Source: Ralstonia sp. NFACC01
GTDB lineage: Bacteria > Pseudomonadota > Gammaproteobacteria > Burkholderiales > Burkholderiaceae
Length of the DNA: 64,000 nucleotides
NCBI RefSeq assembly: GCF_900115545.1
Contig: NZ_FOWV01000013.1
Coordinates: 1 to 64,000, forward strand
Direction: 5' to 3'
The notes under the pieces are model-generated. The model was not told where the DNA came from. It ran no database searches and worked only from the letters and a program-made list of their open reading frames with translations. The translations under genes and the position numbers were made by a program. Positions 1 to 64,000 of this stretch are shown piece by piece; within the stretch, counting starts at the first letter, position 1; each line of letters opens with the position of its first letter.

Positions 1-72
1 GGCACACCCAGCTACGTGCGGGAGTGGAAGGACAGTGCCCGCGCGCCGGTGGGGGATGTGGTGATGTCGTGA
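1..72 (+). CDS. C-terminal end of an unidentified protein (cut by window edge)
   Basis: Frame 1 is open from the first base and ends at a TGA at 70-72. The 23 visible residues, beginning GTPSYVREWKD, look like ordinary coding sequence, but are too few to name a family. The supporting context is that a structured repeat follows about 55 nt downstream in the same orientation, as it does after the two other genes in this window that carry this element. Treat as a probable gene end only. Confidence 0.4.
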   Translation, partial: GTPSYVREWKDSARAPVGDVVMS

Positions 73-127
73 CGTCTGTGGGGTGCTAGTTGTTTTTGTT
101 TTGGTCGTGGTGGTGCATCCCTTGTTT

Positions 128-344
128 CATCCCCTGCCGGGGCTGACTCACTTTCTTTGGTCTTGCCCAAAGAAAGTAAGCAAAGAAATGCGCGCCCAAG
201 ATGGCGACCCCCTCCTTGAATTTCTGTCGCAGGGAGGGGAAGGGAAAAACTCGCTTCGCTCAGACAGTTTCCCTTCCTTTTTCCTCCCTGCAACAGAAAT
301 TCAAGGCGCCATCTGGGGCAGGGAAAGTCAACAAACAAAAGCCA
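128..344 (+). repeat. Structured 3'-end repeat element, copy 1
   Basis: First of three homologous copies of a roughly 200-nt element. It opens with a CCCCTGCCGGGG mini-palindrome, then a perfect 10-bp hairpin (151-160 with 167-176, loop tcttgc), then the constant block CGCGCCC-AGATGGCG. A long hairpin follows: 214-227 pairs with 293-306, 229-237 with 283-291, and 238-247 with 268-277, around the conserved loop TCGCTTCGCTCAGACA; it closes with CGCCATC at 307-313. Similarity to copy 3 extends to about 344. It follows the gene ending at 72 in the same orientation. Possible roles are 3'-UTR structure, terminator, or a miniature mobile/REP-like element. Confidence 0.85.
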
Positions 345-371
345 AACCTTCTGGGCGCCAGCCCAAACGAC

Positions 372-405
372 AAGGCCAACCGCGCGATGGGTTGGCCTTT
401 CTCTT
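372..405 (+). terminator. Rho-independent terminator between repeat copies 1 and 2
   Basis: AAGGCCAACC (372-381) pairs perfectly with GGTTGGCCTT (390-399) and is followed by TTCTCTTTT on the plus strand. On the minus strand the tail is only TTGTCGTTT, so plus-strand termination is favoured. It sits in the centre of the convergent gap between the gene ending at 72 and gspF, and could end both transcripts. Confidence 0.65.
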
Positions 406-421
406 TTGACGTTGAGCCCTT

Positions 422-612
422 GATGGCGCCTTGAATTTTTGTGAGCGGGCGGATCAAGGAAGGAGGCTTGTCTGAGCGCAGCGAGTTTGCCTCCTTCCCC
501 GCACGGTCACACAAATTCAAGGGATGGGTCGCCATCTCGGGCGCGCCTTTCTTTTGCTTACTTTTCTTTGGCAAGACAAAGAAAAGTGAGTCGGTCCCGG
601 CAGGGAACGAAA
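422..612 (-). repeat. Structured 3'-end repeat element, copy 2 (inverted)
   Basis: Second copy, on the minus strand, starting about 27 nt after the gspF stop codon and therefore sense-oriented to gspF. The first hairpin arms (560-570 and 577-587) each carry one extra base compared with copy 1, so pairing is kept. The inner stem of the long hairpin (458-467 with 489-498) reads GGAAGGAGGC/GCCTCCTTCC instead of GGAAGGGAAA/TTTCCCTTCC in copy 1, so both arms changed together. The loop core TCGCTGCGCTCAGACA is conserved. This copy is the most diverged of the three. Confidence 0.85.
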
Positions 613-638
613 GGGGGGTGGACCACGAGCAAAAAAAC

Positions 639-1850
639 TTAGTGCACCAGCTGGTTAATCTCAATAATCGGCATCAACACAGCCAACACGATGAGCAACA
701 CCACCACGCCCATCGTCAAAATCAAAGCCGGCTCCAGCAAGCCCGTGAGGAACAACGTCCGACGCTCCAGCTCTTGAGCCTCGCCCTGCGCAGCCCGCTC
801 CAACATCGCAGGCAGATTGCCCGTCGCCTCACCCGAACGAATCAAATGCACCAGCACAGGCGGAAACTGGTTCTGCGCCGCCAACGCCCGCGCCAGCGAA
901 GTCCCTTCCCGTACGCGTGTGGACGCATCCTCCACATTGGTCTTGAGGGCGACGTTGTTCAGCGTCTCCCCCGCGGCCTGCAGGCCCCGCAGGATCGGCA
1001 CACCGGCACTGGTGAGAATGGCCAGCGTGCTGGCAAACCGCGCGGTGTTGTAACCGCGAACGAGCTTGCCGAACAGCGGCGCGGTCAGCAGCCACTTGTG
1101 CCACGACAGCCGCAATGCCGGCTGCTTGAGCAGATTGCGGATCAGCACGCCGATCGCCACCAGAACGATCGCTGCCAGCCAGCCCCAGTTCCGTACAAAA
1201 TCCGACAGCCACAGCATGATGATCGTGAGTGTCGGCAGCTTCTGCTTGGTGTTGGCAAACACGCTCACCACCTGCGGCACCACGTATGACAGCAGGAAGA
1301 TCACGATCGCAAACGCCACCACCGTGACGATCGCCGGATACGTGAATGCCAGCTTGATCTTGGAGGTCAGCGCGTTGCGGCTCTCGATGTAGTCCGCCAG
1401 GCGCGAGAGCACGAGGCCAAGATTGCCCGAGTGCTCGCCCGCTGAAACGAGGGCGCGGTAGATGTCCGGAAAATCCTTTGGATGCTGCGCCAGCGCCACC
1501 GAGAGTGAGCTGCCGCCCACCACTTCCGCGCGGATGGCCGCGAGCAGCTCGCCGACGTACGCACGTTCGGCCTGATCGGCCAGCGCGGCCAGCGCTTCAT
1601 CGAGCGGCAGACCCGCCACCAGCAGGCTGGCGAGCTGGCGCGTGACGAGCGCGTTTTCCTGCGCCGAGAGCCGTTTGCCGAAGCTGGACCCGCTGCGCTT
1701 GGTGGCCTGTGCGCCCAGTACGTCGACCAGCAGCGGAGTCAGCCCGCGTGCGCGCAGCAGCGTGCGCGCCTGACGTGCGCTGTCGGCTTCGATGACACCC
1801 TTGTCGGTCTTGCCGGCGGCGTCGGCGGCTTCGTAGCGGAAGGCTGGCAT
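639..1850 (-). CDS. gspF: Type II secretion inner-membrane platform protein GspF
   Basis: Polytopic inner-membrane protein of the type II secretion platform, thought to couple the GspE ATPase to pseudopilus assembly. The 403 residues match the usual family length. There are two repeated cytoplasmic T2SSF domains (about 70-190 and 270-390), with membrane segments near 167-190, 218-240 and 373-397. Each repeat has the family's GxxL..AL....FP pattern (for example KDFPDIYRALVSAGEHSGNL and FPPVLVHLIRSGEATGNL). It is the last gene of the minus-strand gsp operon, 22 nt after gspE, and is followed by repeat copy 2. The identification is firm. Confidence 0.95.
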   Translation of the reverse strand: MPAFRYEAADAAGKTDKGVIEADSARQARTLLRARGLTPLLVDVLGAQATKRSGSSFGKRLSAQENALVTRQLASLLVAGLPLDEALAALADQAERAYVGELLAAIRAEVVGGSSLSVALAQHPKDFPDIYRALVSAGEHSGNLGLVLSRLADYIESRNALTSKIKLAFTYPAIVTVVAFAIVIFLLSYVVPQVVSVFANTKQKLPTLTIIMLWLSDFVRNWGWLAAIVLVAIGVLIRNLLKQPALRLSWHKWLLTAPLFGKLVRGYNTARFASTLAILTSAGVPILRGLQAAGETLNNVALKTNVEDASTRVREGTSLARALAAQNQFPPVLVHLIRSGEATGNLPAMLERAAQGEAQELERRTLFLTGLLEPALILTMGVVVLLIVLAVLMPIIEINQLVH

Positions 1851-1872
1851 GCGCTATTCGTTTGATCGCGCC

Positions 1873-3429
1873 TTAGTCGCGTGTGACCCGCAGCACTTCT
1901 TCCAGCGATGTGGCGCCGGTGTCGATCCAGCGCTGTGCATCCATGCGCATGGTCTGCATGCCCTGGCCGATGGCGAATGCCTTGATCTCGGATTCAGCGG
2001 CCTGGCGGTGGATCATGGTTTGGATTTCTGGCGTGACGGTCAGCAGTTCGTACACGCCGGTGCGGCCCTGGTAGCCGGAGTTGCTGCAACGGTCGCAGCC
2101 GACGTGATGCCACACCGATTTGCGTGCCGGTGCGGCGGGCCCCACGCCATCGGCAACCGGCGTGCCGGCCACGGCTTCCACTTCCGCAGGCGTGAGTTCG
2201 AGCACTTCTTCGCGGCGGCAATGCACGCACAGGCGGCGGACCAGCCGCTGCGCCAGCACACCCAGCAGCGATGAAGACAGCAGGAACGGCTCGATGCCCA
2301 TGTCGATCAGGCGCGTCACGGCTGAAGCCGAATCATTCGTGTGCAGCGTCGCCAGCACCAGGTGGCCCGTGAGTGAAGCCTGCACGGCAATCTGCGCCGT
2401 TTCCAAATCGCGGATTTCCCCGATCATCACCACGTCCGGGTCCTGGCGCAGGATGGCGCGCAGGGCCTTGGCGAACGTCATGTCGATCTTTGGGTTGACC
2501 TGCGTCTGGCCGATGCCGTCGAGGTCGTATTCGATCGGGTCTTCCACCGTCATGATGTTGGTGGAAGCAGAATCGAGCCGCGACAGCGCCGCGTACAGCG
2601 TGGTCGTCTTGCCCGAACCCGTCGGGCCGGTCACGAGCACGATGCCGTGCGGCTGGTTGATCAGGTGGTCGAAGCGCGCCAGCGTGCCGGCGCCCATGCC
2701 GAGCTTGCCGAGGTCGAGCCGGCCGGCTTCTTTATCGAGCAGACGCAGCACCGCGCGCTCGCCGTGGCCGGTGGGCAGCGTGCTCACACGCACGTCTACG
2801 GGGCGTCCGCCCACGCGCAGCGTGATGCGACCATCCTGCGGCAGGCGTTTTTCGGCAATGTCGAGCTGCGCCATGATCTTGATGCGCGAAATGAGCGCGC
2901 CATGCAGCGCCTTCTTCGGGCGCACGACGTCGCGCAGCGTCCCATCGACGCGAAAGCGCACGACGGATGCATTCTCGAACGGCTCGATGTGAATGTCCGA
3001 TGCGCCTTCGCGCGCGGCCTGCGTAAGCAGCGCGTTGATCATGCGGATGATCGGCGCGTCGTCTTCGGATTCGAGCAGGTCTTCCACGGCAGGAATGTCC
3101 TGCATCAGGCGCGAGAGGTCGACTTCGCCTTCCACTTCGCCCACCACCTGCGCTGCGCTGCCGTCTTGCGCGTTGTACGCCGTCTGCGTGGCGGTGGACA
3201 GCGCCGCCGTGCTAAGCGTCACCAACTGCAGCGCGCCGAACACGCGACCGAGTTCAGCCAGCGCCGTGCGCGAAGTTTCGGGGCAGACCCACACCTCCAG
3301 CGTGTCGACGTCCTGGCGGGCGACGAGCAATCGCGCATCGCGCGCAAACGCATACGGCACCAGCCGCACGGCTGACTGCGAGGGCGGCTCGAGCGTGCTG
3401 ACGTCGGTGGTGGGAGCTTGCGTTGCCAT
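1873..3429 (-). CDS. gspE: Type II secretion ATPase GspE
   Basis: Cytoplasmic hexameric ATPase that powers pseudopilus growth in type II secretion. Read from the ATG at 3429 it has 518 residues, normal for the family. Visible motifs in order are the N1E domain, an Asp-box region, Walker [11 protein letters not shown] (about residue 270), the [11 protein letters not shown] segment, Walker [13 protein letters not shown], the His box [14 protein letters not shown], and a tetracysteine zinc site (CVHC then CDRC). The frame stays open upstream to 3759, but that part is arginine-rich shadow coding inside gspD, so the 3429 start, 17 nt after the gspD stop, is preferred. Confidence 0.96.
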
Positions 3430-3445
3430 GGTTCGTTGTCCGTTG

Positions 3446-5866
3446 TCAGCCACCGTTGCGCGGCGCATTGCCATCGTAGCCGCCGGAGGTGGGCGCCGCG
3501 AAGTTCTGCAGGCGCGGCTGGCTGCGCGTGGTGCCTTGCGGCATCGGCATCGGGGCGCCCGGGGGCACCTGCGTGCCGGCCGGGCCCTTCGGCACGATCG
3601 ACACATCGCCGTAATTGTCAGCCGGGCGCATGGCGCTGGGCGTGGGCAGCACCGGTGTGTCCTTGTCCGAGGTGGTCGGCAGCATGTTCGGCGAGACAAA
3701 GCCCTGCTGCGTATCGCGCATGTAGTTGTAGCGGTTGTCCGACAACGCGCCCGTGGCATCGGCCGTGCGCAAGATGATCGGGCGCAGGAACACCAGCAGG
3801 TTGGTCTTCACACGCGTCTTGCTCTCCGAGCGGAACAGCGCGCCAAGCAGCGGGATGTCGCCCAGGCCCGGCACTTTCTGCTCGCCGTCCTGGTAGTTGT
3901 CTTCCAGCAGGCCGCCCAGCACGACCACCTGGCCGTCGTTGGCCAGCACATTGGTCTCGATCGAGCGCACATTGGTGGTCGGGCCCTGCGTGGCATTCTG
4001 CGTGCCCGGCACCACCGCCGACGACTCCTGGAAGATCTGCATCTTCACCAGCCCGCCGTCGGTGATCTGCGGCTTGACGCGCAGCGTGATGCCGACGTCC
4101 TTGCGGTCGAACGTCTGGAACGGCGTGACCGAAGCTGCGCCGCCGGTCTGCGCATATGAACCGGTCGTGATCGGCACGTTCTGGCCGATCAGGATCTTGG
4201 CCTCTTCGTTGTCGAGCGTAATCAGGTTGGGCGTGGACAGCACGTTGACCGAACCATCCGAACCCAGCGCGCTGAGGATGGCGCCCAAACCGCTGCCCCT
4301 GTTGAACACCCCGAAGTTGCCGCCGTTGAGTTGGCCAACGCTGTTGGAGAGCGTGCCAATGGCAGTCTGCGCGGCCGTACTGCCGATGCCGCCGCTGGTA
4401 ATGGTGGCAATCGTGCCCGCGAGGTTGATCAGGTTATTGGCGCCGGAGCCGAAGTTGGTGCCACCGCCAAAAAAGGTGGTCGGCCCGCCTGCGCCGGCCA
4501 TCCATTGGATGCCCAACTGCGAAGCCTTGGTGGCCGTCACTTCCACGATCATCGATTCGATATAGACCTGGGCGCGTCGCGCGTCGAGGTCGTCGATCAC
4601 GGCGCGCAGGTTGCGATAGACCGGCTCGCTGGCGGTGATGATGAGCGCGTTGGTGGCCGGATCGGCCTGGATGATGCCGCCGGTGGTCGGCGTGTTGTTC
4701 TGCCCAAACGAGGCGCGGAACGAAGAGCTGCCGCTGCCCGAGCCGCTGCCCGAACCCGAGCCGCTGCCGTAGTTGGTGTTCTGTGTGTTCTGGTTCTGCG
4801 AGGTGTTCACGCCGCCGGCCGGCTGCGAGGTTGCGCCTTGGGCGGCGCTCTGGCCGCCCGGCCCGGTCGATGCCGAGGCCGACAGCGTGGCGTCGGCCGC
4901 CACGATCGCGCGCAGCGTGGTGGCCAGCTGCACCGCGTTGGCGTTCTTGAGCGGCACCACCCAGATGTTGCCCGGGCGCGCATTCGGCACGTCAAGCTTG
5001 GCGATCAGCTGTTTGGCCTGGGCAAGACGGGCCGCGCTCGACGCACGCACCATCACGCTATTCGAACGCGGCTCTGCCACGACTGACGTGCGCAGGCTCG
5101 GGTCCGACAGCGCCGCGCCGGCACCGGCACCAGCTGCGCCGCCAGCCGACGGGTCCAGCAGCTTCTGCAGCGTAGCTGCCACGTCGATGGCCACGGCGTT
5201 CTTCAGCGGAATCAGTTCGGTCTCACCAGCCACGGGCGTGTCGATCGACGCGATGATGCGGCCGATGCGGCGCAGGTTGTCGGCGTAATCGGTAATGACC
5301 AGCGTGTTGTTGGCCGGGTATGCGGTGATCGTGTTGTTGGGCGCGATCATCGGGCGCAGCACCGGCACCAGGTTGTTGGCCGATTCATGCTGCAGGCGGA
5401 AGACCTGCGTGACGACCTGCTCGCCGCCGCGCGCGCCTGCCGCGCCCACGCTGGTGGGCGAGCCCTGCAGCTTGGCATCGGCTTCCGGCACGACCTTGGT
5501 GAAACCGTTGCCTTCGACAATCGCGTAGCCCTGCATGCGCAGGATCGAGCCCAGCGATTCGAGCGCTTGCGAGCGCGTCACCGGCTTTTCGGTGACGAGG
5601 TTGACGGTGCCCTTCACGCGCGGGTCGACGATGAAGTTCTTGCCGGTGGCCTGGCCCACGGCCTTGACCACCGAGTCCAGATCCGCGTTGACGAAATTCA
5701 GCGAGACCTCATCCCCGGGGTTGCCGGCGGCGCCGTTCTGGGCGGATGCCGCGCTCGGCGGGGCGGCGAAGACTGGCATCGAGCCGGCCACCATTGTTGC
5801 GCAGCATGCCAGGACGATGGCGCGAACGGTGAGTCGGGAAGAGGCGTTGTACATGGTCTCGTTCAT
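3446..5866 (-). CDS. gspD: Type II secretion outer-membrane secretin GspD
   Basis: Forms the outer-membrane channel of the type II system. About 806 residues, with a signal peptide ending around PVFAAPPSA, then N0 ([20 protein letters not shown]), N1-N3 domains and a C-terminal secretin domain ([38 protein letters not shown]). An unusual (Gly-Ser)n tract of about 14 residues lies in the N2-N3 region, encoded near 4730-4770. The start is uncertain: a GTG at 5878 and ATGs at 5866 and 5854 are in frame, and no strong Shine-Dalgarno decides between them. The gene lies between gspN and gspE in the same operon. No pilotin gene is visible nearby. Confidence 0.95.
4728..4773 (-). repeat. Short tandem repeat coding (Gly-Ser)n inside gspD
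   Basis: Imperfect 6-bp to 12-bp repeats of the type GCCGCTGCCCGA encode alternating glycine and serine in the linker between secretin N domains. Since the unit is a multiple of three, slippage would change linker length without breaking the frame. Confidence 0.7.
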
Positions 5867-5903
5867 GGTTGTCGGCACGCTGGCTCGCGCGCCGGCTTGA
5901 GGA

Positions 5904-6746
5904 TCAAAAGCGGAGTCGATGATGCGACCCGTCGCGCGGGCCCAGCAGACTCAACAGGCCAATCAATTGCGGTTCCGACTCCGGCGTGGCACTGGCCACC
6001 CCGTCAAAATGCGCGCTGGGCCCCAGGGTGCCCTGGCCCTGCAGAGTGAGCGGCCCGGCCAGCGTCGACAGCGACAACTGCATCGGCGCACCGCTCACGC
6101 CGCCAAACGACACCACGGCCTGATAACTGCCCAGCGGCCGCACCCGGCTGAGGCTGGATGATACCTGCTCAAGCGTGACAGTCAGCGCGCCCTGGGCGGT
6201 GTCTGGCTGGCCTTTTCCACGACCGAATTGGCCTGAGAGCGGCGTCCACTGCGCCCGCAGCCGGCCATCCAGCTTGAGCGTGTTGAACGGCGCGCCAATG
6301 CCTTCCAGCAACGACGCAGGCAACGCGACCGTGCCAGCCTCTGCGTCCCAGTGCCCCGGCCTGACCGTCAGCGTGACCGGCTTCTCCAGCGCGCGATCGT
6401 GCGTCAGGTGCGCGCGCAGCGTGCCGGTGAGCAGCGGCAGCATGTCGATCGACCACGACAGGCGGCCCGGCAGCACGGTCGCATCAGCCCCCCCGTTGCC
6501 GGCGGTCAGCGCCAGCGTTGCGCTGCCGTGCCAGATACTGCCTTGGCTGTCAGCCAGCAACACACGATGCCCCGTGGCCGCGGCCACGCGCTCGGCCGCC
6601 CACGCGGCCGGATACTGCGCCACCACGGTCAAGCCCACGGCCAGCAGCGCCACGCCACACCACAGCACGCGCCAGCCGAGGCTCGTGCGCTTGTCGGACT
6701 CGGCACGGCGGCGCAGGCGCAGCGGCGGTAGCGATTCAATCCCCAT
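5904..6746 (-). CDS. gspN: Type II secretion protein GspN
   Basis: Accessory inner-membrane/periplasmic component found in a subset of type II systems. The ATG at 6746 gives 280 residues with a short basic cytoplasmic tail (RLRRRAESDKRTS), one membrane segment (about 33-53, VLWCGVALLAVGLTVVAQYP) and a periplasmic domain carrying the GspN-like GSIWHGSATLAL motif. The open frame extends upstream to 6890, but that part overlaps gspM and is an antisense-type shadow. It sits between gspM and gspD, the usual betaproteobacterial position. Confidence 0.9.
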   Translation of the reverse strand: MGIESLPPLRLRRRAESDKRTSLGWRVLWCGVALLAVGLTVVAQYPAAWAAERVAAATGHRVLLADSQGSIWHGSATLALTAGNGGADATVLPGRLSWSIDMLPLLTGTLRAHLTHDRALEKPVTLTVRPGHWDAEAGTVALPASLLEGIGAPFNTLKLDGRLRAQWTPLSGQFGRGKGQPDTAQGALTVTLEQVSSSLSRVRPLGSYQAVVSFGGVSGAPMQLSLSTLAGPLTLQGQGTLGPSAHFDGVASATPESEPQLIGLLSLLGPRDGSHHRLRF

Positions 6747-6763
6747 CGGCACGATCGGACCCG

Positions 6764-7330
6764 TCAGTGGCCCGTGGCGGCAGGGCCTTGCAGCGTCGCC
6801 GTCACGTTGACCAGGGCCGTTGCGCCCACGTATTTGATGTTCGTGTCGATCACCTTCATGCGCTGCGCCTGCCGCACCTCCTGCAGCCATTCGGCGACGG
6901 CGCCAAAGGGCACCTTGTCCAGTTGCACCTGCACGCTCTCGCCCGACATCGCCATCCGCGTGGCCTTCAGGCCATGGTTGGTGAGGCTCGTGTTGAGCGC
7001 CTGCTGCAGTTCAGCACCGCGCGGCACGGGCGCAGCGGCAATGGCAGACAGGCCGCGGGCTTCCTGGCCCAGCGTTTCCATTTCGGCGAGTTGGGTACGC
7101 ATCTGCGGCAGGGCTTTCTCGATGCGGCGCTGACCTTCAAAGGCCGGCTCCCACAGCACCAGGTAGACGATCACGAGCAACAGCACCACGCCGCCGCCGG
7201 CCAGGATGCGGCGCTCGCGCGGTTCGCGCTGCATCCAGAAGGTCGTGGCCGCATCGCGCACCGAGTCCGGCACGCCAATGCGCGGCAGGCGGCGGGATGA
7301 CGATCGGGAAGGAGAGGAGGAAGTCGCCAT
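6764..7330 (-). CDS. gspM: Type II secretion protein GspM
   Basis: Inner-membrane partner of GspL in the secretion platform. At 188 residues it fits the family: a cytoplasmic N-terminus, a single membrane segment (about 43-61, ILAGGGVVLLLVIVYLVLWE), a coiled region (RRIEKALPQMRTQLAEMETL) and a ferredoxin-like C-terminal domain. It lies 10 nt downstream of gspL and 17 nt upstream of gspN in the operon, supporting the assignment, which is otherwise based on weakly conserved sequence. Confidence 0.9.
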   Translation of the reverse strand: MATSSSPSRSSSRRLPRIGVPDSVRDAATTFWMQREPRERRILAGGGVVLLLVIVYLVLWEPAFEGQRRIEKALPQMRTQLAEMETLGQEARGLSAIAAAPVPRGAELQQALNTSLTNHGLKATRMAMSGESVQVQLDKVPFGAVAEWLQEVRQAQRMKVIDTNIKYVGATALVNVTATLQGPAATGH

Positions 7331-7340
7331 GGAGGAATCG

Positions 7341-8777
7341 TTATTGGGCGATGGAGACCGTCCAGCGCGAGCCCGGTACGGTCGCCTCGGCGCCGCGCGG
7401 GGCCTCGGCGGTGTCCATGTTCAGGCCGACATTGCGGGCGGCGGTGCGCAGGCTGGCGGTGTCGGTGCCGTCCTTGAGCGTGACCGTGAGCGCGCGGCCG
7501 TGGTAATCGAGTGCGAGCAGCGCATCGGGCGCGAGCCCGGTCGCAGCCTGGGCAAAGCGATCGGCCAGCGGCAGGAAGTCTTCCGGCGCCGATTTGCCGG
7601 CGGCCAAGCGCAGTTGCTCGACCTGGCGGCGCATCTGCGCGGGCGGATCGAGGATCACCGGCGTATTCGGGAATGCCGTCTGCAACTGCGCGCGCATGGC
7701 GGTATCGAGCCGCTTCTGCTCCGCGCGCAGCGTGAGCCAGCGTGCGTTCATGCCAATGAGCTGCACGACCACGATCAGCACTGCCAGCGCGATGGGCAGG
7801 CGCCAGAGGCTCCAGTCCATGCCGGCCACGCCGCCGCGCGCAAAGTCGAACTGGCAGAGATCGGCTTCGCCGGAGGCGAGGGCGTCGCGGGCGCCGGCAG
7901 CCCAGGTGGACCAGTCCAGCGTGGCGGTGGCCGGGTCGGCTGACAAGCCGGGCGCCAGCTCGCGCAATGCGGGCGAGACCATCAGCGTGGCCGGCGTAGG
8001 GGCAATCCCCAGCCAGCTGCCAACGTTGGCCGGCAGCAGCCGCAGGCCGTAACCCTCGGCGCGGCCCGTGCGTACGGTGATGTCGACGGCCACGGGCGCG
8101 TCCGGGTCGGACGATGGCGCAGCGTCAAGCGCGATGGTTGCCGGTGCGATTGCCGCAACGGCGTCAGCCACGGGCAATTCGACTGCAGGCTCGGCGGCCG
8201 CGGAAGCGTCGAGCGATGGCTCTGCGCGTTCGACGGCGTTTGCCGATTCTGCAATCAGCGCTGCCGCTGCGGCAGGCGTTTCAAACGGCACGCAAAGCTG
8301 CGCAGGCAGCAGATGGCAGGTGCGGTGCTTGTGGCCGGCAAAGGTATCGAGAATGAAGCGGACCCAGGCGCGGTCGGCAATCATCAACGCGCGTGATTGC
8401 GGCTCGCGGGGCGCGCGCCAGCCACGCGCAGGGGCGTCGCCCAGGCGGGGGCCAAGGGCGATATGACATTGCTGCGCGTCCTGCACGAGGCGGTCTTCCA
8501 CCAAGTTGGGCAATGCCAGACGCAGCTTGGGCAGCGCCAGCGGCGGCACGTTGGTCGGCACCAGCAGCACATCGGCGGCGGGCAGCAGAAGGATCAGGCG
8601 ATCAGCCGCGGGCAGTTCGTCGGTGCGCGACGTACCTTCGCGCTGAACACGTTGGGCCCCAAGCGCGCCCTCTTCACGCACCAGCGCGAAGGGCACGGAG
8701 GCAAGCGCGCCCGCCGACCAGCGTTCGGGCGATTGAATGGGCCGGTGCGGCAGGCGCACGTACAGGGAGGTCGTCAA
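7341..8777 (-). CDS. gspL: Type II secretion protein GspL
   Basis: Inner-membrane protein that recruits the GspE ATPase through its actin-like cytoplasmic domain. It has 478 residues, with cytoplasmic domain to about 330, membrane segment around 335-355 (LWRLPIALAVLIVVVQLIGM) and a periplasmic ferredoxin-like domain. Translation appears to start at TTG (8777), backed by a GAGGAG Shine-Dalgarno at about 8781-8786; no in-frame ATG is better placed. An alanine/proline-rich insert (about 175-225) is unusual. A 161-nt gap separates it from gspK, larger than any other gap in this operon. Confidence 0.92.
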   Translation of the reverse strand: MTTSLYVRLPHRPIQSPERWSAGALASVPFALVREEGALGAQRVQREGTSRTDELPAADRLILLLPAADVLLVPTNVPPLALPKLRLALPNLVEDRLVQDAQQCHIALGPRLGDAPARGWRAPREPQSRALMIADRAWVRFILDTFAGHKHRTCHLLPAQLCVPFETPAAAAALIAESANAVERAEPSLDASAAAEPAVELPVADAVAAIAPATIALDAAPSSDPDAPVAVDITVRTGRAEGYGLRLLPANVGSWLGIAPTPATLMVSPALRELAPGLSADPATATLDWSTWAAGARDALASGEADLCQFDFARGGVAGMDWSLWRLPIALAVLIVVVQLIGMNARWLTLRAEQKRLDTAMRAQLQTAFPNTPVILDPPAQMRRQVEQLRLAAGKSAPEDFLPLADRFAQAATGLAPDALLALDYHGRALTVTLKDGTDTASLRTAARNVGLNMDTAEAPRGAEATVPGSRWTVSIAQ

Positions 8778-8938
8778 ACCGCTCCTCTATTGATCTTGAG
8801 AGTGTGAATGCGAACTGCCAACGGAAGCGCCGGATTGCGCAAAACCCGCGATGCTGAACGATGCGGATGACAATACGGCGAAGGCTAGGGTCTGTCTACA
8901 AGCGGCGCGTACGCACGTAGAGGGGTGTTGCGCCGCCG

Positions 8939-10021
8939 TCATGACGGAATCTCGTCGATGCGGCGGACCCAGACGATGCGGGTCGCGTTATTGTTGATCG
9001 GATCGCCACGTGAAACAAGCGCCACTTCTCCGATCCGGGCGCGCTCATGGCGGGCCATGCCGTAGACCAGAAAATAGTGGGTCTGCACGTCCAGCAGATT
9101 GGCCGCGGCAGTGGTGTCGACGCCGGGCGCGATGCCGCGCAACTGGTTCGTGACATCGCCGATGTTGCGGAAGTAAGCGCGGTCGCGCGCCTGCACCAGC
9201 GAGCGGGCGCGGTCCAGACTCAGGTTCGGGATGACGGCGGCCAGCACTTCGGCGCTGGCCGTGTTGGCATTGATCTGCGTGCGGGTGGGCAACACGATCA
9301 CGTAGGGGCGCAGCTTGGCGATCATGTCGGCTGTGTAGCCGGGAATCGTCAACAGGCTGGCCACGTCATCGAGCGGCCGCGGGCCGTTGCTGTTGCTTCC
9401 GCCGCCGCCGCCGCTGTCTTCGCCGCCTTGCTGGCCGCCCTGCATCCCTTCGATCGACTGGAAGCCACCCAGCATCTGCGCCAGGTACGTCGCCGTGATA
9501 TTGGCCAGGCTCGGGTCGATGTTGAGCGATTGCAGGAGCAGGCCATACGCCTTGATGGCGTCCTTGTCGCGGCCCGTAATGAGGGTGCGGGCGCCCAGCG
9601 TCTGCGCCGTCAGCAGGTTCATCAGGTTGAAGCGCGCCTGGGCATCGAAGATGCGGCCCGACAGGTATGACTCTTCGCCGGCCGTATCCGTGCGCAGCGA
9701 GCTGCCGAGGAAGTCCGACAGCTTCGTTTCCTGGATCGGCACGGCCCAGATTTCGCCCAGGTGGTCCACCGCGCCAGTGCGGCGCTGGTCATCGCGCAGG
9801 ATGAGGCGCGCCCAGTCGATGCCCGCCCGCGCGATCCACGTGGCCTGCGCTTTCAGGCGCTGGTTTTCCACTGCACGAATCTCCACCTGCTGGCGCCACA
9901 ACATGCCCGACACGATCACCACGGCCAGCGTGACGACGAGCAGCGCCGTGATGATGGCCGCGCCGCGCTGGCGCGGGGCATGTGGATGACGTTGAGCAAG
10001 TCGACGGGAGCATTGCGCCAT
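8939..10021 (-). CDS. gspK: Type II secretion minor pseudopilin GspK
   Basis: Large minor pseudopilin thought to cap the pseudopilus tip with GspI and GspJ. The 360 residues begin with a basic leader and prepilin-like helix (RQRGAAIITALLVVTLAVVI); cleavage would be after the Gly. GspK characteristically lacks the Glu+5 found in other pseudopilins, and here the position is indeed not Glu. The globular part carries the SAM-like/helix-hairpin region (FNLMNLLTAQ; INANTASAEVLAAVIP). A glycine/serine-rich stretch (GGEDSGGGGGSNSNG) lies near residue 200. It starts 1 nt after the gspJ stop. Confidence 0.94.
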   Translation of the reverse strand: MAQCSRRLAQRHPHAPRQRGAAIITALLVVTLAVVIVSGMLWRQQVEIRAVENQRLKAQATWIARAGIDWARLILRDDQRRTGAVDHLGEIWAVPIQETKLSDFLGSSLRTDTAGEESYLSGRIFDAQARFNLMNLLTAQTLGARTLITGRDKDAIKAYGLLLQSLNIDPSLANITATYLAQMLGGFQSIEGMQGGQQGGEDSGGGGGSNSNGPRPLDDVASLLTIPGYTADMIAKLRPYVIVLPTRTQINANTASAEVLAAVIPNLSLDRARSLVQARDRAYFRNIGDVTNQLRGIAPGVDTTAAANLLDVQTHYFLVYGMARHERARIGEVALVSRGDPINNNATRIVWVRRIDEIPS

Positions 10022-10022
10022 G

Positions 10023-10754
10023 TCAAAGCCCCGTCATGCAGATGCGCGTGAAGCGCTGCGGCGTGCCCTGCGGCGTCATGCGCACGAGCAATGCCAGTTC
10101 CACTGCGCGCACCGAGGCGGCCGGCACCACCACGCCCGGGGTGTTGGCCGACGGCGCCGACGCGCTCGGCGTGGAAGCCGACGGCAAGCCGGTGAGGGTG
10201 GTGGTGTTGCTGCCTGCCGGGAACAATGCCGCAGACAGCGCGCCCGTGTTGTCCATCCAGCCGCCGGGTTCGATCCACGCGCGCGCGCTGATGCTGTCGA
10301 CGTTGGTGGCGAGCAGGTAGCGCGCAGCACCCACACCGCCCTGGCGCAGGTTGTCCATCGCATTGCGCAGGTCGCCGCGGTTGGTGATCGGTTGGGTCTG
10401 GAGGCGTTCGAGCCGGCCGTCGACGATGCGGTAGAGCACCACTTGCCAGGCGGGTGGCTGGCTGTCGTCGCGGCGGTCGCGCACCATCAGCACGCGGTTG
10501 GCGTCGACTTCCACCGGTGAGCGCGACAGCGTGTTCGGATCGGCCAGTTGGGTGCAATCGGCGTCGAACTGGGCGTAGGCGGTTTTTAGTGCTTCGATGC
10601 GTTCGTCGCGTTGGGCCAGCGCCTCGTGCGTGCGGGTCATGCTGTCCAGCCCGCGCCAGGCGATCACGGCCAGGATGGCCAGCAGCGTGATCGCCACCAG
10701 CAGCTCGAGCAGGGTGAAGCCGCGCGCCGAACGGTTAGAAGACATTGCGTGCAT
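10023..10754 (-). CDS. gspJ: Type II secretion minor pseudopilin GspJ
   Basis: Minor pseudopilin of the tip complex. It shows the class III prepilin motif RGFTLLELLVAITLLAIL, with cleavage expected after Gly and Glu at +5. The protein is about 243 residues from the ATG at 10754, or 240 if the internal MSSNRS methionine is used; the gene overlaps the end of gspI by 20 nt. A short proline/alanine/serine-rich segment (LPSASTPSASAPSANTPG) lies before the C-terminal strand. Confidence 0.93.
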   Translation of the reverse strand: MHAMSSNRSARGFTLLELLVAITLLAILAVIAWRGLDSMTRTHEALAQRDERIEALKTAYAQFDADCTQLADPNTLSRSPVEVDANRVLMVRDRRDDSQPPAWQVVLYRIVDGRLERLQTQPITNRGDLRNAMDNLRQGGVGAARYLLATNVDSISARAWIEPGGWMDNTGALSAALFPAGSNTTTLTGLPSASTPSASAPSANTPGVVVPAASVRAVELALLVRMTPQGTPQRFTRICMTGL

Positions 10755-11133
10755 CGTTCGGCAATAGAGTCACGAGCCAGGCCAGTCGCACGGATTTGGA
10801 CGCGTCCGGATAGACGGACACCTCCACGCGGCGGAACACCGGGTTGGGCGTGGTGGCGATGGTCTCTTCGCACCACAGTTGCGTATCGCCTTGCGGGCAC
10901 GCAAAGCCGCGTGCACCAGGGTCTGGGAAGACGCGTGCCAGGCGCAGGTTGGCGAGGTGGTTCTCGGCGCTCCAGGTAGCGATCATGCGCATCTGCAGCG
11001 AATCGCTGGCGGTGGTCATGCTGCCCATGGCGCGCATGGTGGCGGTAAGCGCCACGGCCACGATGGTCAGCGCCACCAGCACTTCGAGCAGGGTGAAGCC
11101 GCGCGTGCGCGTGGGACGGTGGCTGCGCGTCAT
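10735..11133 (-). CDS. gspI: Type II secretion minor pseudopilin GspI
   Basis: Minor pseudopilin that nucleates the tip complex. From the ATG at 11133 it has 132 residues, with leader MTRSHRPTRTRG and helix FTLLEVLVALTIVAVALT. The two cysteines (CPQGD, WCEE) are typical of the family. The start overlaps the end of gspH by 4 nt (ATGA type), implying translational coupling. A longer frame upstream to 11220 is shadow coding inside gspH. Confidence 0.93.
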   Translation of the reverse strand: MTRSHRPTRTRGFTLLEVLVALTIVAVALTATMRAMGSMTTASDSLQMRMIATWSAENHLANLRLARVFPDPGARGFACPQGDTQLWCEETIATTPNPVFRRVEVSVYPDASKSVRLAWLVTLLPNDARNVF

Positions 11134-11627
11134 TGCGGTTCCGTCTCCGTCAGCACGCGCGGGCCGCCGTCGGACACGACATCCACGCGCGAGCCCTGCG
11201 AGGTCAGTGCCACGCGCCACGGCAGGCCAATCGCCTCACGGCCGAACACGAGGCGCTGCGGCGCCCCCGGCACCGCAGCGGCACCGGCACCGGCGACGAT
11301 CTGTACGTTGTCCATGCCTTGGCGCCAATGGCCCGGCGCGAGCACATCGCGGTTGAGCTGTCGCCAGCCGTTGGGGGTGGATTCATAGAAGCGCCAGCCC
11401 TGCGCATCGCCTTCCCACGCCACGGGGCGCGAGGTGAGCTGCGCCTCTTCCTGTGCCAGTTCGATCAGGCGGGCCAGCTTCTGCGCGTCATCGGCCAGTT
11501 GCGAGCGCGGGTTGGGCGTGGCGTTGACGGCCACCACGGCCAGCACGATGCCGATGATGACCACCACCACCAGCAACTCCAGCAGCGTAAAGCCGCGAGG
11601 ATGCCGGCGGCGTGGGTGATCGAGCAT
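11130..11627 (-). CDS. gspH: Type II secretion minor pseudopilin GspH
   Basis: Minor pseudopilin. It has 165 residues with prepilin signal PRGFTLLELLVVVVIIGIVL and Glu at +5, followed by the conserved GspH segment DAQKLARLIELAQEEAQLTS and the RPVAWEGDAQGWRFY core. It lies 32 nt downstream of gspG and overlaps gspI. The assignment is supported by both sequence and position. Confidence 0.93.
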   Translation of the reverse strand: MLDHPRRRHPRGFTLLELLVVVVIIGIVLAVVAVNATPNPRSQLADDAQKLARLIELAQEEAQLTSRPVAWEGDAQGWRFYESTPNGWRQLNRDVLAPGHWRQGMDNVQIVAGAGAAAVPGAPQRLVFGREAIGLPWRVALTSQGSRVDVVSDGGPRVLTETEPQ

Positions 11628-11659
11628 GGTGAGCGGGCGGCTGAGGGCGCTGCGCTGGC

Positions 11660-12130
11660 TTAGTTGTCCCAGTTGCCGATGTCGGCGTCGTTGCCCGTGC
11701 CGCCGGCCTGGCCGTCGGCACCGAAGCTGAAGATGTCCACTTCACCGCGCACACCCGGGTTCAGATATTGATACGGGTGGCCCCACGGGTCTTTGGGCAG
11801 GCGTTCCAGATAGCCGCCGCCTTTCCAGTTGTTGGGAATCGGCTCGGTGGTCGGCTTGGCGACCAGCGCCCCAATGCCCTGCTCGGTGGTCGGATAGCGG
11901 CCGTTGTCCAGGCGATAGAGCTTGAGCGCCTGCGAAATGGAAGCGATGTCCTGTTTGGCGGCGATGATGCGCGCCTCGTCAGGACGGCTCATGATCTTCG
12001 GCACCACCAGCGCGGCGAGGATGCCCAGGATCACCACCACCACCATGATTTCGATCAGGGTGAAGCCACGCGCTGCTTGTCGGGCGAGGGCGCGCTGGCG
12101 GAAGGAAGAGCGAAGTTGGCCTTGCATCAT
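11660..12130 (-). CDS. gspG: Type II secretion major pseudopilin GspG
   Basis: Major pseudopilin that forms the fibre pushing substrates through GspD. It carries the signature [19 protein letters not shown] and the family-typical C-terminal part ([44 protein letters not shown]). The start is taken as the ATG pair at 12130/12127; the frame is open upstream to 12196 but that would give an implausibly long leader. It is the first gene of the eleven-gene minus-strand operon, divergent from gspC. Confidence 0.95.
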
Positions 12131-12305
12131 GGCGACAGAGTTGGCAATAAGGGGAAGAGACACAGTATATCCGTGACATATGACCATATATTGCACGGCA
12201 GGGTCATGCTGCGATGGCTCTAGAGCCGCACCTCCAAGCTGTTCACCGAACCGGCATGAAGGGCGGATAGAATCGGCGTATTCCTACGGTGCCTCGCCCC
12301 ATTTC
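12131..12305. promoter_or_regulatory. Divergent promoter region of gspG operon and gspC
   Basis: A 175-nt region lies between the two divergent secretion transcripts. An AT-rich stretch at 12160-12200, unusual in this DNA, holds a good minus-strand -10 (TATACT, complement of 12164-12169) and an ATATG-acc-ATAT type repeat at about 12177-12190. No clear -35 is visible for either side, so the exact promoters are not assigned. Confidence 0.4.
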
Positions 12306-12989
12306 ATGAACGCTCGACAGTCGTCCCGCCTGCTCAGTCTTGTACTGTTTGCTGCCCTGTGTGCGCTCCTGACGCATTGGGTGCTGACGCTGTCGTCGCT
12401 GCGCTCGCTGGGCGCCCCGCGTGAGGCGCGTGTGGCCCAGACCGATGCGCTGGAGACTGGCGCGGCCGTCACGCTCTTTGGCGGCGGCCCGCAGAATGGC
12501 CCGCGCGATGTGCAGGTAATGGGCGTGGTAGCCGATCTGGCGGATGGTTCAGGCGCGGCCATCGTGTCGGTGGACGGTGGCGCACCGCAGGCGGTGCGGG
12601 CCGGCAAGTCGCTGTCGTCCAACCTCAAGCTGGTTGAAATCAAGGCGCGTTCGGTGGTGATCGAGCGCAATGGCGCGCGCCAGGAGATTCCGCTGCCGGC
12701 CAGCGCCGTGGCGGGCGTGTCGCCGGCCAATCGCAATGCGCCGGCAATGCCGCTGCCGCCCGCCGGCGCCGCAGCCCCGCTATCGACGCCCGTCACACCA
12801 CCCGCGCCGCCGGTTGCCAACAATCCGGCCAACACCGCTATGCCGGGCGCCATGCTGCCCATTGCGCCCGCGCAGATCAACACGGGTGACGAGCCTGCCA
12901 GCCAAGGCGGCGGTATCGTCGGCCCGCGCCACCGCGCGGCGGCCGCTGCACGCAAAGGCGATACCCCTCAGCCGGGCGCCGACCAATAG
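12306..12989 (+). CDS. gspC: Type II secretion inner-membrane protein GspC
   Basis: Links the inner-membrane platform to the secretin and takes part in substrate recognition. From the ATG at 12306 it has 227 residues, with one N-terminal membrane helix (about 9-28, LLSLVLFAALCALLTHWVLT) and a homology-region domain (DVQVMGVVADLADGSGAAIV; LVEIKARSVVIERNG). The C-terminal third is proline/alanine-rich, with no PDZ or coiled-coil domain, as in the short GspC of Ralstonia/Burkholderia. It is transcribed away from the rest of the cluster. gspO (prepilin peptidase) is absent here, so pilD elsewhere probably serves both systems. Confidence 0.9.
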   Translation: MNARQSSRLLSLVLFAALCALLTHWVLTLSSLRSLGAPREARVAQTDALETGAAVTLFGGGPQNGPRDVQVMGVVADLADGSGAAIVSVDGGAPQAVRAGKSLSSNLKLVEIKARSVVIERNGARQEIPLPASAVAGVSPANRNAPAMPLPPAGAAAPLSTPVTPPAPPVANNPANTAMPGAMLPIAPAQINTGDEPASQGGGIVGPRHRAAAAARKGDTPQPGADQ

Positions 12990-13127
12990 GCGTCTAGCGG
13001 CCGGCCAGGCGGTGGCGGGCGCATATTACAGCGCATGTCATCGGGGTAACAGCGTGTAAAAGCCGGCAACGCGTCGGCATTGTCGGGTTCTAATCCGCTA
13101 CACAGTCCATGTGAAAAGGAGCTGACC

Positions 13128-13742
13128 ATGACCAACAAACGTGCTGTCCAAGCCTTCCTAGCCACCTCGGCCCTGTTCCTGGCCATGTCGGGCATGAACG
13201 CCCGCGCCCAGGATGCCAGCGCCCCAGCCGCCAGTGCACAAGCACCGGCCGCGGCGCAGGCTGCGCCGCAAGCCAATGCCCCTGCCGGCAAGCCGGGCCG
13301 CCACGGCGGCGGCCTGAAGGCGCTCGACACCAACGGCGACGGCCAGATCTCGCGCGATGAGGCCAAGGGCCACACCTGGCTTGAGAAGAACTTCGACCAG
13401 ATCGATACCAACCACGACGGCCAACTCAGCAAGGACGAGCTTGCCGCCTGGCACAAGGCCCACAAGGGCGAGATGCACGAAAAGATGGCGCAACGCTTCG
13501 ACGCCAAGTTCAAGGCCGCCGACAAGGACAACGACGGCTCCCTGAGCAAGGACGAAGTGCAGGCCGGCATGCCGCGCCTTGCCAAGAGCTTTGACCAGAT
13601 CGACGCCAACCACGACGGCAAGATCACCGAAGACGAAATCCGCGCCTACATGAAGGCCCGTCACGATGCTCGCAAGGCGCAGAAGAACACGCCTGCAGCG
13701 GCGGCCATGCCGGGCGGCCCGTCGGCCACCAAGGGCGAGTGA
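13128..13742 (+). CDS. Exported EF-hand calcium-binding protein
   Basis: Small secreted or periplasmic protein of 204 residues with a signal peptide (cleavage near MNARA/QDA), an Ala/Pro-rich linker and four canonical EF-hand loops: DTNGDGQISRDE, DTNHDGQLSKDE, DKDNDGSLSKDE and DANHDGKITEDE. All calcium-ligating positions are filled, so binding of four Ca ions is likely. The Shine-Dalgarno AAAAGGAG lies just before the ATG. It lies immediately downstream of gspC in the same direction, which makes it a possible type II substrate, but nothing proves this. Its physiological role is unknown. Confidence 0.85.
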   Translation: MTNKRAVQAFLATSALFLAMSGMNARAQDASAPAASAQAPAAAQAAPQANAPAGKPGRHGGGLKALDTNGDGQISRDEAKGHTWLEKNFDQIDTNHDGQLSKDELAAWHKAHKGEMHEKMAQRFDAKFKAADKDNDGSLSKDEVQAGMPRLAKSFDQIDANHDGKITEDEIRAYMKARHDARKAQKNTPAAAAMPGGPSATKGE

Positions 13743-13770
13743 CGCTTCGTCTAAATCTCCGCACGCAAGC

Positions 13771-13793
13771 GGCGCCTTCGGGCGCCGTTTTTA
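13771..13793 (+). terminator. Terminator of the EF-hand gene
   Basis: GGCGCC-TTCG-GGCGCC hairpin with an ultra-stable tetraloop, followed by GTTTTTATT, 28 nt after the stop codon. Confidence 0.85.
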
Positions 13794-13896
13794 TTGCCCA
13801 CGCCAATCCGCATCCTCAATGAGGCGCAAGGCGGGTGCGGGTCGATTTGGCTACCGGGCCATGTCAGTGCCGCATGCGCGGCTGCAGCCTATGCCC

Positions 13897-13931
13897 ATAA
13901 AAAAAACACCCCGACGGCGAACCATCGGGGT
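13897..13931 (-). terminator. Terminator of hpd
   Basis: On the minus strand CACCCCGATGG pairs with CCGTCGGGGTG (one G-T-type mismatch) and is followed by a run of eight T. It lies about 33 nt past the hpd stop. Confidence 0.85.
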
Positions 13932-13963
13932 GCGGGTACAGCACGCCTGAAGTTTGAGGGTCT

Positions 13964-15070
13964 TCAGGCCGGCTGATCGTCGGCCTTGAGCACGCCGCGG
14001 CGCATCTGGTCGAGTTCGATCGACTCGAACAGCGCTTTGAAGTTGCCCTCGCCAAAACCTTGGTTGCCCTTGCGCTGGATGAACTCGAAGAAGATCGGGC
14101 CAAGCTGGTTCTCGGAGAAGATCTGCAGCAGCAGATCGCCCGGGGCGCCGTCGATCAGGATCTTGCGCTTCTTCAGTTCTGCCACGTCCTCGCCATGACC
14201 CGGGATGCGCTTGTCGACCAGTTCGTAATACGTGTCGATCGTGTCGAGCAGCGTGATGCCGTTGCTGCGCAGTGCATCCACCGTGTTGGACAGGTTGGTC
14301 GAGCCCAGCGCAATGTGCTGGATGCCCTCGCCGTGGTACATGTCCAGATACTCCTGGATCTGACCGGCCTTCTCCGTCCCTTCCTCGTTGATGGGGATGC
14401 GGATGTTGCCGCACGGGCTCGTCATCGCCTTGCTCTTCACGCCCGTGACCTGGCCTTCGATGTCGAAGTAGCGCACTTCACGGAAGTTGAAGAAGCGTTC
14501 GTAAAACTCGGCCCATTCCTTCATCCGGCCACGGTAGACGTTGTGCGTCAGGTGGTCGATGTAGGTCAGGCCGTGCCCGGTGGGGTTCGGGTTGGCGCCC
14601 GCGATGGGCACGAAATCGACGTCGTAGATGCTGATGTTGCCGATGTCGCCGGCCTTCGCATCGTTCTTGCCGGTCCAGCGGTCCACCAGGTAGATCAGCG
14701 AATCGCCGATGCCCTTGATGGCCGGAATGTTCAGCTCCATCGGACCGCTGTGCGTGTCGAAGCCCCAGGCGCCCAGCTCCAGCGCGCGCTTGTAGGCGAA
14801 CGCCGCGTCCTGCACGCGAAACGCGATCGCGCAGATCGACGGGCCATGCAGGCGCGCAAAGCGCTGCGCGAACGAATCCGGCTCGGCGTTGATGATGAAG
14901 TTGATCTCACCCTGGCGATACAGCGTCACGTTCTTGTGACGGTGCTTCGCGATGGCGGTAAAGCCCATGTTCTCGAACAGCTTGCCCATGGCAACGGGGT
15001 CCGGCGCGGCGTATTCAATGAATTCGAAACCGGCGGTGCCCATCGGGTTTTCCCAAGGCGTGAATTGCAT
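13964..15070 (-). CDS. hpd: 4-hydroxyphenylpyruvate dioxygenase
   Basis: Fe(II) enzyme converting 4-hydroxyphenylpyruvate to homogentisate in tyrosine/phenylalanine catabolism. Its 368 residues match the bacterial family. It has two VOC domains; the C-terminal one carries the iron ligands His in [14 protein letters not shown], His in GIQHIALGS, and Glu in [10 protein letters not shown]. The conserved C-terminal [15 protein letters not shown] helix gates the active site. It is monocistronic with its own terminator and divergent from an Lrp/AsnC regulator 154 nt away, which is the likely controller. Confidence 0.96.
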
Positions 15071-15224
15071 GGTGAGTCTCCTGTGGGGCGCGCTTTGGAG
15101 CGCTCAGGTCTTTGACGATCCTCGCAGTGTAGAAGTGTCGGTCCACGCAAAAATTGCGAAGTTGTGCCCACCTTGCTAAATTTGCGCAAGAAAATTGCCG
15201 AATTAATTGGTGCGGAGCAACAAA

Positions 15225-15713
15225 ATGAATAAAGTGGAACTCGACAAGATCGACCGCAAGATCCTGGAAGTCCTGCAGAACAACGGCCGCCTCACCAATC
15301 TGGAAGTCGCCGAGCGGGTGAATCTGTCGCCCAGTCCGTGTTTGCGACGCATCCGGCGCCTGGAGGAGTCCGGCGTCATCCGCCAATACGCTGCGCTGCT
15401 CGACCCGACCAAGATCGGGCTGGGGCTGTCGGCGTACATCAACGTGCGGCTGGAAAAGCAGGGCGGTGCGCCCAAAGGGAAAGGCCCGTCTGACATCTTT
15501 CGCGCCGCCGTGGCGACGTGGCCGGAGGTGGTCACGTGCTACGCCATGACCGGCGAGATGGACTACCTGCTCAAGGTGTTCGTGGAAGACATGGAGCACT
15601 TCGCTCGCTTCATCCGCGACCAGTTGCTTGCGCACCCGGCGGTGATTGATGTGAAGAGCAGCTTTGCGCTTGAGCGGATTAAAGATACGACGGCGTTGCC
15701 GGTGGTGGTCTGA
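15225..15713 (+). CDS. Lrp/AsnC-family transcriptional regulator
   Basis: DNA-binding regulator of 162 residues with an N-terminal winged helix-turn-helix (LDKIDRKILEVLQNNGRLTN; NLSPSPCLRRIRRLEESGVI) and a C-terminal RAM ligand-binding domain (VVTCYAMTGEMDYLLKVFVE). The chosen ATG at 15225 has GGAG 7 nt upstream; a TTG further upstream is less likely. Divergent from hpd, so control of tyrosine degradation, with an aromatic amino acid as effector, is the natural inference. A Pro/Gly/Lys-rich loop (KQGGAPKGKGPS) is an insertion relative to typical Lrp. Confidence 0.9.
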   Translation: MNKVELDKIDRKILEVLQNNGRLTNLEVAERVNLSPSPCLRRIRRLEESGVIRQYAALLDPTKIGLGLSAYINVRLEKQGGAPKGKGPSDIFRAAVATWPEVVTCYAMTGEMDYLLKVFVEDMEHFARFIRDQLLAHPAVIDVKSSFALERIKDTTALPVVV

Positions 15714-15727
15714 GATGTGCGCCCGTA

Positions 15728-16114
15728 TCAGGCATTGTCAGCCATCACCAAATTCGCATCCCGCAAAAGCCGCCACTTCCCATCCGCCCCTTTGCGCAGA
15801 ATCGTCAACGTCTGCCCTGAGCGCCGCGCCACCTTCCCATCCGGCATCGTGATGACGATGTGCAGCGCATTTCGCAGATAGGCGATGTCGCCAAACACCT
15901 GCACCTCTTGAATATCGCTCGTCCCGTCGACGTGCACGTCCTTCATGCCTTCAGACATCTTGGCGAAGGCTTCCTTGCCGAAGGGCGCTTGGCCGGGCGT
16001 GAGAAACAGCACGTCGTCGGTCATCAGGCTGAGCACGGTGGCCAGATCGCCGCTTCTGCTGGCAGCGAGCCAAGTGTCCACTACGTTGCGGATGGCGCGT
16101 TCGTCGTCGGTCAT
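15728..16114 (-). CDS. SnoaL-like/DUF4440 protein
   Basis: Small cytoplasmic protein of 128 residues with the NTF2/SnoaL fold signature: ERAIRNVVDTWLAASRSGD, LSLMTDDVLFLTPGQAPFGK and the closing strand GQTLTILRKGADGKWRLLRD. Members act as uncharacterised ketosteroid-isomerase-like or polyketide cyclase-like proteins; no specific substrate can be named. The ATG at 16114 is used; the frame upstream to 16405 runs in antisense to the next gene and is shadow. It converges with the Lrp gene, 14 nt apart. Confidence 0.8.
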   Translation of the reverse strand: MTDDERAIRNVVDTWLAASRSGDLATVLSLMTDDVLFLTPGQAPFGKEAFAKMSEGMKDVHVDGTSDIQEVQVFGDIAYLRNALHIVITMPDGKVARRSGQTLTILRKGADGKWRLLRDANLVMADNA

Positions 16115-16151
16115 GGCGGTGCGGGTGTCGGTGAAAGGGCGGCGTTTCACT

Positions 16152-16589
16152 CTACACCGCAGGTTCGACCGGCGGTGCCACGCGGCGCTTGATGAAGACG
16201 GCTGGAGATAACACCGGGATATGCCGGGCGCGCAGCGTGACCAGCCAATCGCCCACGGCGTCTTCGCAAGTGAGGCGAAAGTGGTTCGCGTCGATCCATT
16301 CGACGTCATCCAGCCAGAACGTGTAGTACGCCGCACCGATGGTGCCTGTGCTGATGGCCCGTGAGAGGTCCGGAGCAACGAGTGTGACGGAGACCGCCTC
16401 TTCAAACGGGCAGTCGTAGCTGGTGATGAGGACGAAGCCGAGATCGGTCTGGTACTGCCGTAGCAGTTCGTAGCCGGGGATGGTGAGCGTGGGGTGCGGC
16501 ACGCCGTCGATAATCACGCGCGTGCGCATGGGCCACCGCTCATACGGGCCGCTGTGTTTCTCCAGGGCGAAGCGTTGGAGCGGCTGCAT
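16152..16589 (-). CDS. Unknown 145-residue cytoplasmic protein
   Basis: Not recognised. It has 145 residues, no signal peptide or membrane segment, mixed alpha/beta composition rich in aromatic residues (PGYELLRQYQTDLGF, GAAYYTFWLDDVEWI) and a C-terminal HIPVLSPAVFIKRRV strand. It lies 21 nt downstream of the small secreted protein and is probably the third gene of that operon, after the SLT/LysM hydrolase. That position suggests a role with the hydrolase (a second immunity-like protein or adaptor), but this is inference only. Confidence 0.65.
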   Translation of the reverse strand: MQPLQRFALEKHSGPYERWPMRTRVIIDGVPHPTLTIPGYELLRQYQTDLGFVLITSYDCPFEEAVSVTLVAPDLSRAISTGTIGAAYYTFWLDDVEWIDANHFRLTCEDAVGDWLVTLRARHIPVLSPAVFIKRRVAPPVEPAV

Positions 16590-16610
16590 GGCGGCGGCGC
16601 GTTGGTTGCG

Positions 16611-17024
16611 CTATTCCTTGCGCATGCCGCACAGGGCGACCTGGCGTGCAGGATCGGCGGAGTCCTTCCAGCCGGGTTCGTCGCGCTTCTGGTACGCCTC
16701 CATCGTTGGGTAGCCCTTTACGCTCCACGAGAACTCGCTGTAGCGCGAGACCTCGATGACGGCCAGGCCGCAGCGCTTGCGGTGGTCTTCAATCTTGAAC
16801 GCCGCGTGCGGATGCTCGCCCGACAGATCCTGCTCGATCACTTTGTAGCGTGTGGGCCCGCACTTGAAGAAGCTGGCGTTCCACTCGATGGTCTTCGGCC
16901 GGACGAACAATGCTCCGTAGCACGCACGGCCATCACCGCGGAAGGTTCCGGTCAGGGTATCTGCAGCCATGGCCGATTGCGCTGCCAGCAGCGACACGGC
17001 GATGAGGAGGCGGCCTACTTGCAT
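16611..17024 (-). CDS. Small periplasmic protein, possible immunity partner
   Basis: It has 137 residues with a clear Sec signal (VGRLLIAVSLLAAQSAMAAD) and a mature domain holding four cysteines (ACYGAL, FKCGPTR, KRCGLAV, ALCGMRK), which could form two disulfides. It is not a recognised family. Its start overlaps the end of the SLT/LysM gene by 10 nt, so the two are translationally coupled. The arrangement of a cytoplasmically made peptidoglycan hydrolase followed by a small exported cysteine-rich protein is what effector-immunity pairs look like; that role is an inference. Confidence 0.7.
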   Translation of the reverse strand: MQVGRLLIAVSLLAAQSAMAADTLTGTFRGDGRACYGALFVRPKTIEWNASFFKCGPTRYKVIEQDLSGEHPHAAFKIEDHRKRCGLAVIEVSRYSEFSWSVKGYPTMEAYQKRDEPGWKDSADPARQVALCGMRKE

Positions 17025-17758
17025 GCGGCGGTTCCGATCTTCGGGATGAGCGTGAGCACGTAATCGAGTTTCCGGATGTACGCGGCGTCGCCGTGGTTGT
17101 ATAGCACGGCAATGTTTTGCGTCGTCAACGGCCGCCAGCCGGTGATCACCTTGCGCATGGCGGCTTTGCGGTATTTGACCACTTGTCCGGGCTTGAGTGT
17201 TGCGGCATTCGGGTTGAGCGCGCGCATCTCCGTCAGGGTTGAACCTTGCGCGCGGGCGATCTTGTCGAGGCTGTCGCCCGCCTTGACGGCGACCTCATAG
17301 ACCTTGTCGTCGGTGTCGCGCACGCTCCGGACGTCGAACTTCGCCATGCGCGTGAGCAGGTAGCCGATGCCAGCGCGAATGTTCCAAGCTGGCACCGTTC
17401 GGGCCAGGCCCGCGTTCAACCGGGTGCGGATGGCCGGAGGGACGATCAGGTCGCTGCCTTCCTCGCCGCGCAGCAGGGTATTCAACCCCGGGTCCCCCAA
17501 GTTGCCGATCTGCATCGGCTTGGTCTGCCACGCTTCTGAATCTGCCCCTGTTTCAACCCACACCATCGCCTTGACGATCTGCCAGTCCAGCGGCAGATAA
17601 CCCGCATTGCCCATCAGGTAGCGGTTGTATTCCGCCACCGCAGACTGGATATCGCAGTCGTAGCCGTTCCAGCGGTCGGGGTGCTGGGTGGAGGTGTTGA
17701 TGTAATCCTGCCAGCGCTCGAAATCGGTTTTCGGTTTGACCTGGGCCTTGGTGACCAT
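17015..17758 (-). CDS. SLT-like peptidoglycan hydrolase with LysM domain
   Basis: Putative lytic transglycosylase of 247 residues. The N-terminal half has an SLT-type core: the probable catalytic Glu in VKAMVWVETGADSEAW, then PMQIGNLGDPGLNTLL, and a GIGYLLTRMAKFD helix as in the AGIRYL motif. A LysM module follows (about 157-197, YEVAVKAGDSLDKIARAQGS...LKPGQVVKYRK), for peptidoglycan binding. There is no signal peptide, so it would need a non-Sec route such as type VI secretion or a holin. The Shine-Dalgarno GGAGGGG sits in a perfect hairpin just upstream. It overlaps the next gene, a small periplasmic protein. Confidence 0.75.
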   Translation of the reverse strand: MVTKAQVKPKTDFERWQDYINTSTQHPDRWNGYDCDIQSAVAEYNRYLMGNAGYLPLDWQIVKAMVWVETGADSEAWQTKPMQIGNLGDPGLNTLLRGEEGSDLIVPPAIRTRLNAGLARTVPAWNIRAGIGYLLTRMAKFDVRSVRDTDDKVYEVAVKAGDSLDKIARAQGSTLTEMRALNPNAATLKPGQVVKYRKAAMRKVITGWRPLTTQNIAVLYNHGDAAYIRKLDYVLTLIPKIGTAACK

Positions 17759-17795
17759 GTGCCCCTCCGTGGTTGCGTGACCTGTGGAGGGGCAT
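17759..17795 (-). promoter_or_regulatory. Hairpin sequestering the Shine-Dalgarno of the SLT/LysM gene
   Basis: On the minus strand TGCCCCTCC (17794-17786) is perfectly complementary to GGAGGGGCA (17768-17760), with a 17-nt loop. The second arm contains the Shine-Dalgarno GGAGGGG, 5 nt before the ATG at 17758. Folding would block ribosome entry, so translation may need an activator, a temperature shift, or a trans RNA. Confidence 0.6.
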
Positions 17796-17882
17796 GGTAG
17801 CCAGCGCCCGGCCGCCGCGTGTTAACGGCTGTTTATGTACCTTGCCGGCGGCTGGCGATCGTGAGCGGAGGCGCGTCAGGCT

Positions 17883-18374
17883 TCACTGCTTGGCCGACGG
17901 ATCGTCCTGCGGGTTGACGTATTTGACGTCCAGCGGCCCCGTGCCATGAATCTGCACCACCGTCGTCGTCTTGGTGAAGGCGTAGTGGTGCATGCCGCCG
18001 GGCAGGTTGTGGAACCCGCCGGTCTTGAGTGGGTGTGCGGCGCTCATGTCCATGGCGTCGCCGCTGCCCAGGTAGAGCGTGCCCGAGATCACCGTGAGGT
18101 TCTCGGTTTGGGTGTGCCAGTGTGGCGGCACCTTGTAGCCGCCCGGTGCTTTCAGGCGGATGACGTAGGGGCCATCTTTGCCGGGGTCGCCGTAGAGCAC
18201 GGCCAGCTTGGCGCCCCTGGGCAGGCTCGGCGGCGCGTCGACCCACTTCAGGGCGGATGGGTTGATCATCGTCATGTCGCCCATGGCCGCTTCCTGTGCC
18301 GCAGCGGGCGTGGCGCCCAGGCAGAGCAGCATGGCCGCTGTCAGCAGCATCAATTGCGCGGATGTTGTCTTCAT
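17883..18374 (-). CDS. Exported cupin-domain protein
   Basis: It has 163 residues: a signal peptide (LLTAAMLLCLGATPAAAQE), then a single conserved cupin barrel with motif 1 PPHWHTQTENLTVISG and motif 2 LPGGMHHYAFT. The metal ligands His, His, Glu and the later His are present, so metal binding is likely. The ATG at 18374 has a good AAGGAG. Periplasmic cupins of this kind are uncharacterised; an enzyme or small-molecule sensor is possible. The gene stands alone. Confidence 0.85.
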   Translation of the reverse strand: MKTTSAQLMLLTAAMLLCLGATPAAAQEAAMGDMTMINPSALKWVDAPPSLPRGAKLAVLYGDPGKDGPYVIRLKAPGGYKVPPHWHTQTENLTVISGTLYLGSGDAMDMSAAHPLKTGGFHNLPGGMHHYAFTKTTTVVQIHGTGPLDVKYVNPQDDPSAKQ

Positions 18375-18508
18375 CGTCGTCTCCTTCTTGCCTCGGCATC
18401 GGCTCGCGGGCGACGCAGATGGCCGCCACTGGAGAGCGAGAGGTGCCTCACCCCAATCGTAGGGAAGGCACCTGCGCGGCTGACAAGCACGCAATTGCCC
18501 TAGACGGG

Positions 18509-19615
18509 CTAGTCCGCGACTTCAAACGCAGCCGGGTCGGCCAGCACCTCCAGCCGATGCGGTACCGTGGGTTTGACGGCCGCCGCCGTCATCGCTTGGA
18601 GCATGAGCCGCTCGCGCACGCCGCTCAGAAAATCGGCACGGTGGCGGCGCAAGACGAAATCGCGGTAGTTGTCGGCTTCCAGAGCGCGCCACGCCGTCTG
18701 GCGGTCGGCTTCGGAGCGCATGCGCGCAGCCTCCAGTTCGCGCGTTTCGATATGCGCGTTGGCGGCGGTCAGCGGGGCATAGCCATAGCGCGCCATGTCG
18801 TCGCGTGCCAGGGTTTCGATGATCGTGATTTCGTCCATCGACAACTGCTGGTGGAATTTGTCGATATTGGCCGTGATGGGCGCGAAACAATTGGACGTCC
18901 ACAACGCGGACAACCGAGAAATCTGCCGCGCTTCGGCCGAGCGTGAAACATCCAGCATCTGCGGCAGGAAATCGATCTCCAGGAAACTGCATACGCGGCG
19001 CAACGTGCTTTCCTGATCGACCAGGAAATCTTCATAGCGGATGGTGCACGTGCGCTCCGGATACCGGGCGATGAGTGCATTGGCGGCGCGGTGCGCGGCC
19101 ACCCAGGTCTGCGTGTTCAGCAGCGTGTCGAAGTCGTGGATGATCGCGCGGTTCATCGACGCGACCTGCGCGCGCGGGTCTCGCACCACGTTCAGGAAAC
19201 GCATGTCGGGGAATAGCGTCATCAGCTCTGCGGCGTAGTGCACGCTGTCGAGCGACTTGTCCATGACCACCCGGGCGCCATGCTGTGCGCCCGCCCGCAG
19301 CAGCAGTTCCCACACCACCCGATGCACGCTGCGCGGTTGGTCGCGCAGGGTTTCGAATACCTCCACCGGATCGAACACCATGCCGGGCCATTTCACCATG
19401 CTCGCAGCCTGCAGGCCGATCACGTCGGTTACGAGGCGGAAGTACGCGCGATCGTCCTGCAGATTGCCGTACAGCGGCACCAGCGGCATGAAGTCGACGA
19501 TGTGCAGCGGATACGGCGCGTAGAACGCCGGATTGAAGTTCAGGCGCAGGCGCAGCGCGTGGCTGCCGCAGCGACGCAGCGGAATCATCAGGACGGGACG
19601 GGGAAGGGCGGTCAT
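18509..19615 (-). CDS. PAPS-dependent sulfotransferase
   Basis: It has 368 residues with the sulfotransferase fold. The PAPS 5'-phosphosulfate loop is IPLRRCGSHALRLRLN near the N-terminus; the 3'-phosphate site is NVVRDPRAQVASM with downstream RYEDFLVDQESTLRRVCSFL. No signal peptide or membrane segment, so it acts in the cytoplasm. The acceptor is unknown (lipid, polysaccharide, peptide or a small molecule). It overlaps cysC by 4 nt (ATGA), so PAPS synthesis and use are translationally coupled, and both lie directly downstream of a chemoreceptor gene. The C-terminal 90 residues are a charged helical extension. Confidence 0.85.
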   Translation of the reverse strand: MTALPRPVLMIPLRRCGSHALRLRLNFNPAFYAPYPLHIVDFMPLVPLYGNLQDDRAYFRLVTDVIGLQAASMVKWPGMVFDPVEVFETLRDQPRSVHRVVWELLLRAGAQHGARVVMDKSLDSVHYAAELMTLFPDMRFLNVVRDPRAQVASMNRAIIHDFDTLLNTQTWVAAHRAANALIARYPERTCTIRYEDFLVDQESTLRRVCSFLEIDFLPQMLDVSRSAEARQISRLSALWTSNCFAPITANIDKFHQQLSMDEITIIETLARDDMARYGYAPLTAANAHIETRELEAARMRSEADRQTAWRALEADNYRDFVLRRHRADFLSGVRERLMLQAMTAAAVKPTVPHRLEVLADPAAFEVAD

Positions 19616-20256
19616 CGAACGGTCTCCGGTTGACGGGTGTCCAGCCAGGCGGACATGTGCGCGTGCAGCGCGGCGGTGGCCACCGGCAGTGCCATTGCGC
19701 CGGTATCGAGCTGCAGCGAGGGCGCCACCGGCGCCTCATACGGCGACGACACGCCGGTGAACTGCGGGATCTGTCCGCCGCGCGCCCGCGCGTACAGCCC
19801 TTTCGGGTCGCGTGCCTCGCACACATCGAGCGCGGTGCAGACGTGCACTTCCACAAACCGGTCTGCGCCGATGATCTCGCGCGCCATCTCGCGATCGGAG
19901 CGCAGCGGCGAGATGAACGCCGTCACGACGATCAGGCCGACGTCGTTCATGAGGCGCGCCACCTCGGCGGCGCGGCGCAGGTTTTCCGTGCGGTCGGCTT
20001 CGGTAAAGCCGAGATCGTGGTTCAGGTGATGGCGCAGGTTGTCGCCGTCGAGCACGGCGCAGCGCTGGCATGTTTCGTACAAGCGCTTTTCCAGCGCGTA
20101 GGCGAGGGTGGATTTGCCCGCCCCGCTCAGGCCCGTGAGCCACAACGTGAGCGGCGCATGGCCGAACTGGTGTGCGCGGGCTTCGTCAGCCACCGCGCCG
20201 GTATGCCAGTAGACATTCCGTGCGGGGCCTGCGCAGGAGGAGAGGGCAGATTTCAT
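19612..20256 (-). CDS. cysC: Adenylylsulfate (APS) kinase
   Basis: Phosphorylates APS to PAPS with ATP. From the ATG at 20256 it has 214 residues. P-loop GLSGAGKST is at 42-50; other motifs are LDGDNLRHHLNHDLGF, the RTENLRRAAEVA segment, the family AFISPLRSDRE motif and KGLYARARGG(Q)IPQFTG. No sulfate adenylyltransferase (cysD/N) is nearby, so this kinase is probably dedicated to the overlapping sulfotransferase rather than sulfur assimilation. It starts 16 nt after the chemoreceptor stop. A longer frame upstream (to 20331) would overlap the chemoreceptor and is less likely. Confidence 0.93.
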   Translation of the reverse strand: MKSALSSCAGPARNVYWHTGAVADEARAHQFGHAPLTLWLTGLSGAGKSTLAYALEKRLYETCQRCAVLDGDNLRHHLNHDLGFTEADRTENLRRAAEVARLMNDVGLIVVTAFISPLRSDREMAREIIGADRFVEVHVCTALDVCEARDPKGLYARARGGQIPQFTGVSSPYEAPVAPSLQLDTGAMALPVATAALHAHMSAWLDTRQPETVR

Positions 20257-20272
20257 CGCGGCGTCCTCCGGC

Positions 20273-21907
20273 TCAGGCCGGCAACAGGGCTGGCTGGTGG
20301 TAGCCGATACGCGGCGCGGGAGTTGATGCAATCGCGTGGTTTGCCAGCTTGAACACGCTCACCACACCCACCAGTCGGTTCGACTGCTCGCGCATCGATT
20401 CCGCCGCCGCCGCTGCTTCTTCAACCAGCGCGGCGTTCTGCTGGGTGACTTCGTCCATCTGCGTGATGGCGCGGTGAATCTGGTCGATGCCGCCGGCCTG
20501 TTCGTCGGTCGCGCCCATGATTTCGGTCACGATGGCGGTCACGCGGTGGATGCTGCTCACCACGTCCCGCATGGTGGTGCCGGCCTGCTCCACCAGCGCG
20601 CTGCCTGCGTCCACATGGTGGGCAGAGTCGTTGATCAGCACCTTGATCTCCTTGGCCGCCGCCGCAGAGCGCTGCGCCAGCCCGCGCACCTCACTGGCAA
20701 CGACGGCAAAGCCGCGCCCCTGCTCGCCGGCGCGCGCCGCTTCCACCGCCGCATTGAGCGCAAGGATGTTGGTCTGGAACGCAATGCTGTCGATCACGCC
20801 GATGATTTCGCTCACCTTGCGTGCCGATTCGCTGATTGCGCCCATGGTGTCCACCACGCGTGCCACCACCGTGCCACCTTGCGTGGCGACCTCGGCGGCT
20901 GTGGCAGCGAGCTGGTTGGCGTGCCGTGCATGCTCGGCATTCTGTTTGACGGTGGCGTTGAGTTCTTCCATCGACGCAGCGCATTCCTCCAGCGCGGAGG
21001 CCTGTTCCTGCGTGCGGGTGGACAGATCGAAGTTGCCGGTGGCGATCTGCTCCGATGCCGTGGCCAACGTGTCGGTGCTGGTGTGCACCTGTTCGGCAAT
21101 CGTCGCGAGGCTGTCGCGCATGCGCTTCATGGCGTGCATGAGGCTTGCCGGATTATCCGGACGCGTGTCGATGACCACGGCCAGGTTGCCGCCAGCGATC
21201 TGGCTGGCAATATCGGCCACGGTGCCCGGCTCGCCGCCGAGCTTGCGCAGCAACCCGCGCGTGATGAGCGCGCTGGCCGCGAGGCTCACCAGGAGCGCCA
21301 CCACGCTCAGGGCCACCAGCCAGTTACGACTGTCGACATAGCTCGCCTTGGCCTTGGCGGTGTTTTCGTCGTTGAGCTTTTCTTCAAACGCCTGCAGCTT
21401 GCTGAGCAGATCCCACCAAGCGCGCTGCACGGGGCGGAATTCGAAGCGCAGCACCTTGTACGCGTCTTCCTTGTGGCCGGAGGCAATTAGTGCCTTGACG
21501 CGCGTTGCGAACGGTGCGGCTAATTCCGCCTGTTGCCGGATTTGCGCAAGCAGCGTTTTTTCTTCGCTGGTGGTGTCCGGCAACGTGTCGAACATGCGGC
21601 CGAGCTTGCGGTCGGCTTCGGCGTAGGTGCCTTCCTGTTTTTCAACGCGGGTCAGTTCGGTCTGGATTTCGTCATGCTGCTCCAGCAACACAATATTCCG
21701 ATAAGCCAGTGCCCGCTCGGTAACGCTCGAATACATTTTTGCGGCGAGCTTGGCTTCCACGGCGTTGACCTCCGTGGAGTCTTCCAGCAGCCGTCGAAAA
21801 TCCGACATGCGCTGCAGGCTGAATGCCATGAGCAGAACAAGCAGCCCCATCGTCAAGCCGAACCCCCACGCGAGTTGGGTGGCCACCTTCATTTTCGAGA
21901 AGCGCAT
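20273..21907 (-). CDS. Methyl-accepting chemotaxis protein
   Basis: Transmembrane chemoreceptor of 544 residues. Order: membrane helix 1 (about 10-32), a periplasmic four-helix-bundle sensor domain (about 33-190), membrane helix 2 (about 195-215), HAMP ([20 protein letters not shown]), then the cytoplasmic signalling hairpin with tip [19 protein letters not shown] and methylation helices ([20 protein letters not shown]). No C-terminal CheR/CheB-binding pentapeptide. It is first in an operon with cysC and a sulfotransferase. The ligand cannot be deduced. A sigma-28-like promoter sits 34 nt upstream of the ATG. Confidence 0.93.
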
Positions 21908-21940
21908 GATTGTCCCCGTCATAATCGATAACGACTGCTC

Positions 21941-21967
21941 TATCGAGCCAAATGGCGAGGGGCTTGA
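21941..21967 (-). promoter_or_regulatory. Sigma-28 (FliA)-like promoter of the chemoreceptor operon
   Basis: On the minus strand TCAA (21967-21964), 15 nt, then GCTCGATA (21948-21941). This resembles the flagellar sigma pattern T(A/C)AA-N15-GCCGATAA with one shifted/mismatched position in the -10. It places the start of transcription about 25 nt before the ATG at 21907. Control by the flagellar cascade is usual for chemoreceptors. Confidence 0.45.
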
Positions 21968-22119
21968 GGGATTTAATTCAAATTACTCAATATGCGTAAT
22001 GCCGCGTCGAATTGGCATCACAAAATATGCGCCTGGATAATGGTGACGCTTTTTGCTGAGTTTATTTTATTGAAATGGCTTGCATTAAATTGCGAGCAAT
22101 CAAAGCGCGTCACGCAAAA

Positions 22120-22149
22120 CAAAACGCCCGGTGGAAGCCGGGCGTTTCT
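22120..22149 (-). terminator. Terminator of the GNAT gene
   Basis: ACGCCCGG-tggaag-CCGGGCGT hairpin at 22124-22145; minus-strand tail TTTTGTTTTG. It lies 15 nt past the acetyltransferase stop at 22165 and also insulates the chemoreceptor operon promoter downstream. Confidence 0.8.
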
Positions 22150-22164
22150 TGCGCTGCGATGCCA

Positions 22165-22860
22165 TCACACGGTGCGCTTTTGCGGCACCAGGGAGCGCCA
22201 GAAGCGTTGGCCGAAACGGCGCACGTCGCGCAGGTTGCGCTTGAGCATGTAGTCGAGATCGGCCACTTGTTCGTCGATGGCCTCCGTCAGCAAGCTCATC
22301 GTGTCTGCAGGCGGCAGTTCGAGGTACGCGTCAGCCTCGCCATAGGCGTACTGCACGCGCATGCCGGCCTTCTTGGCGATGTGCATCATGGCCGCGTTGC
22401 GCGATAGGCAGTGCATGTACAGCGTGCGCACCTTGGTGTTCTGGCCATGCATGGCGGCACGCTGGAACAGCGCACTGCCCACGCCCTTGCCGCGCGCCGA
22501 TTCCGACACCGACACGCCGAACTCCGCCACGCGCCCTTGCGGGTTATCGCGCAGGTAGGCGAGGTGGCCCACGCCGGTCAGCTCCAGGCGCTCGTTGTAG
22601 ACGCCAAAGACTTTGTCGTGGTCGAAATCGATGCTGTCGACGTATGCCTCGATGACGTGATCCCGTACCACCTGGCCGAATCGCAGCAGGCGGTCTTCCT
22701 CGCCCAGGGCGAGCAGGTGTTTGAGCAGGCGCGACCGGTGGTGCGCAGCAAGCTCGCGCACCAGCACGGTGGAACGCGGCGCGCCTTGCGCTGCTTCCGT
22801 CTTGTCGATGTCGTCCTGGGTGACGACGCCGATGGCCTTGCTCAGTTCGAGCGGGTTCAC
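22165..22860 (-). CDS. GNAT-family N-acetyltransferase
   Basis: It has 231 residues read from GTG at 22860, which has AGGAA at a proper distance; no ATG is available nearby. The GNAT fold shows VFGVYNERLELTGVGHLAYL (strands), then the acetyl-CoA loop SVSESARGKGVGSALFQRA (Q/RxxGxG/A type) and the LYMHCLSRNAAMMHIAKKAGM helix. The C-terminal extension (about 185-231) is basic and helical. Substrate unknown. It is a single gene with its own terminator. Confidence 0.88.
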   Translation of the reverse strand: MNPLELSKAIGVVTQDDIDKTEAAQGAPRSTVLVRELAAHHRSRLLKHLLALGEEDRLLRFGQVVRDHVIEAYVDSIDFDHDKVFGVYNERLELTGVGHLAYLRDNPQGRVAEFGVSVSESARGKGVGSALFQRAAMHGQNTKVRTLYMHCLSRNAAMMHIAKKAGMRVQYAYGEADAYLELPPADTMSLLTEAIDEQVADLDYMLKRNLRDVRRFGQRFWRSLVPQKRTV

Positions 22861-23259
22861 GACACAGTTCCTGTTCTGATCGCGCCTTTCAGTGCAAGGC
22901 AGCGAGGTGATGAGTCGGAGGCGCGGATGGCACCTCCGGGGCACTCAATCGGATGCAACTGAGTGTTGTGCAATGCACCATATCATTGTAGTGCAATCAG
23001 GGTTTCCCCGTAAGTCTGGCGTCAGACTTTCCACAGAATTTCCCGATAAATCATTGATTTAGCGCATCCGAGCACGGCTTCCAGCCGTGTGGTGTGGTAA
23101 CAACGAAAATGCTGCGTCGCGCAAAAGCGAGGAAAGAAGCGCTTTTAAAAGTGCTGCCCACGAGGCATCACTGCCAAATCTCCCGCCCGGTTCGTAACGC
23201 CGCTCAACAATAGCCGTGCGAAGATGCGCCATCAAGACGCCCCCGCCTCCTGATTTTCC
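22861..23259. other. 399-nt divergent intergenic region
   Basis: No gene is supported here. It holds the divergent control regions of the GNAT gene and the kefF-kefC pair. Visible structures are a perfect hairpin AAGTCTG-gcgt-CAGACTT at 23012-23029 and an AT-rich stretch around 22985-23060. No convincing -35/-10 pair was found. Confidence 0.5.
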
Positions 23260-23817
23260 ATGACGCCCTCGCGCATTCTTGTGATCTACGCGCATCCCGC
23301 GCCGCGCCGTTCGCGTGCCAACAAGCCACTCGCGCGTGCGCTGGCCAGCTTGCCTGGTGTGGCCATGCGTGACCTTTACTGGCATTACCCCGATTTCGAC
23401 ATCGACGTGCGTGTCGAGCAAGAAGCGGTGGAGGCTGCGGAGCTGATCGTTTTCCAGTTTCCGGTGCAGTGGTACGCCACGCCGTCGCTGCTCAAGGAGT
23501 GGATCGACGTGGTTCTGGAGATGGGCTGGGCCTACGGGCCCGGCGGCACCGCCTTGCGCGGCAAGCATCTGATGGTGCTGGCCACCACCGGCGGCCGCGC
23601 GCATTCCTACAACCCGGATGGCGTTCACGGCCACACGTTCGACATGTTCCTGCTGCCGCTGCAGCAGACCGCGGCGCTCTGCGGCATGCAATGGCAGCCA
23701 CCGCATGTGCTGCACGACGCCGACGATGTGTCTGCCGAGGCCATCAACGCCCATATCGCTCAGGTGCGCGCCGCGCTGCAACCCTGGCTCCCGGCTGACG
23801 GCGATTCCGCCGTCTGA
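23260..23817 (+). CDS. kefF: KefF-like NAD(P)H quinone oxidoreductase
   Basis: Flavodoxin-fold quinone reductase of 185 residues that serves as the ancillary subunit activating KefC in E. coli. Motifs: N-terminal VIYAHPAPRRSRAN (FMN phosphate loop), IVFQFPVQWYATPSLLKEWI, and TTGGRAHSYNPDG. It precedes a KefC-type antiporter by 23 nt, the same arrangement as enterobacterial kefF-kefC, which supports the name. It probably helps in electrophile-triggered potassium efflux. Confidence 0.88.
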   Translation: MTPSRILVIYAHPAPRRSRANKPLARALASLPGVAMRDLYWHYPDFDIDVRVEQEAVEAAELIVFQFPVQWYATPSLLKEWIDVVLEMGWAYGPGGTALRGKHLMVLATTGGRAHSYNPDGVHGHTFDMFLLPLQQTAALCGMQWQPPHVLHDADDVSAEAINAHIAQVRAALQPWLPADGDSAV

Positions 23818-23840
23818 CGTTTCCGATCTCTTCCTTGCCC

Positions 23841-25781
23841 ATGCAATCGCACGATCTGCTTGTCAATTTCGTCATCTACCTGGCTGCGGCCGTGGCGGCG
23901 GTGCCGCTGGCGCGCCGGCTGGGGCTGGGTTCGGTGCTCGGCTATCTGCTGGCTGGGGTGATCGTTGGGCCGTGGGGCTTGCGGCTCATCACCAACGTGC
24001 AGTCGATTCTGGATTTCTCGGAATTCGGCGTCGTGCTGATGATGTTTGTGATTGGCCTGGAGCTGGAGCCGGCGCGGCTGTGGTCGCTGCGGCGGAGCAT
24101 CTTCGGTTACGGCGGCCTGCAGATTGTGGTGTGCGCGTTAGCCGTGGGGCTGGCGGTCATGGCGGTGGGCCATCCGTGGCGCGCGGCTGTGGTGGCCGGG
24201 CTGGGATTGGCGCTGTCGTCCACGGCGATTGCGCTGGCCACGCTTTCCGAGCGCAACCTCATGCGCACGCCTGCCGGCACGGCCAGCTTCGGCATTCTGC
24301 TGTTCCAGGACATCGCGGCCATCCCGATGATCGCGCTGCTGCCGCTGCTGGCGACCGATGCAAGCGACGCATCCGGCGGCCATAGCTGGGTGGCTGCGGC
24401 CAAGGCGGTGGGCGTGGTGGCGGCAGTCATTTTTGGCGGTCGCACGGTGTTGCGGCCGGTGCTGCGCGCCATTGCCCGTACCAACATGCGCGAGATGTTC
24501 ACCTCGTTTTCGCTGCTCCTGGTGGTGGGCATTGCACTGCTGATGCATAGCGTGGGCTTGTCGATGGCGCTGGGCGCTTTCATTGCCGGCGTGCTGCTGG
24601 CCGATTCCGAATACCGCCACGCGCTCGAAACCGACATCGAGCCGTTCAAAGGCCTGCTGCTGGGCCTGTTCTTCCTGGCCGTCGGCATGTCGATCGACTT
24701 TGGCGTACTGATGCGCCAGCCGGTCGCCGTGATCGGGCTGGTTGCGGTGTTCCTGGCGGTGAAGATTGGCGCGCTGCGCCTGCTGGCCACCCGCTTTGGC
24801 ATTGCGCGTGGGCAGGCATGGCTGTTTGCATTCCTGCTCTCGCAAGGCGGTGAATTTGCGTTCGTTGTATTCGGCCCCGGTGTGGCTGGCAACGTGCTCG
24901 GGGCGGAGACGGCCGCTGCGCTCAACCTCGTGGTGGCGCTGTCGATGGCCGCGACGCCATTGCTGCTGCTCCTGCACGACAAGGTGCTGGTGCCGCGTCT
25001 GATGGACGGAAAGAAGCGCGCGCCCGACGCCATCGAGCCCCAGGACAACCAGGTCATCATCGCGGGCTTCGGCCGTTTCGGGCAGATCGTCGGCCGCATG
25101 CTCTACAGCCAGGGCTATAGCGCCACTGTGCTCGATCACGATCCGGACCAGATCGACATGCTGCGCCGCTTCGGCTTCAAGGTCTTTTACGGCGACGCCA
25201 CGCGCATGGATCTGCTGGAAACCGCCGGCGCCGACAAGGCCAGCATGATGGTCGTCGCCATCGACGACATGGAGACCAACCTGGAGGTGGTCGACCGCGT
25301 GCGCGAGCGCTTTCCCCACCTGAAGCTGTATGTGCGGGCGCGCAACGTGTCGCACGTGTACCAACTGCGGGACCGCGGCGTGGAGGTGATCGAGCGTGAA
25401 ATGTTCGAAGGCTCGCTTATGCTCAGTCGCCGCGTGCTGGAAGGGCTGGGCAAGGAGCCGTACGAGGCGCACCGCATCGCCCAGACGTTCCGCCGGCACA
25501 CGCTCAATTCAATGGAGCAGGTCTACCCCGTTTACCGCGATCAGAAGAAGCTTGTGTCACTGGCACAGCAGGGGCGCGACGAGCTGGCCGAAATGTTTCA
25601 GCGCGACCGCACCCAGCGCAAGCGCCTGCGCGAATCCGGCATGCCGTGGGGCGAAGGCGACGTCCATAGCGACGTGGAAGGCACGCAGCCCGATACCGAT
25701 CTCGCCAACGAAGTCGACGGCGGCGACCCTGACGCCCCGATTGATTGTCCCGCACGCGCAGGCCTGCGCCGAGACGGCTGA
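23841..25781 (+). CDS. kefC: Glutathione-regulated potassium-efflux antiporter KefC/KefB type
   Basis: Inner-membrane K+/H+ antiporter (CPA2 family) that acidifies the cytoplasm during electrophile stress. It has 646 residues: about 12 membrane segments (5-380), the CPA2 family signature near FQDIAAIPMIALLPLL, then an RCK/TrkA-N domain (about 400-520) with NAD-binding fold VIIAGFGRFGQIVGRMLYSQ and DHDPDQIDMLRRFGFKVFYG. The glutathione-gated nature is inferred from the Kef-type RCK domain and kefF upstream. The start at ATG 23841 is preferred over TTG 23835. The C-terminal tail is long and acidic. Confidence 0.9.
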   Translation: MQSHDLLVNFVIYLAAAVAAVPLARRLGLGSVLGYLLAGVIVGPWGLRLITNVQSILDFSEFGVVLMMFVIGLELEPARLWSLRRSIFGYGGLQIVVCALAVGLAVMAVGHPWRAAVVAGLGLALSSTAIALATLSERNLMRTPAGTASFGILLFQDIAAIPMIALLPLLATDASDASGGHSWVAAAKAVGVVAAVIFGGRTVLRPVLRAIARTNMREMFTSFSLLLVVGIALLMHSVGLSMALGAFIAGVLLADSEYRHALETDIEPFKGLLLGLFFLAVGMSIDFGVLMRQPVAVIGLVAVFLAVKIGALRLLATRFGIARGQAWLFAFLLSQGGEFAFVVFGPGVAGNVLGAETAAALNLVVALSMAATPLLLLLHDKVLVPRLMDGKKRAPDAIEPQDNQVIIAGFGRFGQIVGRMLYSQGYSATVLDHDPDQIDMLRRFGFKVFYGDATRMDLLETAGADKASMMVVAIDDMETNLEVVDRVRERFPHLKLYVRARNVSHVYQLRDRGVEVIEREMFEGSLMLSRRVLEGLGKEPYEAHRIAQTFRRHTLNSMEQVYPVYRDQKKLVSLAQQGRDELAEMFQRDRTQRKRLRESGMPWGEGDVHSDVEGTQPDTDLANEVDGGDPDAPIDCPARAGLRRDG

Positions 25782-25827
25782 CCCGCGCCGGTTACGAACG
25801 CGTTTTAGGCGTAAGCAGCGCGAACAA

Positions 25828-25858
25828 ATAAAAAGGAGCGCTTTCGGCGCTCCTCAGG
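25828..25858 (-). terminator. Terminator of the DUF1835-type gene
   Basis: GGAGCGC-cttt-/GGCGCTCC hairpin at 25835-25853, with a minus-strand tail TTTTTATTTG. It lies between the convergent kefC and DUF1835-type genes and is oriented for the latter. Confidence 0.8.
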
Positions 25859-25882
25859 GCAGATCCAGGTTTCGGGCGGCGC

Positions 25883-26677
25883 TTACACGGCCACGCTCAC
25901 ATTGCGACGCAGCTCGCAGGTGCTGAGCGAATCGGCCTCGCCGCGCAGCAGCAACTGACCGTTGCCGACCAGTTCGCGGCAGCGCCAGAAGACGAACCAG
26001 TCGCTGGCGAGCAGCCCGTCGATGGCGCCCATGATGCTGCCCACCACGTCGCGTGCGCTGGCCCAGTCGGTCGGAACGTGCTCCAGGATCACTTCATCCA
26101 CCGTGCCGTAGGACACCGGTACCAGCGTGTTGCCTTTCCACAGCCGCGTGTCGGCATTCTCGCGCACGGTCTGCTGCCATTCGTAGGCCAGGCGGCCGAT
26201 GCGCAGCACCGACACCGGCGCAATGGTCGAAAACCGCCGCGCCAACCGGGCGCCCGAGTACATGCCGATGGTCGTCAGCGGACCTTGACCGTTGGGGGCC
26301 TCAAGTTCGCGCACATCCATGCCGACTTCATTGATGCGCTGGGGCGATTGGTGCAGATGGAACGCCACCCGGCGCAGCATGAGCTGGTCCGAGGCACTTT
26401 GGCCATGCCAGATGGCGACTTCCGTGGTGGCATCGCGCAGGTCGGCGAGCGACGCGAGTGCGTCGCGCATCTCGGCGGCGAAATCGATGTTGCTATTGGG
26501 CGCCACGCGCTGCCAGAAGCCGGAGCGGGCCATGGCGACACTGTCGACGTCGACCAGCGGCCCGACGGCGAGATCGTCGCGCAGTACGACTACGGAATCG
26601 GGGCGGCCAGCCTGTGCGAGCGCCTGCTTGAGTGTGGCGCCGGCAACATCGCCGTTGACGACATGGATGTATTGCAT
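25883..26677 (-). CDS. DUF1835/DUF3658-type protein
   Basis: Unknown cytoplasmic protein of 264 residues. The N-terminal part matches the DUF1835 pattern, HVVNGDVAGATLKQAL, VVLRDDLAVGPLVDVD, then EVAIWHGQSASDQLMLRRVAFHL; the C-terminal part (about 150-260) is DUF3658-like (RLAYEWQQTVRENADTRLWK). The function is not known for this family. It is a single gene. An Asp/His-rich active-site-like segment is visible but not assignable. Confidence 0.8.
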   Translation of the reverse strand: MQYIHVVNGDVAGATLKQALAQAGRPDSVVVLRDDLAVGPLVDVDSVAMARSGFWQRVAPNSNIDFAAEMRDALASLADLRDATTEVAIWHGQSASDQLMLRRVAFHLHQSPQRINEVGMDVRELEAPNGQGPLTTIGMYSGARLARRFSTIAPVSVLRIGRLAYEWQQTVRENADTRLWKGNTLVPVSYGTVDEVILEHVPTDWASARDVVGSIMGAIDGLLASDWFVFWRCRELVGNGQLLLRGEADSLSTCELRRNVSVAV

Positions 26678-26860
26678 GGCAGCAATTGTAGCGAGAGTGT
26701 CAGCCCAGCGCTTTCGTTTTGCGCATCTCTATCAGTATTCCTTTGCGCGGTGTCATGCGTCTAGCCAAAGGGGGGATGGCCCTCGGGCAATCCTCAGGCG
26801 GGCGTGAGAAAATCGCCGATTTGTTGCAGACCATAACTAAGAACAGGTGAGGAAACATCC

Positions 26861-28171
26861 ATGAGAGCCCCGTTGTTGCCCAAGGGCATGCGCCCTGCAG
26901 TGCTGGCCGTTGTCGCATTGGTGGGTGCGCTGGCTGCCGGCCAGGCTGCCGCCGTGCCGCCGGCTGAAATCTACAAGCGTGCCCAGCAGGAAAAACCTGC
27001 GCTGATCGACACCATGAAGACTCTGGTCTCGATTGAATCGGGCAGCAAGGACATCGAAGGTCTGGACAAGATTGCCAGCGTAATCGCCGAGCGCTTGCGC
27101 GGCATGGGCGGCGACGTCAAGCTCATCGACCCCAGCGACCATGCCTATCGCATGGCCGACACGCCCGAGAAGATCGGCAAGATGGTGCTCGCGCGCTTCA
27201 AGGGCGAGGGCAAGCGCAACATCATGCTGATCGCGCACATGGACACCGTCTATCTGAAGGGCATGCTCGCGCAGCAGCCATTCCGCATCGACGGTGAGCG
27301 TGCCTACGGCCTGGGCATTGCCGACGACAAGAACGGCGTGGCGGTCATCCTGCACACGGTGTCGATTCTGCAGGCCGTCAACTTCAAGCAATACGGCACG
27401 CTTACGGTGCTGATCAACGGTGACGAAGAGATCAGCTCGCCGGGCGCGCGGGCCATGCAGGCCAAGCTGGGCGCCGAGCAGGACGCCGTGTTCTCGTGCG
27501 AAGGCACGCGCGTGACCTCCGACAAGCTGTCGCTGGCCACCAGCGGCATCGGCGCGATCCTGCTGGATGTGAAGGGCAAGGCTTCGCACGCGGGCGGCGC
27601 GCCGGAGCAGGGCCGCAACGCGCTGTATGAGCTGTCGCACCAGGTGCTGCAGATGCGCGATCTGTCCAAGCCGGAAACGGGCCTGAAGGTGAACTGGACG
27701 GTGGCGCAGGCGGGCACCAACCGCAACGTGATTCCGGCCGTGGCCAGTGCCCAGGCTGATGTGCGCCTGCTGCGCGCGGCCGATGCCGACAAGCTGGAAG
27801 AGACCGTCAACGAGCGCATCAGGAACAAGCTGATTCCGGATACGCAGGTCTCGGCCCGGTTCGAGCGCCGCCGCCCGCCGCTGGAAGCGACCCCGGCGTC
27901 GCGCGCGCTGGCCGAACACGCCCAGAAGATCTACGGCGAACTTGGCAAGACGCTGGAGATTGACGACAAGGCCGAAGGCGGCGGCACCGATGCCGCGTTT
28001 GCTGCGTCGAAAACCAAGGCGCCCGTGATCGAGCGCTTCGGTCTGGCGAGCTTTGGCGCGCACTCGAATGACGCCGAATATGTCGACCTCAACTCCATCG
28101 TTCCGCGCCTGTACCTGTTGACCCGCATGGTCATGGATGTGTCGCGCGACCGCGTCGGCCTGGGCAAGTAA
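26861..28171 (+). CDS. Periplasmic M20 metallopeptidase (glutamate carboxypeptidase type)
   Basis: It has 436 residues with a Sec signal (VLAVVALVGALAAGQAAAVP). M20 family motifs: IAHMDTVYLKG (metal His/Asp), YGLGIADDKNGVAV (bridging Asp), INGDEEISSPGAR (catalytic and metal Glu pair), and the late metal His in FGAHSNDAEYVDL. A dimerisation domain (about 210-330) with KGKASHAGGAPEQGRNAL is present. It resembles the CPG2 family, which removes C-terminal glutamate from folates and peptides. It stands alone, ahead of the aldehyde oxidase genes. Confidence 0.92.
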   Translation: MRAPLLPKGMRPAVLAVVALVGALAAGQAAAVPPAEIYKRAQQEKPALIDTMKTLVSIESGSKDIEGLDKIASVIAERLRGMGGDVKLIDPSDHAYRMADTPEKIGKMVLARFKGEGKRNIMLIAHMDTVYLKGMLAQQPFRIDGERAYGLGIADDKNGVAVILHTVSILQAVNFKQYGTLTVLINGDEEISSPGARAMQAKLGAEQDAVFSCEGTRVTSDKLSLATSGIGAILLDVKGKASHAGGAPEQGRNALYELSHQVLQMRDLSKPETGLKVNWTVAQAGTNRNVIPAVASAQADVRLLRAADADKLEETVNERIRNKLIPDTQVSARFERRRPPLEATPASRALAEHAQKIYGELGKTLEIDDKAEGGGTDAAFAASKTKAPVIERFGLASFGAHSNDAEYVDLNSIVPRLYLLTRMVMDVSRDRVGLGK

Positions 28172-28181
28172 CCGCACTGCA

Positions 28182-28248
28182 ACGCGGCGCGTAAGCCTTA
28201 CACGCGCCGCAGCAATTCCCCCTCGCGAAGCCACTGCTCAGTGGCTTT
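28182..28248 (+). terminator. Hairpins after the M20 peptidase gene
   Basis: Two inverted repeats follow the stop: GCGGCGCGT/ACACGCGCCGC (28182-28210, imperfect) and a perfect AGCCACTGCTCAGTGGCT (28229-28246) followed by TT. The T-run is short, so termination strength is uncertain. Confidence 0.45.
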
Positions 28249-28334
28249 CCAACGCCCGGGTGCCGGGTATTCCGCTTGCTTTCCCCTGACGCATGTCCCC
28301 AGCTACGGCCGCCTCGGCCGGTGGAGCGCGCGCC

Positions 28335-29075
28335 ATGTCTGATCACCCCTTAACAGCATCGAATGATCCTGCCCACGAACCGGATGGGGCACCCGCACGC
28401 CCGAGCCGGCGCGGCTTTCTGCAGAGCGCCGCAGCCGCCGCCTCGGCGTTTGCGCTGCCGCACGAACCGGCCGGTGCGGGCACTTCTGCATCGGCCCCGG
28501 CACGTCCCGCTGCGTTGGCGCCTGCGCGGCCGGTATCGCTCAATATCAACGGCAAGCCGTATGCGTTGTCACTGGAGCCGCGCGTCACGTTGCTCGATGC
28601 GCTGCGTGAAGTGCTCGGCCTGACCGGCACCAAGAAAGGCTGCGATCGCGGCCAGTGCGGCGCATGCACCGTCCTCGTGAACGGGCGGCGCATCAACAGT
28701 TGCCTGACGCTGGCGATCATGCACGAGGGCGAGGCCATCACCACCGTCGAAGGATTGGCACACGCGCATGAAGGCGTGGTCGACCGCACGGCGCTGCATC
28801 CGGTGCAGACCGCGTTTCTCGAACACGACGCCTTTCAATGCGGATATTGCACGCCAGGGCAGATCTGCTCGGCGGTGGCGGTGCTGGACGAGGCGCGCCG
28901 CGGTATGCCCAGCACGGTCACGTCGCCCGCAGCACTGGGCAATGACGGCCCCGTGGCGCTGACCGAAGACGAAATACGCGAGCGCATGAGCGGCAACATC
29001 TGCCGCTGCGGCGCGTACCCCAACATCGTGGCGGCGATTCGCGTGGTGGCTGCCAAGTCTGGCAACGCTGCCTGA
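28335..29075 (+). CDS. paoA: Periplasmic aldehyde oxidoreductase, 2Fe-2S subunit (PaoA-like)
   Basis: Iron-sulfur subunit of a xanthine dehydrogenase-family molybdenum enzyme. About 246 residues from the ATG at 28335; another ATG lies at 28293. The N-terminus has a Tat signal, SRRGFLQSAAAAASAF, so the assembled complex is exported folded. Plant-type 2Fe-2S site: GCDRGQCGACTVLVNGRRINSC. Second cluster: CGYCTPGQ and CRCGAYPN. It is followed by FAD and molybdopterin subunits at 9 nt and with overlap, as in E. coli paoABC (yagTSR). Confidence 0.92.
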   Translation: MSDHPLTASNDPAHEPDGAPARPSRRGFLQSAAAAASAFALPHEPAGAGTSASAPARPAALAPARPVSLNINGKPYALSLEPRVTLLDALREVLGLTGTKKGCDRGQCGACTVLVNGRRINSCLTLAIMHEGEAITTVEGLAHAHEGVVDRTALHPVQTAFLEHDAFQCGYCTPGQICSAVAVLDEARRGMPSTVTSPAALGNDGPVALTEDEIRERMSGNICRCGAYPNIVAAIRVVAAKSGNAA

Positions 29076-29084
29076 GGAGCCGCC

Positions 29085-30098
29085 ATGCAATCGATTGCCT
29101 ATGACCGTGCGTCTTCCGTTGAAGCTGCCGTGCGCCTGGGCCATGAGCCGGGCGCGCGCTATATCGGCGGCGGCACGAACCTGCTGGACCTGATGAAAGG
29201 CGGCGTCGAGCAGCCCCAGCGGCTGGTGGACGTAAGCCGTCTGCCGCTCGCGCAGATTCGCGCGTTGCCCGACGGTGGCCTGCGCCTGGGCGCGATGGCG
29301 CGCAATGCCGATACGGCGGCGCATCCGCTGGTGCGCTCGCGGTATCCGCTCCTGAGTGAAGCGATCGTGTCGGGCGCCTCGGGTCAGCTACGCAACATGG
29401 CCACCAACGGCGGCAACCTGATGCAGCGCACACGCTGCCATTACTTCTACGACACGGCGTATCCGGCATGCAACAAGCGGCAACCCGGCTCCGGCTGTGC
29501 CGCGCGTGAGGGCTTCAACCGCATGCACGCCATCCTTGGTGCGAGCGAGGCATGCGTAGCGACGCATCCTTCCGACATGGCTGTCGCGCTGCCCGCGCTG
29601 GATGCCACGGTGGTGGTGCACGGTGCGCACGGTGAGCGGCGTATTCCCATCGAAGCGTTCCATCGATTGCCGGAAGCGCACCCTGAAATCGAGACGACAC
29701 TCGGACCCGGCGAGTTGATCATCGCCATCGATCTGCCGCCGCCCGTGTTCGGGTCGCACGTGCACTACCTGAAGGTGCGCGACCGCGCCAGTTATGCGTT
29801 TGCGCTGGTGTCGGTGGCTGCGGCGCTGGCATTGCAGACCGATGGGCGGACGATCCGGGAGGCGCGAATTGTGCTCGGCGGCGTGGCGCACAAGCCGTGG
29901 CGCGCGCACGCGGCCGAGCAGATGCTGGCGGGCCAGGCCGTGGATGCGCAGTTGTTTGCCCAGGCGGGTGCGCTGGCCGTGCAGGGCGCCCAGCCGCTGC
30001 GCGACAACGGCTTCAAGGTGCCGCTCGCACAGCGGGCGGTGGCCCGGGCGCTCACCATCGCGGTCAATCCCGCTAATCCGACAGGAGGTGTGGCATGA
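29085..30098 (+). CDS. paoB: Aldehyde oxidoreductase FAD subunit (PaoB-like)
   Basis: It has 337 residues. FAD-binding loop: [15 protein letters not shown]; then [20 protein letters not shown]. Unlike most XDH FAD subunits it has an extra cysteine-rich segment ([15 protein letters not shown] then GSGCAAREG) like the 4Fe-4S loop of E. coli PaoB, which supports assignment to the aldehyde oxidase rather than the xanthine dehydrogenase group. C-terminal CO dehydrogenase flavoprotein domain is complete. It overlaps the next gene by 4 nt. No signal of its own; it is expected to be co-exported with PaoA. Confidence 0.92.
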
Positions 30099-32293
30099 GC
30101 AACGTGGGCCAACCGCTGGACCGCACAGACGGTCTGCTCAAAGTCACGGGTCAGGCGCGCTATTCAGCAGAGTTCCAGGTGCCGCGTCTGGTGCATGCGG
30201 TGCTGGTGCAGAGCACCGTGCCTGCGGGTCGGATCACGCGGGTCGATACCCATGTCGCGCAGGCCATGCCCGGCGTGCTGCTGGTGATGACGCACAAGAA
30301 CGCACCTCGCCTGCCCAACGGCGGCAAGCCAGCGCTCGAACCCCCGGCCGGACGCGCACTTTCTTTGCTGCAGGACGACCAGGTGCACTACAACGGCCAG
30401 CCCGTGGCGCTCGTGGTGGGCGACACGCTGGAACATGCCCAGGCCGCAGCGCGCATGGTGCGCGTGGAGGTGGCCCAGCAGCCCGCGCGGCTCGATTTCG
30501 AAACCGCCCGCGCCGATGCGCACTCGCCTGGCAAGGTGCAGGCGCAATCGGCCGACACCACACGCGGCGATATGGCTGCCGGTATGGCGCAGGCGGCGCA
30601 GCGCATCGAGGCCGTCTACGGGACGCCCATGGAGACGCACAACCCCATGGAGCCGCACGCCACCATCGCCGTGTGGGAGGGCGATTCGCTTACGCTGTAC
30701 GACAGCACGCAATACGTCTCGGGCGTGCGCCGCACCGTCGCCAAGACGCTCGGCTTGTCGCCCGATAAGCTGCGCGTGATGTGCCCGTTCGTGGGTGGCG
30801 GATTCGGCTGCAAGGGCTCGGTGTGGTCGCACGTGGTGCTGGCGGCGATGGCCGCGCGCCAGGCGGGGCGGCCCGTCAAGCTGGTGCTGGAGCGCCCGCA
30901 GATGTTCGGCCCGGTCGGCGGGCGCCCGCGCACCGAGCAGCGCATCGCCGTGGGCGCCGCCAGCGACGGCCGCTTCACCGCCATCTCGCATGACTCGCTG
31001 ACCACCACGTCGATGATCGAAGACTGGACCGAGCCCTGCGCCATCGTCACCCGCATGCTTTACGAGACGCCCAACCAGCGGACCACGCATCGGCTCGCGC
31101 GGCTCAACATCGGTACGCCGACGTTCATGCGCGCTCCGGGCGAAGCCACCGGCACGTTCGCTTTGGAAGTGGCGCTGGATGAGATGGCCTACACCCTGGG
31201 TCTCGACCCCGTGGAACTGCGCCTGCGCAACGACGCTGCACAAGATCCGGAAAAACGCATCCCCTGGTCGAGCAAATCGCTGGCAGCGTGCTACCGTGCC
31301 GGCGCCGAGCGTTTCGGCTGGGCGCGCCGCAACCCGCAGCCGGGCAGCATGCGCGAGGGCAACACACGCATCGGCTGGGGCATGGCCACGGCCACGTACC
31401 CCGCCAACCGTAGTGCGGCCGGCGCCACCGCGCGCTACCTGCCCGACGGCACGGCGCAGGTCGAATCCGGCTCGCAGGATCTGGGTACCGGCACCTACAC
31501 GGTGATGACGCAGGTGGCGGCGGATGCCATGGGCATGCCCGTCGACCGCGTGCATTTCAGCCTGGGCGATACGCGCATGCCCGAGGCGCCGGTGTCGGGC
31601 GGTTCGCAGAGTGTGGCCAGCGTATCGCCCGCCGTGCAGGCCGCCGGCGCGCGGGCCCGCGATGCGCTGATTGCCGCGGCCATCGCCGATGCCAGCTCGC
31701 CGCTGCACGGGCTTGCCGCAAGCGAGATCACCGTGGTCGACGGCTTCTTGAGCGCCCGCAGCGGGGCGCGTGAGCCCGTGGCTGCCGTGGTCGCGCGCTA
31801 CGGCCGCCCCATCGAGGTAACCGCCAAGGTGCAGCCGGGCGAAGAAAAGCAGAAGTACTCAATGCACTCGTTCGGCGCGGTGTTTGCCGAGGTGCACGTT
31901 GATGCGGATCTGGGCGTGATCTGCGTCTCACGCATCGTGGCGAGCTACGGCGTGGGGCGGCTGCTCAACGCCAAGACGGGACGCAGCCAGCTCGTGGGCG
32001 GCATCGTCTGGGGCATGGGCATGGCGCTGTTCGAAGAAAGCCTGTTCGACCCGCGTTACGGCCGCATCGTCAATAACAACCTGGCGGAGTACCACGTGCC
32101 CGTCAACGCCGATGTGCCGGACATCGACATTCTCGTGCTCGACGAGGCGGACCCGCACATCAACCCGCTGGGCGCCAAGGGAATCGGCGAGATCGGCATC
32201 ACCGGCGTGCCGGCGGCCATCGCCAACGCCGTCTATCACGCCACCGGCCGGCGCGTGCGCGAATTGCCGATCACGCTCGACAAGCTCATCTGA
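30095..32293 (+). CDS. paoC: Aldehyde oxidoreductase molybdenum subunit (PaoC-like)
   Basis: Catalytic subunit of 732 residues that oxidises aldehydes to acids with a molybdopterin cofactor. Visible motifs: N-terminal [20 protein letters not shown], the molybdenum-site segment [51 protein letters not shown], and the C-terminal catalytic Glu in [20 protein letters not shown]. The length is as in E. coli PaoC. No paoD-type insertion chaperone follows; the next genes run the other way. It probably detoxifies aromatic aldehydes in the periplasm. Confidence 0.93.
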
Positions 32294-32302
32294 GCGCGCA
32301 TG

Positions 32303-32334
32303 AAAAAGCCCCGCTGGCGCATCACCAGCGGGGC
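32303..32334 (-). terminator. Terminator between paoC and the repeat protein
   Basis: Perfect GCCCCGCTGG/CCAGCGGGGC stem (32308-32317 and 32325-32334), with TTTTT on the minus strand. It best fits termination of the minus-strand repeat-protein gene; it could also slow plus-strand transcription leaving paoC. Confidence 0.75.
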
Positions 32335-32387
32335 CAGAGTGGGCCAAGAGGCGGAAAACGGAGGATGCCTGGAGACCGGCCCGTAAT

Positions 32388-32431
32388 TGATCAATGCGTG
32401 ATCAATGCGTGATCAACGCGCGATGAACGCG
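32388..32431. repeat. Four tandem 11-nt repeats
   Basis: TGATCAATGCG twice, then TGATCAACGCG and CGATGAACGCG, in direct head-to-tail register, fading at the right end. It lies just past the stop of the repeat-protein gene, between convergent genes. No function is evident. Confidence 0.8.
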
Positions 32432-32450
32432 GTGAATGCCGATCAGCGCA

Positions 32451-32735
32451 TCAATTCGGAACCGGGTACCCGTAGACCGTCCCGCCGCCGTCGCGGGAGC
32501 GGCCGGCCGGATCGCTGCGCATGCCGTCCGAATACGGATCGAAGCGGCCGCTGCGCGCACCTTCTGTATACGTGTCGAAGCGTCCGGTGCGGGCACCGTC
32601 GCTGTAGACGTCAAACCGTTCGGCCCGTGCGTTCTGGCCGAACACTTCCACGCGGCTGGCTTGTGCCCAAGCGCTGCCAGCCGCGAGGGCTCCGACCGCC
32701 AGCATGGCAGCCAACCCCATTTGCTTGAGTCGCAT
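32451..32735 (-). CDS. Exported protein made of four 12-residue repeats
   Basis: Unknown protein of 94 residues. The ATG at 32735 has AAGGAG at the right distance. A signal peptide (LAAMLAVGALAAGSAWA) is followed by four tandem repeats at residues 28-75: RVEVFGQNARAE, RFDVYSDGARTG, RFDTYTEGARSG and RFDPYSDGMRSD. The consensus R-F-D-x-Y-x-(D/E)-G-A-R alternates aromatic and charged residues and may form a beta-strand stack. The tail is Gly/Pro/Tyr-rich. No enzymatic motif; structural or envelope role is only a guess. Confidence 0.75.
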   Translation of the reverse strand: MRLKQMGLAAMLAVGALAAGSAWAQASRVEVFGQNARAERFDVYSDGARTGRFDTYTEGARSGRFDPYSDGMRSDPAGRSRDGGGTVYGYPVPN

Positions 32736-33183
32736 GGCGAACTCCTTCTTCAACTGATTTTCGGTGCTGTTTTAGGCGTGGTCATTTGATGTCCTGCCAC
32801 GGTCTACAGCCTAGGTCAGGGGGCATGCCCTATCCACGGTGGTGCGACGAACGGTTTGTTGTCGGCGCTGAAATGATGCAAGTCAGCGTGAACCGCGCTG
32901 AAAAGCGCGCCAATGGCGTAACGCCCCCGGCAATCTCCCAACCTTTTTGTCTAATCAAGAGAGCGGTTCAAAGACTGTGGGCCGCCTTGGTGCACCACAG
33001 CAGGGCACGACGCGCTGGCAAGCCTTGTCGCAGGCCGATTTGGTGCGGCGCATTAAGAGCGATGCGCGCGTACCACACTTGGTAGAACGATTCCGTGAAT
33101 TACTTTGCCGGGCATATGGGCTTTTGTTAAATTTGCGCGGCACTTCCGACACGGAAGTTAAGGAAACGGAGGAGCCCAACCTC
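32736..33183. other. Intergenic region upstream of the porin leader
   Basis: About 450 nt with no gene I can support; an open plus frame from 32947 lacks a Shine-Dalgarno and merely reads into the leader peptide. A hairpin ACTTCCG-aca-CGGAAGT lies at 33142-33158, directly before the leader Shine-Dalgarno, and could regulate it. The region is long enough for a complex porin promoter (OmpR/EnvZ-type control is common for this family), but no site can be named. Confidence 0.4.
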
Positions 33184-33237
33184 ATGCACACGGGGTCGGG
33201 CGGTTTGAGACAACTCTTTTATTACGAGCCCACATGA
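33184..33237 (+). CDS. 17-residue leader peptide coupled to the porin
   Basis: An ATG at 33184 with a strong Shine-Dalgarno (GGAGGAG, 33168-33174) opens a frame of 17 codons, MHTGSGGLRQLFYYEPT, whose TGA stop overlaps the porin ATG as ATGA (33234-33237). The porin itself has only a weak site before its ATG (GAG near 33226), so it may depend on ribosomes finishing the leader. The peptide has no stretch of a single rare amino acid, so classic attenuation is not obvious; translational coupling is the simplest reading. Confidence 0.55.
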   Translation: MHTGSGGLRQLFYYEPT

Positions 33238-34364
33238 AAAAGTCTGCCATTCTGGTTGCAGTTGGCGCCCTGTTCGCAGGTTCTGCCTACGCCCAATCGA
33301 GCGTGACGCTGTACGGTATTGTCGATACCAGCATTCACTACATCAACAACGCCAACCAAGCTGGCAACAGCGTGACCCAGATGGAAAGCGGTGCTGTGTC
33401 GAACAGCCGCTGGGGCCTGAAGGGCTCGGAAGACCTGGGCGGCGGCAACAAGGCACTGTTCGTGCTGGAAAGCGGCTTCAACTCGGATTCGGGCCGCATG
33501 AGCAGCTCGGGTACGCTGTTCAATCGTCAATCGTTCGTGGGCCTGTCCAACAAGGATCTGGGCACCATCACGCTGGGCCGTCAATACAACTTCGGCTTCA
33601 CGACCGGTGGCAACTTCGACCCGCTGGGCGTGGGTAACTACGACGGCAACTCGTGGATGTACTACGGCCTGACCGGTCTGCGTGAATCCAACATGCTGAA
33701 GTACGAAGGCAAGTGGAACGGCCTGTCGGTCGGCCTGGCCTACGGCTTTGGCGAAGTGGCTGGCGCTGCAAGCCAGAACTCGTACGTTGGCGGCACGGTG
33801 GCCTATGAATTCGGCCCGGCCTACATCGGCGCCTTCGCTCAACAGCACAAGGACGTTGCTGGCAACAAGCAAACCGTGTGGGGTATCGGCGGTAACTACA
33901 CGATCGCTGCAGCCAAGCTGTTCGCAGGCTACATCGACAGCAGCGACGCCACGGGTTGCGTGAACAGCTCGGCAAACTGCGTCGGCGGCAGCGCTTTCGG
34001 CCTGAACATCTACGGCAACGCCACCTCGGGCGCTGGCCTGACCCCGGGCGCCACGAAGCGTCGTGACCACGTCGGCATCCTGGGCGTGACGTACAACGTC
34101 ACCCCGGCCCTGGCTCTGACGGGCGCGTTCTACTACGACAGCATCAAGAACGCTGCTCTGACCGCCGGCAACGACGGCAAGCGCTACACCGGCGTTCTGC
34201 TGGCTGAGTACGCTCTGTCCAAGCGCACGCAAGTGTATGGCACGGTCGACTACAACAAGGTCAAGGACGCAGCGCTGCCGGAACTGTCGGGTGGCGGCAA
34301 CGCAACCGGCGTTGGCAAGTCGAACCAGACGAGCGTTGGCGTGGGTATCCGCCACATCTTCTAA
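33234..34364 (+). CDS. Trimeric outer-membrane porin
   Basis: Gram-negative porin of 376 residues, general diffusion type (Omp32/OpcP-like family of Burkholderiales). Signal peptide KKSAILVAVGALFAGSAYAQ, then SSVTLYGIVDTSIHYINN as first beta strand; further markers are SRWGLKGSEDLGGGNKALFV, RQSFVGLSNKDLGTITLGRQ in the L3 constriction region, and a C-terminal strand ending VGVGIRHIF with the terminal Phe needed by BAM. Codon use (few rare codons) suggests high expression. Its start codon overlaps a leader ORF. Confidence 0.95.
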   Translation: MKKSAILVAVGALFAGSAYAQSSVTLYGIVDTSIHYINNANQAGNSVTQMESGAVSNSRWGLKGSEDLGGGNKALFVLESGFNSDSGRMSSSGTLFNRQSFVGLSNKDLGTITLGRQYNFGFTTGGNFDPLGVGNYDGNSWMYYGLTGLRESNMLKYEGKWNGLSVGLAYGFGEVAGAASQNSYVGGTVAYEFGPAYIGAFAQQHKDVAGNKQTVWGIGGNYTIAAAKLFAGYIDSSDATGCVNSSANCVGGSAFGLNIYGNATSGAGLTPGATKRRDHVGILGVTYNVTPALALTGAFYYDSIKNAALTAGNDGKRYTGVLLAEYALSKRTQVYGTVDYNKVKDAALPELSGGGNATGVGKSNQTSVGVGIRHIF

Positions 34365-34390
34365 TCGACGCTGTCACGCGATTGGGAACG

Positions 34391-34424
34391 GAAAAGGCGC
34401 CTTCGGGCGCCTTTTCTTTTGCCT
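34391..34424 (+). terminator. Terminator of the porin gene
   Basis: AAAAGGCGCC-ttcg-GGCGCCTTTT hairpin followed by CTTTT, about 30 nt after the stop. Strong, symmetrical. Confidence 0.9.
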
Positions 34425-34507
34425 GCAGTTTTTGTACGTCGGCGGCCGAGGTTGCCTGGGCATCGGCCTACAATGTTCTTTTCCGTTTCTTCCCCTGACA
34501 TTGCGCC

Positions 34508-35506
34508 ATGACTTCCGCACGTACTGCCCGTCGTCGCCTCATTGCCTCTGCCGTGCTGCTGTGCGCCGGCCTGCCGATGCTTGCCACCGTGCCTGCGCAA
34601 GCGCAGGACTATCCGGCTAAAACGATCCGCATCATCGTCGCGTACCCGACCGGTGGCATTTCAGACAACGTGGCGCGTGCGCTGGGCGAGAAGCTGTCGG
34701 CGCAACTGGGCCAGCCGGTGGTGGTGGAAAACCGCGCCGGTGCCGGCGGCAGCATCGGCATGGACGCCGTGGCCAAGGCGGCGCCAGATGGCTACACGCT
34801 GGGTTTCTCGTCGGTCAGCCCGCTCACGCTCAATCCCCATTTCGGCAAGCTGCCGTATGACCCGCAGAAAGACATCGCGCCCGTGGCGAATGTCATGTAC
34901 GCGCCGATGATCCTGCTGGGCACGCCGTCGTTCACGGGCAAGAGCTTTGCCGACATGCTGAGCCAGTCGCGCACCAAGCCGGGCTCGATCCGCTGGTCGA
35001 CATCGGGCCTGGGTACGGTGGGACATCTCGCGCTAGAGCAGATCAAGTCGCAGGCGCGCGTGGATATCACGCTCATCCCGTACAAGGGCGGTGGCCAGCA
35101 ATTGACGGATGCGCTGGGCGGCCAGGTGGAAGTCATGTCGACCAACGTCGGCCCGACCCTGATGCAACACATCACGAGCGGCAAGCTGCGCCCGCTGGCG
35201 GTGGGTGCGCCGCACCGGCTCGATACGCTGCCGAATGTGCCGACCTTCACCGAGCTGGGTTATGCCAAGGCGAACATGGCATCGACCTTCGGCGTGTTCG
35301 CGCCGGCCAAGACGCCCGCCCCCGTGATTGCCCGATTGAACGCCGAGATCAACAAGGCGCTGGCTGCGCCCGATCTGCGCGAGCGCCTCACGCAGGCCGC
35401 CGTGGTGCCGGCGGGCGGCACGGCAGAGCAGTTTGCTGCGGCCATTCGCGCCGAATACGACAGCAACGGCCGCATCGTGCGCGCCGCCGGCATCAAGGAG
35501 CAGTGA
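34508..35506 (+). CDS. Bug-family (TctC-like) tripartite transporter receptor
   Basis: Periplasmic solute receptor of 332 residues, of the type greatly expanded in Bordetella, Cupriavidus and Ralstonia. Signal peptide (LIASAVLLCAGLPMLATVPAQA), then YPAKTIRIIVAYPTGGISDN, VENRAGAGGSIGMDAVAKAA, and the ligand-site loop SVSPLTLNPHF. Ligand not deducible; carboxylates are usual. No tctA/tctB membrane genes are adjacent, as is typical for orphan Bug proteins. It converges with kdpE. Confidence 0.92.
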   Translation: MTSARTARRRLIASAVLLCAGLPMLATVPAQAQDYPAKTIRIIVAYPTGGISDNVARALGEKLSAQLGQPVVVENRAGAGGSIGMDAVAKAAPDGYTLGFSSVSPLTLNPHFGKLPYDPQKDIAPVANVMYAPMILLGTPSFTGKSFADMLSQSRTKPGSIRWSTSGLGTVGHLALEQIKSQARVDITLIPYKGGGQQLTDALGGQVEVMSTNVGPTLMQHITSGKLRPLAVGAPHRLDTLPNVPTFTELGYAKANMASTFGVFAPAKTPAPVIARLNAEINKALAAPDLRERLTQAAVVPAGGTAEQFAAAIRAEYDSNGRIVRAAGIKEQ

Positions 35507-35512
35507 ACCGGC

Positions 35513-36208
35513 TTACGCCGTGAAGCGGTACCCGACGCCGACTTCGGTCAGCAGGTGCTCGGGCCGCGCCGGATCGCGCTCAAGCTTGTGGCGCAGGTGG
35601 CCCATGTAGATGCGCAGATAGTGGCTGCTGTCAGAATGCGCGGGGCCCCAGACTTCGCGCAGCAGTTCGCGGTGCGTCATCACAGTGCCGCGGCGGCCAA
35701 GCAGCACTGCCAGCAGCCGGTATTCGATCGGTGTGAGATGCACGGCTTGGCCATTGCGGCTGACCAGGCGGCGCGCCAGGTCGACTTCCACCTCGCCGAA
35801 GCGGATGATGCTGCCGCCGTCTTCGCCGCGCTTGGCATGTCGCCGCAGCAGCACGCGCAAGCGCGCAACCAGCTCGCCCACGCCGAAGGGTTTCGTCAGG
35901 TAATCATCTGCGCCGGCATCGAGCGCGTCGATCTTGTCGCGCTCATCCACGCGAGCCGAAAGCACGAGCACCGGCACTTCCGTCCAGGTGCGCAACTCGC
36001 GAATCAACTGCATGCCATCGCCGTCGGGCAGACCGAGATCGAGGATCACCGCATCCGGCTGACGCGTGCCGGCTTCGATCAAGCCGCGCTCGACGCGGTC
36101 GGCTTCATGCACTTCGCAGCCTTCCTCCTCCAATGCAGCGCGGACGAAGCGTCGGATGTGCGGCTCGTCGTCGATGACGAGGACGGTGGGTGTGAATGTG
36201 AACGGCAT
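35513..36208 (-). CDS. kdpE: KdpE-type response regulator (orphan)
   Basis: OmpR-family regulator of 231 residues. The receiver has the acidic pair IDDEPHIRRFV, phosphorylatable Asp in VILDLGLPDGDGMQ, and the switch Lys in DDYLTKPFG. The C-terminal winged helix reads HLTPIEYRLLAVLL and SHYLRIYMGHLRHKLE. Similarity to E. coli KdpE along the whole length is high by eye. No kdpD or kdpFABC is present here: upstream lies the HiPIP gene with its own terminator, and downstream is a convergent Bug gene. The cognate kinase must be elsewhere, or the gene has a different role. Confidence 0.88.
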   Translation of the reverse strand: MPFTFTPTVLVIDDEPHIRRFVRAALEEEGCEVHEADRVERGLIEAGTRQPDAVILDLGLPDGDGMQLIRELRTWTEVPVLVLSARVDERDKIDALDAGADDYLTKPFGVGELVARLRVLLRRHAKRGEDGGSIIRFGEVEVDLARRLVSRNGQAVHLTPIEYRLLAVLLGRRGTVMTHRELLREVWGPAHSDSSHYLRIYMGHLRHKLERDPARPEHLLTEVGVGYRFTA

Positions 36209-36237
36209 GGCACGCATTGTAGAGGGCGCGGCCATAA

Positions 36238-36265
36238 AAAAACGGACCCCGCAGGGTCCGTTTTG
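36238..36265 (-). terminator. Terminator of the HiPIP gene
   Basis: ACGGACCC-cgca-GGGTCCGT hairpin at 36242-36261; minus-strand tail TTTTTTTATGG. It separates HiPIP from kdpE, showing that kdpE has its own promoter. Confidence 0.88.
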
Positions 36266-36287
36266 CTTGCGCGCGATACCGCTTCGC

Positions 36288-36599
36288 TCAAGCCTTCTTT
36301 GCCCAGGCGCTGCACCAGCCCTTGTTGGCGACGTCCTTGCCGGCGAACAGCGGGCAACCGCCTTGCGCAGCCGTACCGCCCTGGTACAGGGCGCAGTTGC
36401 CGCAATGCTGATCCGGCGTGTGCTTCGGGAACTTGGCCTTGTCGGCCTTGGTGGTGTCAGCCACGTAGCCCAGCGCCTTAGCTTGCGGGTCGGTTTCCGC
36501 CACCATCGGCGCAGCCAGTGCCAGGTCCGACATCGACATGACGGCGCCCGCGGCGGCCACGATGGGGATGCTCTTCAGGAATTGACGACGATTGGACAT
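36288..36599 (-). CDS. High-potential iron-sulfur protein (HiPIP)
   Basis: Periplasmic electron carrier of 103 residues with a 4Fe-4S cluster. Tat signal NRRQFLKSIPIVAAAGAVM; mature part has the four cluster cysteines in HCGNCALYQ, GGCPLF and GWCSAW, spaced C-x2-C-x(14-16)-C-x(11-13)-C as in HiPIPs. It could carry electrons between the bc1 complex and terminal oxidases or other acceptors. Single gene with its own terminator. Confidence 0.93.
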   Translation of the reverse strand: MSNRRQFLKSIPIVAAAGAVMSMSDLALAAPMVAETDPQAKALGYVADTTKADKAKFPKHTPDQHCGNCALYQGGTAAQGGCPLFAGKDVANKGWCSAWAKKA

Positions 36600-36923
36600 G
36601 CTGATTCCTTTTGTGGGAGTGTGTTGTGTGGCGTCCCGTGCCGCCCGCGCAGTGCTCAGGCTCGCCCTAGGGGACAGCGGACGGCGTCGGCGCGCCGTTT
36701 ACCCGCTCGTGCATTCTGGCACAGCAATCGGCCGGCAGCATCTGCGTACGGTCAATGTTCCACATACCTGAGTGCAGCAATGGGTTGCGTTCGTGGTCTT
36801 CGATCCACACCGTGCAATGTCGCAGATGCACCGTGTGATCGAGGGATGCGGTCGCCGGTGCGCGCGCAGTCCCCCAAATGGCCGGTCAACCCCGGTGGCA
36901 ATTTGCCGCACACCCGTACATGC
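36600..36923. other. Intergenic region between HiPIP and hisC
   Basis: 324 nt separate HiPIP and hisC. It holds the HiPIP promoter (GGAG Shine-Dalgarno type sites are near 36612-36620 on the minus strand as CTCCCA complement) and one weak minus-strand short ORF described separately. No strong terminator for hisC was found just after its stop. Confidence 0.35.
36667..36831 (-). CDS. Possible short protein of 54 residues (weak)
   Basis: A minus-strand frame runs from GTG at 36831 to TAG at 36667. The middle part, VWIEDHERNPLLHS then GMWNIDRTQMLPADCC, has a protein-like mix of residues unlike the Arg/Pro/Ala-rich shadows in this window. No Shine-Dalgarno is visible and the frame is open only to about 36890. 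It may be a small gene, a pseudogene remnant, or chance. Confidence 0.25.
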   Translation of the reverse strand: MHLRHCTVWIEDHERNPLLHSGMWNIDRTQMLPADCCARMHERVNGAPTPSAVP

Positions 36924-37991
36924 TTACGCCAGCAGATCCCGCAACGCCTTTAAGAATGCGTCGCATTCACCATCGGTGCCGACCGTGATGCGCAGATGCT
37001 GATCGATACGCGCGAGCTTGAAGTGGCGCACGAAGATGGCCTGCTCTTTCAGCCGTGCTGCGAGCGCGGCAGCGTCGTGGCCCGGATGCCGTGCAAACAC
37101 GAAATTCGCCATCGACGGCACGACTTCGAACCCGAGCGACTGCAGCGATTGCGTTAGCCGCGCGCGGCTCGCCATCACGCGGGCGCAGGTGGAGCGGAAG
37201 TACGCATCGTCTTCGTAAGCCGCTTGGGCAGCCGCCTGCGCAAGGCGATCCAGCGGATACGAATTGAAGCTGTCCTTCACGCGATTGAGCGCTTCGATGA
37301 GCGTTGTATGCCCGAACGCAAAGCCCACGCGCATGCCGGCCAGCGAGCGCGACTTCGACGTCGTGTGCACAACGAGCAGATTCGGGTAGCGGTCGATGAG
37401 CGCAATGGCAGACTGCGCGCCGAAATCCACATAAGCCTCATCCACCACGACGACCGACGACGGGTTCGCGGCGACGATCCGTTCGATCTCCGTCAGCGGC
37501 AGCGCGTGGCCGGTCGGCGCGTTTGGGTTTGGGAACAGCACGCCGCCTGCGTCGCCAAGATAGTCATCGGCGCGGATGGAGAAGTCGTCCGCCAGCGGCA
37601 CCACTTCGCACTGCACGCCGTAAAGCCGCGCGTAGGTCGGATAGAAGCTGTACGAGATGTCCGGAAAGCGCAGCGGCTTGTCGTGCTTGAGCAGCGCCTG
37701 GAAGACGTGCGCCAGCACTTCGTCCGACCCGTTGCCCGCAAAAACCTGCTCGGGCTGGAGGCCCACCTGCGCGGCCACCGTCTCGCGCAGCCGGCGCGAC
37801 AGCGGATCGGGATAGCGGCGCAGATTCTCGCCCGTCTCTCCCAGCTCTGCAGAGATCGCGGCCACCACGCGCGGCGACGGCGGGTACGGGTTCTCGTTGG
37901 TGTTCAGCTTGATGGGCCGCGCGATGGCCGGCTGTTCGCCCGGGACATAGGGCACGAGTTGCTGAACGATATCGCTCCAGTAACGGCTCAC
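36924..37991 (-). CDS. hisC: Histidinol-phosphate aminotransferase
   Basis: PLP enzyme converting imidazole acetol-phosphate and glutamate to histidinol-phosphate. It has 355 residues, starting at GTG 37991 with AGGAG upstream. Motifs: [12 protein letters not shown], the [12 protein letters not shown] segment, [11 protein letters not shown], the PLP-lysine loop [15 protein letters not shown], and late MANFVFARH. The frame extends upstream to 38420 through the tRNA gene, so the longer form is ruled out. It stands apart from other his genes, so it may be the second HisC paralog (HisC2), possibly also used for aromatic amino acids. Confidence 0.93.
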
Positions 37992-38163
37992 GACTCGACT
38001 CCTGATGAGGTGACTATTTTCTAAGCGTGCCCGCAGCGCGATCGACGAATCGAAAAATGCTGGGAAGCTGAATAAGGTTCGGGAATAGGCAGGCCTGCAC
38101 GTTGCGGCAGAAGCGCGGTTCTGGCGTCGAAAAACCGTACAAGTTGCGTAAATCTTTGATTTT

Positions 38164-38239
38164 TGGCGCGCCCGGCTGGGATCGAACCAGCAACCCCTGC
38201 CTTCGGAGGGCAGTACTCTATCCATTGAGCTACGGGCGC
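38164..38239 (-). tRNA. tRNA-Arg (anticodon CCG)
   Basis: Full cloverleaf on the minus strand, 76 nt with encoded CCA. Acceptor GCGCCCG pairs with CGGGCGC, discriminator G, the D-arm carries GCTC-AATGGATA-GAGT, anticodon stem CTGCC/GGCAG with loop CTCCGAA, giving CCG, and T-arm GCTGG/CCAGC around TTCGATC. It decodes CGG. It lies upstream of hisC in the same orientation. No duplicated 3'-end or integrase is seen nearby, so no integrated element uses it here. Confidence 0.95.
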
Positions 38240-38620
38240 ATATCGGCACAGAACGCACCGAAAGAGAAGCCCCGCAGGATAGCGCATTTGGGCGCAAGCG
38301 TCCATCGCACGCCCATGAACCCTGGGTGCGAGGGCCTGCTGCTGCAACGTTTCGTTGGGTTTTTGACGCAGGTCGAAAAGCGGCGCCTAGGGCTGTCCCG
38401 CGTGTCAAAGGCCAAAGCATTACGGATATAATCGCGCGTTATTTGCCAGAAGAAAGACGGGGACAGGTCTGTCTGGGCCGACGCGGCGATTGAATCGCCA
38501 TGGTCTTCCTGCCCTCATCGCGATCCAATGCGGCCCCCACGCCCTGCCGGCGATGCTCGTGACCTTGCCGGCGGCGCTCTGAGGGCTCCAAGAGCGGTTC
38601 CACCATCCTGAGAGTTGAGC
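38240..38620 (+). promoter_or_regulatory. Upstream region of the cytochrome gene with a perfect -10
   Basis: 381 nt without a protein gene. A perfect TATAAT lies at 38427-38432, with only a poor -35 at the right distance, giving a leader of about 180 nt before the cytochrome ATG. Two short repeats of GGGCGCA/GCGCCC type remain near 38285-38340. Nothing else is evident. Confidence 0.5.
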
Positions 38621-39496
38621 ATGAGCGACGCGCAACACGACGAACACGAGCCTCTGATCAAGACCCCTAAGCAGCTGATCATCGCGGTGATCGCCGCCTT
38701 TGTCGTTCCCATTCTCATCATCATCCTGCTTGCCAATTACGTTGGCCTGGGCGCCAGGGAAGGCGCGGGCGGTTCCGGCATGTCGGAAGAGGCCGTCAAC
38801 GATCGCATCAAGCCCGTTGCGCAACTCGAACTGAAAGACCCGAATGCGCCGCGCGTTTTCAAGACGGGCGAGCAGCTCTATAAGGAAGTCTGCGCGACCT
38901 GCCACGCGGCAGGCGTGGCTGGCGCGCCCAAATTTGGCGACGCGGCAAGCTGGGGTCCGCGCCTGCCGCAGGGCCTGGATGGCCTGACGAAGGTGGCGCT
39001 GGCCGGCAAGGGTGGCATGCCCGCGCGCGGCGGCACGTCGCCGGATGACGTTAGCGACTACGAAATCGAACGCGCCATCGTCTACATGGCCAACTCCGCT
39101 GGCGGCAAGCTGCAGGAACCGGCTGCACCGGCGGGCGCGAGTGCAGCGCCGGCTGCTGCATCGGCACCGGAAGCATCGGCTCCGGCCGCTGCTGCGCCGG
39201 CACCTGCTGCAGCTCCGGCCGCGCCGGCTGCATCTGCCGCACCGCAAGCCTCTGCGGGTGAAGTCGGCAAGAAGGTCTACGATTCGACTTGCCAGATGTG
39301 CCACGCCGCCGGAGTGGCTGGCGCGCCCAAGTTTGGCGACAAGGCCGCTTGGGCGCCGCGCATTGCCCAAGGCAAGGCCAAGTTGTATGACTCCGCGCTG
39401 CACGGCAAGGGCGCGATGCCGCCCAAGGGCACTTACGCCGGCTCCGACGACGACGTGAAAGCCGCCGTCGACTACATGGCCGCTGCCGCCAAGTAA
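38621..39496 (+). CDS. Membrane-anchored diheme cytochrome c (c5-type)
   Basis: It has 291 residues. An N-terminal anchor (about 18-43, LIIAVIAAFVVPILIIILLANY), a first heme c domain with CATCH (about 93-97), an Ala/Pro/Ser linker of about 50 residues, then a second heme c domain with CQMCH. The segment HAAGVAGAPKFGD after each heme motif is identical in the two domains, so the gene arose by internal duplication. Each domain has a distal Met (GGMPARGG; GAMPPKG). Likely role: electron transfer from bc1 to terminal oxidases in the periplasm. A strong terminator follows. Confidence 0.92.
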   Translation: MSDAQHDEHEPLIKTPKQLIIAVIAAFVVPILIIILLANYVGLGAREGAGGSGMSEEAVNDRIKPVAQLELKDPNAPRVFKTGEQLYKEVCATCHAAGVAGAPKFGDAASWGPRLPQGLDGLTKVALAGKGGMPARGGTSPDDVSDYEIERAIVYMANSAGGKLQEPAAPAGASAAPAAASAPEASAPAAAAPAPAAAPAAPAASAAPQASAGEVGKKVYDSTCQMCHAAGVAGAPKFGDKAAWAPRIAQGKAKLYDSALHGKGAMPPKGTYAGSDDDVKAAVDYMAAAAK

Positions 39497-39516
39497 GCCG
39501 CCCTGCCTTCCCGAAG

Positions 39517-39542
39517 AAGCCCGCCCCGTGCGGGCTTTTTTG
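39517..39542 (+). terminator. Terminator of the cytochrome gene
   Basis: AGCCCGC-cccgt-GCGGGCT hairpin (39518-39536) followed by a run of T, 21 nt after the stop. Confidence 0.88.
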
Positions 39543-39669
39543 TTGCCTGCCGCGGCAGCATCACACTTGGGGCATGCCGTTTGCTACGCCTAGTTCGAAT
39601 GTGCGGAGAACGAGGCAGCCCTGCTGCTTCGCTTCGCGTACGTCTGTGCGAAGGCAAACGGAGGTTGCG

Positions 39670-40083
39670 ATGCGAATGGAACGAACGACGCTGATCTACT
39701 GGGTGGCTGCTGCGCTGGCAATCGGTAGCTCGACGGCCAGGGCGGCCGACAACTGGGTCAAGCTGGCCCCGCTGGCCGACAACGGCGGCTCGCTCTATCT
39801 GGACAAAGACTCCATCGAGCACAACAAGGATGGGACCGTGCGCGCCACGACGCGCGACGCCTATGACGCCCCGCGCAAGCTCTCAGACGGCAGGGCGTAC
39901 CAGTACGACACGCGCACGTCCGTCTATGACTGCAAAGAGGGGCGCATCCTGCCGGTCAGCGCGCTGATCCAGGACGGCCAGCACGCCACGGTGCTCACCA
40001 AAAACATCGATGGCCCCCGCTGGGAAGCCGTCGTGCCGCGCTCAGAGGGCGAGGCGATCCTGCACGCGGTCTGCCAAAAGTAG
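39670..40083 (+). CDS. Exported small protein, adhesin E-like
   Basis: It has 137 residues. The ATG at 39670 follows a GGAGG site; signal peptide ends about TARAAD. The mature domain (NWVKLAPLADNGGSLYLDKD, TTRDAYDAPRKLSDGRAYQY, TSVYDCKEGRILPVSALIQD, HAVCQK) resembles the surface-adhesin protein E family of small exported domains, with two cysteines likely forming a disulfide. No specific function. It is alone between the cytochrome terminator and convergent genes. Confidence 0.75.
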   Translation: MRMERTTLIYWVAAALAIGSSTARAADNWVKLAPLADNGGSLYLDKDSIEHNKDGTVRATTRDAYDAPRKLSDGRAYQYDTRTSVYDCKEGRILPVSALIQDGQHATVLTKNIDGPRWEAVVPRSEGEAILHAVCQK

Positions 40084-40099
40084 CGCGCTGACGATGGCG

Positions 40100-41173
40100 T
40101 TACTGGACGACCATCGCCGGCGCGAGGTCGACACGCAGCGTGCCGTCCGCGTCCATGCGCGTGGTGCCGCGTGCGGCGGCCTCGCGGTAGTGGTACAGGT
40201 CGAAGCGCAGCGGCCCGCGGGTTGATGTATCGGTCACGAGAATGCGGCTGTTGGTGACCAGCACGTTGTACATCTTCAGGTCACCGGACTGGATCCAGAT
40301 GCGGCTGGCCGCGTCGGTTGGTGCAGACGCACACATCGCGGGCGCGGGGCCGAATCCGAGCACCAGCCCGTCGGGCGTGACGCGCGCCGTTTTCATCTGA
40401 CCGATCAGTCGCGGCGGCGGGAAGACCGTGTATTGATCCAGCACCATGTCATTACCGTCCAGCTTGGCGCCGTCGCGATTGAGCGGCGCAAGCTGCGACA
40501 ACTCCAGCCCCATTCCCTTGAGCAGCGCCAGCGTCTGGATGCCCATCACGCGGGCCTCGGTGGGTGTATAGACGAGGTAACGTGATTCCTTGAGCGCCAA
40601 TGTGCCGCGCATGCCGAACGGCAGCCACACGCCGGGAAAATGATTGCGTAGCTTGAGCCCGCCCGAGACGTCGAGCACGCCGTCGCCCGGCGTGAGCGAC
40701 AGCGCATTGAGCGAGCGCGGCGAATAGTCGAGCAGATACCGGTTGAACAGCGCGTCGAGCGAATCCTTGGGCACCGTCACTTCGCCGCCCAGGATGCGGA
40801 TGTCGAACTGGCCCGGATCGTCCATGTCGACGGGCTGACCGGGTTTGTGTGGCACGAGCTGCGCGGTGAGTTGGTGCACGCGAAAGCCGATGTCGCCGGT
40901 GATGCGGAAATCGACATCACGCATCTGCACGACGGGCGGCGCCGTGCCCGAGTCGCGCGCAACGGCAGGGCCGCTGGCGTTGGGCGCTCCGGAGGACGGA
41001 TCGCAGCGCTGCGCCCATTGCTGGCGCACCGTGGTCAAGTCCTTGCGTTGCGCGCTGGCCATTGGCGGCTCGGTCGCGCGGGCAAGCGCACTGGCCACGA
41101 GGCCGGCCAAGCCGAGCGTCACCAACGCCAGGCGCAACATCAGAGCGGCGAGAGCGAAGGCGGGGGCGATCAT
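40100..41173 (-). CDS. Exported protein, paralog of the neighbouring lipoprotein
   Basis: It has 357 residues with an N-terminal hydrophobic signal (LALVTLGLAGLVASALARATE). Shares a domain with the gene just upstream: RDSGTAPPVVQMRDVDFRIT, GFRVHQLTAQLVPHKPGQPV, then a set of beta-rich segments and KMYNVLVTNSRILVTDTS. No known fold name. Start overlaps the end of the upstream gene by 4 nt, so the pair is co-translated. A role in the envelope, perhaps a lipid- or surface-layer-binding scaffold, is speculative. Confidence 0.75.
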   Translation of the reverse strand: MIAPAFALAALMLRLALVTLGLAGLVASALARATEPPMASAQRKDLTTVRQQWAQRCDPSSGAPNASGPAVARDSGTAPPVVQMRDVDFRITGDIGFRVHQLTAQLVPHKPGQPVDMDDPGQFDIRILGGEVTVPKDSLDALFNRYLLDYSPRSLNALSLTPGDGVLDVSGGLKLRNHFPGVWLPFGMRGTLALKESRYLVYTPTEARVMGIQTLALLKGMGLELSQLAPLNRDGAKLDGNDMVLDQYTVFPPPRLIGQMKTARVTPDGLVLGFGPAPAMCASAPTDAASRIWIQSGDLKMYNVLVTNSRILVTDTSTRGPLRFDLYHYREAAARGTTRMDADGTLRVDLAPAMVVQ

Positions 41174-42327
41174 GGCGCGGTCCTCTTGGCGAGTTGCAGG
41201 GCAGGCTTGCCGACTTTGGCAGTTGCGGTCGCCTTGGCGGCCTTGGCAGCGGCCAGGGTGTCGAACGACGGCATCAGCACGCGAATGCCGCCATCCGGCG
41301 AGAAGCGCAGCGACCCCGCCACAAGCTGATTGCGATAGCGGTACAGGTTGAACACGAAGGGTTTGGCCGGATCAGCCACGACAATATCGATGCGAGCGTT
41401 CATCGGCATCGAGCGCATGAACCGGATGTCACCGCCGCGGAAGAGGATGTACGGGCGCTGCGCGTCGGTGGCGTTGGCTAGCGGAGGCATCTGCGGGTTG
41501 CCATCGCCGATCTGCATGAGCAGCCCCTCGCGCGTGACGCGAATAGCGGAGAGCTTCAAATCCAGCGCAGGCGGCGGAAACAGCTTGGGCACCTGCATGA
41601 CGATTTCGCTGCCGGCCAATTGCACGGCGGGTGTCGACACCGGCAACAGATCGGCCAGTTCGATATGCGCCGCGCCCATCAGTGCTCCGGCGTCCTGCCC
41701 GCGCACCTTGACCACGTTGGGGCGGAACACGATGGTCTGCGGATCGCGCAGCACGAGCGGGCCACGCAGCTCGATCGGCACCCAGGCGCCGCGACGGCGC
41801 ATCTCGGCGCGCATGTCGAGCGTGCCGTCGTCGAGCGCGAAGCTGAAGCCGCGCAGCGGCGGATCTTCGCCCGGCCCGCGCGCAAACACCACGGTGTTGA
41901 ACAGCGCGGCCATGCTCTCGGCCGTGACGCGCACCGAACCGCTCACCGGCTGCAGCGTGTACGACGACACATCGTCGAGCCACACCGGATCACCTGGCGC
42001 ACGCGGCACCATGCGCAGCGCGAGCTGATCGACCAGAAAGCCCACGCCACCATCGAAGCGGAAATCGACATGACGCAGATACGAGATCGCATCGGGCTGG
42101 CCGGAATCGCGCAGCGTGGCGGGCCGCACCTCGCGCGTGGCGAGGTTGCCCGACTGGAATGGCGCCCGCGCCTGGGCCCGCGCGTCTTCAAGCTGTTTGG
42201 CTTTGTCGGCTTCGATGGCGCCGTGGCCATCGCCGGCGGCGGCGCAGCTTTGCAGCAGCAGCGCCGCAACCACTGCGCCCGCAGCCCGGAGCGTGCTATT
42301 ACGATGACGCAAGGTCAAGTCCCACAT
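41170..42327 (-). CDS. Putative lipoprotein, first of a tandem paralog pair
   Basis: It has 385 residues from the ATG at 42327 (GAGGAG upstream). The signal ends in a lipobox LLLQSC, so the mature Cys would be lipidated and the protein placed in the outer or inner membrane. Common core with its neighbour: RDSGQPDAISYLRHVDFRFD, GFLVDQLALRMVPRAPGDPV, and DIRFMRSMPMNARIDIVVAD near the end. The C-terminal tail is Ala/Lys-rich. It is divergent from a MerR regulator, with a palindrome between them. Confidence 0.75.
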   Translation of the reverse strand: MWDLTLRHRNSTLRAAGAVVAALLLQSCAAAGDGHGAIEADKAKQLEDARAQARAPFQSGNLATREVRPATLRDSGQPDAISYLRHVDFRFDGGVGFLVDQLALRMVPRAPGDPVWLDDVSSYTLQPVSGSVRVTAESMAALFNTVVFARGPGEDPPLRGFSFALDDGTLDMRAEMRRRGAWVPIELRGPLVLRDPQTIVFRPNVVKVRGQDAGALMGAAHIELADLLPVSTPAVQLAGSEIVMQVPKLFPPPALDLKLSAIRVTREGLLMQIGDGNPQMPPLANATDAQRPYILFRGGDIRFMRSMPMNARIDIVVADPAKPFVFNLYRYRNQLVAGSLRFSPDGGIRVLMPSFDTLAAAKAAKATATAKVGKPALQLAKRTAP

Positions 42328-42355
42328 CGACGGTCTCCTCGTCGTGAGAAACGCA

Positions 42356-42370
42356 CCGGAAACGTTCCGG
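42356..42370. promoter_or_regulatory. Palindrome between lipoprotein pair and MerR gene
   Basis: CCGGAA-ACG-TTCCGG, a perfect 6-3-6 inverted repeat, in the 86-nt gap between divergent genes. It could be the operator of the MerR-type regulator. A plus-strand -10-like TAGAAT at 42401-42406 lies only 8 nt before the MerR ATG, so the MerR mRNA may be nearly leaderless. Confidence 0.4.
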
Positions 42371-42413
42371 CAACCGACGCGGTCTGTCGCCGCGCTCGTG
42401 TAGAATTTTTTGC

Positions 42414-43232
42414 ATGCCTGCCCGCAAACCAACCGGCGATGCCGGTCCGCCCGCCGTTCCACCTGCCCGCGAGTTCACCATCGATGAACTGGCGCGCGCG
42501 GCTGAAACCACTGTCCGCAACGTCCGCTCGTATCAGGACCGCGGCTTGATCGATCCGCCCGAGCGGCGTGGTCGCGTGGGGATCTACACGCAGGCGCATC
42601 TGGGGCGGCTCAAGCTCATCAATCACCTGCTCGGGCGCGGCTACACGCTCTCCAACATCCAGGAGCTGCTCAAGGCCATCGTCGAGGGCCATGACCTACG
42701 CTCCATCCTTGGGCTCGAATCCGCCATCGCCAGCCCGTGGTCGGATGAGTCGCCCAAGCACTACTCGCTCCTGGCGCTGGCCAAGCTCTTTGGCCGTGCC
42801 ATGTCGCGTCAGGCGCTGGCGCGGGCCATCTCGCTTGGCCTGCTTGAACCCGACGGCCTCGGCTACCTGGCGCGCAGCCCCAAAGCGCTGCTCGCCGGCG
42901 CGCAAATGGCAAAGGCCGGTTTCCCGCTTGTCGAAGTGCTCGACATCATCGAGCGTGCCCGGCCGCATACGCAGGCGGTGGCCGACGATCTCGTCTCCAT
43001 GGTCGTGCGCGAACTCGACAAGTACGGCAGCGATCTGCCGCCGGTCGAAGACGTGCCGCGTCTGGTCGACGTGATCTGGCGCATCCGTCCGCTGGCGCTG
43101 GTGGCGGTTGAAGCCGAACTGATGCGCGCGCTTGAGACGGCCGCCAACAAATACCTGGGCGACCGCGTGGCGCAGGTCATCGAGCACATGCATGAACCGC
43201 CGGGCAGCGCACCCGGGCCGGACAAAGGCTAG
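42414..43232 (+). CDS. MerR-family transcriptional regulator
   Basis: It has 272 residues. The N-terminal winged HTH reads FTIDELARAAETTVRNVRSY and GLIDPPERRGRVGIYTQAHL, then the helix LGRGYTLSNIQELLKAI. The large C-terminal domain (about 95-260) is a helical ligand domain unlike the metal-binding short MerR proteins: no conserved Cys is present, so an organic ligand is likely. It lies between the paralog pair (divergent) and the monooxygenase operon (convergent); it could control either. Confidence 0.88.
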   Translation: MPARKPTGDAGPPAVPPAREFTIDELARAAETTVRNVRSYQDRGLIDPPERRGRVGIYTQAHLGRLKLINHLLGRGYTLSNIQELLKAIVEGHDLRSILGLESAIASPWSDESPKHYSLLALAKLFGRAMSRQALARAISLGLLEPDGLGYLARSPKALLAGAQMAKAGFPLVEVLDIIERARPHTQAVADDLVSMVVRELDKYGSDLPPVEDVPRLVDVIWRIRPLALVAVEAELMRALETAANKYLGDRVAQVIEHMHEPPGSAPGPDKG

Positions 43233-43323
43233 TGTCTCCGGCGCGCCCTTGCGTGGGGCGCGCCTTATCTATTTCTAGTTTGATCCCGATACGACGGGTG
43301 CTGCAGGCGTTTTGAATGCCTGC

Positions 43324-44220
43324 TCAAGATCCCGCTGCACCTGCGGTTGAGAGCTTGCGGCGGATTGACGGCGACGGCGCTTCGCCGTTTGCAGCGGCGT
43401 AGGCTTCGATTTCCGAAATCAGCTTGGGCAGGCGTTCGAGTGCGTCACGGTTGTCTTCATCCCACGGGTGGAATGAGGGTCGGAAGAAGTCGAAGAACTC
43501 CGGGATGATCTTGCGCAGCGGCGCCGGGTGAATCCACAGGAAATGGAACGCCTTGCCGAGGCCGAGGAATTTGTGCTTGACGGTGCGATCCGCAAAGATC
43601 AGCCGCAAGTGCACGTAGAAGACCATCGCCCAGAAGGTAACGGTCGTCACCAACATCGTCAGCGTGCGCGTGAGGTAGCGGCCCACGCCCGGCTTGATGG
43701 CCAGATTCCATACGTCGTAGCTGACGGCCTTGTGCTCGGTCTCTTCCATGGCGTGCCACAGCCAGACCTGGCGATAGCCGGGTTCCGAGTTGCGGCCCAG
43801 GCCGTCTTCATGTGAAAGCACCTGGCCGGCCAGCATGGCGGTGTAGTGCTCCAGCGCCACGGTCACGGCCAACTGGTGCGACTTGGGCGTGTACTTGCGC
43901 AGCACGTTCAGGAACTTGCCAATAAAGCGGTCGATGCGCGTGGCGGGCAGGCCGGCCCGGTCGAGCAGGTCGTTGTAGAGCACGTGCTCGCGCGTGTGCA
44001 TGGCTTCCTGGCCAATGAAACCGGCCACGGCCTGCTTGAGTTCGGGGTCGGTCACCAGATGGCGGTAGTTGCGCACGCTGTCCATGAAGAAGCGCTCGCC
44101 GGTCGGGAAGAAGATCGACAGCGCGTTCAGGAAGTGGGTGACGTGCGTGCCTCGCTCGTGCCAGTTGCTGATGCGATCAGCCGGCAGGTGAGGATGCACG
44201 TCGCGGCGGACTGGCATCAT
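43324..44220 (-). CDS. PF10118-type metal-dependent hydrolase
   Basis: It has 298 residues from ATG 44220 (AGGAG upstream). The family pattern is visible: HFLNALSIFFPTGERFFMDS, FIGQEAMHTREHVLYND, ALEHYTAMLAGQVL, and WHAMEETEHKAVSYDVW. The repeated Glu/His motifs (ExxxH, EH) suggest a di-metal site like the ferritin-like superfamily. It lies last in the four-gene operon with a monooxygenase, SDR and alpha/beta hydrolase and overlaps the hydrolase gene. Physiological substrate unknown. Confidence 0.85.
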   Translation of the reverse strand: MMPVRRDVHPHLPADRISNWHERGTHVTHFLNALSIFFPTGERFFMDSVRNYRHLVTDPELKQAVAGFIGQEAMHTREHVLYNDLLDRAGLPATRIDRFIGKFLNVLRKYTPKSHQLAVTVALEHYTAMLAGQVLSHEDGLGRNSEPGYRQVWLWHAMEETEHKAVSYDVWNLAIKPGVGRYLTRTLTMLVTTVTFWAMVFYVHLRLIFADRTVKHKFLGLGKAFHFLWIHPAPLRKIIPEFFDFFRPSFHPWDEDNRDALERLPKLISEIEAYAAANGEAPSPSIRRKLSTAGAAGS

Positions 44221-45239
44221 GGGCGGTTCTCCTGGAATGTGGTTTCTGAAAGGCGCATCGATGCGCGCCCCTGATCTAGGAATGCGCAGAGGTCGGTCCC
44301 CACTCGCACGGGGTCTTCCTCCATCGGGATGTGGCCGAGCGCCGGGTACATGCGCAGCGTGGCGCCGGGAATGCGGCGGGCGAATTCGCCGGCATGCGCG
44401 GGCGGGATCCACCGGTCGCGCTGGCCCCAGAGGATGAGCGTGGGCACTCGGATCGAGGCCAGCCCGCTGGTATCGACATCGTCAAAGCGGAACTTCGGCA
44501 CCATCTTGCCGATGGCCTGTCGTGCACCGTCGGCATAGAAGAAATCGGCGTAGCGGCGCAGCGTGGGTTCGGACACGCGCGACGGGTCGCCATACACATC
44601 GCGCGTGGCGGCGCGGATGATCCCCTCGGGCAGCATCCACGGCGATGTCAGCCGCACGCCCAGGTGATTGAACAGATCGATGTAGATCGGCAGCTTCATC
44701 GGAAAGCCTGCCGAATCGATCAGCACGAGCTTCTCGACGCGGCCGGGGTGCCGCACGGCAAAATCCCACGACACCATGCCGCCCAGCGAGTTGCCGATCA
44801 GGGTGAGTTTCGACAAGCCCAACGTATCGACAAACGCGTCGATGAAGTCGCGATACAGCGGCAGTTCCATCGTGCGCGGGCGGCCTTGTGCGTCGCGCAG
44901 CGGGCCGGTGATGCCGAATGGCGGCAGGTCGAGCCGGATCACGCGATAGCGCCGCGTGAGCTGCGGCAGCACGCCGTCCCACGTATGCAGTGACGCGCCA
45001 AAACCGTGGATCAGCAGCAACGTGCCTTCGGCGTTGGCAGCGCCTTCGTCGGTGTAATGCACGCGCGTACCCATCAACGGCAGGTAGCGCGATTGCGGCT
45101 TGGCGTAGCGTGCGATCAGCACATCGCGGCCGATGCTGCGCAGGCCGATGCGGCCGGGGCGCAGCATGGCGCGTGCAACGTTGAGCAGGTTCGCGCGCGG
45201 GGGGCTGGCGAACAATTCTCCGGTGGTGGCCGTGTTCAT
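44217..45239 (-). CDS. Alpha/beta hydrolase
   Basis: It has 340 residues with the canonical fold: oxyanion-hole loop LLIHGFGASLHTWDG, nucleophile elbow GNSLGG, acid in LWGQRDRWIPP, and the histidine in ALGHIPMEEDP. Length fits an esterase/epoxide-hydrolase-like enzyme. It follows the SDR gene by 10 nt and overlaps the PF10118 gene. In monooxygenase clusters of this kind, such enzymes hydrolyse the ester or lactone made by a Baeyer-Villiger step; that assignment is by context. Confidence 0.9.
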   Translation of the reverse strand: MNTATTGELFASPPRANLLNVARAMLRPGRIGLRSIGRDVLIARYAKPQSRYLPLMGTRVHYTDEGAANAEGTLLLIHGFGASLHTWDGVLPQLTRRYRVIRLDLPPFGITGPLRDAQGRPRTMELPLYRDFIDAFVDTLGLSKLTLIGNSLGGMVSWDFAVRHPGRVEKLVLIDSAGFPMKLPIYIDLFNHLGVRLTSPWMLPEGIIRAATRDVYGDPSRVSEPTLRRYADFFYADGARQAIGKMVPKFRFDDVDTSGLASIRVPTLILWGQRDRWIPPAHAGEFARRIPGATLRMYPALGHIPMEEDPVRVGTDLCAFLDQGRASMRLSETTFQENRP

Positions 45240-45249
45240 CGGCGGCCTC

Positions 45250-46140
45250 CTACTTTGCGCGGGCGGTGGCCGGCGCCGTATCGTCGCGCAGCGCCTTTTT
45301 GCGCGTGCGGCGGGCTTCGCGCACGACCAGCGCCTGGTATGCGGCCGGCAGCACGCGGGCCATCACATCGGCGGCGTGGGCGTCGGGGCCGATCAGCACG
45401 CGGCGCTTGTTCTTGCGCACGCCGTCCAGGATCACCTCCGCGGCCTTGTCTGCCGAGGTGATGAAGAACTTCTCGAATTCCGCCTTGCCCTGCTGTTCGT
45501 CGCGCACCAGGAAGCCGTTCATGCTCGGCGAGACGCGGCTCGACTTGGCAATGTTGGTCTTGATGCCGCCCGGATGGACGCACGTGGCCGACACGCCGCA
45601 GTTCATCAGATCCAGTTCCTGGCGCAGCGCCTCGGTGTAGCCGCGCACGGCGTATTTGCTGGCGTTGTAGGCCCCCATGCCCGGCTGCGCAAAGATGCCG
45701 AAGATGCTCGACGTGTTGATGATGTGGCCGTTGCCGGTCGCCTTGAGCAGCGGCAGAAACGCCTTGGTGCCGTGCACGACGCCCCAGAAATTGATGTTCA
45801 TGATCCAGGCGAGTTCGTCGTCTTCCATGCCTTCGATCGTGCTGGACAGCGCCACGCCCGCGTTATTGAAGATCAGGTTGACCTTGCCGTGCGCGGCGGC
45901 CGCTTCTTCGGCCCAGCGGTACACGGCGGCGCGGTCAGCCACGTCGACGGCGTGCGTGGTCACGCGGATGCGGTCGCCTTCATGCGCGCGCACCAGTTGC
46001 AGCGTCTGCGCGAGCGCCGCTTCGTTGCGATCGGCCAGCGCGAGGTGGCAGCCTTCGCGTGCCAGCTGCAGCGCCAGCGAGCGACCCATGCCCGACGCGG
46101 CACCCGTGATGGCGGCAACCTGATTGTTGAATGACTTCAT
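45250..46140 (-). CDS. Short-chain dehydrogenase/reductase
   Basis: It has 296 residues. NAD(P) loop TGAASGMGRSLALQLA, then LADRNEAALAQ, NNAGVALSSTIEG, catalytic Ser in INTSSIFGIFAQ, and YxxxK in YNASKYAVRGY. The C-terminal end (about 200-296) is longer than in minimal SDRs, with a Lys/Arg-rich tail. An AAGGAG lies ahead of the ATG. Second in the monooxygenase operon; it could oxidise an alcohol to the ketone substrate of the monooxygenase. Confidence 0.92.
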   Translation of the reverse strand: MKSFNNQVAAITGAASGMGRSLALQLAREGCHLALADRNEAALAQTLQLVRAHEGDRIRVTTHAVDVADRAAVYRWAEEAAAAHGKVNLIFNNAGVALSSTIEGMEDDELAWIMNINFWGVVHGTKAFLPLLKATGNGHIINTSSIFGIFAQPGMGAYNASKYAVRGYTEALRQELDLMNCGVSATCVHPGGIKTNIAKSSRVSPSMNGFLVRDEQQGKAEFEKFFITSADKAAEVILDGVRKNKRRVLIGPDAHAADVMARVLPAAYQALVVREARRTRKKALRDDTAPATARAK

Positions 46141-46168
46141 GGCGTGGTCTCCTTGGGGCTGGCGCGCG

Positions 46169-47791
46169 TCAGACGCGGTCGAGCGCTTCTTCGTTAGGGG
46201 TGTTCTGAGCGGCGGGCACTGTGCGGGCAGGCACGCGCAACGGCACGCCCTTCGGTACCGTCATCGGGCGCGTGCGGTAATCCGCCAGCCGGAAATGCGC
46301 GGTCGCGCGACGGAACTGCCACGTGAATCCCGGCCACAGCGTCGTGTTCTTGCCGGTCTTCGGGTCGAGGTACCAGCTCACGCAGCCGCCGGCAGACCAG
46401 ATCGCATTCGACAGCCGCTTCTGGATGCCGTCGTTGAAGCGGCGCTGCACGTCGGGGCGTACGTCGATGGCCGCCACGTTGTGCGCACGCATCGACTTGA
46501 GCGCGTCGACGATGTACGCCACCTGCGACTCGATCATGAACACCATCGACGAGTGGCCGAGTCCCGTGTTCGGGCCCACCACCATGAAGAAGTTCGGAAA
46601 GCCCGACACCGTGGTGCCGAGGTAGGCCTCGGCGCCGTGCTTGTCCCACGCGTCGACAATGTCCACGCCTTGGCTGCCAAGCAGCACGCCGCGCGGGAAC
46701 GGGTCCGTTGCATGAAAACCCGTGCCGAAGATCAGGCAATCGACTTCGCGCCGCGTGCCATCGGTGGTGACGATGGCATTGGGTTCGACGCGTGCGATGC
46801 CGGAGGTGATGACGTCGACGTTCTCGCGCGTAAGCGCCGGGTAATAGTCGTTCGAGATCAGGATGCGCTTGCAGCCGATGGTGTAGTTCGGTGTGACCTT
46901 CTCGCGCAGCACGGGATCGGCAATGCGGCGCTTGATATGACCGCGCGCCATGCGCTCCACCGCCTTCATCAGCTTCGGATGGATCACAAAGCCGAGCACG
47001 CGCGATTCCAACATCCAATAGATGCTCGTGCGCATCAGCTTTTGCGTGAACGGCAGGTGGCGGAACAGCCAATGCTCCGCGCGGGACACCTTGCGGTCGG
47101 GCTTGGGCAGGATCCACGGTGGTGTGCGCTGATACAGGTCAAGGCGGCCGACCTTTGGCGCAATCTGCGGCACGAACTGGATGGCCGAGGCGCCAGTGCC
47201 GATCACGGCCACGCGCTTGTCGCGCAGGTCGTAGTCGTGCTCCCACAATTGCGAGTGGAAAGCCTTGCCCTGGAAGTTTTCGATGCCGGGAATGTTCGGC
47301 CAGGCCGGACGGCTCAGGCCGCCCATGCCGGAGATCAGCGTGCGGGCACGGTAGCGGCGGCCGTCGGCCATTTCCAGGTTCCACACGCCCGCAGCGTCGT
47401 CGAAGGCCGCGCGCGCCAGTTCGTGATGGAAGCGCACATGCGGGCGCACGCCAAATTCATCGGTGCAGCGCTCCAGATACGCGCGGATTTCTGGTTGCGG
47501 CGAATACATGCGCGACCAGTCCGGATTGGGCGCGAACGAAAACGAATACAGGTGCGATTGCACATCGCACGCGCAGCCGGGGTAATGGTTGTCGCGCCAC
47601 GTGCCGCCGACAGACCCCGCTTTTTCGAAGACCAGGAAGTTGTCGATGCCGTTCTGCTTGAGCTGGATCGCCATGCCCAGGCCGGCAAATCCCGTCCCGA
47701 TGATGGCGGCATCGATCAGGATGGGGGCGTCAGGGCTGCGCGGGGTCGGCGCAAAAGCGTCGGGGCGCGGAAAATCGGTCCGTGCGTTCAC
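46169..47791 (-). CDS. Flavin-containing Baeyer-Villiger-type monooxygenase
   Basis: It has 540 residues, starting at GTG 47791 with GGAGA upstream. First dinucleotide loop IIGTGFAGLGMAIQLKQ (FAD), fingerprint FQGKAFHSQLWEHDYD (FxGxxxHxxxW type), second loop VAVIGTGASAIQFVPQIA (NADPH), and CACDVQSHLYSFSF. These mark type I Baeyer-Villiger or related class B monooxygenases. It leads the operon with SDR, alpha/beta hydrolase and PF10118 hydrolase, a grouping like the mymA-type clusters of actinobacteria. Substrate unknown (ketone or lipid). Confidence 0.92.
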   Translation of the reverse strand: MNARTDFPRPDAFAPTPRSPDAPILIDAAIIGTGFAGLGMAIQLKQNGIDNFLVFEKAGSVGGTWRDNHYPGCACDVQSHLYSFSFAPNPDWSRMYSPQPEIRAYLERCTDEFGVRPHVRFHHELARAAFDDAAGVWNLEMADGRRYRARTLISGMGGLSRPAWPNIPGIENFQGKAFHSQLWEHDYDLRDKRVAVIGTGASAIQFVPQIAPKVGRLDLYQRTPPWILPKPDRKVSRAEHWLFRHLPFTQKLMRTSIYWMLESRVLGFVIHPKLMKAVERMARGHIKRRIADPVLREKVTPNYTIGCKRILISNDYYPALTRENVDVITSGIARVEPNAIVTTDGTRREVDCLIFGTGFHATDPFPRGVLLGSQGVDIVDAWDKHGAEAYLGTTVSGFPNFFMVVGPNTGLGHSSMVFMIESQVAYIVDALKSMRAHNVAAIDVRPDVQRRFNDGIQKRLSNAIWSAGGCVSWYLDPKTGKNTTLWPGFTWQFRRATAHFRLADYRTRPMTVPKGVPLRVPARTVPAAQNTPNEEALDRV

Positions 47792-47830
47792 GTGGTGTCT
47801 CCGTGGGCACCACTTGGGCGCCTCTTAATG

Positions 47831-47848
47831 TGACATTGATCGATGTCA
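47831..47848. promoter_or_regulatory. 18-bp palindrome before the monooxygenase operon
   Basis: Inverted repeat TGACAT-TGATCG-ATGTCA, 40-57 nt upstream of the GTG start at 47791. It resembles operators for TetR- or AraC-type repressors. A second, unrelated palindrome lies at 47903-47922. Regulator unknown; MerR at 42414 or a distant TetR are candidates. Confidence 0.5.
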
Positions 47849-47902
47849 TCGTAGGAGGCTGCCTAGACCGAGTCAATCGACCGATTGGAACGGTTCATCT
47901 AA

Positions 47903-47922
47903 AAGCGATGCATCGATCGCTT
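47903..47922. promoter_or_regulatory. 20-bp palindrome farther upstream of the monooxygenase operon
   Basis: Inverted repeat AAGCGAT-GCATCG-ATCGCTT between the hybrid-kinase stop and the monooxygenase start, flanked by two AACGGTT words (47889-47895 and 47925-47931). It may be a second operator or part of a short bidirectional control region. Confidence 0.4.
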
Positions 47923-47936
47923 GAAACGGTTTTCCC

Positions 47937-50900
47937 TTAGGAATCCGTCACTTGCGTGCGGTGCACAACGTCAGGGGCTGCCGGCGCGAAGGCACTCAAC
48001 AACGCGTTGATGTGCGCAAGAAGCCGCATGACATGGCGCCCCGAGAGGCGGATGTCACGCTCGCTACCGTCATGCACAGCATGGAGGAAGGCTTCCAACG
48101 TGGCGTCGACGCTCGGGTTGTGCAGCAGCGCCAGCGCGCCTCCGGTGCGATGGGCCCACTGGCGCAGCGCTACGCGGTCCATTGCGTCCAGCAGCGGCTG
48201 CAGCCGCTGCGCATCCTCGGCCAGCGACGACAGGAAGACCTGTGCCAGCCCGGCTACGGCAGGGTCGGCCCCCAGCGCGGCGTGCAGATCGTCGAGCGAC
48301 AGGGCGAATGGCCCCTCCAGGGGCGCTTCCGCAGGTTCTGCGGCTTCCCATAGCGCAGACAGCGCGTCTTGCAGCGTGACAAGCGTGGTGGGTTTCAGCA
48401 GGCTTGCGTCCATTCCCACGGCACGGCACCGCGCGTGCTCCTCGGCGAGCGTGGTTGCCGTGATGGCGATGATGGGTAGGCGAGGGCCGCCGGCGCGCTC
48501 TTCGTGGCGGATGTGCCGCGCCAGGTCGAAGCCGTCCATGCGCGGCATGTGGCAGTCCGTGAGCAACGCATCGAAATGATGTTCGTGCAGACGCTCGAGC
48601 GCGACGACGCCATCTTCGGCCAGCGTGACGCGATAACCCAGTAGCCGGAGTTGCTTGGCGATCAGTTCACGGTTGATCGGGTGGTCTTCCGCCACGAGGA
48701 TGTGCGCGCCCGGCGCATCACAGGGTGTTGGGGCCGGCAGCGCATGTGCAGCGGCGCTGGTCGCCTGCAGATGATCAGATGGGGGGAGCGCGCGCTCGCA
48801 CGCCTGCACAAATGCGTGCCAGTTCAGAGGATTGATGCTCAGCGTGTTGCCGGGTCCGGAATAACACGCTTCCGGGGTGATGCGGATGGCGCGCGCATCC
48901 GCCTGGGCGGTCGAGCTCAAGAGGAGGTCGGCGTTGGCGACGGGGCCCGCTTGCAGTCCGGCTGCGATCGCGAATTGCGTGAGGCTGTGCCGCACAGCCG
49001 GGTCGTCCACAACAATGGCAACGCTGCAGCCCGCCAGTTGCGGCAACGCATACCGTGCCTTAAGCATCGGCACGGCTAAATGCAGCGTGACCGCCGTGCC
49101 GTGCCCGGGCGCACTCTCCATGACGAGCTTGCCGCCCATCAGGCCGGCAAGCTGGCGAGAAATCGCCAGGCCCAGACCGGTGCCGCCGTAGCGCCGCGTG
49201 GTCGAGCGCTCAGCCTGCACGAATGGTGCAAACAGCGTGGCCTGGACCTCGGATGAGATCCCGATGCCCGTATCCCTGACGCAGATGGCAAGGTGCGCCG
49301 TGTCGTTCTCGATGCGCGTGCACTCCGCCGAAAGCCGCACGCTGCCCGTGTCGGTGAACTTGATGGCGTTGGAGAGCAGGTTGAAGAGGATCTGCCGTAG
49401 ACGAATGCTGTCGACCGAGACGCTGGCCGGTACGTTGGCGGCCACGTCCACGTGCACGGCGAGCGCCTTCTCGTGGGCGCGGCTTGCCAGCAGGCCGACC
49501 GTGCCGTCAAAGACCTCGCGCAAGTCTGTGGGCGACGGCGAGATGTCCAGTCGACCGGCCTCGACCTTTGCGTAATCGAGGATGTCATCGAGGATGTGCA
49601 GCAGGGCGCGCCCCGAATCCTGCACCATCGAGACCATCTGCTTCTGCTCGCCTTCGAGCTTCGTCTGCTGCAGCAGCTCGACCAGCCCAAGCACGCCGTT
49701 CATGGGCGTGCGGATTTCGTGGCTCATCATGGCCAGGAAGCGATCCTTCGCATGCAACGCCGATTCCGCTGCGTTCTTGGCCGCTTCGAGTGCGTCGGCT
49801 TGCTCGCGCTCCGTGGTGACGTCGCTCACGTAGCCGTTCCAGACCGTACGGCCGTCCGGCTCGCGATGCGGGATCGACCGCGCGTGCAGCCAGCGCACCG
49901 CACCGTCTTCGCAGACATGGCGGAATTGCTGGTCGAACGGCGTCAACTGCTGCGCCGAGACGAGCACCGTGTCGAGCATGCGCTGCCGGTCGTCTTCGTG
50001 AATGAGCCGTTCCGGCGTGGATAGGTAGCTCAGCAGATCCTGAGGCTGTGCGCCCAGCGTTTCGTGGGCCTTGCCTGCGACGTAGGTGATGCGGCCCCGT
50101 GTCTGGCCGGGCGGCAGCTCAAATTGATAGACCAGCGCCGGCAGCGATTCGGTGACTTCGCGCAAGCGCTGCTCGAGGCGCTCCGCGCGCGCCTGCGCTT
50201 CCCGGATCTCGCTGATGTCGACCAGCGAGGCCACGGTGCCCGCAGGTTGTCCGTCCGACAGGTGGAACGGTTCGATCCAGTACAGCACGTTGCGTGATTG
50301 CCCGTCAGGCGTGTCAATGACGAGTTCTTCGCGGGTGCTTTCGCAGGTCTGCACAGCGCGCCGGTTGATATCGGCCAGCGGCGCCGTGGTGCTGACCGAA
50401 TACAGGCCCAGTTCCTGCGGCGTACGCCCGAGCAGCGATACGCGTGTCCGGCCGAACATATTGCAGAACGCCGCATTCACCGCCACGTAACGGTGCGCCG
50501 CGTCCTTGGCGACGAGCGGGAACGGTACCGCTTCCATCAGCGCACGCTGGAAGCTCAGTTGGCGGGCAAGGCTTTCTTCGGCGCGGCGGCGCTGGTGGTT
50601 TTCGCGGCGTAGCTGCATCTGCTTGATGAACAGTGCGATCAGCGCCGCCAGCACCAGGGCGGCTACCGGCCCAAACTTGGCGAGCACGGCCGACGCCGAC
50701 GGGCCAAGCTGGTAGCTGACCGACAGCCATTTGTTGCGGATGGTCACCTGCTCGCCTTGGGGCATGGCAAAGAGCGCGCGGTTGATGAGTGGAACCAGTG
50801 CGGCGTATTGCGCCGACACGCCCACGCCGATGCTCTCGATCGTGTTCGCAGAACCCGTGACCTTCAGTTCCCCCGGAAAGTGATGGCGGATGAGCGCGTC

Positions 50901-52268
50901 GGCCACCGGCAGATTGGCGATGGTGAAGTCGGCCTCGCCTGTCGCCACCATGGACAACGCGTCGTTGACAGACCCGGCAGGCAGGATGCGGACCTTGGGC
51001 ACGTTCTCGCGCAGCAGGGTGGTCAGCGTCTCGCTCGTCGGCAGCGCGACGGTCTTGCCGGAAAGCTCGGGCAGCGCGGCCACCGTGAGCGCGTCGGTGC
51101 GCCCGACGATCACCATCGGCGTGGCATCGATCGGCTGGGTGAGCGTAAAGCCCGGCGGGCGGGAATCCTGGTCGGATATGCCGAGCAGGATGTCGACCTC
51201 GCCGCTATGCGCCTTCGCGAGTGCTTCGGCCCAGTCGCGCACGGCCACCCGCTCGAAGCGCAACCCGAGCGTCCGCGAGAGAAAGCTCTGGTACTCGGGA
51301 AAGATGCCGAGCATCCCGCCGCCCGATCCGTTGAAGGTGTACGGCATGTAGTCGGGGTCGGCGGCGTAGCGTAGCGGCGGCAGCGACGCCAGCATGGCCC
51401 GCTCCTCGGCCGACAACTGCAGGCCTGCCAACGAACCGCCGCCTTGCGTGATCCACCGCGCGCGCAGCTCGCTCATGGTGGCGTCGGGCAACTGGGCAAG
51501 GTGGCGGTCCAGATAGCGGATTAGCATCGCCTGCTCACGCGGCGCGGCAAAGTGCAGCGCGTCAACCTGCTGGTTCACCAGTTGCACGATCGACAGCCGC
51601 CGGTAGCGCGGCTGCGACATCAACTCCCGCGTGGGGTAGGTCACACCCACGTAAGCGTCCGCCGCGTCGTGCAGCACGGCATCGAGGGCGTCGGCTGCCG
51701 TGGGGGTACTGATCAGCCGGATGCTCGGGTACTGAACCGCCAGTTCCTCTTCGAGCGAAGAGCCTTGCTCGACGGCGATGCGCATGCCTGAGGCAAACGG
51801 GTTCTGCGCGACTTGCGCGTTGTCGATGCGCGCGACCACTGCGGTGGGACGTTCCAGGTACGGCGCGGAATAGATAAGGCAGTGATCGTATTGCGAGCGG
51901 GGTGCCACGCTCATGATGATGTCGACGTCGCCCCGGCAAGCCGCCTTGAGCAGCTCGTCACGCCGTGCGAAGACGCGCGGGATGACGCGCACCTGATCCT
52001 GCGGAATCAGATGCATCAGCAGATCACCCGAGAAGCCGCTGAGCCGGTCGGCTTCCACGCCTTCGAGTGGAGCCATGGCGTCGCTGATCACGCCGACCGT
52101 TACCTTGGGTGGAAACTGCTTGAGCCGCTGAATGGTCTGTGAGGCGTCCTCCGCGTCGGCATTGCGCGCTCCGCCCAGCCAGACAAATGCCGCCGCGCAG
52201 GCAAGCAACCCCGCAACGATACCAACGCGCAGGTGGGCAGCCGCCCTGGGCGCGAGCCACGCCATCAT
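47937..52268 (-). CDS. BvgS/EvgS-like hybrid sensor histidine kinase
   Basis: It has 1443 residues from the ATG at 52268. N-terminal membrane helix, two periplasmic Venus-flytrap (SBP3) domains (about 55-275 and 290-525), membrane segment about 545-565, two PAS domains (about 590-840), then kinase core with phosphorylated His850 (MMSHEIRTPMNGVLGL) and ATP-binding N/G boxes (RYGGTGLGLAISRQLAGLMG). A degenerate receiver-like domain lacking the Asp follows, then an intact receiver (Asp1238, DALLTDCHMPRMDGF) and a C-terminal HPt domain (His1373, WAHRTGGALALL). It lies 4 nt after the response regulator. Ligand unknown. Confidence 0.92.
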   Translation of the reverse strand: MMAWLAPRAAAHLRVGIVAGLLACAAAFVWLGGARNADAEDASQTIQRLKQFPPKVTVGVISDAMAPLEGVEADRLSGFSGDLLMHLIPQDQVRVIPRVFARRDELLKAACRGDVDIIMSVAPRSQYDHCLIYSAPYLERPTAVVARIDNAQVAQNPFASGMRIAVEQGSSLEEELAVQYPSIRLISTPTAADALDAVLHDAADAYVGVTYPTRELMSQPRYRRLSIVQLVNQQVDALHFAAPREQAMLIRYLDRHLAQLPDATMSELRARWITQGGGSLAGLQLSAEERAMLASLPPLRYAADPDYMPYTFNGSGGGMLGIFPEYQSFLSRTLGLRFERVAVRDWAEALAKAHSGEVDILLGISDQDSRPPGFTLTQPIDATPMVIVGRTDALTVAALPELSGKTVALPTSETLTTLLRENVPKVRILPAGSVNDALSMVATGEADFTIANLPVADALIRHHFPGELKVTGSANTIESIGVGVSAQYAALVPLINRALFAMPQGEQVTIRNKWLSVSYQLGPSASAVLAKFGPVAALVLAALIALFIKQMQLRRENHQRRRAEESLARQLSFQRALMEAVPFPLVAKDAAHRYVAVNAAFCNMFGRTRVSLLGRTPQELGLYSVSTTAPLADINRRAVQTCESTREELVIDTPDGQSRNVLYWIEPFHLSDGQPAGTVASLVDISEIREAQARAERLEQRLREVTESLPALVYQFELPPGQTRGRITYVAGKAHETLGAQPQDLLSYLSTPERLIHEDDRQRMLDTVLVSAQQLTPFDQQFRHVCEDGAVRWLHARSIPHREPDGRTVWNGYVSDVTTEREQADALEAAKNAAESALHAKDRFLAMMSHEIRTPMNGVLGLVELLQQTKLEGEQKQMVSMVQDSGRALLHILDDILDYAKVEAGRLDISPSPTDLREVFDGTVGLLASRAHEKALAVHVDVAANVPASVSVDSIRLRQILFNLLSNAIKFTDTGSVRLSAECTRIENDTAHLAICVRDTGIGISSEVQATLFAPFVQAERSTTRRYGGTGLGLAISRQLAGLMGGKLVMESAPGHGTAVTLHLAVPMLKARYALPQLAGCSVAIVVDDPAVRHSLTQFAIAAGLQAGPVANADLLLSSTAQADARAIRITPEACYSGPGNTLSINPLNWHAFVQACERALPPSDHLQATSAAAHALPAPTPCDAPGAHILVAEDHPINRELIAKQLRLLGYRVTLAEDGVVALERLHEHHFDALLTDCHMPRMDGFDLARHIRHEERAGGPRLPIIAITATTLAEEHARCRAVGMDASLLKPTTLVTLQDALSALWEAAEPAEAPLEGPFALSLDDLHAALGADPAVAGLAQVFLSSLAEDAQRLQPLLDAMDRVALRQWAHRTGGALALLHNPSVDATLEAFLHAVHDGSERDIRLSGRHVMRLLAHINALLSAFAPAAPDVVHRTQVTDS

Positions 52269-52272
52269 CGTG

Positions 52273-52941
52273 TCAGCCCTCGCTGCTGCCCAGCAGCCCG
52301 TGGCGCACGGCAAAGTCGAACAGCGCCGCCTCGGTGCCAAGCTCGAGCTTGCGCATGGCCGTCTGCTTCTGCGAGCTGATGGTCTTGACGCTGCGGTTGA
52401 GCTGCACGGCAATCTCGCTGACCGTCTTGCCGGTCACGTACATGCGCAGCACTTCCAGCTCCCGCTTGCCGAGTTTGGAGACCGGGTCGTCGTGGACGGG
52501 CTGCGGTTCGCCGTTGCGGCAGAGCAGCTTGACATTGAGCATTGGCGAGAGATAGATGCGACCGTCCGCCGCCGCCTGCATGCCTTCGAGGATGTGCTGC
52601 GGTTCGTCGGATTTGCTGACGATGACCTTGATGCCCGCGCGCAGGATGTTGCTCATCAGTGCACGGGTCTCAAGCATGGTGAGCACCATCACGCGCAGGT
52701 CCGGGTGGCGGCGCACGAGGAATTCGAGCAGGAGGATGCCGTCGCCATAGCGACTGCCGGGCATGGCGTAGTCGGTGATGACAAGGTCGCAGCGCACGCG
52801 GCCAAGCACGGCGAGCAGCTCATCGGCGTTGGTGGCTTCGCCCGCCACCTCGAAGCCGTCGACCGCCGACACGAGGCGTCGCAGGGCTGCCACCACACCG
52901 GGGTGATCATCTGCAATGACGAGTTGGACTGGGGTCTGCAT
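52273..52941 (-). CDS. LuxR/NarL-type response regulator, partner of the hybrid kinase
   Basis: It has 222 residues from ATG 52941. Receiver with acidic pair VIADDHPGVVAAL, Asp in LVITDYAMPG, and switch Lys in KVIVSKSDEPQH; C-terminal NarL-type HTH (LGKRELEVLRMYVTGKTVSE, RSVKTISSQKQTAMRKLELG). Similar in arrangement to BvgA/EvgA or RcsB. It is upstream of, and 4 nt from, the hybrid kinase and is surely its phosphotransfer target. Unlike BvgA it is unusually close to RcsB in its receiver (tdYAMPG). Target genes not identifiable here. Confidence 0.92.
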   Translation of the reverse strand: MQTPVQLVIADDHPGVVAALRRLVSAVDGFEVAGEATNADELLAVLGRVRCDLVITDYAMPGSRYGDGILLLEFLVRRHPDLRVMVLTMLETRALMSNILRAGIKVIVSKSDEPQHILEGMQAAADGRIYLSPMLNVKLLCRNGEPQPVHDDPVSKLGKRELEVLRMYVTGKTVSEIAVQLNRSVKTISSQKQTAMRKLELGTEAALFDFAVRHGLLGSSEG

Positions 52942-53181
52942 GTCGATGTGTCTCCGAGCGTGTAACGTGCGGCAACGTGTTTGCCGCATTGCTGAGAATC
53001 GCCGAAGCCTCCAGGGCGGAACATCGGAAAAGTCCTATTCGTACACCCCGATCTGCGCTTTTCTGGTGCAGATTTGTGGCTACGTGTTGTGATCGCAGCC
53101 ATGATTTCGGACCAGGGCGGCGCGCCGCTGCGTGGCACAATGCTCGCGATTGCTTCGCACGCTTGATCGCACCGATTTCCC

Positions 53182-54330
53182 ATGACGCCTACATCCTCGA
53201 CAGCACCTTCAGCGGCCGCGCGCCAGCAGAGCGCCGAACGCTCAACCTTGGTGAGTGCAGGCGTCAATTGCCTGCTCTCGGCGGGGCAGATTGCGGCGGG
53301 GTTGTGGTCGCATTCGCAGGGTCTGGTGGCCGACGGGCTGCATACGCTGTCCGACCTGATCGCCGATGGCATTGTTTTCATTGCCAACCGCAACAGCCAC
53401 AAGGGACCAGACGAAGATCACCAATACGGCCACGCGCGCTATGAGAACGCCGCGTCGCTCGGGCTGGGGCTGCTGCTGATCGGGGCGGGCGCGGGCATGA
53501 TCTGGGCCGCCGTGGAGAGCCTGCGCTCGCCGCAGGGGCCGACGCCGGTACATGGTCTGGCGCTGGTGGTGGCGCTGATCGCGCTGGCGGCCAAAGAAGG
53601 ACTTTTCCGTTACATGCTGGCCGTGGCCAAGCGCATCAACTCACGCATGCTGATTGCCAATGCGTGGCATGCGCGTTCCGATGCGGTGTCGTCGTTGGTG
53701 GCGTCAATTGGCGTGGCGGGCAACCTGATGGGCTATCACTGGCTCGACCCGGTGGCCGCCTGCATCGTCGGGCTGATGATTGGCCGTGTGGGCGTGCGCT
53801 TTGGTTGGGAGGCGCTCAATGACCTGATGGACCGGGCCTTGCCGCCCGCGCAGGTGGAGGCGATCCGTGTCAGCCTGGAAGCCACGCCGGGCGTGATCAA
53901 TGTGCACGATCTGCGCACGCGTGTGACGGGAGACCAGGCATTGGTGGACGCGCATATCGAGGTGGACCCGCGTGTCTCCGTGAGCGAGGGCCATGCGATT
54001 GCCGTCCGGGCCCGCACCAACGTGCTGACGGCACACACGGCGATGGCGGTGCTCGACGTGCAGATTCACGTCGACCCGCGCGAGCACATCGCGACCGACC
54101 CCGTGCCGCTACCCGATCGCGATGCGCTGCATGCCGTGCTGGCACAACTGCTGCCGCCCGGCACGCCGCTGGACGCGCGCCACTGCGTGCTGCATTACGT
54201 CGATGGCGCGGTGGAGGTCGACCTGGTCCTGCCGCCGGCACTGGCTGCCGAAATCGCCCGCATTGCCGATGCCATCCACGCCAGGTGGGATGGCCTCGTA
54301 CGCCTGCGCGTGCTTGTTACGGACGCTTGA
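53182..54330 (+). CDS. Cation diffusion facilitator transporter
   Basis: Inner-membrane metal-proton antiporter of 382 residues. Six membrane segments with metal site residues in VADGLHTLSDLIADG and AWHARSDAVSSLVAS (HxxxD/DxxxD type), cytoplasmic ferredoxin-like domain (VRVSLEATPGVINVHDLRTR, DAHIEVDPRVSVSEGHAIAV). A Tyr-Gly-His motif follows EDHQYGHARYENAA, as in the FieF/MamM group. An extra roughly 90-residue C-terminal segment makes it longer than FieF. It probably exports iron, zinc or manganese; choice not possible from sequence. Confidence 0.9.
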   Translation: MTPTSSTAPSAAARQQSAERSTLVSAGVNCLLSAGQIAAGLWSHSQGLVADGLHTLSDLIADGIVFIANRNSHKGPDEDHQYGHARYENAASLGLGLLLIGAGAGMIWAAVESLRSPQGPTPVHGLALVVALIALAAKEGLFRYMLAVAKRINSRMLIANAWHARSDAVSSLVASIGVAGNLMGYHWLDPVAACIVGLMIGRVGVRFGWEALNDLMDRALPPAQVEAIRVSLEATPGVINVHDLRTRVTGDQALVDAHIEVDPRVSVSEGHAIAVRARTNVLTAHTAMAVLDVQIHVDPREHIATDPVPLPDRDALHAVLAQLLPPGTPLDARHCVLHYVDGAVEVDLVLPPALAAEIARIADAIHARWDGLVRLRVLVTDA

Positions 54331-54340
54331 GCCTGTCGCG

Positions 54341-55555
54341 CTAACGGCATTGGTCAACCGCGTTGGCCGGCTGCGTCTTGGTGGGGTCGAAGTGCAACTG
54401 CTCCAGCCCCTTTTCCGTCAGCGACATCCAGTCGATTGCGCCCGACGTGCGCAGCAAACCGGTGCTGCCCACCGGGCGCCATTGCACGCGCTTGCCGTCG
54501 GTGTTCAGCAACGTAGCCGATAGCGTGAGCGAATCCGGCCCCGCCTGCAGTTGCAGCAGACGGCCATCGGCGGCGGGCGTGTAGGCGGTGTTCTGCTTCA
54601 CGGCGATGCCGGCTTCGCGCACGGTTGCCGGCATGCATGAAATGGATGCGCGCACCTTGCCCGTAGTGTCGATCAGATCGGCAAAGCCGTTGCCCTTGGC
54701 CACGCCCACCAGCAGGAACCGCTCGATCGCCGGCATCCATGTGACGCTGTAGGTGTAGTACTGCAGATGCTTGTGCAGAAGCTGCTCGCCCGTTACGCGT
54801 CCGCTCACCGGATCAAAGACGGCGATCTTCAGATTGGCCTCCGTCTGGCCCGGCACGAACTGCTGCCAGGCCAGCAGCGCGTTGGTGCTGCCGCCTGCCA
54901 CCATGGGCCACCATTCGCGCCGGCCATCGGCAACATCGACGTTGTGCAGGCGGCGTCCGCGCCCGTCGTAGACCTTCAGGTAGACACCGTTGCCGCTGCC
55001 GAGGTTGTCGACACCGCCGCCGGTGATCCAGCCGTCGGAATAGAACACCACGAAACGGTCGCCCACGGCCGTGATATGGCCCGAGTGGCCACCGGATTCC
55101 ACCTGTTGCGGATACGGCTTGATGGGCCGCAACGCGGTGTCGTAGATGCCGAAGCGCTGGTTAACGTTCTCCGGCGCATTCCAGCCGTCTTCAAACGACA
55201 CCATCACCTGGCCCGCGCGATTGCGGGCCACCGTCACCGGCTCCTGCGCTTCGGGCTTCTGGATGAAGATGCGCGGGGCATCGAGCACCCCCGTGTCGGC
55301 ATGCCATTGCGCGACATAGACATCGTGCGGCCAGCTGCCACTGCGATCGGCGCCGCGCGGGGGCAGACCGGAGCTACTGAAGAACACGTTGAAGGTGTTG
55401 GCCGTTGCGCCAGGCACCGCGCCGATGCCATGCATGTATTGACGCGGGTCGGGCGCGCCGGCCGTGGCGACGGCGGGCAGGGCCAGTGCGCAGGCAAGGG
55501 CCAGCACGGCACGGCGCAGAAAAGACAGTCGGGACACGTGACGCTCCATCTTCAT
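54341..55555 (-). CDS. Exported beta-rich protein of unknown function
   Basis: It has 404 residues with a signal peptide (LRRAVLALACALALPAVATA). The mature part has repeated segments such as NTFNVFFSSSGLPPRGADRS, VTVARNRAGQVMVSFEDGWN, GHSGHITAVGDRFVVFYSDG, and GSTNALLAWQQFVPGQTEAN, suggestive of a beta-propeller with several blades (like sialidase-type or six-bladed folds). No catalytic motif recognised. The start is either ATG 55555 or 55549; neither has a clear Shine-Dalgarno. It converges with the CDF gene. Confidence 0.75.
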   Translation of the reverse strand: MKMERHVSRLSFLRRAVLALACALALPAVATAGAPDPRQYMHGIGAVPGATANTFNVFFSSSGLPPRGADRSGSWPHDVYVAQWHADTGVLDAPRIFIQKPEAQEPVTVARNRAGQVMVSFEDGWNAPENVNQRFGIYDTALRPIKPYPQQVESGGHSGHITAVGDRFVVFYSDGWITGGGVDNLGSGNGVYLKVYDGRGRRLHNVDVADGRREWWPMVAGGSTNALLAWQQFVPGQTEANLKIAVFDPVSGRVTGEQLLHKHLQYYTYSVTWMPAIERFLLVGVAKGNGFADLIDTTGKVRASISCMPATVREAGIAVKQNTAYTPAADGRLLQLQAGPDSLTLSATLLNTDGKRVQWRPVGSTGLLRTSGAIDWMSLTEKGLEQLHFDPTKTQPANAVDQCR

Positions 55556-55830
55556 CGGTGGCTCGGTGGCGGTTGCAGAACCGATTGGGCCACGGGCACC
55601 CGCCGAAGTTGCTGCGCGAATGGGGGAGGCCGTTTGGCGGAGTGGCGCCGGGTGTCGCCAGGTCCGACGGAGGCGCCGGTTTACCCCCCGCCGCGGCAAT
55701 CAAGTTTCGGCCCCGTGTGCCGTTCTTCACAAACAAGAGCGGAACCCATTCCGCCAATCCCTTCCCAGCGCGGCCAGAGTGGGCACAAGCCCGCCGCCCA
55801 CCGCGCCAGAACCGACCCAACGAGAACAAC

Positions 55831-56040
55831 ATGACCCAGCGACTCGACGCCCGATGGCGAAGCGAAGTGACGGAGGCTCTACGTACCGTGGAGGCGCAGT
55901 TCGGCGTGGCATCGCAAAGCCTGCCCCGCGACGCGCTCATCGCGGCCCTGACCGATGCGATCTGGGCCCAGCGTGCCGCCTATGCGCGTGTGCGCCGGAC
56001 GGTTGTTGCGTGCCCTGAACTGGTGGACGAATCGATGTAA
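55831..56040 (+). CDS. Small unknown protein (69 residues)
   Basis: ATG at 55831 preceded by GAGAAC; the encoded protein, starting MTQRLDARWRSEVTEAL, is a helical, charged sequence (VEAQFGVASQSLPRDALIAA; DAIWAQRAAYARVRR) with one Cys. No known family. Followed 44 nt later by another small gene. The coding pattern (G/C at third positions) is normal for this genome. Confidence 0.5.
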   Translation: MTQRLDARWRSEVTEALRTVEAQFGVASQSLPRDALIAALTDAIWAQRAAYARVRRTVVACPELVDESM

Positions 56041-56084
56041 CGGCGCACCGCGGTGCCGCCGCCATTTTGGAAGAAGGTGATGTG

Positions 56085-56312
56085 ATGCGGTACTGCGGTT
56101 CGCTGGATTTGGACCATCTGCTGCGCCAGCCGTTTGCCCAACTGGGCCGGCTGGTGCGCGATGAAGACTCGGGGCAGCCCCTGCCTCCGGTGGAAGTCGC
56201 CGCGCGCGCTGTGTTGCTGCGCGCTGCGGGCTACGAGGTGATGCCCACCTGTGGGCATCATGACCGACGTGGCTTCTGTCTCGGTCACGCAGACCAGATC
56301 ATCGGGATGTAA
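56085..56312 (+). CDS. Small unknown protein with Cys/His cluster (75 residues)
   Basis: ATG at 56085 follows a GAAGG site. MRYCGSLDLDHLLRQPFAQL at the start, and a late TCGHHDRRGFCLGH segment that could bind zinc. Not a recognised family. It is the second of four small genes that run in the same direction between 55831 and 57502, all without clear homology. Confidence 0.55.
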   Translation: MRYCGSLDLDHLLRQPFAQLGRLVRDEDSGQPLPPVEVAARAVLLRAAGYEVMPTCGHHDRRGFCLGHADQIIGM

Positions 56313-56648
56313 GCGCCGCGCCTACGACGCATACGCCACGTGCGCGCAGTCATGCGCACATGCTGTTGCGAAAGCGCATCGCGGCATGTCAAGGCGGCCT
56401 GAGTGCGTGGTGTATGAAGCACCCGAAAAGCGTTGACTGACGCACCTTTGCGGGCAATCCGTTGCCAAAAAGCAAACGGTAAAAATGACTTACATTCCGG
56501 TCCTTTTTCGGCCCATGGTTCTGGTGCATCCTGAACCAAGATAGATCGCACGGATGGCAGATTGTGCGACGTCGGACGCAACGTCAGGCCGGAAGTCGGA
56601 AGTAAATCGAATCGGCGACGCCTGCACTCTGGGGTCAGGGGAAAGAAC
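56313..56648. other. 336-nt intergenic region upstream of the paralog pair
   Basis: No gene supported. It is somewhat less GC-rich than the neighbourhood around 56455-56515 (AAAAAGCAAACGGTAAAAAT), which may hold the promoter of the paralog pair, but no consensus pair is clear. Confidence 0.4.
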
Positions 56649-57071
56649 ATGAAGACGCAATATCTCAGCAAACAAGAAATCTACGACGGCGCAGTCCGCC
56701 ATCTGTTCGGACAGGGCGGCGCTGCCATCCTGCCGCGCGGCGGTGCGGCGTACCACGGCCAGGGCGGCCGTTGCTGCCCGATCGGCAACCTGATCGGCGT
56801 GCGTGACTACACGACGTCGATGGAAAGCGTGCCGGTGCGCTACATCCTCAAGCCCACCAACGAGATTCCGCGCTACATGGACGCCGGCGTCATTGCGCTG
56901 CGCCGCGCGCTCAAGCGTGCGCGCATTGACGTGGATGACCGCGACACCGTTGAGCTGCTCTCCAAGCTGCAGAACGCGCACGACGTGTTCGGCACGTGGG
57001 AGTGGAAGGAACGCCTGCAGTCGATTGCGCGCCAATTCGGCCTGAGCGGCGCTCTTGTCGATACATTCTGA
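56649..57071 (+). CDS. Unknown protein, first of a tandem paralog pair (140 residues)
   Basis: ATG at 56649 with GGGGAAAGA upstream. Cytoplasmic, no signal. Core motifs shared with the next gene: a cysteine loop GGRCCPIGNLIG and a C-terminal VDDRDTVELLSKLQNAHDVF then EWKERLQSIARQFG. The repeated (I/V)DVDDxxxVxLLxxLQxxHD pattern suggests one small helical domain. Not a family I recognise. Phage- or plasmid-like small proteins have such organisation, but no other mobile gene is near. Confidence 0.7.
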   Translation: MKTQYLSKQEIYDGAVRHLFGQGGAAILPRGGAAYHGQGGRCCPIGNLIGVRDYTTSMESVPVRYILKPTNEIPRYMDAGVIALRRALKRARIDVDDRDTVELLSKLQNAHDVFGTWEWKERLQSIARQFGLSGALVDTF

Positions 57072-57112
57072 CCGACCGGCCGGTCACAGATCACCCTATA
57101 GAAGGTGACGCC

Positions 57113-57502
57113 ATGAAAGGGAAGGGGACGTTCCTCGCCATCGAGGACATTTTTGAACGCGTGCGCACGCACCTGCTCGCACAGCAATGCCGTTCCGAAG
57201 ACGCCGACGGCGAGCCGCGCTACCGCGGCCTCGATAACCGCCGGTGCGGCGTCGGCATCCTCATCGACGATGCGTTCTACTGCAGCGCGATCGAGCGCCT
57301 GGGCGTAAGCCTACTGCGTGTGCCGAGCGACGATCCGCTCGCGTGTGCGCTGCGCTGCTCCGGCGTGAATGTCGACGACGATCAGGTGGTGGATCTGCTG
57401 ATCGATCTGCAGGACATCCACGACTTGGCAGCCATTGAAAGCTGGCCCGCGGCGTTGGAAGACATCCGCCGCCGGTTGCCCGATACGCCGTTAGCGGCCT
57501 GA
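57113..57502 (+). CDS. Unknown protein, second of a tandem paralog pair (129 residues)
   Basis: ATG at 57113 with GAAGG 8 nt upstream. Shares RRCGVGILIDDAF and NVDDDQVVDLLIDLQDIHDL with its neighbour; overall identity by eye is low (perhaps a quarter), so duplication is old. 41 nt after the first gene and presumably co-transcribed. It ends at a bidirectional terminator. The conserved Cys suggests a structural or metal role. Function unknown. Confidence 0.7.
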   Translation: MKGKGTFLAIEDIFERVRTHLLAQQCRSEDADGEPRYRGLDNRRCGVGILIDDAFYCSAIERLGVSLLRVPSDDPLACALRCSGVNVDDDQVVDLLIDLQDIHDLAAIESWPAALEDIRRRLPDTPLAA

Positions 57503-57520
57503 ACGATTGAACCTCCATGC

Positions 57521-57546
57521 GAACCCGGCCTGTGCCGGGTTTTGTC
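57521..57546. terminator. Bidirectional terminator between paralog pair and GST
   Basis: ACCCGGC-ctgt-GCCGGGT hairpin (57523-57540) followed by TTTTG on the plus strand; the minus-strand side lacks a T-run and overlaps the GST stop codon at 57545. Main role is for the plus-strand genes. Confidence 0.75.
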
Positions 57547-58261
57547 ATTTCAGCGCATCGAGCTCGGGGTAGTGGCGAAAGATGCCCATCGTGTTGAACG
57601 GAATGCGTCGCGGTGATTCCAGATACGCCGCGATGTTCGGCTGCGCCGCCACGCGGTCATGCAACGCCGCCAGATGCGGTAGCTCGCGCTCATATCGCTG
57701 CATGTGGCGCGGAAACGCGTAACGCAGTCCCGCCACGATCTGGAACAGCGACAAATCCACATACGTCAGCGCATCGCGCACGGCCCATGTCGGGCCAGCG
57801 GGGTTGCGGTCGAGCACGCGCTCGAAGTAGTGCAGGAACTTGGGCGCGCGATTGTCCAGAAAATCCTGTGTTCGGCGCTTGGCTTCGGACCGCTGGTCTT
57901 CGTAGTACTCGCACGACGCGATGGGGTGGTGCGTGTCATGAATCTCCACCACAAAATCGGCAATCGTCAGTTGCAGGCCGTGCGTCCACAGGCCGCCGGC
58001 TTCGTCGTGCGGGGCCAGGCCATAGTGCTGGCCCAGGTAGAGCAGGATGTTGGCCGTCTGCGCAATCACCAGCGGACCAGCCACCAGGAACGGTGGTGCG
58101 AACGGCGGCGTCGGAATGCCGGCATCGTCGAGAAACGCTTCGATGGCGGATTCATCTTCGCGGCCGAGGTCGGTGTAGGGCACGGCGGCCTGCTCCAGCG
58201 CCAGCCGGACGAATTCACCGCGGCCCTGGATTTCGGGCCAGTAGTAGAGCGTGGTTTCCAT
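57545..58261 (-). CDS. Glutathione S-transferase
   Basis: It has 238 residues. Thioredoxin-like domain (TLYYWPEIQGRGEFVRLALE), glutathione-binding PPFLVAGPLVIAQTANILLY, and the helical C-domain (GLQLTIADFVVEIHDTHHPI, ALTYVDLSLFQIVAGLRYAF). It looks like the sigma/mu-like group by the Tyr-type N-terminus (YYW). Substrate not known. It is next to the MFS gene but divergent from it. Confidence 0.9.
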   Translation of the reverse strand: METTLYYWPEIQGRGEFVRLALEQAAVPYTDLGREDESAIEAFLDDAGIPTPPFAPPFLVAGPLVIAQTANILLYLGQHYGLAPHDEAGGLWTHGLQLTIADFVVEIHDTHHPIASCEYYEDQRSEAKRRTQDFLDNRAPKFLHYFERVLDRNPAGPTWAVRDALTYVDLSLFQIVAGLRYAFPRHMQRYERELPHLAALHDRVAAQPNIAAYLESPRRIPFNTMGIFRHYPELDALK

Positions 58262-58380
58262 GGTCGGGCGGATAAACGTGGTGGGGGCTGCGCAGCAAGA
58301 GCAATGCCGCAGCGCAGCGGGAACAGTGCCTGCGAACGATAATAGGCGCTTGCCCCTGCGCTTGTTTCAACCCGCCCGCC

Positions 58381-59634
58381 GTGAACGCTCCGCTTTCTTC
58401 CCCGCCCGCCATCGAACCCGCTGATCCTTCGCGCTGGCTGCTCCGCGGCCACCCCGGCTATCTGCGTGCCAACCTGGCGCTGTTCGCGGCGGGCTTCTCC
58501 ACGTTCTCCCTGCTGTATTGCGTGCAGCCGCTCATGCCGATGCTGGCGCACGACTTTGGCCTCACGCCCGCGCAGACGAGCCTGATTCTGTCGGTGTCCA
58601 CGTTGCTGCTGGCATTTGCGATTCTGTTTGCGGGGTTGCTGTCGGAGTCGATCCATCGCAAGACGCTGATGGGCGTGTCGCTGGTGCTGTCGTCGGCGCT
58701 CACGCTGGCGGCGGCGGTGCTTCCGGGCTGGCACGGGTTGCTGGCCACGCGGGCGTTGCTGGGTGTGGTGCTGGGCGGCGTGCCGGCGGTGGCCATGGCG
58801 TATCTGGCGGAAGAGGTGCATCCGCAAGGTCTCGGCATGGCCATGGGTTTGTACATCGGCGGGACGGCGTTCGGCGGCATGGCCGGGCGTGTGCTGACCG
58901 GCGCCGTGGCCGACCATTTTGGCTGGCGTGCCGCCATCGGCTTTACCGGCACGCTGGGTTTGCTGGCGGCGCTGGCCTTCTTGTGGCTGTTGCCGGCGTC
59001 ACGCCGTTTTGTGCCGCGCAAGGGCGTGGCGCTGGGCGACCTGTTCGACACGCTGGGCGCGCATCTGCGCGAGCCGGGCCTGCGCGCGCTGTTCGCCATG
59101 GGCTTTCTGCTGATGGGCGGCTTCGTCACGATCTACAACTACGCGAGCTTTCACTTGCTCGATGCGCCGTACGCCCTTAGCCAGACGGCGGTGGGCGGCA
59201 TCTTCATGGTGTATCTGCTGGGCATTGGCGCCTCTGCGTGGTTCGGCCGATTGGCGGATCGCCATGGCCGGGGCCGCATGCTGCTGGCGGGCACAGCGCT
59301 GATGTCGACGGGCGTGCTGATGACGTTGGCGGGCCCGCTGGTGCTGGTGATTGGCGGCATCGCGCTGCTGACCTTCGGTTTTTTCGGTGCGCACGCGGTG
59401 GCCAGCGGCTGGGTCGGGCGCCGCGCGCAGCGTGCCAAGGGGCAGGCCGCAGCGCTGTATTTGCTGGCGTATTACCTGGGCTCCAGCCTGATCGGCACGA
59501 CAGGCGGCAAGCTCTACGCACCGTGGGGCTGGCCCGGGGTGGTGGCCCTGGTGATGGCATGCATGGCATGTGCGCTCGGCACGGCCGCCTGGCTCTGGCG
59601 GCGGGTGCCGCTGCCACCGGGCGCCAAGCGCTGA
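58381..59634 (+). CDS. MFS transporter, YnfM-like
   Basis: It has 417 residues starting at GTG 58381; no good Shine-Dalgarno is seen. Twelve membrane segments; motif A-like LLSESIHRKTLMGVS after TM2 and ASAWFGRLADRHGRGRMLLA after TM8. N-terminal segment FAAGFSTFSLLYCVQPLMPM with LTPAQTSLILSVSTLLLAFA resembles the YnfM/drug-efflux subfamily. Substrate unknown. Confidence 0.9.
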   Translation: MNAPLSSPPAIEPADPSRWLLRGHPGYLRANLALFAAGFSTFSLLYCVQPLMPMLAHDFGLTPAQTSLILSVSTLLLAFAILFAGLLSESIHRKTLMGVSLVLSSALTLAAAVLPGWHGLLATRALLGVVLGGVPAVAMAYLAEEVHPQGLGMAMGLYIGGTAFGGMAGRVLTGAVADHFGWRAAIGFTGTLGLLAALAFLWLLPASRRFVPRKGVALGDLFDTLGAHLREPGLRALFAMGFLLMGGFVTIYNYASFHLLDAPYALSQTAVGGIFMVYLLGIGASAWFGRLADRHGRGRMLLAGTALMSTGVLMTLAGPLVLVIGGIALLTFGFFGAHAVASGWVGRRAQRAKGQAAALYLLAYYLGSSLIGTTGGKLYAPWGWPGVVALVMACMACALGTAAWLWRRVPLPPGAKR

Positions 59635-59700
59635 GGTTGTGCGCCCGGGGAATTCGCGTATCGTGCCGTGGTCGATGTCTGCACGATCGCTTTCCCTGTC

Positions 59701-61968
59701 ATGCGTACTCATTCTCTCTTCTGCACGCGGCAACTGTGGCCGCTCGCGTCGCTCCTGATTTTGCTGATGGCGTGCTTCGCCAACGTGGCCGACGCCGCGC
59801 CGGTGTCGTTTGCCAAACTGGCCGGGCTGCCGACCTCCACCGCCAGCGCATCGGCGCCGGCGGCGGACCCTGCGCAGACACGCCAGTCGCTCGACACCGT
59901 CATCACGCTGCTCAACAACGACCAGCAGCGCACGGCCCTCGTCAATGAACTGAAGCAGTTGCGCGACGGCATGAGCGCGCAGCAGAAGGTGCAGGCAGAA
60001 CAGGCACCGGGTCTGTTGGGTGCGGTGGCGTCGCTGATCGAGAACGGCTCGCTGCAGGCCGATGTGGAAGCCGGGGCGCCGCGCTACTGGCTGCGCCGCA
60101 TCGAGGCCGCCAGCGGTAATGCCGGCCTGCTCTTCTCGCCCGACAAACGCATGCCGCTGGCCGCCGACTTTGCCGGCACCGTGGGCATCTGGGCCGCCAT
60201 TGCCGGTGGCCTGCTCGCCCTGGGCTGGTTGATCCGCCGTGTGTTTGGCCTCACGGCGGGCCTCGGGCCGCATCCGACCACTCGGGCGTTGCTGATCGAC
60301 GCGTTGCGCAAGATCGGCCCATGGGCGATCTCCTTTGCAGTCATCGTGCGGCTCGACCACGACGCCTCGCCGGGCTTTGTGCTGGCGGTGGTGCTGGCCT
60401 ACGCCATCGTATGGGGCGCGATCATCACGGCGGGCGTGGCGATGCTGTTCTCGCTCTTTTCCGGCAGCGCGCACCGGCGTGTGGCGGTGGAATATCTGTT
60501 CAAGCACGGCATGTGGCCGATTTTTCTGACGGCCAGTCTGGGCGCCTGCGGCGATGCGCTGGTCGATCCGCGCGTCGCGTTGGTGCTGGGCGGATCGCTC
60601 AGTTTGCTGCTGGCCACGGTGTGCAACGTGGTGTCGTCGTTGATGCTGGCAGCGGGCGCGTTGTGGGCGCGCCGGCCCATCGGCCAGCTGATCGCCAATC
60701 GCCCGCTGGAGCTGCGCAGCGGCGAACACACGGGCAACCAGGTCCGCCGTCTGCTGGCCGCGTTCTGGCCCGTGCCGGTGGTGGTGCTGGCGAGCGCCAC
60801 CGTCGTGGCCACGCTGACGACGCCCGACAACGTTGACGCCGTGGCGCGCCGCGCGGTGATGACGTCGCTGCTGCTGGTGGCGGCGTTCTTTCTGTCGGCG
60901 CTGATTCGCCCCCGCGCGAACTGGCGCTCGCACCTGCGTCTGGCGCGCAGTTCGCCTTACGTGGAGCGGCTCAAGCATTTCGTTGGCGCGCTGATCAAGC
61001 TCGTTATCTGGATCGCCTTCCTGGAGCTGGTGCTGCGCGTGTGGGGCCACACGCTGGTGGAGGTCGCGCACAGTTCGGTCAACGGTAAGCGCATCGCCGA
61101 TGCCTTGGTCGGCCTGATCGGCACCGTGTTTGCCACTTGGCTGGTCTGGATCCTGCTCGACACGGCGATCCTGCGGGCGCTGTCGCCGGCCTCCGCGCGG
61201 GCGCAACCCAGCACGCGTGCGCTGACCATCCTGCCGCTGCTGCGCAACGGCCTGAAGGTGACGCTGGTGGTGACGGCCAGCATTGGCGTGCTGGCCAACC
61301 TGGGCGTCAACGTGACGCCGCTGGTGGCCGGCGCCGGCGTGATCGGCCTGGCGGTGGGCTTTGGTGCGCAGTCGCTGGCGCAGGATTTCATCACCGGCAT
61401 CTTCATCCTGATGGAAGACACCATCAGCGTGGGCGATACGGTGGACGTGGGCGTGGCTACGGGTTCCGTCATCAATCTCACCATCCGCACGGTACGGCTG
61501 CGCGATGGCACAGGTGCGGTGCTGTCGATTCCGTTCAGCCAGATCAAGACCGTGCGCAACCTCTCGCGCGATTACTCGTTTGCCGATTTTGAAGTGCGCG
61601 TGTCGATGGAGGCAGAGCCGCAGCAGGCGATCGATCTCGTGCGCGCGGCGGCTGATCAGATTGCGGGTGAGCCGCGCTTTGGCTACACGTTGCTCGGCGG
61701 TGCGGAAATCTTCGGGCTGGATCGCTTTGAAGGTGGCGCGATGATCGTCAAGGGGCGGTTCAAGACGCGTCCGCAGAAGCAGGCTGACGTGCTGCGCGCG
61801 TTCAACGTTGTGCTCAAGGATGCGTTCGACAAGGCGCACGTGCCGCTGGCGGCGCCGGGGACGGTGTTGCGGACTTCTGCGGCGTTGGAGGAGTGGATGG
61901 CGCGGGTGGCGCCGGAGAAAGCGGCGTCGGCTTCTTCCAATGAACCGCCTGCTGCTGCGCCGGCGTAA
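59701..61968 (+). CDS. Large mechanosensitive channel (MscS family, YbiO/MscM-like)
   Basis: It has 755 residues. Signal peptide (PLASLLILLMACFANVADAA), periplasmic helical domain (about 30-160), multiple membrane helices (about 160-540), then the MscS pore and beta domain: VAGAGVIGLAVGFGAQSLAQ (pore helix TM3), DFITGIFILMEDTISVGDTV and the vestibule strands (DGTGAVLSIPFSQIKTVRNL). Gating by membrane tension protects from osmotic downshock. The ATG at 59701 is used; GTG at 59668 would give a longer leader. The C-terminus is Ala/Pro-rich. Confidence 0.9.
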   Translation: MRTHSLFCTRQLWPLASLLILLMACFANVADAAPVSFAKLAGLPTSTASASAPAADPAQTRQSLDTVITLLNNDQQRTALVNELKQLRDGMSAQQKVQAEQAPGLLGAVASLIENGSLQADVEAGAPRYWLRRIEAASGNAGLLFSPDKRMPLAADFAGTVGIWAAIAGGLLALGWLIRRVFGLTAGLGPHPTTRALLIDALRKIGPWAISFAVIVRLDHDASPGFVLAVVLAYAIVWGAIITAGVAMLFSLFSGSAHRRVAVEYLFKHGMWPIFLTASLGACGDALVDPRVALVLGGSLSLLLATVCNVVSSLMLAAGALWARRPIGQLIANRPLELRSGEHTGNQVRRLLAAFWPVPVVVLASATVVATLTTPDNVDAVARRAVMTSLLLVAAFFLSALIRPRANWRSHLRLARSSPYVERLKHFVGALIKLVIWIAFLELVLRVWGHTLVEVAHSSVNGKRIADALVGLIGTVFATWLVWILLDTAILRALSPASARAQPSTRALTILPLLRNGLKVTLVVTASIGVLANLGVNVTPLVAGAGVIGLAVGFGAQSLAQDFITGIFILMEDTISVGDTVDVGVATGSVINLTIRTVRLRDGTGAVLSIPFSQIKTVRNLSRDYSFADFEVRVSMEAEPQQAIDLVRAAADQIAGEPRFGYTLLGGAEIFGLDRFEGGAMIVKGRFKTRPQKQADVLRAFNVVLKDAFDKAHVPLAAPGTVLRTSAALEEWMARVAPEKAASASSNEPPAAAPA

Positions 61969-61993
61969 GGGCGTTGGTGGTTTGCTGTGGTTT

Positions 61994-62200
61994 CGTCCCC
62001 TGCCGGGGCCGACTTACTTTCTTTGTCTTGCCAAAGAAAGTAAGCAAAGAAAGGCGCGCCCGAGATGGCGAAAGATTCCTTGAATTTAGGTCGCAGAGAG
62101 GGAAGGGAAAAACTCGCTTCGCTCAGACAGTTTCCCTTCCTTTTTCCTCTCTGCAACAGAAAATCAAGGCGCCATCTAGGGCAGGGGAAAGTCAAAAGCC
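61994..62200 (+). repeat. Structured 3'-end repeat element, copy 3
   Basis: Third copy, starting about 26 nt after the MscS gene stop and sense-oriented to it. Its first hairpin is a perfect 13-bp stem (62013-62025 with 62032-62044). The long hairpin keeps pairing where it differs from copy 1: GCAGAGAGG/CCTCTCTGC (62093-62101/62146-62154) versus GCAGGGAGG/CCTCCCTGC. The loop TCGCTTCGCTCAGACA is identical to copy 1. It lies between convergent genes. Confidence 0.85.
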
Positions 62201-62207
62201 AAGCCGG

Positions 62208-62231
62208 CTGGGCGCATGTGTTGGCGCCCAG
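62208..62231. terminator. Hairpin after repeat copy 3
   Basis: CTGGGCGC-atgtgttg-GCGCCCAG perfect 8-bp stem between repeat copy 3 and the stop of the second porin gene. The flanking T content is modest on both strands (plus: TCTTCGTTTT about 10 nt further; minus: GGCTTTTGAC), so it may act for both convergent genes. Confidence 0.5.
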
Positions 62232-62245
62232 GCCGTGTCTTCGTT

Positions 62246-63292
62246 TTAGAATCCGTGGCGCATGCCGACCATGACGCCGGTCTGCGAGGCTTTCGGCAGC
62301 GCGGCTGCGAGCACCGTGCCGGCGTCTTTCTGGTGGGTGTAGTCCATGCCGACGTACAGCCACGTGCGCTTGCTGACCACGTAATTCATGATCGCGTATG
62401 CGGTGTAGCGCAGGCCGTCGGGGTCGCGCTGGCGCGTGGCCATGCCGCCCACCACCAGGTTGTACTGTCCGCTGAAGTCGTACTTCACGCCGCCGAGGAT
62501 GAGGTCGTTCTTGGTGCGCGTGCCGTCGCGGTAGTTGATGTAGCCGAGCATCAGTTTGGCGGGGCCGACCTGCACGCTGCCGCCGGTGGTCCACGTGCGG
62601 GTGCCGACCGATTGCAGGTCTTTCTGCTGCTCCCATGCGCCGCCGAAGGCGAACGGGCCGCTGGCGTAGTTGAGTGACAGCGCGCTGTAGTTTCCCGCTG
62701 AGAACGCGCCTGCCTGCTCGCCCATGCCGACCATCACGCCGGGGCGCCAGCCGTTGAAATCCCCCACGTACTTGACCGAGTTGTCGATGCGCACGCCGGT
62801 GGCGGTCACGTGCCAGGCTGTCGCGCCGAGGTTGCCGATGGAAAGCGCATCGTACTGGCCGGCCGTGTTGAAGACGAGGTTCTCTTGCCGGCCGAACGTC
62901 AGCGAGCCGAACCCGCCTTCCAGTCCGACATACGCCTGGCGCCCGAACAGGCGCGAGGTGGCGGGCGTGGTCGGTTTGTAGCCGCCCAGGCCCATGTCGT
63001 TGGTGGAGCCCACGCCTGTGTCCGGGGCGAAACCGCTGACCAGGTGGAACACGGCCTTCAGCCCGTTGCCCAGGTCTTCCGACCCGCGAATGCCGAAGCG
63101 GCTGCCGCTGTAGTAACCGCCCGCCATCTCGGCCTTGCCGTGGCCGTCGGCGTCGTTATTGGTGCTGTAGCGCAGGCCGGTTTCCATCACGCCGTACAGC
63201 GTGACGCTCGATTGCGCGTGCGCAGCACCACAGGCAAGGAGTGCCGACAGTGCAACGGCCGATAGCGGAATGGAACGGTTCGAAGTGGTCAT
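62246..63292 (-). CDS. Trimeric outer-membrane porin (second)
   Basis: It has 348 residues. Signal SIPLSAVALSALLACGAAHA then QSSVTLYGVMETGLRYSTNN; SRFGIRGSEDLGNGLKAVFH and RLFGRQAYVGLEGGFGSLTF mark the constriction-loop region; C-terminus ends GVMVGMRHGF with the terminal Phe. The Shine-Dalgarno GGGAG lies right before the ATG at 63292. It belongs to the same family as the first porin but is diverged; expression partners unknown. Hairpin in 5'-UTR noted separately. Confidence 0.94.
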   Translation of the reverse strand: MTTSNRSIPLSAVALSALLACGAAHAQSSVTLYGVMETGLRYSTNNDADGHGKAEMAGGYYSGSRFGIRGSEDLGNGLKAVFHLVSGFAPDTGVGSTNDMGLGGYKPTTPATSRLFGRQAYVGLEGGFGSLTFGRQENLVFNTAGQYDALSIGNLGATAWHVTATGVRIDNSVKYVGDFNGWRPGVMVGMGEQAGAFSAGNYSALSLNYASGPFAFGGAWEQQKDLQSVGTRTWTTGGSVQVGPAKLMLGYINYRDGTRTKNDLILGGVKYDFSGQYNLVVGGMATRQRDPDGLRYTAYAIMNYVVSKRTWLYVGMDYTHQKDAGTVLAAALPKASQTGVMVGMRHGF

Positions 63293-63326
63293 GTGGCTCC
63301 CTTGTTGTCGTGACGACTGTTGTGTT

Positions 63327-63348
63327 GGCCGGAATGGGCTTTCCGGCC
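63327..63348 (-). promoter_or_regulatory. Hairpin in the upstream region of the second porin
   Basis: GGCCGGAA-tgggct-TTCCGGCC, perfect 8-bp inverted repeat, 35-56 nt upstream of the porin ATG. If transcribed, it would be a stable 5'-UTR stem; if not, it is a candidate operator. Confidence 0.45.
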
Positions 63349-63578
63349 TGGCTCGGGGGCCGACTCTCAGGCAAGTCTGTGCTGTAAGGGTTGAAGTTAC
63401 GCATGCACCGACAAAGCGCCGCACACGTCGCGCCGGTTGGGGCGTTGCCCGCCGAAGGGGCGTTGAGCGTAAACCGCCGGCTTACAGATTCTTGGGGGTT
63501 TTCCCTCGGGCAGGCGGTGTGGCGCGGGGCTGCCGCTACACTGGCGACGCCGATTTCCGTTTGCCGCCCACGCCCCCC

Positions 63579-64000
63579 ATGCCTTCGCTCTCCGTTCCCG
63601 TGCTCAACGCCCTGCGTGACAAGCTGCCCGCGCTATCGCCGGCGCAGCAGGGCGTGGCGCGGTTGATCCTGGAAGCGCCGGAGCTGTCGCTCGAACAATC
63701 CGTGGAGACGCTGGCCGTGCGCGCCGGCGTGTCGATGCCGACCATCGTGCGGATGTGCCAGGCGCTCGGCTTTGAAGGCCTGCGCGAGTTCAAGGCCACG
63801 CTGGCCGCTGAACTCGCGCACGCGCAGCCGACGCTGCCGGGCCATGTCGGCCGGGCGGATCCGCCGGCGCTGGTCGCCAGCAAGGTCATCGATGGAGCCA
63901 CGCGTGCGCTGGCCAAACTGCGTGAATCGCTGTCCACCACACAAGTCGACGCCGCCGCCGAACGCATCGCCCGCGCCCGCCGCGTCGATTGCTATGCGGC
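63579..64000 (+). CDS. RpiR/MurR-family transcriptional regulator (cut by window edge)
   Basis: Open from ATG 63579 to the end of the window (140 codons visible). The N-terminal HTH reads LPALSPAQQGVARLILEAPE, then LAVRAGVSMPTIVRMCQALG and FEGLREFKATLAAELAHAQP, the typical RpiR fold. The SIS sugar-phosphate-binding domain would follow beyond 64000 (ERIARARRVDCYA is the beginning). It is divergent from the second porin gene, so control of an outer-membrane uptake path for a sugar or amino sugar is possible. Confidence 0.85.
   Translation, partial: MPSLSVPVLNALRDKLPALSPAQQGVARLILEAPELSLEQSVETLAVRAGVSMPTIVRMCQALGFEGLREFKATLAAELAHAQPTLPGHVGRADPPALVASKVIDGATRALAKLRESLSTTQVDAAAERIARARRVDCYA

Follow-up and report, generated by a model that had tools for sequence, protein, structure and literature searches.

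Three copies of a structured element in the window

The window, i.e. the whole stretch of 64,000 nucleotides from Ralstonia sp. NFACC01 that was analysed, carries three copies of a structured element, all present where a preliminary description had placed them (Table 1). In agreement with that description, copy 1 lies behind the stop codon at position 72, which closes a 282-aa ORF that can be read whole on the overlapping contig C20, copy 2 behind the stop codon at 639 of a gspF-like ORF (639-1850, minus strand) and copy 3 behind the stop codon at 61968 of an MscS-like ORF (59668-61968), the last two gene names being assigned by eye. All three copies are located between convergent genes; therefore, the window alone cannot tell which strand of the element follows a gene.

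The copies contain a first hairpin, a GCGCGCCC-AGATGGCG block and a long hairpin, with stable folds on both strands, and they differ jointly in both arms of their stems, as had been described. In each of the three, the strand opposite to the sense initially chosen folds more stably than that sense strand itself, which is hereafter called the initial strand. The first stem of copy 1 has one additional G/C pair that had been overlooked, and all three tracts of copy 2 are one step longer than those of copy 1. The hairpin in the spacer between copies 1 and 2 looks terminator-like on both strands when judged by eye, as do those of several, but not all, other pair spacers.

Table 1. Element copies, pseudoknot modules and tracts in the window
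Feature	Position	Strand	Details
Element copy 1, outward half of a close pair with copy 2	128-344	proposed folded strand minus (initial strand plus)	
Copy 1 pseudoknot module	125-196	minus	model R1, 65.9 bits, E 7.1e-14
Copy 1 tracts	third 182-188; pyrimidine arm 169-175; purine arm 152-158		UUUCUUU / AAAGAAA
Spacer of the copy 1/copy 2 pair	345-421		GGCCAACC...GGTTGGCC hairpin with flanking A/T runs
Element copy 2	422-612	proposed folded strand plus (initial strand minus)	
Copy 2 pseudoknot module	541-612	plus	model R1, 62.5 bits, E 4.6e-13
Copy 2 tracts	third 548-555; pyrimidine arm 562-569; purine arm 578-585		UUUCUUUU / AAAGAAAA
Element copy 3, solo, between convergent genes	61994-62200	proposed folded strand minus (initial strand plus)	
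Copy 3 pseudoknot module	61991-62060	minus	model R1, 75.2 bits, E 4.3e-16
Copy 3 tracts	third 62046-62052; pyrimidine arm 62033-62039; purine arm 62018-62024		

The elements generate open reading frames in the window (12-338 and 260-664 on the minus strand, 83-409 on the plus strand), and at another locus (L042:478-2235) the frame of an outer-membrane-factor-like gene begins within an element. Automatic annotation may therefore yield spurious small proteins or long N-termini at such places. The only match to Rfam at gathering level in the window is a tRNA gene (38167-38239, minus strand).

A proposed third strand in the conserved core

On the proposed folded strand, the conserved module consists successively of one S2 strand, a pyrimidine tract, GGUUAC or GCUUAC, a pyrimidine arm, a loop, a purine arm and GURAC or GURAG, this end being often followed by a small hairpin. 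The first tract, i.e. the putative third strand, reads parallel to the purine arm and has a U where the arm has an A and a C where it has a G. Among 53 unique tract pairs, which come from related and hence not independent sequences and were parsed by expressions demanding a lower stem and pyrimidine-rich tracts, 212 cells are concordant and 19 discordant. Once the class enriched by the search pattern is removed, the counts are 167 and 18 (167/185, 0.903), the maximum reached by 2000 permutations being 0.727. The register is specific: agreement is 0.649, 0.589, 0.500 and 0.458 for shifts of -2, -1, +1 and +2, respectively, and 0.706 in direct-repeat order. The 47 unique pairs from loci that were not picked by the exact tract pattern give 155 concordant cells out of 172 informative ones (mean of 2000 permutations 0.608, maximum 0.743), and in the 21 non-palindromic cases the parallel order is obeyed by 121 cells to 13 and the direct order by 81 to 53.

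Parsing succeeded for 51 of the 55 pieces considered in the home genome, the overlapping copy on contig C20 being left out; 49 obey the code and two disagree. These 49 belong to two classes, 38 with UUUCUUU and AAAGAAA and 11 with UUUCUUUU and AAAGAAAA, the longer class including copy 2 of the window. The base that copy 2 adds to both arms of its first stem had been noticed in the preliminary description, whereas the match in the third tract, in mirror order, had not, and it is the key to the fold.

As copying of DNA makes direct or inverted repeats and does not yield parallel complements, the tract code is read as selection on a triple helix. The conserved core looks like an H-type pseudoknot with a pyrimidine.purine-pyrimidine triple helix and not like a plain hairpin; its putative third strand, parallel to the purine strand with U.A and C.G contacts, is supported by covariation. 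Triple-helix pseudoknots are found in telomerase RNA, the SAM-II riboswitch and type III antitoxin RNAs, in which a stem of an H-type pseudoknot is likewise lined by a third strand. These RNAs are functional and come from particular loci, whereas the element is a dispersed repeat, and its third tract differs from theirs by containing C and by extending over up to 8-9 consecutive steps. To our knowledge, natural sequence variation has rarely provided evidence for a triple helix.

Loop pairing, stem covariation and the strand that folds

Bases located beyond the third tract complement those in the loop of the first hairpin, and the versions of this pairing differ between lineages. The 52 unique combinations comprise 156 free cells, of which 114 pair (mean of 3000 permutations 61.3, maximum 82); the excess persists without the commonest class (63/102, permuted maximum 51) and without the Ralstonia loci (110/144, permuted maximum 76). 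A fourth free pair of the loop is at chance in the same 52 combinations (11 versus 11.0). According to a looser test, a helix of at least 4 bp can be drawn in 64 of 100 combinations (permuted mean 30, maximum 42 of 500).

The stems S1 and S2 were compared on an alignment of 50 out of 61 diverse modules (seven of the 11 excluded ones are long-looped and one, L122, has a mismatched stem). Together, they pair in 90.0% of cells versus 78.5% after shuffling, with a covariation score of 0.322 versus 0.151 for shuffled and at most 0.112 for slid alignments; two further covariation measures are marginal, as equally high values arise in 8 and 37 out of 500 shuffles. For S2, the proportions of paired cells are 57.6% and 72.9%, the former, lower value being that of the three-pair S2 helix on the alignment. 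The selection on structure that the preliminary description had proposed is thus supported by the covarying pseudoknot, stem and loop pairing; in contrast, the arm changes of the long hairpin on which that description had drawn can be explained by exchange of blocks (see below).

The strand that folds can be approached through wobble pairs. At one stem pair, the 50 modules have U.G in 31 cases, U-A in 18, C-G in one and C.A in none, and 62 unique lower stems give 13 to 0 at the same pair. S1 as a whole has 42 G.U and four A.C, and 11 versus four when that pair is excluded (p = 0.12). Furthermore, RF01731, the Rfam family of the TwoAYGGAY RNA (Weinberg et al. 2010), matches a pair of elements from a Halothiobacillaceae genome on the strand opposite to the initial one; the partial match reaches 46.7 bits, above the cut-off, and the full-length match, which ends at the core, 39.5 bits for a cut-off of 43. 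Because of the asymmetry at the stem pair and of the strand of RF01731, the pseudoknot probably forms on the strand opposite to the one initially proposed.

The mismatches of the long hairpins give 30 G.T versus 16 A.C on the initial strand in Ralstonia (p = 0.054), 56 versus 76 outside Ralstonia (p = 0.10; 64 versus 91 with the Ralstonia loci included) and, for RF01731 bodies on the strand of that family, 22 G.U versus nine A.C (p = 0.03). This asymmetry is weak and contradictory and settles no strand. On the sequence evidence, we lean towards the strand of RF01731 as the folded strand and towards RNA as the molecule.

Abundance and distribution

The home genome (25 contigs, 5.37 Mb) harbours 57 pieces of the element, corresponding to about 54 copies once a locus that occurs at the ends of two contigs and a copy that is split are each counted a single time. 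With so many pieces in the genome, the finding of three copies in the window goes far beyond chance. All 15 congeneric genomes searched have 35-61 matches each; among 15 further genomes from the family and the order, one has any (four, weak). Contig ends of the home genome often lie in or beside a copy (C7, C9, C10, C12, C19, C20, C21, C22, C24 and C25), which indicates that assemblies break there. C20 and C21 start with the same locus in opposite orientations, copies are densely clustered at one end of C22 (1-17000), several as pairs, and C23 has a repeated GTTCCGAACCC-like unit about 120 nt past one copy, to the right of 24554.

A strict pattern of the core is found in 18 of 250 genomes of the order, and the backward control pattern in none of the 250. 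A pattern scan of GTDB species genomes retrieved at least 119 stretches, mostly from beta- and gamma-proteobacteria according to record titles; the other loci, among the matches listed, come from Chitinophaga, Selenomonadaceae, Oscillospiraceae, Nitrospirae, Bacteroidetes and candidate-phylum genomes, several of the matched genomes being metagenome-assembled. Model R1, with at most 20 candidates scored per genome, detects modules in 31 of 249 Pseudomonadota genomes (23 of 132 genera).

Plasmid records and IMG/VR contigs also carry the core. A plasmid search found it at seven places of the Ilyobacter polytropus megaplasmid; at one of them (L215:3979-4048), in a spacer between divergent annotated genes, it is 90% identical to the Burkholderiales form. 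A Pasteurella multocida record that is filed under plasmids has two outward-facing modules between dapF and a DUF484 gene (L214:4973-5434), the first of which overlaps the dapF stop codon. Seven stretches of IMG/VR contigs match the core pattern; six of these contigs have a model R1 module (L207, L208, L209, L210, L212 and L213), and L211, found by the pattern, has no R1 match. Annotated phage and E. coli records have no match to the element or its core, nor do plasmids have any to the Pseudomonas-type core.

Position relative to genes and organization in pairs

Among the 24 pieces of the home genome outside close pairs, 18 solo copies remain after removal of five at contig ends and of one collapsed pair. 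By hand count, seven lie between convergent genes, 11 in tandem spacers and none between divergent genes. On the folded strand, 16 of the 18 have a co-directional gene upstream, 26-125 nt away; on the initial strand, only nine have one, in one case 303 nt away. Nine of the 11 tandem copies follow the folded strand (p = 0.065).

In other genera, codon-trained gene calls allowed 50 elements to be classed, after removal of 43 loci of low GC content, 30 edge cases, 12 long gaps and one duplicate. The tandem ones are split between the initial strand (21) and the folded strand (14; p = 0.31), 11 are convergent and four divergent, whereas 67 background spacers comprise 36 tandem, seven convergent and 24 divergent ones. 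The deficit in divergent spacers (4/50 versus 24/67, p = 0.0004) and the 21:14 split suggest that the element avoids promoters and has no fixed direction outside Ralstonia. The location behind genes given in the preliminary description is supported; the claim that the element is always sense-oriented does not hold, given the nine of 18 solo copies and this split.

Close pairs have their knots outward at all 15 such loci of the home genome and, among the rows listed for ten genomes, in 17 of 19 cases of close neighbours (two of the 17 in the home genome), the other two being in tandem. Intact Ralstonia pairs measure 476-549 bp and the pairs among the rows listed for ten genomes 428-850 bp. Inverted pairs thus look like the unit, as the doublets of REPINs do.

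History in the genus

The flanks of 12 loci of the home genome were sought in six congeners, and presence of an element was judged from the spacing of these flanks among the matches listed. On this basis, the spacing fits presence in six of six congeners at C9:75917 and C11:670824, in five of five at C10:49604 and C11:306151 and in two of two at C16:43605 and C23:24366. With the same restriction to the matches listed, C11:93870, C7:461133 and C21:61994 (copy 3 of the window) each fit in five congeners and are short in G002, C16:927469 fits in four and is short in G005 and G002, the pair on C3 fits in G003 and is short in five, and the spacer of C16:270869 is longer in two congeners. As most of the compared loci are common to the genus, there is no sign of recent movement.

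At the four loci that were aligned, the shortened sites retain element ends or the pseudoknot. These remnants point to deletions and not to clean empty sites, and neither an empty site nor a target duplication could be read there. As regards a comparison with MITEs (terminal inverted repeats, target-site duplication and clean empty sites), the outward ends are inverted repeats, and the reduced sites of the four loci keep remnants. Two comparisons reveal further rearrangements. The C3 pair is inverted in place between the home genome and G003. At C7:461133, both arms of the long hairpin differ as a block between the home genome and G008, so that exchange between copies explains the arm changes without selection on single pairs. 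The compensation that had initially been seen in these arms is therefore better viewed as block replacement, since it distinguishes two species even at a single locus. Taken together, these comparisons point to elements that are old in the genus, have often lost parts by deletion and exchange stem blocks.

Relationships with known elements and search for a partner

No match to RF01731 (cut-off 43 bits) was found in the window or at four loci of the home genome at E values up to 5, and this genome as a whole has none at E 0.001. The family itself was detected in 18 of the 249 Pseudomonadota genomes, in 13 of them above the cut-off; single genomes have as many as 10 matches, which is also the number that was scored. 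By an exact search for the tracts 3' of 30 RF01731 loci, 18 have the parallel order, two have the direct order alone and 10 have neither; the direct order also fits 20 of the 30 because many tracts are symmetric. At a threshold of 8 for tract plus helix, 16 of the 30 loci are retained versus two of 600 shuffled regions. RF01731 and the element, whose module is detected in the window by model R1, thus share a 3' pseudoknot module that is not among the features by which Rfam defines the family. The same pseudoknot plan follows many gamma-proteobacterial matches on the same strand and, like the element, the matches are multi-copy and often in outward pairs; unlike them, the Ralstonia body fails the Rfam model, and the pseudoknot lies outside that model. 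Other Rfam families gave only sub-threshold hits to the element, mostly microRNA families on the long hairpins, which were taken as chance.

The passages compared, on RF01731, from RNA-discovery surveys and on Pseudomonas repeats, describe structured repeats and helix extensions of RF01731, and mention no third strand or 3' pseudoknot of this kind; literal motif strings were not found in literature text. MRSC-65-2 (PMC11109978) resembles the element in being structured, in reaching dozens of copies per genome, in its inconsistent direction relative to genes and in its occurrence in diverse phyla. It differs by having one long stem and a UYCCGG repeat, with no triple helix or pseudoknot described in the passages compared. 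Relatives of the element may be among the 250 motifs of the category of MRSC-65-2.

REPIN/REP sequences and the R-repeats of Pseudomonas fluorescens (PMC2718517) are intergenic inverted doublets that are enriched tail-to-tail and rare head-to-head, like the element; the R families were compared by description only. Unlike the REPIN/RAYT system, the modules do not adjoin a Y1 transposase gene: none was found within about 1.5 kb of any of 14 Y1 (RAYT) loci from eight genomes (about 46 kb in total). Y1 genes are carried by 25 of the 31 module-positive genomes and by 119 of 218 others (p = 0.006), and were undetected in six of the 31, four of which have 8-20 modules. Reverse transcriptases show no link: 11 of the 31 genomes with modules have RVT_1, as do 76 of the 218 others (p = 1.0). 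An autonomous partner was also sought between distant facing copies; the genes lying in two Ralstonia intervals, in one Zoogloea interval and in one Marinobacterium interval look ordinary when judged by eye.

What the element may be

The explanation that we prefer, with somewhat less than even confidence, is that of a dispersed REPIN-like repeat whose triple-helix pseudoknot would act as a recognition signal. The fold is supported by covariation; the remainder of this explanation we infer. Besides the fold, its high copy number in many genera, the outward pairs and the avoidance of divergent spacers speak for it. Against it count the lack of a partner at the Y1 loci and among reverse transcriptases, the lack of clean empty sites, target duplications and signs of recent movement at the loci compared, the fourth loop pair at chance level and the 57.6% pairing of the three-pair S2 helix. 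The following model can be drawn. The conserved core would fold from a single strand, probably of RNA, opposite to the sense initially proposed. The unit would be two copies with outward knots, like a REPIN or a MITE, and solo copies would be halves or decayed pairs. The knot would be the signal through which a putative trans-acting factor spread the element. Copies would persist behind genes because they may do the least harm there, and read-through from neighbouring genes may put the knot into mRNA tails. An RNA function and a miniature mobile element both figured among the possibilities initially listed, and the initial interpretation is partly supported.

It is possible, with distinctly less confidence, that these repeats form a mobile or selfish class spread over several phyla, with a triple-helix pseudoknot at their outward ends that would be read single-stranded, probably as RNA, by a conserved putative factor; RF01731 and the Ralstonia element would then be two bodies with one end module.

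Triple-helix elements protect some eukaryotic and viral RNAs from 3'-to-5' exonucleases. The element could in the same way serve the host at mRNA 3' ends, its knot blocking such exonucleases in 3' UTRs on the folded strand, an explanation that we consider unlikely. The place of 16 of the 18 Ralstonia solo copies, 26-125 nt behind a co-directional stop codon, is also expected under a host role and speaks against the mobile reading, and the positions mostly kept in six congeners (among the matches listed) and the avoidance of divergent spacers would agree with it. However, tandem copies of other genera have no direction, the folded strands of a pair read outward from its centre so that neither directly follows the flanking gene, and many copies are partly deleted in relatives.

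A structure acting at the level of DNA appears more doubtful. A mirror-repeat purine/pyrimidine tract could form triplex DNA in the duplex or in exposed single strands, with no role of RNA, and DNA triplexes would give the same tract code; blockwise change of the long-hairpin arms, inversion in place of the whole C3 pair and the contradictory asymmetry of the long hairpins would fit as well. Nevertheless, the covarying loop pairing requires a strand to fold back on itself and is not accounted for by ordinary H-DNA, and the alternation of U.G, U-A and C-G at one stem pair that never has C.A argues for one folded strand.

TwoAYGGAY has been proposed as a CsrA-binding sRNA (PMC4333381). The element could be a stand-alone sRNA, for example one binding CsrA, with the knot as its stable 3' end, and in gamma-proteobacteria the knot is indeed preceded on its 5' side by RF01731 in the same orientation, with AYGGAY-type loops visible at the RF01731 loci. 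This is improbable in view of the lack of RF01731 matches in the window and four Ralstonia loci at E up to 5, of the 10 of 30 RF01731 loci without a knot by exact tract search and of the dozens of near-identical copies per genome, which would be unusual for one sRNA. Finally, an artefact of chance or amplification, in which covariation would stem from one copied ancestor through shared descent and locus selection, is very improbable and already disfavoured: although Ralstonia has few tract types (two classes make 49 of 51), copies exchange blocks, cells are not independent and two covariation measures are marginal, the code is obeyed by many tract types and in many genera, in one register only, and loop pairing takes several versions, apparently independent, in different phyla.

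Since the C of the third strand shifts with the G of the stem across genera and phyla, the fold can be tested by swapping a few bases. RF01731, an Rfam family of unknown function, likely gains a missing 3' domain, and the knot would provide a handle to find whatever recognizes, and once spread, such ends.
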